The notes beneath the pieces are model-generated. The model worked only from the letters and a program-made list of their open reading frames with translations, had not been told where the DNA came from and did no database searches. The position numbers were made by a program, and so were the translations under genes. A stretch of 20,400 nucleotides of DNA from the IMG/VR virus record IMGVR_UViG_3300042868_003754, positions 1-20,400 of that record. One strand, given 5' to 3'. The DNA is from a virus. Each line of letters opens with the position of its first letter. The first letter of the stretch is position 1. Below are positions 1 through 20,400 of the stretch, piece after piece.

Positions 1-3000
1 TGCCAGCCGCGAGATCGTTGCCTTCAGCCGTGTAGACCGAGTTCATCGCAGGACGCAACGGACCTAGGCTCTCCCAGAGCTCTTGCTCTTGAGCCTGGTT
101 CAAGTCGTGCAGAGGAATGCGCTTGCCCGTGGGCACAGCAGGCAGAGCCTTGCCGTTCTTGTCTCGGCCAGGAGACTTGCGCTCTTCACGGTACGCCAGA
201 TCACCAGACTCCATCAGACGCTGGATCATCTGTTCACGAGCTGCAGCGTAGGCAGCTTCGTAGAGTCGGTAGCCAGTCTCGATCACCTTGTTCAGGGTGC
301 GCCGGCGCTCAATGAACGTGGCGAAGTGAGCTTCCATGGTCTCTTCGACCGCATAGCCCATGATCTGGTAAAAAGCCTTCTCCAGCGCTCGACGCTGCGG
401 GAACAGATTGTCTGCCAGCAACTGCTCTGCAGTGGCAGATTCGTTCAGAGGCTTGCCACCCCCCACCACGATCAGAGTGTTCAGGGCCTGGATCAGCTCC
501 GTCAGGTCAGCAACATCTTTGCGCTTACCCTGAGCTACATCTTCAATGGTCGTGTAGATCCCTTCGATGAAAGCGTTCTGCATGTTGGCCACAGACTTCG
601 ACAGCTGTGAACCAAACGCAAACGAAGTCATCGGGGTTTTCATCAGGTTGCGAGTAGCACCCGACACCCCATCAGCGCCCTCACGCAGGGGCTTGGTGAT
701 CTTCTGGAAGGCAGCCCAGATCTGCGGGTCGAAACCAGCAGACTCTTCGATCATTTTCAGCACCTGGTTGCCCAGATCCTGGTACAGGTCTTGGCCGCCC
801 TTCTCAGCGTACTGACTGAAGTGCTCTTCTTCGTTGCCCAAGGCAAACATGCCGCCTTGGTTCATGACCCGGTAAAGGCCTTCCACAGTCTCTGCAGCGC
901 CCAGAGCCAGGTGCGTCAGCACAGGGCCGTTGGTCTTGCCGTCAGCGCCTACCAGCAGGTTGACCTCAAAGTCAGCGCCAGTCTCTGCAGCTTCCAGGTA
1001 CTGAGCCAGGGCCAGCAAGCCCTGCAGCGACATCATCTTCTCAGCACCACCAGCCACCTGAGACACCAGCTTCTGGTTTTCAGGCGTCCAGACGCTCATG
1101 TCTTTGCGCAGCACACCTTGACGGATGACTTCTGCAGCACGACGCACATCCGAAGTAGGATCGTTGAAGATCTTCTGGTAGCCAGAAGTCTTCGTCGTCT
1201 GTGCGTTGGTCTGCTTGTCCGTCTTCACACCCAGCGCCTGAGCCACCGAGATCTTGAACTCAGTCAGCAGCGCTTCGTTGCTGAAAGAGATCTTCGTCTT
1301 CCAGTTCGGGCGCGTGAAGGCAAACCGGTGCAGCTTGCTCGACTGCATGTTGAGCGACTGGGTCTTGATGCCCACACGGAAGTTGCGCCAGACCTCGTAC
1401 TCGACAAACATCTGCCGATCTTTGGCCCGTTGGACGATCTGCCCAAAGACACCAGCCGGCAAATCTTCACGGAGAGTCTCAGGCAAGCCCAGCATCTCCA
1501 TCATCTGCTCGTACTGCACCGACAGGTTGTCGTTCTGAGCTTCGATGCTGCCCAGACGTTCAACGTGAATCTTGCTCCCGTCAGGCTCGACCCAACCAGC
1601 AGCTTCCAGCGTGGCTTGCTTGCCAAGGCCCAGCATCAGATCCAGCATCTCAGGGATCACCTGGTGCGGCACCTTCTGAGCACGGTTCAGAACCTTGGCC
1701 AACTTGGCAGGAATCTTCTGACGGGTGCCCTTGGCAAACTCTTGCTTGAACTTGGCTGGCTTCTCCAGAGCCGTGCGGGTCAGCGACTCCACACCAAACA
1801 TCTTGTCCACAGCCGATCCAGAGTACCGGTTGGTGTTCTTGATGTCTTCGATTTCAAGCCAGGCTGAAGCACTGCCAGCCAGGCCTTCACGAGAGAACTG
1901 GACGTACTTGAACTTGGTCTCGGCCCCGTAGCGCTCAGCTTGCTTCTCGGAGTCTTTGAAGAAATCCTGAGCTACCTGACGTGCGTTCATCTCATGCCGC
2001 ACCAGCACTCCCTTGCGCTCCAACAGCGCCAGGGCATGCACACCCAGAGCAGCCTGCAGACGAGGCAGCAAGTCTTGCGGTGCGTCTTTCATGGCACGCA
2101 AGCCCAGGGCTTCCACAGCGGCTTGGCCCAGCGTGTTGATCACGACTTCTTCAAAGCCAGCCATGTGCTTCAGAGCTTGGCGACCTTCCAGCGTCAGCAC
2201 ATCACCTTCAGCTCGCCCGTGCATCTCCAGGATCTCCAGGGGCAGCTTGGCCTTCGGAGTGTTGGCCTGATCAAGCGTCCAGCGGTAGGCCGAGTAGGCA
2301 ACAGCGGTCAGCACGTTCTCGCTGAACTTGCCAGTGCCCGGATCCACCAGGTAACGGCTCATGTCCTGATGCTGGAAGTCCTTGCTGATCTGAGCATAGG
2401 CCTCGGCATTGGGCATGTTTTCCCGCAGGTTCGAGAGCCAGCCAGAGCGAACGACCTTACCGTCACGCACTTTGTCGCTCAGCACCTGGCCAAAGTTCTT
2501 CAGTGCTGCCAGAGCTTGGATGCGCTCAACACTCTCAGCGTTGTACGAACGCAGCTTGTCCTTGAAAGCCTTCGGCAGGTACTGCCACTGAAGCAAGTTG
2601 TCTTGCCGCCATGCACTGAAGAAGTCTTGAAGCGAAGCCAGCGGCTTACCAGAGACTTCCTTGCTACGGCCAGCGACTTGGTTAAAGAACGCTGCCACCA
2701 AGTTCACACCACGGAACACAGCGCCCACTTTGCTGGACTCAAGAGCAGCACGGTCTTGCTCTGCAGCTTGGAGTGCCGGCAGCTTGCCTTCAACTGCCAG
2801 GTCAGCGCTGCCTTCTTCCAGGTCTGTGGTTTCTTCCGTCGCCGTCTCCGCCAGCACTTCGGTCTGCGCCGGCTGCGCCTGCTCGACCTCGGCTGGCTGC
2901 ACGGCTCCGAGAGTAGCTTCAGCAGGTGCAGCAGACGACGCCACCGGAGCCACAGGCGCAGCCGTAGTGGCGACGGGGGCAGAAGCCGGCACAGAAGGCG

Positions 3001-5467
3001 CAGGAGCAGGGGTAACAGCAGAAGGAGCCCCGTTGGTAGCCGGAGAAGGTGCAGAGGCTGTTGCAGGGGCTTTGGCGAGCTCCACGGCAGCACGGATGCT
3101 GTCCCGGCTTGCCTTGATAGCCTGGGCTTCGGTACGAATGTCCTGCACCACACCAATCGAACCAGGGTGGATCCGCAGGCTTCCGCTGTCACGAAGCTCT
3201 TTCTCGACTTCCTTCAAGTCCCTGGTCGGGTCGATAGGCTGCACTTCCCACCCGCCTTGCTCCAGCTTGACCAGTGCCACACCCATGGTGTTGCCTTGGG
3301 TGTTGCGAAGTTCAGTGGCTTGAGCCAGTGCTTCCCTGGCCTTGACTGCTTTGTCAGCATGGCTGGCCAAGAACTTTTGCAGACCAGCCACTTGCTTCAG
3401 TGCCATGTCGACGTTGCCGCCAGCCAGAGCCAGCCCTGCACGGCGGGTGTAGTCGGCAATGCCCAGCTGACGGGTCTTCGGATCCCCGTTCAGCACTTCG
3501 CTGCGGACCTTGCTCCCAGTCTTCAGCTTGTTCATCGCCACCTGAGCAGCAGACAACTGCCGCAGTGCCACGCGCTGTGCAGGTGCCAGACCGTTGCTCG
3601 TGTCGTCAGCCAGTTGCAGAGCAGCTTCCGGGCTCAAAGAACCAGGAGAAGACATCGACAGGTTGATGATGACCCGTGCAGCTTCCTGAGACTCTTGCAC
3701 AGCAGCCTGATCGTTCTGATCCACAGACGCAGCAGCTTTGGTGCGCAGAGCAGCAATGGCATCAGCGTCTTGAGCGATGCCTTCAGCGGCCTTGACCATG
3801 TCCAGGCTAAACGTCTGCAGAGTCTTCTGCACATCGTTGAGCTCAGTGTCCAGAGCTGCGCGCTTCTTGTTGAGCTCGACCAGCTCTTTGCCTTCAGCCA
3901 CAGGCGTAGCCAGGATCTGCTCCAGCTCAGCACGCTTGGCTTCGTTCTCAGGCGTAGCCGGCAGAGCAGCCAGCTCAGCTTGTGCTTCCTTGCGCCCGTT
4001 GGGCGTCTGGTAGTACAGGGCGTCCGACTCAGCTTCCATGGTCTGCTTTGCAGCCAGGGCCTTGACGAAGTTCTCGTTGCGCTGTTCCGGCGTTGCGTCT
4101 TCCTTGAAACTCGTGGCGTAGAGAGAAGCCACCGCCTGCTTCGGAGAGTAGAGCGGAGATTCCTTGTTCAAGAACACCGACACATCACCGGTCTGCTCAG
4201 CCATTTCAGCAGCAGCCTTGTTGATTTCCCGCTTTGCAGCGCTGTCCACGGCGTCTGCAGCTTTCGAGGCCACACCCGAGAGCGCCTCACCCACTGCCGT
4301 CACACCGCCAGTGAGAGCACCACCGGTCATGCCACCAATAGCACCGCCCACGTAGATGTCTTCAGCACTGGCCGGCTTCAGACCAGCCACGCCTTCCAAG
4401 TAGGTCTGGCCAGCTTCCGTGGGAGCTTCGGTAGCCACACCCTTGGCCGTGGCCTTGCCGGTGTTCAGGATGGCTGCCTTGAGCCCCTTGCGAGCAATCT
4501 CGTCACCAGCTTCTTTGGCTGCCTTGGCCCCAATGCCCAGAGTCTTCAGAGACAGCACGTCTCCGACTTGCTCCAGAGCCACCGTACCGGCAGCAGCCAA
4601 AGCCATCGTGGTACGGGTGTCGGCATCAGGAAAGGCACCGTTGTTTTCAGCCTGGAACTTCTCCAGGCCTTTGCGGTATGCCTCGGCACCGTAGCCCACG
4701 TTGCTGGCGGTCAAAGCACCCATGCCAACCTTGCCAGCAGCACCGACCAGGAGTTGGGGAGCGTTCTCCGCTGCGTACTCGACGACTGCCATCGGGTTGC
4801 TGCCAGCAGCGCCCACAGCGTTGTAGGCCAGCTTGCCTAGGCCAGCCAGCACATCACCAGCGCCCGAGATCGACTTCTTGTTGGTGATCTCGTCCCAGCC
4901 TTGAGTCACTTGTGCCCAAGGGCTGGCAAAGCCTTCCCGCAAGTCTTCTTGCAGGGCTTGCTTCTTCGTCTCGTCCACGATGGAGCCGATGTTGAAGAAG
5001 CTGTCCACCTTAGACGAGATGCCACGGAGTTGCTTCGACTGATCGAAGTAGCTCATGGCCGTCCGACCACGAGGGTCGTTGGGGTTGACCGGAGCGTTCA
5101 GCAGGTCGATGTCACGGGGCGTAGCTTCACCACGCACCATCCGGTTGTAGGCGTTGTAGTGGTTCTCGTCCAGAGCTGTTTCTGCCGCCGAAGCGATGGC
5201 ATCCGAAGGCAGCGAAGCCAGATCACCAATCAGCCGGGAGCCGCCAGAAACAATGTTGGCACCCAGGTTCACAGCCTGGCCAGCGATGCCGTCTCGATCC
5301 AGGCCAAGACGACCAGACCAAGAGAGGTCTTCAGGCTCGATCTGGACAGGCTGAGCCTGCACCAAAGAGCGAAGGCTTTCTACCTTTTGACGCCGTGCTT
5401 CGAGTATCTGGGCAAACTTACCCGAGCTTGCGTTTTGCACAGAGACAAAAGGATTGGAGCCGGACAT
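1..5467 (-). CDS. Virion-encapsidated RNA polymerase (N4 gp50-like vRNAP), 3' end outside window
   Basis: Seen: I translated this frame from the ATG at 5465-5467 to the window edge, 1,822 codons with no stop. Residues 204-405 are Gly/Ala-rich and end in a glycine-zipper stretch (GGAIGGMTGGALTGG). A Pro/Ala-rich linker spans about 800-885. RNA polymerase motifs follow: a candidate T/DxxGR region around W1360-R1364, motif A (ADGKTNG, D1509) and motif B (RNLMKTPMTSFAFG, R1606 and K1610). Known: N4 vRNAP is about 3,500 aa, with a polymerase domain in the middle third; it is packaged, ejected with the DNA and transcribes early genes. The spacing D1509 to K1610 (101) resembles N4 D559 to K670. Motif C (HD) should lie about 280 residues after motif B, beyond the window. 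Odd: F1618 replaces the conserved motif B Tyr. The ribosome site is weak (TGGGAA) and abuts a hairpin. Confidence 0.93.
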   Translation of the reverse strand, partial: MSGSNPFVSVQNASSGKFAQILEARRQKVESLRSLVQAQPVQIEPEDLSWSGRLGLDRDGIAGQAVNLGANIVSGGSRLIGDLASLPSDAIASAAETALDENHYNAYNRMVRGEATPRDIDLLNAPVNPNDPRGRTAMSYFDQSKQLRGISSKVDSFFNIGSIVDETKKQALQEDLREGFASPWAQVTQGWDEITNKKSISGAGDVLAGLGKLAYNAVGAAGSNPMAVVEYAAENAPQLLVGAAGKVGMGALTASNVGYGAEAYRKGLEKFQAENNGAFPDADTRTTMALAAAGTVALEQVGDVLSLKTLGIGAKAAKEAGDEIARKGLKAAILNTGKATAKGVATEAPTEAGQTYLEGVAGLKPASAEDIYVGGAIGGMTGGALTGGVTAVGEALSGVASKAADAVDSAAKREINKAAAEMAEQTGDVSVFLNKESPLYSPKQAVASLYATSFKEDATPEQRNENFVKALAAKQTMEAESDALYYQTPNGRKEAQAELAALPATPENEAKRAELEQILATPVAEGKELVELNKKRAALDTELNDVQKTLQTFSLDMVKAAEGIAQDADAIAALRTKAAASVDQNDQAAVQESQEAARVIINLSMSSPGSLSPEAALQLADDTSNGLAPAQRVALRQLSAAQVAMNKLKTGSKVRSEVLNGDPKTRQLGIADYTRRAGLALAGGNVDMALKQVAGLQKFLASHADKAVKAREALAQATELRNTQGNTMGVALVKLEQGGWEVQPIDPTRDLKEVEKELRDSGSLRIHPGSIGVVQDIRTEAQAIKASRDSIRAAVELAKAPATASAPSPATNGAPSAVTPAPAPSVPASAPVATTAAPVAPVASSAAPAEATLGAVQPAEVEQAQPAQTEVLAETATEETTDLEEGSADLAVEGKLPALQAAEQDRAALESSKVGAVFRGVNLVAAFFNQVAGRSKEVSGKPLASLQDFFSAWRQDNLLQWQYLPKAFKDKLRSYNAESVERIQALAALKNFGQVLSDKVRDGKVVRSGWLSNLRENMPNAEAYAQISKDFQHQDMSRYLVDPGTGKFSENVLTAVAYSAYRWTLDQANTPKAKLPLEILEMHGRAEGDVLTLEGRQALKHMAGFEEVVINTLGQAAVEALGLRAMKDAPQDLLPRLQAALGVHALALLERKGVLVRHEMNARQVAQDFFKDSEKQAERYGAETKFKYVQFSREGLAGSASAWLEIEDIKNTNRYSGSAVDKMFGVESLTRTALEKPAKFKQEFAKGTRQKIPAKLAKVLNRAQKVPHQVIPEMLDLMLGLGKQATLEAAGWVEPDGSKIHVERLGSIEAQNDNLSVQYEQMMEMLGLPETLREDLPAGVFGQIVQRAKDRQMFVEYEVWRNFRVGIKTQSLNMQSSKLHRFAFTRPNWKTKISFSNEALLTEFKISVAQALGVKTDKQTNAQTTKTSGYQKIFNDPTSDVRRAAEVIRQGVLRKDMSVWTPENQKLVSQVAGGAEKMMSLQGLLALAQYLEAAETGADFEVNLLVGADGKTNGPVLTHLALGAAETVEGLYRVMNQGGMFALGNEEEHFSQYAEKGGQDLYQDLGNQVLKMIEESAGFDPQIWAAFQKITKPLREGADGVSGATRNLMKTPMTSFAFGSQLSKSVANMQNAFIEGIYTTIEDVAQGKRKDVADLTELIQALNTLIVVGGGKPLNESATAEQLLADNLFPQRRALEKAFYQIMGYAVEETMEAHFATFIERRRTLNKVIETGYRLYEAAYAAAREQMIQRLMESGDLAYREERKSPGRDKNGKALPAVPTGKRIPLHDLNQAQEQELWESLGPLRPAMNSVYTAEGNDLAAG

Positions 5468-5476
5468 AGATATTCC

Positions 5477-5493
5477 CAGGAGAGTATGTCCTG
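5477..5493 (-). promoter_or_regulatory. Hairpin in vRNAP 5' leader
   Basis: Perfect 5-bp arms CAGGA (5477-5481) and TCCTG (5489-5493) enclose a 7-nt loop, GAGTATG on the plus strand. In the minus-strand transcript the stem ends 9 nt before the vRNAP AUG and its base overlaps the weak Shine-Dalgarno (TGGGAA). It could limit translation or be a protein-binding site; both are inference. The loop holds the GAGTAT motif found at several gene boundaries here. Confidence 0.45.
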
Positions 5494-5510
5494 AGATTCT
5501 AGAGTAAATG

Positions 5511-5532
5511 AAAAACGGGCCGAAGCCCGTTT
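5511..5532 (-). terminator. Intrinsic terminator between gp51-like gene and vRNAP gene
   Basis: Read on the minus strand, an 8-bp stem AAACGGGC/GCCCGTTT closes on a TTCG tetraloop and ends in a run of five Ts (GCCCGTTTTTC). It lies about 30 nt past the stop of the 5561-7036 gene and 44 nt before the vRNAP start. It would lower read-through into the vRNAP gene. No convincing sigma-70 promoter was seen between it and the vRNAP ATG. Confidence 0.8.
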
Positions 5533-5542
5533 GTCTGTATTT

Positions 5543-5565
5543 GCTGAAAGAGTATCTATTTCAGC
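5543..5565 (-). repeat. Inverted repeat at the gp51-like stop codon
   Basis: Perfect 7-bp arms GCTGAAA (5543-5549) and TTTCAGC (5559-5565) surround a 9-nt loop GAGTATCTA. It overlaps the stop codon of the 5561-7036 gene and precedes the terminator at 5511-5532 in the transcript. There is no T-run, so it is not itself a terminator. It may be an RNA-processing or protein-binding element. Confidence 0.5.
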
Positions 5566-7036
5566 GCTGTCGCAGAGAAGCATCCACTTGCTGACGAATC
5601 AGTTTCAGAGTATCTGGGTCTGATCTTTGAAGGTCAACTTTGCCGTCAGACCCGATCACAACACCAGGCACCATAGTCTTGGCACGACGAGTAAGCTCAT
5701 CAACAAAGGCTTTGTCTCGCTTGTAGTCACCGCTGGCCAGAGCTTCCGGCAGCTTGACACCAGGGTACTCACCTTTGGCTTGCTGCCCACGAATCAGCGC
5801 AGCAACTTCACGAGCAGGCATGGGAGCTGCAGCCAAAGGAGCAGCACCACGGCCAGCAGGCGTACCAGCGTCACGGGCCTTGGCAGGAGTACCGTCTTCG
5901 CCAGGAGCAATACCAGCAGCGCCCATGCTCTCCAGCATGGAAAGAGCAAAGTCCTTGTTCTCGTAACGCTTCTGCAGCAACTTGATGATGTCAGAAGCAG
6001 TGCCACCGTCAGTGCGCCAGGTGCTGCCAAAGGTGTCGCTGCCTTTGGTTGTAGCCGCAGCCACCACTTCACTGATCGAGATAGGAGCCCGGTAAGTCTT
6101 CCCATCCACCTTGATTGGGATACCCCCTTGCTGCTGAATGGCACCAGCCGCCGCAACCACAGCTTGAACTTCGTCTTCGCTGAGTTTTCCGACGCCAGTG
6201 AGGTTCTCCCGAAGCGTCTTGGCTCCGGTGTTGTTGTCAAACCAGCCCAGAGCCAGGGGACCAGTCTTCAGGATCTTGTCGGCCTTTTCTCGTTCGAGCT
6301 TGGCTGTCAAAGCATCCGAAGCAGTTTGCGCCTTGAGCTGGGCAGCACTGAGCCTGCTCGACGCTTCAGAGCTTGCTGCCGCAGCGTTGGAAGCACGAGT
6401 GCTCGCACGAAGCTGATCCAGTTCCAAAGGTGCCCGAGCTTCAGCACGTGCTGCGCCTTCACGCTGGAACCGTTGGTCTTCTGCTTCGTTGACCATCCGG
6501 AACTGCTCGCCTTGACGGGTCAGCAGAGCACGAGTGATGTCAGCGCCAAAGCGATTCCGAAGAGCCGGGTTGGCTTCCAGGATCTGGCCCACACCACCCA
6601 CGTTGCCGTTCAGTGCTTCCAGCATGGCTTGCGACTGCAGAGGCCGCAGCTGCACAGTTTCCTGCGCATCGTTGTACTGGTTCTCAGCCAGACCGCGTTG
6701 CTGCAGAGTAGCCAGGCGGCTGTCCAGGAACTGACGAGTAGCCCCCAGGTCGATCTGAGCACCGTACTGCGAGCGCAGAGCTTCGAGCTCGCCAGAAGCC
6801 TGGGCAGCCTTGAAGCCTTCAGGCGTGGCGTACTTCTGCATCGCTGCAGTCAGAAACGCATCGGTGTTGTTGGTCTTCCCCGTCTGCCAGTTGGCTTCGT
6901 CGTTAGCTTGTGCCCCCTTCAGGAGATCACCCAGCGTCGCCATGCCAGCGTTGAAAGACTGCTGTGCAGTCTGGAAAGTACGGCTCGGATCCCCGAGGTT
7001 GGGCGCTTCGATGTTGCGCCAGGTGATGACAGCCAT
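5561..7036 (-). CDS. Internal virion protein, N4 gp51 position
   Basis: 491 aa. The N-terminus (MAVITWRNIEAPN) has the 'W-x-N-x-x-A-P' opening that I associate with internal virion proteins of podoviruses. Residues 1-130 look helical and Gln/Ala-rich. Residues 185-260 are a charged Ala/Arg/Glu region with coiled-coil character, and 375-410 is a Pro/Ala/Gly linker. No enzyme motif, signal peptide or membrane segment is visible. The start is supported by AGGAG five bases before ATG, 18 nt after the previous stop. Its place directly upstream of the vRNAP gene matches N4 gp51, so it probably packs inside the capsid and is ejected or helps load the vRNAP (inference). It is followed by an inverted repeat and a terminator. 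Family assignment rests on order and character, not on a motif. Confidence 0.8.
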   Translation of the reverse strand: MAVITWRNIEAPNLGDPSRTFQTAQQSFNAGMATLGDLLKGAQANDEANWQTGKTNNTDAFLTAAMQKYATPEGFKAAQASGELEALRSQYGAQIDLGATRQFLDSRLATLQQRGLAENQYNDAQETVQLRPLQSQAMLEALNGNVGGVGQILEANPALRNRFGADITRALLTRQGEQFRMVNEAEDQRFQREGAARAEARAPLELDQLRASTRASNAAAASSEASSRLSAAQLKAQTASDALTAKLEREKADKILKTGPLALGWFDNNTGAKTLRENLTGVGKLSEDEVQAVVAAAGAIQQQGGIPIKVDGKTYRAPISISEVVAAATTKGSDTFGSTWRTDGGTASDIIKLLQKRYENKDFALSMLESMGAAGIAPGEDGTPAKARDAGTPAGRGAAPLAAAPMPAREVAALIRGQQAKGEYPGVKLPEALASGDYKRDKAFVDELTRRAKTMVPGVVIGSDGKVDLQRSDPDTLKLIRQQVDASLRQR

Positions 7037-7048
7037 GCGGTCTCCTGA

Positions 7049-7582
7049 TTACTTGATGCCGTACTTGCCCATGTAGGAACCCACCGACTCATAGGCACCA
7101 GGGTTGGAGGCCACACGAGCCTTCTGACGGTCTTCCAGAGCGCTGTTGGTCGTGCTCTTGCTGGCTTCCCAGTTGCGCTCGAAAGACGACTTCTGAAAGT
7201 TCAGTTGATCCTTGGCCAGGCCGTACTGCTTCATGCCCATGTAGAGGTTGCCCAGAGCACTCACACCACCCAGGGCCAAGCCACCCCAGCCTTGTTGGTT
7301 GAAGCCGTCAGCGTCTCGTCCACCCAGCATCCCGCTCAAGAACTGGCTCATGGCAGTGGGGGCGTTGGGCTGAGCAGTCAGCGTGCCCGAACCAGCTGCC
7401 CAGGAAGGGATGACCGAAGTGGGAGCGATGTTGCTCTCCATGACCGTAGGGGCCAAGGAGTTCATCCCAGGGTAGGCTTTGTAGGCATCCAGCGTTGCAG
7501 AACCAGTGGGCAGCTTGGGCAGCATCCAGTTCATCTGCATCAAGCCTTGGGGATCCATGGGGTTGTACGTTTGGTACGGCAT
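7049..7582 (-). CDS. Small internal virion protein, N4 gp52 position
   Basis: 177 aa. The N-terminal 100 residues are Met/Pro/Ser-rich with no clear fold. Next comes a short Gly-rich hydrophobic stretch (WGGLALGGVSALGNLYMG, about 99-116). The C-terminal helix is rich in Gln, Lys, Ser and Asn (QYGLAKDQLNFQKSSFERNW), with ALEDRQKARVASNP near the end. A hydrophobic segment followed by 'Q-L-x-F-Q-K-x-x-F-x-x-N' and 'DRQxARxAxNP' recurs in small internal proteins of podoviruses. AAGGAA lies just ahead of the ATG and overlaps the stop of the preceding gene (9-nt gap). It probably works with the gp51-like and vRNAP proteins in the virion; direct function is unknown. Confidence 0.78.
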   Translation of the reverse strand: MPYQTYNPMDPQGLMQMNWMLPKLPTGSATLDAYKAYPGMNSLAPTVMESNIAPTSVIPSWAAGSGTLTAQPNAPTAMSQFLSGMLGGRDADGFNQQGWGGLALGGVSALGNLYMGMKQYGLAKDQLNFQKSSFERNWEASKSTTNSALEDRQKARVASNPGAYESVGSYMGKYGIK

Positions 7583-7591
7583 GGGGATTCC

Positions 7592-9814
7592 TTAGTAAAC
7601 CGGAAGTTCTTCCGGCAGAGTATCTGAAATCGTTGGCAGAGTCAGGGCCATATCAACATACGAGTCGATGGCCTTATACCCGATAGTACCAACATTGCCT
7701 GAATGGACTGTTCGATTGAAGAAGTTTTCCGGGGATTCCCCGAAAATGATCATTGGATTGAACCGGGTAGTTTCCTGCAGCAAGTCTTGAGCTTTCTTCA
7801 AGAGCTCATTCTTCTCAGTCATCTCGTCTTGTAGGGCGCTGAACTCAGTAGCCAGGCCCGCCAGGTCTTCCATGACCACAGTTCCCGAGGCTTTGACCAG
7901 GTTCAATGACACCTGGAGAAGCTGAGCTGCGGTTGCTGGCAGACCAGTAGTGCCTGCTTGAGCCCAGTTGGCACCGCCAACAATGGCTGCCACCACTGCC
8001 AGGAACAAAGCAGATTCGACTCCAAGCTCCTTGACCAAGAACTCGAAGAACTTCTTGGTTGCGTAGGAGATCAAGATGGTGACTACGACAAACTGAACAA
8101 AGGCATACAGAGTCGTCACTGCAGCCAGCGTTGCTCCGTAGTCGTAGACCGCCATAACGATGGCGATGATGAACAAAATCGTTGAGAAGAAGCTCTGCTG
8201 ATACCACTTCACCTTCACAACTTGAACGCTGTTCACAATCACATGTAGTGCTTTGGAGTAGAGCCGCTCCTGAAACTGCAGTGAGTAGTTTCTGGTGATG
8301 GAGTAGTCCAACGGAACCAGCAAAGAAACACTGGTCTCAGTCTCTACGTCGCTGTGATCGCCTTCAATGAAATAGCGCATCTCCAGGTCTTGCACCTGAA
8401 TCTCTTCGTAGGTCGAGTCCGTGATCTGTCTGCGGTAGCAGTGAAACGAAGGAACTCGAGGCTTGGGTTCCAAAGCCTCCTGAGTCGTGACATCTACTGG
8501 CTCAGCCTCTACAGCGGCGATGACCTGGCTGGAAGTCTCCCCGACCTTGAGGCCAGTCACCGTCCCGGCGATGACGCGCTTGCTGATACCCGTAGAAGAC
8601 AAGGTGTGCTTCACCAGGCTGTCAGCAACGGTGATCGCTTCTCGTGGCCACTCAGTGTTGATCGCCCGGCCTACCACCCAAGGGTCGACGTTGTTGTACC
8701 CGCTGTCGTAGAGCTCGCTAAAGAAGTCAAAGAGGTAGCGACAAGAGTCTTTGTCTGCGCTGCTCGCCGGCACCATCAAGCCAATGTAGGCCTGGGCCAC
8801 ATCCCCAATGTCTGGGTTGGCATGGATGGCCTCATCGAGCTCGTCGTAGCTCACGCCCAGCTTCTTGCAGATCTTCACTGAATCCAGGTACTGAACGGAG
8901 TTCTGGTTCACAGAGATCCGCTGCTTGTTCGTCCGAAAGTGGATGAACGGAAAGAAGTCCTTGCTGAGATCCTCTGCTGTCGAAGTGCCCGTGAGCACAT
9001 TGTCCAGAGTCGGATGCACAGCAGAACCAACCTCGTAGATCCAGTACTTCTTGACACCCCCCACGTAGTAGCTCACCTGCACAAAGTCGCTGGAGTCTGC
9101 GTACTCACTGTTGGTGATGTCAAAGCTGCCGCTGATGACAGGCCCAGTAGGCGTGTCGTCGTAGGCGTACAGCACCCTGGCGAAGTCGTCTGTAGCCGCA
9201 GGATCGACTCGCACAGCACTGTGCTTGTTGACCATGTCGTTGAGCTCAGGGTACAAAAACTGGGCCTTGCGATTGGGGCTTGGCCGAGTGTTCGGAGGCT
9301 GGCCCCACTGCGCTGTAGCGATAGGCAAGTAGCTCCCTGCCCTGCTCTGCGGAATCACCACCAGGATGTCATCCAGGTACACGTCCTTGCCCAAGGTCGT
9401 GCTGAGAGTGTTCAGTCTGTTGTTGGCTGTGTTGTAGCCATGGTTCTGCACCAGCTTGAGCCAGGTGATGTGCAAGATGTTCGGTGCCCCGATGTGCAGG
9501 TATTCAATGCTGACCGGCTGGCCTTCAAGCGTGTCGAGTACCGCCTGAACAGCAGGTTGATGCGCTGAGCTTGCAAAGCGCTTCACACCAGGGGTGCCGA
9601 AGACGTAGCGGTTCTTTGCGAAGTTGTGCATCGAGCGCACGCGAGAGCCCACGCTCCGGAACAGATCGGTCAGGATGGCATTGGGCAGATCCTTGTCTTG
9701 CAAGATCCCCCGAAGCGTTCCTGAGATGACCGAGCTGGGGATCAGATCATCTTGGATCAGCCGGCTGGCACTCGTGCCCACATAGGTCTTGTACTTGCTG
9801 CTGAACAGGCCCAT
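7592..9814 (-). CDS. Large structural protein with C-terminal membrane segments, N4 gp53 position
   Basis: 740 aa from the ATG at 9812-9814 (MGLFSSKYKTY), chosen because GGGAG lies 6 nt upstream; a longer ATG at 9841 would fall inside a terminator. Residues 1-500 look soluble and mixed in structure, with no catalytic motif recognised. Three hydrophobic segments follow at about 542-557, 563-584 and 601-621 (FSTILFIIAIVMAVYDYG; FVQFVVVTILISY; ALFLAVVAAIVGGANWA). The last 110 residues are soluble and partly helical. Membrane spans are unusual in a large virion protein and suggest insertion into the host inner membrane during ejection (inference). Gene order matches N4 gp53. The stop TAA overlaps the ribosome site of the next gene, so the two are likely cotranslated. 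The exact virion location is not visible from sequence. Confidence 0.78.
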   Translation of the reverse strand: MGLFSSKYKTYVGTSASRLIQDDLIPSSVISGTLRGILQDKDLPNAILTDLFRSVGSRVRSMHNFAKNRYVFGTPGVKRFASSAHQPAVQAVLDTLEGQPVSIEYLHIGAPNILHITWLKLVQNHGYNTANNRLNTLSTTLGKDVYLDDILVVIPQSRAGSYLPIATAQWGQPPNTRPSPNRKAQFLYPELNDMVNKHSAVRVDPAATDDFARVLYAYDDTPTGPVISGSFDITNSEYADSSDFVQVSYYVGGVKKYWIYEVGSAVHPTLDNVLTGTSTAEDLSKDFFPFIHFRTNKQRISVNQNSVQYLDSVKICKKLGVSYDELDEAIHANPDIGDVAQAYIGLMVPASSADKDSCRYLFDFFSELYDSGYNNVDPWVVGRAINTEWPREAITVADSLVKHTLSSTGISKRVIAGTVTGLKVGETSSQVIAAVEAEPVDVTTQEALEPKPRVPSFHCYRRQITDSTYEEIQVQDLEMRYFIEGDHSDVETETSVSLLVPLDYSITRNYSLQFQERLYSKALHVIVNSVQVVKVKWYQQSFFSTILFIIAIVMAVYDYGATLAAVTTLYAFVQFVVVTILISYATKKFFEFLVKELGVESALFLAVVAAIVGGANWAQAGTTGLPATAAQLLQVSLNLVKASGTVVMEDLAGLATEFSALQDEMTEKNELLKKAQDLLQETTRFNPMIIFGESPENFFNRTVHSGNVGTIGYKAIDSYVDMALTLPTISDTLPEELPVY

Positions 9815-9825
9815 TTGCTTCTCCC

Positions 9826-9851
9826 AAAAAAGAAGGGGCACAAGGCCCCTT
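9826..9851 (-). terminator. Intrinsic terminator after the coiled-coil gene
   Basis: On the minus strand AAGGGGC pairs with GCCCCTT (7 bp) around a 5-nt loop and is followed by C and six Ts. It begins about 26 nt after the stop of the 9877-11016 gene and ends about 11 nt before the ATG of the next gene, overlapping that gene's leader. It would reduce transcription of the gp53-like gene and those beyond it. Confidence 0.82.
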
Positions 9852-9876
9852 GTTTTGTTTCACCAGGGCAGATTGA

Positions 9877-11016
9877 TCAGGCCCCGACACCTTCAAGCAG
9901 CTTGTTGACTGCCCGGCCCACCGATGCGTCATCGAGCTTGTTGGTGGCGTTGGCCTGGGTGCCTTCGTCAGTCGTGCGCCGCACGTTCCAGCTGTCCACC
10001 ATGAGCTTGGCAGCCTTCTGCTCAGCGTCTCGGGTGAAGCCGTTGGTTTGAGCCACGTACAGAGCCTTCTGACGCCCCACCACGCTGTCGGCATCCACCG
10101 CCACAGCAGAGACCTGAGCACGCTCTGTGACGATCTTCTGAGCCAGCAGATCGGTCTCGGCAGTGGTCTTGCCTTTGGTCAGCATCAAGACATCGTATTC
10201 AGCCCGCAGCTTGCATTCCTGGGCCACCAGGACAGTGCCTTCGGTTTCAGCGTTGGTGGTCTTCACCACAGTCAGCGCTTTGTCCAGCACCATCTGCTCG
10301 TTCTGACGCACCAGGTTAGAAGTCTGCTGTTCGATCTGGAGCTTCTGGGCCACCAGATTGGTGGTCTGCTGGGACACCTGTGCAGCTTGAGCGTCCAGCA
10401 CAGCCCCTTGTTTGGGGATGTTGAGAGCTTCCGCCACCAGGTTCGTGGTTTGCTGCAGCACCTGAGCTGCCTGACGATCCATCAGAACACCCTGCTTCGG
10501 GATGTTCAGGGCTTCTGCTTCTAGGTTGGCAGTCTGCTGCTCAACCTGAGCAGTTTGAGCGCCAACACGAGCAGTCTCAGCTTCGATCTGCAGCTTCTGA
10601 CTGGCCAAGTTGGCTGTCTCTTGAGTGAGACGGGCACGTTGAGCGGTGGCGGTCAGAAGCTCGTCTTGCAGGTTCAGCAGTTGCTGGTTCAGCACTGCGG
10701 TCTGCTTCTCCACCTGAGCTCGTTGAGCAACAGCGGTCAGACGCTGCTCTTCAAGAAGCTCAAGGTTCTTCTCTTTCAGGACGGCATCCTGGTTGGTTGC
10801 CGTCTGGTTCATCAAGAACTGCAGGGCCGTGCCCATGACAGCCTGCACAGAACCCAGGTACACCTGAGCGTACTCTGCACCCTTGATCCGACCTTTCTCG
10901 AACTCCTGCTCCAGGTGCGCTTTCGTCGTCCGCATGAGGACATCGAACACACCTGCACCAGCGATGTTCGCAGCAGTGAGGTCAGCCAGTTGGATCGGAT
11001 TGAAGGGTGCAGTCAT
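9877..11016 (-). CDS. Coiled-coil structural protein with 28-residue repeats, N4 gp54 position
   Basis: 379 aa. Residues 1-75 are a mixed N-terminal head. Residues 85-270 are a long Gln/Ala/Leu coiled coil, including two near-identical 28-residue units at 160-187 and 188-215 (each with [10 protein letters not shown] and QAAQV), followed by two 14-residue half units starting QQTTNL and QQTSNL. The C-terminus ([19 protein letters not shown]) resembles the end of a family of coil-containing phage structural proteins. The period of 28 equals four heptads, consistent with a fibrous rod. N4 gp54 is an internal or structural virion protein of about 32 kDa at this map position. It lies 37 nt after the 11054-11629 gene with a weak ribosome site, and is followed by an intrinsic terminator. 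It could form a tail, core or ejection-tube component; that is inference. Confidence 0.78.
10330..10539 (-). repeat. Tandem 84-bp coding repeats in coiled-coil gene
   Basis: Two 84-bp units (10456-10539 and 10372-10455) encode 28-residue repeats that share [10 protein letters not shown] and QAAQV. A 42-bp half unit (10330-10371) follows. The DNA copies have diverged much more than the protein, mostly at third positions, so the duplication is old and selected at protein level. Confidence 0.75.
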
Positions 11017-11053
11017 TCAGGTTCTCTGGGTTCTGTGTAAGCCGCGGACTTGA

Positions 11054-11629
11054 TCAGTCCACCGACTGGGCCATGGCTTGGCGACGAGCCAGGTCAGCCA
11101 GTTCTTCCTTAGTCAGCTGGGGCAGGATTTCGATGGCGAACTCCTTGATCAGCTTGCCTTTGCGCACCTTCTCGCCACGTGCGCCCGTGACCGTGTAGAA
11201 GCTCTGGCACTGACGAGCGTCGAGCATGTCCAGCATGATCTGAGGGATGTGCCAGCCATCGTCGGCGTTGAACGGGATGTACTTGCGCACGGTGCCGATC
11301 ACACGGTTGCTCACCGAGAAGATCTCGCCTTCCCATTCCTTCTTGTTCGGGTTCATGCACTGCAGGCGCACACGGATCAGCTTCATGGCTGCGTCGTAGT
11401 GGGCCTTGGCCAGCTCGTCGGCAGTCGGAGGACGCACCGTAGGAGCGACACCGGCAGTCTGTTCGGCCACTGCAGCTTCGGGTGCAGCCTGGCCTTGGAT
11501 CTTGGCGTTCACCTTCTCACGCAGCTTTTCCAGGCCGATGGAAGGGTGGTAGCTGATGCCCAGCAGATCGGCACGTGCCTTCAGGGCACTCAGTTCGTCT
11601 TGGGGAGCATCGTCGTGAAGGGAGTCCAT
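11054..11629 (-). CDS. Conserved phage protein with N-terminal HeH/LEM-like motif, N4 gp55 position
   Basis: 191 aa. Residues 12-45 (ELSALKARADLLGISYHP then KLREKVNAKI) look like a helix-extension-helix (HeH/LEM/SAP-like) nucleic-acid or protein-binding motif. An Ala/Pro/Val linker follows at 47-75. The C-terminal domain has conserved-looking blocks RLQCMNPNKKEWEGEIFSV, RKYIPFNADDGWHIP and KGKLIKEFAIEILPQLTKEE. The gene lies directly after the capsid gene and its terminator, so it needs read-through or its own promoter; none is obvious in the 40-nt gap. Position matches N4 gp55. Possible roles are a capsid accessory or head-vertex protein, or DNA packaging; the sequence does not decide. Confidence 0.75.
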   Translation of the reverse strand: MDSLHDDAPQDELSALKARADLLGISYHPSIGLEKLREKVNAKIQGQAAPEAAVAEQTAGVAPTVRPPTADELAKAHYDAAMKLIRVRLQCMNPNKKEWEGEIFSVSNRVIGTVRKYIPFNADDGWHIPQIMLDMLDARQCQSFYTVTGARGEKVRKGKLIKEFAIEILPQLTKEELADLARRQAMAQSVD

Positions 11630-11665
11630 GTGTCTGTCTTGTCTTTCAGTTGGGAGAAATCTTTC

Positions 11666-11697
11666 AAAAAGGGGAGCCAGTTGCCCAGCTCCCCTTT
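11666..11697 (-). terminator. Intrinsic terminator after major capsid gene
   Basis: On the minus strand a 10-bp stem AAAGGGGAGC/GCTCCCCTTT with a 10-nt loop is followed by a run of five Ts (two shared with the stem). It starts about 18 nt after the capsid stop codon. It separates capsid transcription from the following gp55- to gp50-like genes. Confidence 0.85.
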
Positions 11698-11714
11698 CTT
11701 ACTTCACTGCTGGC

Positions 11715-13196
11715 TTACAGCAGAGCTGCCGTCATGATCAGGCCCAGACGCTCCGAGCGGAGGATCATGAAGCCGTAGTACCACTTGATCGACATGAAGC
11801 CGGTCTCACCGTAGGGATCGGTGCGGTCAGCCGTTTCCAGGCCAGGCTTCTTGTTGTGGATGGTGAACTTCGTCGACTTGCCGTCCGTCTGGAACGAGAT
11901 GGTCGTGAAGGCACCTTCACCGATCGCCAGCATCGGGAACACGTCGTAGCGACCGTTGGTGCGGTAGTACAGCGGATCCGAACCGTAGGCACCAGCGCCG
12001 GCCCACTTCGTCATCTCGGGGACGACGATGATGCGCCAGTTGTCCACCGCGCCCACCTCACCGATCATGGTTGCACCACCAGCGGCGTACTTCTCGATGG
12101 AGATGAACGCCGGGTTGTTGTGCAGATCCTTCATCGCCTTGATGGTCGGCAGCAGCTCCGAGCCGATGTACAGCGGACGCGCACCGGGGATGACACGGGT
12201 GTCCACCATGCGGGTGCCGGTGAACATCGTGGTCTGCTTCGGCGTGCGAGCGTTGTCCAGGTCGATGGACAGGCGCATCAGGTCACCGTAGTCGACCAGG
12301 CCCTGGTTGGCACCGGCAGCAGCGGGATCGATGGTCTGACGGCTCGTGGCGTTGCCAGGCCAGCGGATCGTGCTTGCCGAGGTCAGCAGGTCGATCTGCA
12401 GGGCATCTTCCGTCATCTCGGCAGCGCCGTTGACCATCTCACGGGTCACGTGCTGTTCGAGGTCGGCGTCCGAGTCGAAGTCCAGCGATTCCTTGGTGTA
12501 CTCGTCGAAGAAGCCGAACTTCTCCAGCGAGCCTTCCAGTTCACGGCGCTTGAAGCCGACACGGTTCACCCGGCCACCGTTTTCCGACAGCACCGGCATC
12601 TTGCCGTTGATCAGGCCGATGTCCTTGGACGAGCCGTACAGGTTGCCCGAGCCACGCTGCACCGTCGCACCGAAGCCCAGAGCCGCCACCGCGTTGGCGT
12701 TGGTCAGGTTCAGGTACTTCACGACACGGTTGGGGGCCATAGTCGTGTTCAGCGAGATCAGCGTGCGGCCAGCACCACCCGAGCCACCGGCACCAGCGGT
12801 AGCGACGTTCTGCTGACCGTTGGAGGGACCGTTGACGTTCAGGTTGATGGCGGTCACCGCAGCAGCAGCCGTCGCATCGGTCACCGTGATGAAGTCCGGG
12901 AAGCTGACGTAGTACTCGGTGATGGCGATGGTGGCGCCGGCAGCGTCGATGCCCTGGTCGTTCAGGTTGGCGTCGTCGAGCAGCGGCAGGTAGTGGTAGC
13001 GCTTGATCTTCTTGCCCATGTTCTTGGGCATCGAGATGGCGTCAGCGACCTGGGTGAAGTACTGCTCCTTGCGGGCCTCGATCAGCGCCTGCTTGATGAA
13101 GTAGTGCGGCTGGAGTTGGCCCTGCTGCACGACACCGTTGACGGTGCCACCAGTGTTGATGTCCGAATCCGGACCTGCTTTGAATTCACGAGTCAT
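11715..13196 (-). CDS. Major capsid protein, N4-gp56 family
   Basis: 493 aa. It matches the N4-gp56 family (HK97-like fold) in characteristic blocks: YHYLPLLDDANLNDQGIDA at about 67-85, NLYGSSKDIGLINGKMPVL and GGRVNRVGFKRRELEG at 185-222, KFGFFDEYTKESLDFDSD at 226-243, and a C-terminal MSIKWYYGFMILRSERL. N4 gp56 is about 400 aa. The surplus seems to lie around residues 104-180, where Ala/Asn/Gly-rich sequence (VATAGAGGSGGAG) suggests an inserted surface loop or small domain. AAGGAA precedes the ATG at good spacing and a strong terminator follows, as expected for the most abundant protein. The preceding gene encodes the scaffold. Function is secure; the insertion is inference. Confidence 0.95.
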   Translation of the reverse strand: MTREFKAGPDSDINTGGTVNGVVQQGQLQPHYFIKQALIEARKEQYFTQVADAISMPKNMGKKIKRYHYLPLLDDANLNDQGIDAAGATIAITEYYVSFPDFITVTDATAAAAVTAINLNVNGPSNGQQNVATAGAGGSGGAGRTLISLNTTMAPNRVVKYLNLTNANAVAALGFGATVQRGSGNLYGSSKDIGLINGKMPVLSENGGRVNRVGFKRRELEGSLEKFGFFDEYTKESLDFDSDADLEQHVTREMVNGAAEMTEDALQIDLLTSASTIRWPGNATSRQTIDPAAAGANQGLVDYGDLMRLSIDLDNARTPKQTTMFTGTRMVDTRVIPGARPLYIGSELLPTIKAMKDLHNNPAFISIEKYAAGGATMIGEVGAVDNWRIIVVPEMTKWAGAGAYGSDPLYYRTNGRYDVFPMLAIGEGAFTTISFQTDGKSTKFTIHNKKPGLETADRTDPYGETGFMSIKWYYGFMILRSERLGLIMTAALL

Positions 13197-13239
13197 TTCG
13201 ATTCCTTGGAGAGATTTGAGAAAAGTTCAGGGTGAAAGA

Positions 13240-14442
13240 TCAGATGCGACGCGAAGTCATCTTCTGGAACTCTTCATCCGACATCGACAGAGGGTTGAAC
13301 TCTTCTTGCGGAGCGGAAGAGACAGGAGTTGGCTTGGCCGGAGCCGCTGCGCGCTTCTTGTCTTTGATCAGCTGTTCCTTCGTGGCCGTCTGAGGTTTCG
13401 GCTGGATGAAATCACCAGGCTTGGCTTCTTCGGTTTTCCCCTGGCGTCCCAGGTGGTCGAAGCCGCCACGTGCATTGATGTCATCCCCGACTTGCTTGTA
13501 GGCCTGCAAAGAACTCAGCCCATTGAGTTGGCCGAAAAGGCTCTTGCGCTCGATCTCCTTGGCGATCACGTCATAAAAGCCAGCTTCGATGTGGCTGTTG
13601 ATGAGCTTGAGCAACTGAGGAGACTGCGCAACAACCTTTCGGCTTTCTTCGTCCCACTGCTTGGTCACCACATCGATCGTTCGTTGGAAGGACGGGGTGC
13701 TCTGGATCTCGTCCAGCACCTCATCCAACTCGACCTCACGAGCGTCGACCTTGCGAGCGGTTGGCGTGTAGCCATCGGCTTGCTTAGCGTCCAGATCCAT
13801 GGGATCTAGACCGCTTTCCTTGACCAGCTTGTTGACCGCACCCGGAACCTTCTTGTCCAAGTCGATCAAGTAGCTGAGCTTTTCTTCGCTGAGCAGCCCG
13901 TTGTTCTCGAGCATCTTCAGCAGCATCAGGTTGGGCTTGAGCGCCGCCATCTTCTTGGCGTAGTTCGCACCCATCTGCATCAGCTGGATTGCCTCGTCCA
14001 CGTTCTGGACAGAGATTTCCTTGCCGTTGGCTTTGAACGGAGCCGTGAGCTGCTTGTAGGCAGCCTCGTAGTCCACCGCAGCAGCCTCTTGAGCAGGCTT
14101 GTCCTTAGGGATTTCAGCTTCGGTCTTCTTGTCTTCTGCCTTGGTGGCATTCGCTGCTTCGCCCTCGCCCGTGTGAGCTGCGTCGCCTTCGGCGGCTTGC
14201 TCACCAGGCTCGGTTGTCGCAGCTTCGCCACCTGCGGTAGCAGCAGGAGCTTCGGTCTCACCAGGTGCTTCTTCTTCCTCGACGGTCTCGGCTGCAGGAG
14301 CAGCTTCCTGAACGACCACAGCAGCGGGCTTGGTCACAGGGCCAGTCGGGGTGTAGTTCACCAGCTCTTCGTCCGGAAGATCCAGGAACGAAAAGGCATC
14401 GTCAGCGACGGTGGTGTCTTCTTGAAGATTCTGGGCAGACAT
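13240..14442 (-). CDS. Capsid scaffolding-like protein, N4 gp57 position
   Basis: 400 aa. Residues 35-120 are a disordered acidic Ala/Glu/Pro tract. Residues 125-225 are helical with a recognisable block (NVDEAIQLMQMGANYAKKM, then MLENNGLLSEEKLSYLIDLD) seen in scaffold-type proteins encoded just ahead of podovirus capsid genes. The C-terminus is basic and Lys/Pro-rich, ending EEFNPLSMSDEEFQKM, reminiscent of the short C-terminal helix by which scaffolds bind capsid protein. It starts 5 nt after the previous stop, so it is translationally coupled, and the capsid gene follows after 43 nt. The scaffold role is inferred from position, composition and these blocks. Confidence 0.82.
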   Translation of the reverse strand: MSAQNLQEDTTVADDAFSFLDLPDEELVNYTPTGPVTKPAAVVVQEAAPAAETVEEEEAPGETEAPAATAGGEAATTEPGEQAAEGDAAHTGEGEAANATKAEDKKTEAEIPKDKPAQEAAAVDYEAAYKQLTAPFKANGKEISVQNVDEAIQLMQMGANYAKKMAALKPNLMLLKMLENNGLLSEEKLSYLIDLDKKVPGAVNKLVKESGLDPMDLDAKQADGYTPTARKVDAREVELDEVLDEIQSTPSFQRTIDVVTKQWDEESRKVVAQSPQLLKLINSHIEAGFYDVIAKEIERKSLFGQLNGLSSLQAYKQVGDDINARGGFDHLGRQGKTEEAKPGDFIQPKPQTATKEQLIKDKKRAAAPAKPTPVSSAPQEEFNPLSMSDEEFQKMTSRRI

Positions 14443-14447
14443 TCTGG

Positions 14448-14786
14448 TTAGGTATCCTGGACGAGTAGTTCGATGCGGGTTTGTTCAGCAGCATTCAGGG
14501 ACATCCGAGCAAGTTCTGCTTGCGCTCGGATGCCTTCAAAGTACTGATGGAGCTGGCCAATCGAATCCAACTTGGACACGATGGCCTGCTGGGCTTCAGG
14601 AGATTGCTCACTCTTGGCAGCTTTCAGGTGCACCAGCCGAACAGCTTCCTTTTGGAGGTAGCCAGTCAGCACGACTTCTTGGAAGTCCCGGCTGTTCATC
14701 AAACGCTCCAGTGTTGCAGCGAGTTTCACTGCAGCACTGTAGTGCTCAATATCTTTGTCCAGGCTCTGAAGTAGTTTGGTGCTCAT
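14448..14786 (-). CDS. Small conserved phage protein between portal and scaffold, N4 gp58 position
   Basis: 112 aa from ATG 14784-14786 (MSTKLLQSLDKDIEHY). It is mainly helical, with a central block NSRDFQEVVLTGYLQKEAVRLVHLKA, then SKLDSIGQLHQYFEGIRAQAE. The pattern 'NRDF-x4-L-x-GY-x5-VRL' followed by an 'L-x2-Y' helix recurs in small proteins beside portal genes of many phages; I cannot name a function. A GTG at 14834 would add 16 residues but has no ribosome site. Oddly, a perfect AAGGAG lies about 26 nt before the ATG, too far for normal use. A candidate promoter overlaps the portal stop just upstream. The scaffold gene follows 5 nt after its stop. Confidence 0.72.
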   Translation of the reverse strand: MSTKLLQSLDKDIEHYSAAVKLAATLERLMNSRDFQEVVLTGYLQKEAVRLVHLKAAKSEQSPEAQQAIVSKLDSIGQLHQYFEGIRAQAELARMSLNAAEQTRIELLVQDT

Positions 14787-14825
14787 CCGAGATACTGTTT
14801 CAACGGGGTATAACTCCTTGGGCGG

Positions 14826-14853
14826 AATATACACCGGAAAATCAGAATATCAC
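14826..14853 (-). promoter_or_regulatory. Candidate sigma-70-like promoter ahead of scaffold-capsid genes
   Basis: On the minus strand GTGATA (-35-like, 4 of 6 matches, 14848-14853) and TATATT (-10-like, 14826-14831) are separated by 16 nt. This lies in the unusually A+T-rich 63-bp gap between portal and the gp58-like gene. It would drive the gp58, scaffold and capsid genes apart from portal. The match is modest, and N4 late genes use host sigma-70 polymerase with a phage activator, so weak consensus would not be surprising. Confidence 0.3.
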
Positions 14854-17039
14854 GCTGCCTTCTTCATCATCCTGGCTTTCATGTACTCCTTGACCAGGTC
14901 CATTTGTTTCTCTTCGCGCCGTGCCCCCATATCCAAGACCTTGAGTTGAGCCTGGCTACGGGCTTGCTCACCATGGAGTTGGAGATCACGAGCTTGAGTA
15001 ACCCCAGATTCCTGCTCAACAAACTGCAGGTTCTTGAGATCAGCGGCTGACTGCAAATCACCCGCCTTGGCTGCCTCAGTGCCCACCTTGGCGCCTGCCA
15101 GTTGGCTGTCGGCTTGGAGCTTCATAGCCTTGGCCATGGTTTCTTGCACCTGAGCCTGCAGCAGTTGAATCTGCAGTTGCTGCATCTGCTGCTGCATCGG
15201 GTCAGGCTGCGGCTGATAGCTCTCAATCCGCTTGGCCAGATCAGGCATCTTGCGCAGGCGAGCGATGTCGCTGAGGATCATCTTGCTCATGCCAGGGTCC
15301 ATGTCGTTGCCGATGGTCTGCAGCATGAAAGCCAGTTCACGGGCTTTGTTGTCGTCCTCTTCTGCCGTCGAAATCGACAGCTTCAGGTCGAAGTTGCCGG
15401 CCAGGTCATCACGACGAACCAGCACAAAGTCTTCGTTGGTGATCCGAATGACCTCTTCTTCGGACAGAAACTCCGCGTTCATGGCAATGAACTTGCGGCC
15501 GATCTGAACGATGCCTTCAGCAAGTCGGCGCAGGATGCCGAGCTCACGCTTGGATGCAGCATCCAGAGCGCCACGAACACCGGCAGCCACATCACCCAGG
15601 CTCTGGCCAGAGACCCCACCGGCAAAGCTCTTCACACCGGTCAGGGACTCCGAGTCCATGTTCACCATCTGGAGCATGAACTGGGCTGATTGAGGAATCT
15701 CCGGGTAGGTGTGCATGTGGACGCCCACACGAGGGTCCACGTTGGCGTTGAACTCGTAGTCCTGACCAGCCTCGAACTTGCGACGGTTGGTGGTGTCCAG
15801 CATGTCTTTGCGCATGCCGGTTTGGCCGTTGGCTGACTTGCCCAACAGATCGATCATCCCTCGGGTGACTGCACCCATCACCTTCTGGTTGTCCTCCAGC
15901 AGCGCACCGTCAGGCTCACCATGGGTGCTCTTGCGCTTGGGCAGGTACTGCACCAGGACGAAGGGCAGTTCCTTGTCCGGGAACGGGCTTTCTTCCATGC
16001 GGATGAGCACATCACCCACCCAGGCTGCAACGAACGGCACGGTCTTGCCACTGCCGTCGATGTCCCAGAAACCCCAGTACTCCTGAACCACGAACTTCTG
16101 CCGGGCCTTGTCCTTGAAGTTGAAGTTCTCAGCCCCGGAATCCTTGCTGGATCCGTGGTCCGGAGTCGCCAGCACCGAGTGGTTGCTGGGGTTCACGAAG
16201 TTCAGGTTCTTGTACTTCGAGTCTTTGCTCAGCTCAGAAATCGAGCTCTCGAATGAGAACGAGATGAACTGGGCTTTGCGCAGGTTCCCGTGACAGGTGG
16301 GATCTACAACCACGTTTCGGTAGTCGCAGATCTCAACAGTCGGGCGGTTCTTGACGGTCTTGAAGCCCCTCTCTTTGGTGAACTTCTGGACATCAGGACG
16401 AACAGGGGCACCGTGCTCTTGCGAAAGCAGATGAGCTTGCTTGAGCTCATCGGGCACCTCGAACTTGTAGCGCACCGGATCCTGCTGCTTGAGTTGCTCC
16501 AAGAACTCGATGGTTGAGCCGAAGTTGGGGTCGATGACATACCTGGCATCAGCCACGGTTTCTTCAACTTCGACTTCTTCAAACTCCCAGCCCACTCGAA
16601 CCAGAACAGTACCTTCGTCGACAGCAGTACGGACGTACTCGTCGATGAATCGAACCTTGTCGATCTGAGTATTGAACTGGTGGTTCAACACAAGCTGGTT
16701 TTGCTGTGCTGCTTTGCGGTCTTCCCAGGTCACAGGGGAGACGTTGAACACATCTGGAGTGCTGAGAAACGGCTCGCTCAGGGCTGGATACCGCCACTCA
16801 GCCTGCTTCCGAATCAGTTTCGGGGCGATCTTGGAAGCGTTTCCAGGAGTTCCAGCAGGAGCCGTGCCGCCCTCTTCCAGGTTCTTCAGCCACTGGGTGA
16901 TCTTGCCCGTTTTGGCATCATGAATCGGTTTTGCTTCGACCAGGTCAGCTTTCAAATCTGACAGCTTCGGAGCATTTGCCCAATTCACCAGTTTCTCTGG
17001 CATACCCTGGTTTTGGGTAGTATCAGCTTGGTTTTCCAT
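14850..17039 (-). CDS. Portal protein, N4 gp59-like
   Basis: 729 aa from ATG 17037-17039 (MENQADTTQ), with CAGGAC about 8 nt upstream; a further ATG at 17087 would add 16 residues and run through the ribosome site of this gene. N4 gp59 is about 760 aa. The N-terminal part (70-130) has the SEPFLSTPDVFNVSPVTWED region typical of N4/P22-type portals. A core block (KELPFVLVQYLP, then GEPDGALLEDNQKVMGAVTRGMID) and the VKSFAGGVSGQSLGDVAAGVRG block follow. The C-terminal 120 residues are Gln/Met-rich coiled coil (about 612-725), suiting the portal barrel. It forms the dodecameric DNA channel and binds terminase and adaptor. Its 5' end faces the divergent dUTPase gene across 67 bp. Confidence 0.94.
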   Translation of the reverse strand: MENQADTTQNQGMPEKLVNWANAPKLSDLKADLVEAKPIHDAKTGKITQWLKNLEEGGTAPAGTPGNASKIAPKLIRKQAEWRYPALSEPFLSTPDVFNVSPVTWEDRKAAQQNQLVLNHQFNTQIDKVRFIDEYVRTAVDEGTVLVRVGWEFEEVEVEETVADARYVIDPNFGSTIEFLEQLKQQDPVRYKFEVPDELKQAHLLSQEHGAPVRPDVQKFTKERGFKTVKNRPTVEICDYRNVVVDPTCHGNLRKAQFISFSFESSISELSKDSKYKNLNFVNPSNHSVLATPDHGSSKDSGAENFNFKDKARQKFVVQEYWGFWDIDGSGKTVPFVAAWVGDVLIRMEESPFPDKELPFVLVQYLPKRKSTHGEPDGALLEDNQKVMGAVTRGMIDLLGKSANGQTGMRKDMLDTTNRRKFEAGQDYEFNANVDPRVGVHMHTYPEIPQSAQFMLQMVNMDSESLTGVKSFAGGVSGQSLGDVAAGVRGALDAASKRELGILRRLAEGIVQIGRKFIAMNAEFLSEEEVIRITNEDFVLVRRDDLAGNFDLKLSISTAEEDDNKARELAFMLQTIGNDMDPGMSKMILSDIARLRKMPDLAKRIESYQPQPDPMQQQMQQLQIQLLQAQVQETMAKAMKLQADSQLAGAKVGTEAAKAGDLQSAADLKNLQFVEQESGVTQARDLQLHGEQARSQAQLKVLDMGARREEKQMDLVKEYMKARMMKKAA

Positions 17040-17106
17040 CCGTGTTGTCCTGAGTATGTTGGGATACACTTCATCCACTTTCCACACTGTAAAGGAAACT
17101 TTCCCA
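17040..17106. promoter_or_regulatory. Divergent regulatory gap between portal and dUTPase
   Basis: 67 bp separate the portal ATG (minus) from the dUTPase ATG (plus). It holds both ribosome sites (CAGGAC for portal; AAAGGAAA at 17091-17098 for dUTPase) and one GAGTATGT motif at 17052-17059. On the minus strand TTTACA matches the -35 consensus at 5 of 6, but no good -10 follows at 16-18 nt. Two opposing transcripts should start in or near it, yet no strong promoter pair is visible. Confidence 0.4.
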
Positions 17107-17538
17107 ATGCGAGTAAAAGCGCTCCATCCAAACTTCAGAATGCCGACAAAAGGTACTGATGGTGCGGGTGCCTTCGATATTTACATGCCAGTTGCTGGCA
17201 GTGTTGGCTACAACCAGCACAAAACCATCCCTCTGGGGTTTGCTGCTGAGGTTCCGCCTGGGTATGTGGCGCTTTTGCTGCCTCGTTCGGGCGCTGGTGC
17301 CAAGCACGGCCTGGAACTGAACAACACCTGCGGCGTCATCGACTCCGACTACCGGGGTGAGTGGAAAGCAGTTCTCCGCACCAAGTCGCCTACTCCGTTC
17401 CTGTGGAACGAAGACGACCGTGTTCTCCAGTTCCTTCTGGTGCCCGTCCTGGACGTGCGCCTTGAAGAAGTCTCCGAAGACGAAGAGCTCACGGCCACAG
17501 GCCGGGGGGTCGGAGGCTTCGGTTCCACGGGCGGCTAA
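17107..17538 (+). CDS. dut: dUTP diphosphatase (trimeric dUTPase)
   Basis: 143 aa from ATG 17107 (MRVKALHPN), placed 10 nt after the GGA of AAAGGAAA; an in-frame ATG at 17056 would add 17 residues without a ribosome site. All five trimeric dUTPase motifs are present: motif 1 GAGAFDIYMP, motif 2 PRSGAGAKHG, motif 3 GVIDSDYRGE (catalytic Asp), motif 4 DDRVLQ, and motif 5 GRGVGGFGSTGG, the C-terminal P-loop-like tail that closes on the nucleotide. It hydrolyses dUTP to dUMP and pyrophosphate, keeping uracil out of DNA and feeding dTMP synthesis. It is the first gene of a plus-strand cassette opposed to all surrounding structural genes, which suggests early or middle expression apart from the late operon. 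Length is normal and no defect is seen. Confidence 0.95.
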   Translation: MRVKALHPNFRMPTKGTDGAGAFDIYMPVAGSVGYNQHKTIPLGFAAEVPPGYVALLLPRSGAGAKHGLELNNTCGVIDSDYRGEWKAVLRTKSPTPFLWNEDDRVLQFLLVPVLDVRLEEVSEDEELTATGRGVGGFGSTGG

Positions 17539-17559
17539 GCCCATCACCTGAAAGAAACC

Positions 17560-17850
17560 ATGGAAACCGTCGACAACCCCACCCCCGAAGTCACCGCTCC
17601 GGCTGCTACCCCCAAGACGCCAAAAGCGCCTGCTGAAGCCAAGACCTGGCAAGCCCGCCTGGCTGTCGAAGCCAAAGATCTGAAAGGCAACATCCTCAAG
17701 CTGCAGGACTTCTTCGCCAACCCCGACTGGCTGAAAGTCGAGCCTGCTCAGCAAGAGCTGATGAAGCGCCAGTACACCTTCATGGAGCTGTACCTGGGCG
17801 TGCTCGAAGAGCGCCTGGCTCTGGTCAAGCAAGCCGAAGCCAAGGAGTGA
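17560..17850 (+). CDS. Small helical phage protein, crAss001_48-like
   Basis: 96 aa. Residues 1-28 are Pro/Ala/Thr-rich and probably disordered. Residues 30-92 form a helical hairpin: RLAVEAKDLKGNILKLQDFF, then NPDWLKVEPAQQELMKRQYTFMELYLGVLEERL. The pattern 'E-x2-L-x3-I-x-KL-x2-F ... Q-x2-L-x3-Q-x3-M-x2-Y-x3-L-x2-R' is that of the widespread small phage family typified by crAss001_48, whose function is unknown. The ATG lies 21 nt after the dUTPase stop, with GAAAG as a weak ribosome site. AAGGAG at its 3' end serves the next gene, so translation is coupled. Confidence 0.8.
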   Translation: METVDNPTPEVTAPAATPKTPKAPAEAKTWQARLAVEAKDLKGNILKLQDFFANPDWLKVEPAQQELMKRQYTFMELYLGVLEERLALVKQAEAKE

Positions 17851-17852
17851 CA

Positions 17853-18224
17853 ATGGAACGCATCCAATCTCCCCGCACCGACGACAGCGCCATCGAGGCC
17901 GAGATCAAGGCCAAGGGCCTGACCGCGCCGCGCGTCACGCCGGCTGACATCGAAGCCAACATCGTCAGCGAGCACTACTTCACTGGTGAAGATGGCGTCT
18001 TTGGCGCTCGTGGCCAGGTGACGATTCCTGTCGAGCTCACTCTGCTGACCTTCTGTGTCTTGGTTCTGGCCAATGGCTTCACCGTCACTGGCGAATCCGC
18101 GTGCGCCAGCCCCGAGAACTTCGACGCCGAGGTGGGCCGCAAGGTGGCACGTGCCAACGCAGTCAACAAGATCTGGCCGCTGATGGGCTACGCCCTGAAG
18201 CAGAAGCTCTCGGAGGCAGCATGA
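17853..18224 (+). CDS. Gp49 family phage protein (Phage_gp49_66-like)
   Basis: 123 aa from ATG 17853, five bases after AAGGAG; a GTG at 17847 overlapping the previous stop is the alternative. The middle and C-terminal parts match the Gp49 family closely: IVSEHYFTGEDG, then LTLLTFCVLVLANGFTVTG, ESACASPENFDAEVGRKVAR, and NAVNKIWPLMGYALKQ. The family is common in phages of proteobacteria and has no established function. The LLTFCVLVLANGF stretch is hydrophobic but probably a buried helix, not a membrane span. Its TGA overlaps the ATG of the next gene (ATGA), indicating coupling within this plus-strand cassette. Confidence 0.9.
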   Translation: MERIQSPRTDDSAIEAEIKAKGLTAPRVTPADIEANIVSEHYFTGEDGVFGARGQVTIPVELTLLTFCVLVLANGFTVTGESACASPENFDAEVGRKVARANAVNKIWPLMGYALKQKLSEAA

Positions 18225-18535
18225 TCTTCGGCCTTCGTCACGACTGGGGTCTGCACTTCCTGGTGGGCATGGCTGCACGTGTGGCGGTCACCCCCAGCGT
18301 CTTCTTGATCTTGGTCAGTCTGAAGTGGCCTCTGCACTGGGCCATGGCGGTCTCGTTCATCTCCGGTGAACTTGTGACTGCAATGCTGGCCAAGCTGAAG
18401 GAGAACTACGACAGAAAGTACCCGGCCAAGCACAACGAAGACGGGTGGGACGCTTTCTGGACTCAAGCAGGCGGAACTGCAGGTGGCGGCATCACCCTGG
18501 TTCTGTTTGCCCTGTACTACTTCTTCCGAAGCTGA
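18221..18535 (+). CDS. Small integral membrane protein, holin candidate
   Basis: 104 aa from ATG 18221, overlapping the previous stop as ATGA and preceded by GGAGG. Hydrophobic segments lie at about 10-32 (GLHFLVGMAARVAVTPSVFL), 37-55 (PLHWAMAVSFISGELV) and 86-103 (GGGITLVLFALYYFF). A charged loop (KLKENYDRKYPAKHNEDGWDAFWTQAGG) joins the last two. The 'KExxD...DxxxTxxGG' layout resembles small phage membrane proteins of unknown role. A holin is plausible because it ends the cassette at the place where N4 carries its lysis genes, but no muramidase or spanin gene lies beside it. An intrinsic terminator starts 17 nt after the stop. Confidence 0.75.
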   Translation: MIFGLRHDWGLHFLVGMAARVAVTPSVFLILVSLKWPLHWAMAVSFISGELVTAMLAKLKENYDRKYPAKHNEDGWDAFWTQAGGTAGGGITLVLFALYYFFRS

Positions 18536-18551
18536 GCAGCTCCCAGCAACG

Positions 18552-18577
18552 AAAAAGCCCCCGATTGGGGGCTTTTT
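18552..18577. terminator. Bidirectional intrinsic terminator between converging operons
   Basis: A perfect 11-bp stem AAAAAGCCCCC/GGGGGCTTTTT with a GATT loop is followed by Ts on the plus strand and, because of the leading A-run, also on the minus strand. It lies 17 nt after the plus-strand membrane protein gene and 17 nt after the minus-strand adaptor gene, so it stops both converging transcripts. Confidence 0.95.
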
Positions 18578-18593
18578 TCATGGGAAAAAGGCC

Positions 18594-19268
18594 TCAAGGG
18601 AAGCCTTTTGCAGCCTTTCGGTTGACCGTCGCAGCCTGGTCGATCTCGTAGTTTTCGAGCTTCAGGCGCATGCATTCCCCCTCGTATTTGGCATACCACG
18701 TGTTCCCAGCGTGAAATTCGTTGCTCATGCCCGCAGGGTTGTGGGCACGGGAAGCCACGAAGTACATCAGAGCCTGCATGTAGACCCCGGGAAGCTCGAG
18801 TTCCACGCTATTGACGCCGTTGTTGACGACTTCTTCGACTTCAAGTTGGGCGTGTGAAGCCCGGTACTCGACCGTCAGAGCAGCAGTTTTGTAGCCATCC
18901 GGCAGATCAGGCCCCTGCCCCACCACCACTGCCGGAACATCGAGCAGCTTCACCCGTGGGGTGTGCAAGCTGTAGGGGTTGCCCTTGTCGTTGATCGGGA
19001 AAGGCATGCCAGTGTCGGTCTTGACCGACTCCACCTTCAGCAGATCTTCTGCGGCCAAGGGGTACTGCAGCACGCCTTCTTCGATCGGCACAATCAGCTT
19101 GCCTTCCTTGAGCTTGAAGCGAGAGTAGATCGCCATCAGCCCCAGGTTCACGTGGCCCACCAGGATCGCCAAGTTGGCGTCGCTGATGTTCTCCGAATTG
19201 GAAGTGCCGAGAGAGATCTGTGCCAGCTCCGAAGCGGCCAGGTTGTCGATGAGAGTGGAGAGTTGCAT
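18594..19268 (-). CDS. Head-tail adaptor / head-completion protein candidate, N4 gp67 position
   Basis: 224 aa. The N-terminal part (1-60) is helical (LAILVGHVNLGLMAIYSRF). A beta-rich middle (60-150) includes EGVLQYPLAAEDLLKVESV and LTVEYRASHAQL. The C-terminus (160-215) has ELELPGVYMQALMYFVASRAHNP then AKYEGECMRLKLE. The pattern 'helical bundle, beta middle, LP-x2-Y-x2-AL-x2-Y-V-A-x-R, then YE-x-E-C' is typical of adaptor proteins bound under the portal (SU10 adaptor, T7 gp11/P22 gp4-like). It begins 10 nt after the terminase stop with a weak ribosome site and ends at the bidirectional terminator. Its place next to terminase matches N4 gp67, a roughly 30 kDa tail protein. Function is inferred. 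Confidence 0.72.
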   Translation of the reverse strand: MQLSTLIDNLAASELAQISLGTSNSENISDANLAILVGHVNLGLMAIYSRFKLKEGKLIVPIEEGVLQYPLAAEDLLKVESVKTDTGMPFPINDKGNPYSLHTPRVKLLDVPAVVVGQGPDLPDGYKTAALTVEYRASHAQLEVEEVVNNGVNSVELELPGVYMQALMYFVASRAHNPAGMSNEFHAGNTWYAKYEGECMRLKLENYEIDQAATVNRKAAKGFP

Positions 19269-19278
19269 AGGGATCCGA

Positions 19279-20400
19279 TCAGACGATGTAAGAGCTCATT
19301 CGATTCGAGGAAGCAGGGCCAGACTCGACTTCCCAGATGCCGGCGCCATCTCCGAGGCCCAGGGGGGCCTCTTCGCTGGGCCGCCAGGGCTGGAGTGAAG
19401 ACAGCATGGAGATGGTGTCGCTGCAGTCGTTGTGCTTGGACTTGAAGCCGCCAGGCGTCACCAGGCTCAGTTCGTTCATGAACTGCTGGATCTCCGGGCT
19501 GTTCTTCTTCTCGATGGGGAAGAAGATCTTCCGTGCCTTGAACAGTGGAACCATGGTGTTGAAGCGCACCAACTTGTTTGTGTTCGGGCGGATGCCAGGC
19601 TTGCTGTCGTTGCCTTCGCTAGCCAGCGGGAAGTAGATGTTCCGGTTGAGCATCTCGTTCTGCAGCCAGGTGACGAAGCCACCCTGCTGACCACTCACTT
19701 CAACCCCCACCTGTTGGGGCCGGTACATCTGAGAGAACCGGAACAAACCGTCGATGTTCTTGTCCATCAACTGACGCTTCACCAGGCCATCCACCCACAA
19801 CCAATCACCAGCGTTGTTGTAGGCCCAGACAGAGATGACAGAGAAGTCGGACTTCTCCTTCTCACTGGTAGCAAAGTCAGTCGTGATGTAGAAGTTGAAC
19901 TTGCCCTTGTTCCGCAGAACAGAGTCGATCCTGTACCAGGCAATGTCGTGGTCACGGATCAGGCGCTCATCGTCGCTCATGATCCGGAGCATCAGCTCCT
20001 GGTTGAAGGTGTCCAGCTTCCCGAGCTGCACAGCCTTGGTGTACTGGTTCTGAACGTAGTCGTAGGTGAACCGGTCAGGCCAAGATCCACGGAAGTCCTC
20101 TCTGGGGCACGGGAACTCCTGAGCCACAGGGAACACGTTGACCGCCCAGGCACCCGATTCCACCGCCTTGTACAGAGGATCCTTCGCATTGAAGGGAGTG
20201 CCCGACCAGATGATCATGTTCTTCTTCGGGTGCAGGGCGTACTCAACCGCCTTGTAGACGGTGTCTTCCACAGCTGCAATGACCGTTGCGGAACGGGCAT
20301 CCTCGTCCGAAATCAGGTCGTCGAGCACCGCCATTTGGGGCCGTTGCCCCATTTCCTTGGCTCCCCGCACACCGGTCTTGGCACCGTAGCCCTTGACGAT
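19279..20400 (-). CDS. terL: Terminase large subunit, N4 gp68-like, 5' end outside window
   Basis: 373 residues are visible, open to the right edge; the N4 protein is about 530 aa, so roughly 160 residues including Walker A are missing. The visible part starts in the ATPase domain with a Walker B-like block (RPQMAVLDDLISDEDARS). A coupling-type motif, MIIWSGTPFNAKD, follows. The nuclease domain carries ITTDFATSEKEKSDFSVISVW (first catalytic Asp), VGVEVSGQQGGFVTWL, and KHNDCSDTISML (C-terminal catalytic Asp cluster). It translocates DNA into the prohead through the portal and cuts it. Its stop lies 10 nt before the adaptor start, so the two are cotranscribed. No small terminase subunit is in the window; it would be expected to the right, if present. 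Confidence 0.94.
   Translation of the reverse strand: MVKGYGAKTGVRGAKEMGQRPQMAVLDDLISDEDARSATVIAAVEDTVYKAVEYALHPKKNMIIWSGTPFNAKDPLYKAVESGAWAVNVFPVAQEFPCPREDFRGSWPDRFTYDYVQNQYTKAVQLGKLDTFNQELMLRIMSDDERLIRDHDIAWYRIDSVLRNKGKFNFYITTDFATSEKEKSDFSVISVWAYNNAGDWLWVDGLVKRQLMDKNIDGLFRFSQMYRPQQVGVEVSGQQGGFVTWLQNEMLNRNIYFPLASEGNDSKPGIRPNTNKLVRFNTMVPLFKARKIFFPIEKKNSPEIQQFMNELSLVTPGGFKSKHNDCSDTISMLSSLQPWRPSEEAPLGLGDGAGIWEVESGPASSNRMSSYIV

Follow-up and report, generated by a model that had tools for sequence, protein, structure and literature searches.

The window analysed here is a whole IMG/VR virus record of 20,400 bases from an N4-like (Schitoviridae) phage and is predicted to encode the first half of the phage's early RNA polymerase, an enzyme that is injected and active. 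This virion RNA polymerase (vRNAP) has phenylalanine at the position of Tyr639 in T7 RNA polymerase (RNAP) and Tyr678 in N4 vRNAP. Textbooks describe the tyrosine at this position as the sugar gate of single-subunit RNA polymerases. The observation, made in a first-pass annotation of the window, is correct, ordinary within the family and partly known; the apparently new element is a pattern in which the ribose contacts are lost singly and never together. On balance, we regard the enzyme as active and as a natural equivalent of T7 Y639F that retains His784; the ribose would be read via the histidine, and the discrimination against 2′-deoxy and 2′-fluoro nucleotides is probably weaker.

The polymerase is encoded on the minus strand at the left end of the window, with the following features:

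2..5467, minus strand: open reading frame of the vRNAP (N4 gp50-like; PHROG 2206), 1822 residues, left open by the contig end
1325..1378, minus strand: T/DxxGR-type region, RVGIKTQSLNMQSSKLHR, containing Arg1364, the equivalent of N4 R424 by alignment and numbering
923..949, minus strand: motif A, G1507-A-D1509-G-K-T-N-G1514-P, with the catalytic Asp (N4 D559, T7 D537) and the Gly at the T7 G542 position
611..652, minus strand: motif B, R1606-N-L-M-K1610-TPMTSFA-F1618-G1619 (T7 R627/K631/Y639/G640), translation RNLMKTPMTSFAFG
614..616, minus strand: TTT codon of Phe1618 (T7 Tyr639 / N4 Tyr678 position)

The identification of the protein as a vRNAP was confirmed by matches to PHROG 2206 "virion RNA polymerase" (E 6e-201, residues 69-1814) and, in tblastn, to Schitoviridae vRNAPs (E about 1e-70, approximately 29% identity). 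Searches against PDB sequences and Pfam gave no match in either, and the fold was therefore compared via a predicted model. The polymerase region was modelled with AlphaFold2 (pLDDT 86.6, pTM 0.86), and Foldseek placed the model closest to N4 mini-vRNAP (TM 0.67-0.75), followed by the mitochondrial and T7 RNAPs. An overlapping contig (L003), which is 100% identical across the polymerase region, supplies the rest of the vRNAP; motif C and the His784-equivalent are located outside the window and were read on this contig. The full-length protein on L003 has 3622 residues and no cysteine, and the part within the window (1821 residues) is likewise free of cysteine. It thus resembles N4 vRNAP (gp50; mini-vRNAP), which is also giant and Cys-free, has the same catalytic set and fold, and carries an HExxH motif in the C-terminal region (HELVH at 2228; HEIIH at 2280 on L003). 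Unlike the present enzyme, N4 vRNAP has Tyr678 in place of the phenylalanine and glycine in place of the histidine (IGTGD in N4, IHSLD here). Elsewhere the window carries Schitoviridae genes for structural components (portal, major head protein, tape-measure-like protein and terminase). A scan of genome contigs for prophage-like relatives found none.

The minus-strand translation of positions 596-655 is TRNLMKTPMTSFAFGSQLSK, and R1606, K1610, F1618 and G1619 are exactly where the first-pass annotation had numbered them in the frame 5467..2. Its ungapped alignment of the phenylalanine to T7 Y639 and N4 Y678 was also borne out. R1606, K1610 and F1618 sit on N4 R666, K670 and Y678 without a gap, and a profile of the vRNAP aligned to T7 RNAP in hhalign (E 2e-4) over motifs A and B, ungapped across R627/K631/Y639. 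The annotation had suggested a model of the active site; in the model of the polymerase region, which has an N4-like fold, Phe1618 directly follows the motif-B helix. In total, R1364, D1509, R1606, K1610, F1618 and D1902 (L003) align to N4 R424, D559, R666, K670, Y678 and D951. The equivalents of N4 R424, D559, K670 and R666 and the motif-A Gly are invariant among the 172 vRNAPs of the survey described below, and D951 is nearly so; this retention of catalytic residues favours a working enzyme. Sequencing error is excluded because the overlapping contig has the same phenylalanine, as do dozens of relatives. The low overall identity to N4 and the lack of a Pfam or PDB sequence match might raise the suspicion of a misalignment, an error in sequencing or a polymerase that has degenerated and lost its activity. 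Given the agreement of two independent motif-B comparisons, the intact catalytic residues, the N4-like fold and the recurrence of the residue in other sequences, this explanation is extremely improbable and, for practical purposes, refuted.

The annotation had proposed that the Tyr/Phe position be scored across all Schitoviridae vRNAPs. Isolated phages were taken individually, IMG/VR was scanned by patterns that exclude the Tyr/Phe site, and near-duplicates were removed at 85%, yielding 172 vRNAP domains, each less than 85% identical to the others. The Tyr639-equivalent is tyrosine in 107 domains and phenylalanine in 65, with no other residue. Conservation of the tyrosine, on which the annotation had relied for single-subunit RNA polymerases in general, therefore fails in the vRNAP family, and Tyr678 is no defining trait of Schitoviridae vRNAPs. 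The idea that a natural phenylalanine is exceptional here is not supported; it is common and recurrent in Schitoviridae, and "Y678F" was already noted for LIT1/LUZ7-type phages in a supplementary figure legend of 2010 (PMC3715699). We considered whether this legend refers to RNAPII and rejected the idea; LIT1 RNAPII and N4 gp16 have tyrosine, whereas the LIT1 and LUZ7 vRNAPs have phenylalanine, and the legend therefore concerns the vRNAP. PA152 and Littlefix also have a Phe-type vRNAP, and a published account gives tyrosine for the roseophages DSS3phi2 and EE36phi1 (PMC2784036). A natural phenylalanine in a vRNAP is already documented, and its extent seemingly is not in the literature found; the pattern around the residue, namely its recurrence and its coupling to histidine, appears to be new here. 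The closest known systems are the vRNAPs of the Pseudomonas phages LIT1 and LUZ7 and of Littlefix (Migulavirinae, Littlefixvirus). They are the same protein with a Phe-type motif B (KKPLTAMMFG, KQPLTAMMFG), the same histidine (HAGD, HALD, HSTD) and the catalytic residues kept. They differ from the present vRNAP in overall sequence (approximately 29% identity) and in the residue two before the motif-A Asp, where the replacement of Glu by Gly belongs to this phage's subclade.

In the present vRNAP, the HSQD block of T7 RNAP (HSID in RNAPII) corresponds to H1878-S-L-D, within SIHSLDS at residues 1876-1882 on L003, and N4 vRNAP has GTGD. The correspondence of His1878 to T7 His784 is drawn from a weak profile alignment (E 0.007) together with the shared HSxD block, and the alignment failed for the N4-type (Gly) group. 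All 65 Phe-type vRNAPs have histidine at this position, which for one divergent row (L102) was taken from the first alignment. In the Tyr-type enzymes, the partner is Gly (62), Gln (24), His (14), Ser (5), Thr (1) or Ala (1). No vRNAP lacking both the Tyr hydroxyl and the histidine was found among the 172. All 172 have Gly at the position of T7 Gly542, a residue that leaves space for a 2′-OH. The annotation had suggested that the phenylalanine implies either tolerance of dNTPs or discrimination by another residue. This idea is supported, with His1878 as the candidate residue: it is common to all Phe enzymes and is replaced by glycine in N4.

We infer that the sugar contact has shifted and selectivity is lowered in the Phe/His vRNAPs. 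At the sugar-sensing end of the O helix, phenylalanine replaces tyrosine at a site that toggles between the two across the family, and it would be tolerated only where the neighbouring contact to the 2′-OH and minor groove, the His784-equivalent, stays. Ribose recognition, which Tyr639 and His784 share in T7, would rest on the histidine alone here and on the tyrosine alone in N4, where glycine takes the place of the histidine.

Two features were observed around the histidine. The fourth residue after it (Ser1882 on L003) is Ser in 62 of 64 Phe enzymes, and at the same position Ala occurs in 26 of 38 Tyr enzymes with His or Gln; this residue may be part of the coupled set. Several relatives of the Tyr type that nest close to the Phe enzymes (L007, L008, L009, L024 and others) have VQGTDA-like blocks, unlike the T7-like histidine. 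These blocks resemble family A DNA polymerases, which carry Gln at this place (Gln754 in Taq).

Phylogenetic trees were built without the Tyr/Phe and His columns. Most Phe rows fall in one half of the family, and Tyr rows, mostly with Gln for His, are nested among them. Our first reading, in which the phenylalanine marked one clade (Migulavirinae and Littlefixvirus), was overturned by the wider survey and by an AU test that rejected a single Phe clade (p 3e-39; 35 rows, LG+G4). Phenylalanine arose or reverted several times. A dependent-sites model of the Pagel type beats independence for the two positions (LR 32.7, p 1.4e-6), with a p value that leans on poorly supported deep branches. When independent evolution was simulated on two trees, none of 874 and none of 1195 runs was free of a Phe/non-His tip. 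An independent-pairs (sign) test had 4-5 supported contrasts, which are too few for significance.

The sisters L351 (Phe) and L388 (Tyr), which are 53% identical with 100/100 support, differ at the sugar gate and have histidine in both. Such a pair, together with the Tyr and His combination in 14 of the 172 enzymes, would be expected if the phenylalanine were near-neutral, with the histidine and the rest of the pocket providing normal rNTP selectivity and Tyr/Phe drifting as a conservative swap wherever the histidine is present. However, RNAPII in the genomes compared below also has the histidine and never drifts to phenylalanine (tyrosine in 26 of 26), and in the T7, SP6 and Syn5 enzymes the Tyr-to-Phe change brings a measurable loss of 2′ selectivity, with the histidine in place in T7 and SP6 (PMC4551944; PMC13286181; PMC4538805). 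We therefore consider near-neutrality unlikely, although it is the most serious competitor to a His-based reading of the ribose with loosened selectivity.

The comparison with RNAPII was made in 26 near-complete genomes, 25 with a Phe-type and one with a Tyr-type vRNAP. RNAPII kept its tyrosine in 26 of 26, and the HSxD block was present wherever it was recovered. The RNAPII of N4 and LIT1 (gp15/gp16 type) is thus similar to the vRNAP in having a single-subunit-type motif B and an HSxD block, but unlike the Phe-type vRNAP it has tyrosine even in the 25 genomes with a Phe-type sister enzyme. Within these genomes, the relaxation is confined to the injected early enzyme.

The RNAPII large-subunit gene is interrupted in three genomes. 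In one (G024, L442/L444), a group I intron (Rfam, 88 bits) with a GIY-YIG-like ORF follows motif A (DACCSG), and in another (G025, L437/L445), a group I intron (Rfam, 63 bits) is located near motif C. In the third (G009, L440/L446), the break falls at TVH|D and comes with an HNH-like ORF; Rfam gave no match.

Engineered enzymes indicate what a Phe/His pair might do. T7 Y639F accepts 2′-F and 2′-NH2 NTPs, His784 contacts the 2′-OH, and 2′-OMe nucleotides are admitted only by the double mutant Y639F/H784A (PMC4551944; PMC13286181). Syn5 Y564F also shows loosened discrimination against 2′-F (PMC4538805). By analogy, the Phe-type vRNAP would synthesize RNA well, reject dNTPs and 2′-F/2′-NH2 NTPs less strictly, and still keep out bulky 2′ groups by means of the histidine. 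Ribose selectivity could also be restored by other residues. T7 Y639F, SP6 Y631F and Syn5 Y564F have phenylalanine at the ribose-sensing position with the histidine kept (stated for T7 and SP6). They are engineered T7-like enzymes with double-stranded DNA promoters, whereas the present enzyme is natural and belongs to the hairpin-promoter vRNAP family. Tyr-to-Phe replacement at the sugar gate underlies commercial 2′-fluoro-RNA enzymes. The Phe-type vRNAPs are candidate natural polymerases for modified RNA that would use single-stranded hairpin promoters, and the natural toggling with the second contact always kept makes the division of labour between tyrosine and histidine testable between natural enzymes.

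More tentatively, Tyr639 and His784 may be a redundant pair for reading the 2′-OH, of which one is losable but never both. The loss of one contact but never both would give three natural selectivity types in the vRNAP family (Tyr only, Tyr and His, and His only). The His-only type would have evolved repeatedly and would tolerate dNTPs and 2′-fluoro NTPs, and a strict Tyr enzyme would be kept for middle transcription. We offer this broader scheme as a possibility to which we give somewhat less than even weight.

A further explanation is that use of both substrates was selected, in that the early enzyme would gain from dNTPs, for example in pulling in the genome or through a role in DNA replication. 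N4 vRNAP is required for DNA replication besides early transcription (PMC2784036), and the invariant motif-A Gly keeps the pocket open to both sugars. However, we found no evidence that any vRNAP synthesizes DNA, most of the Schitoviridae sampled have tyrosine, and the dUTPase gene tracks the clade rather than the residue, as described below. Selection for dual-substrate use is accordingly improbable, and relaxed selectivity with the histidine retained is the reading we prefer.

The annotation had connected the phenylalanine with a neighbouring dUTPase, which would limit dUTP for such an enzyme:

17134..17532, plus strand: dUTPase-like coding stretch (PF00692, E 5.5e-23, above the curated cut-off)

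The two genes lie on opposite strands, and approximately 11.7 kb separates this stretch from the start of the vRNAP. Of the Phe genomes, 23 of 25 have a dUTPase, as do 7 of 24 Tyr genomes, but the association appears confounded by clade. The nested Tyr phages L154, L162 and L388 have a dUTPase, and the Phe phages L113 and L118 do not. Presence follows the clade and does not single out the residue, and a specific link to the phenylalanine is not supported. The dUTPase-like frame and the structural genes are on opposite strands, and no named gene besides it was found from the portal gene to the structural gene at 18594-19268.

A further variation was observed in motif A. The Glu of the N4 E557 type, two residues before the motif-A Asp, is present in 162 of 172 vRNAPs and is replaced by Gly (G1507) in this phage's subclade; T7 RNAP has Ala where N4 vRNAP has E557. 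Gly at this position was observed at loci L027-L034 and L046, and in the first survey it was found only among Phe-type enzymes.
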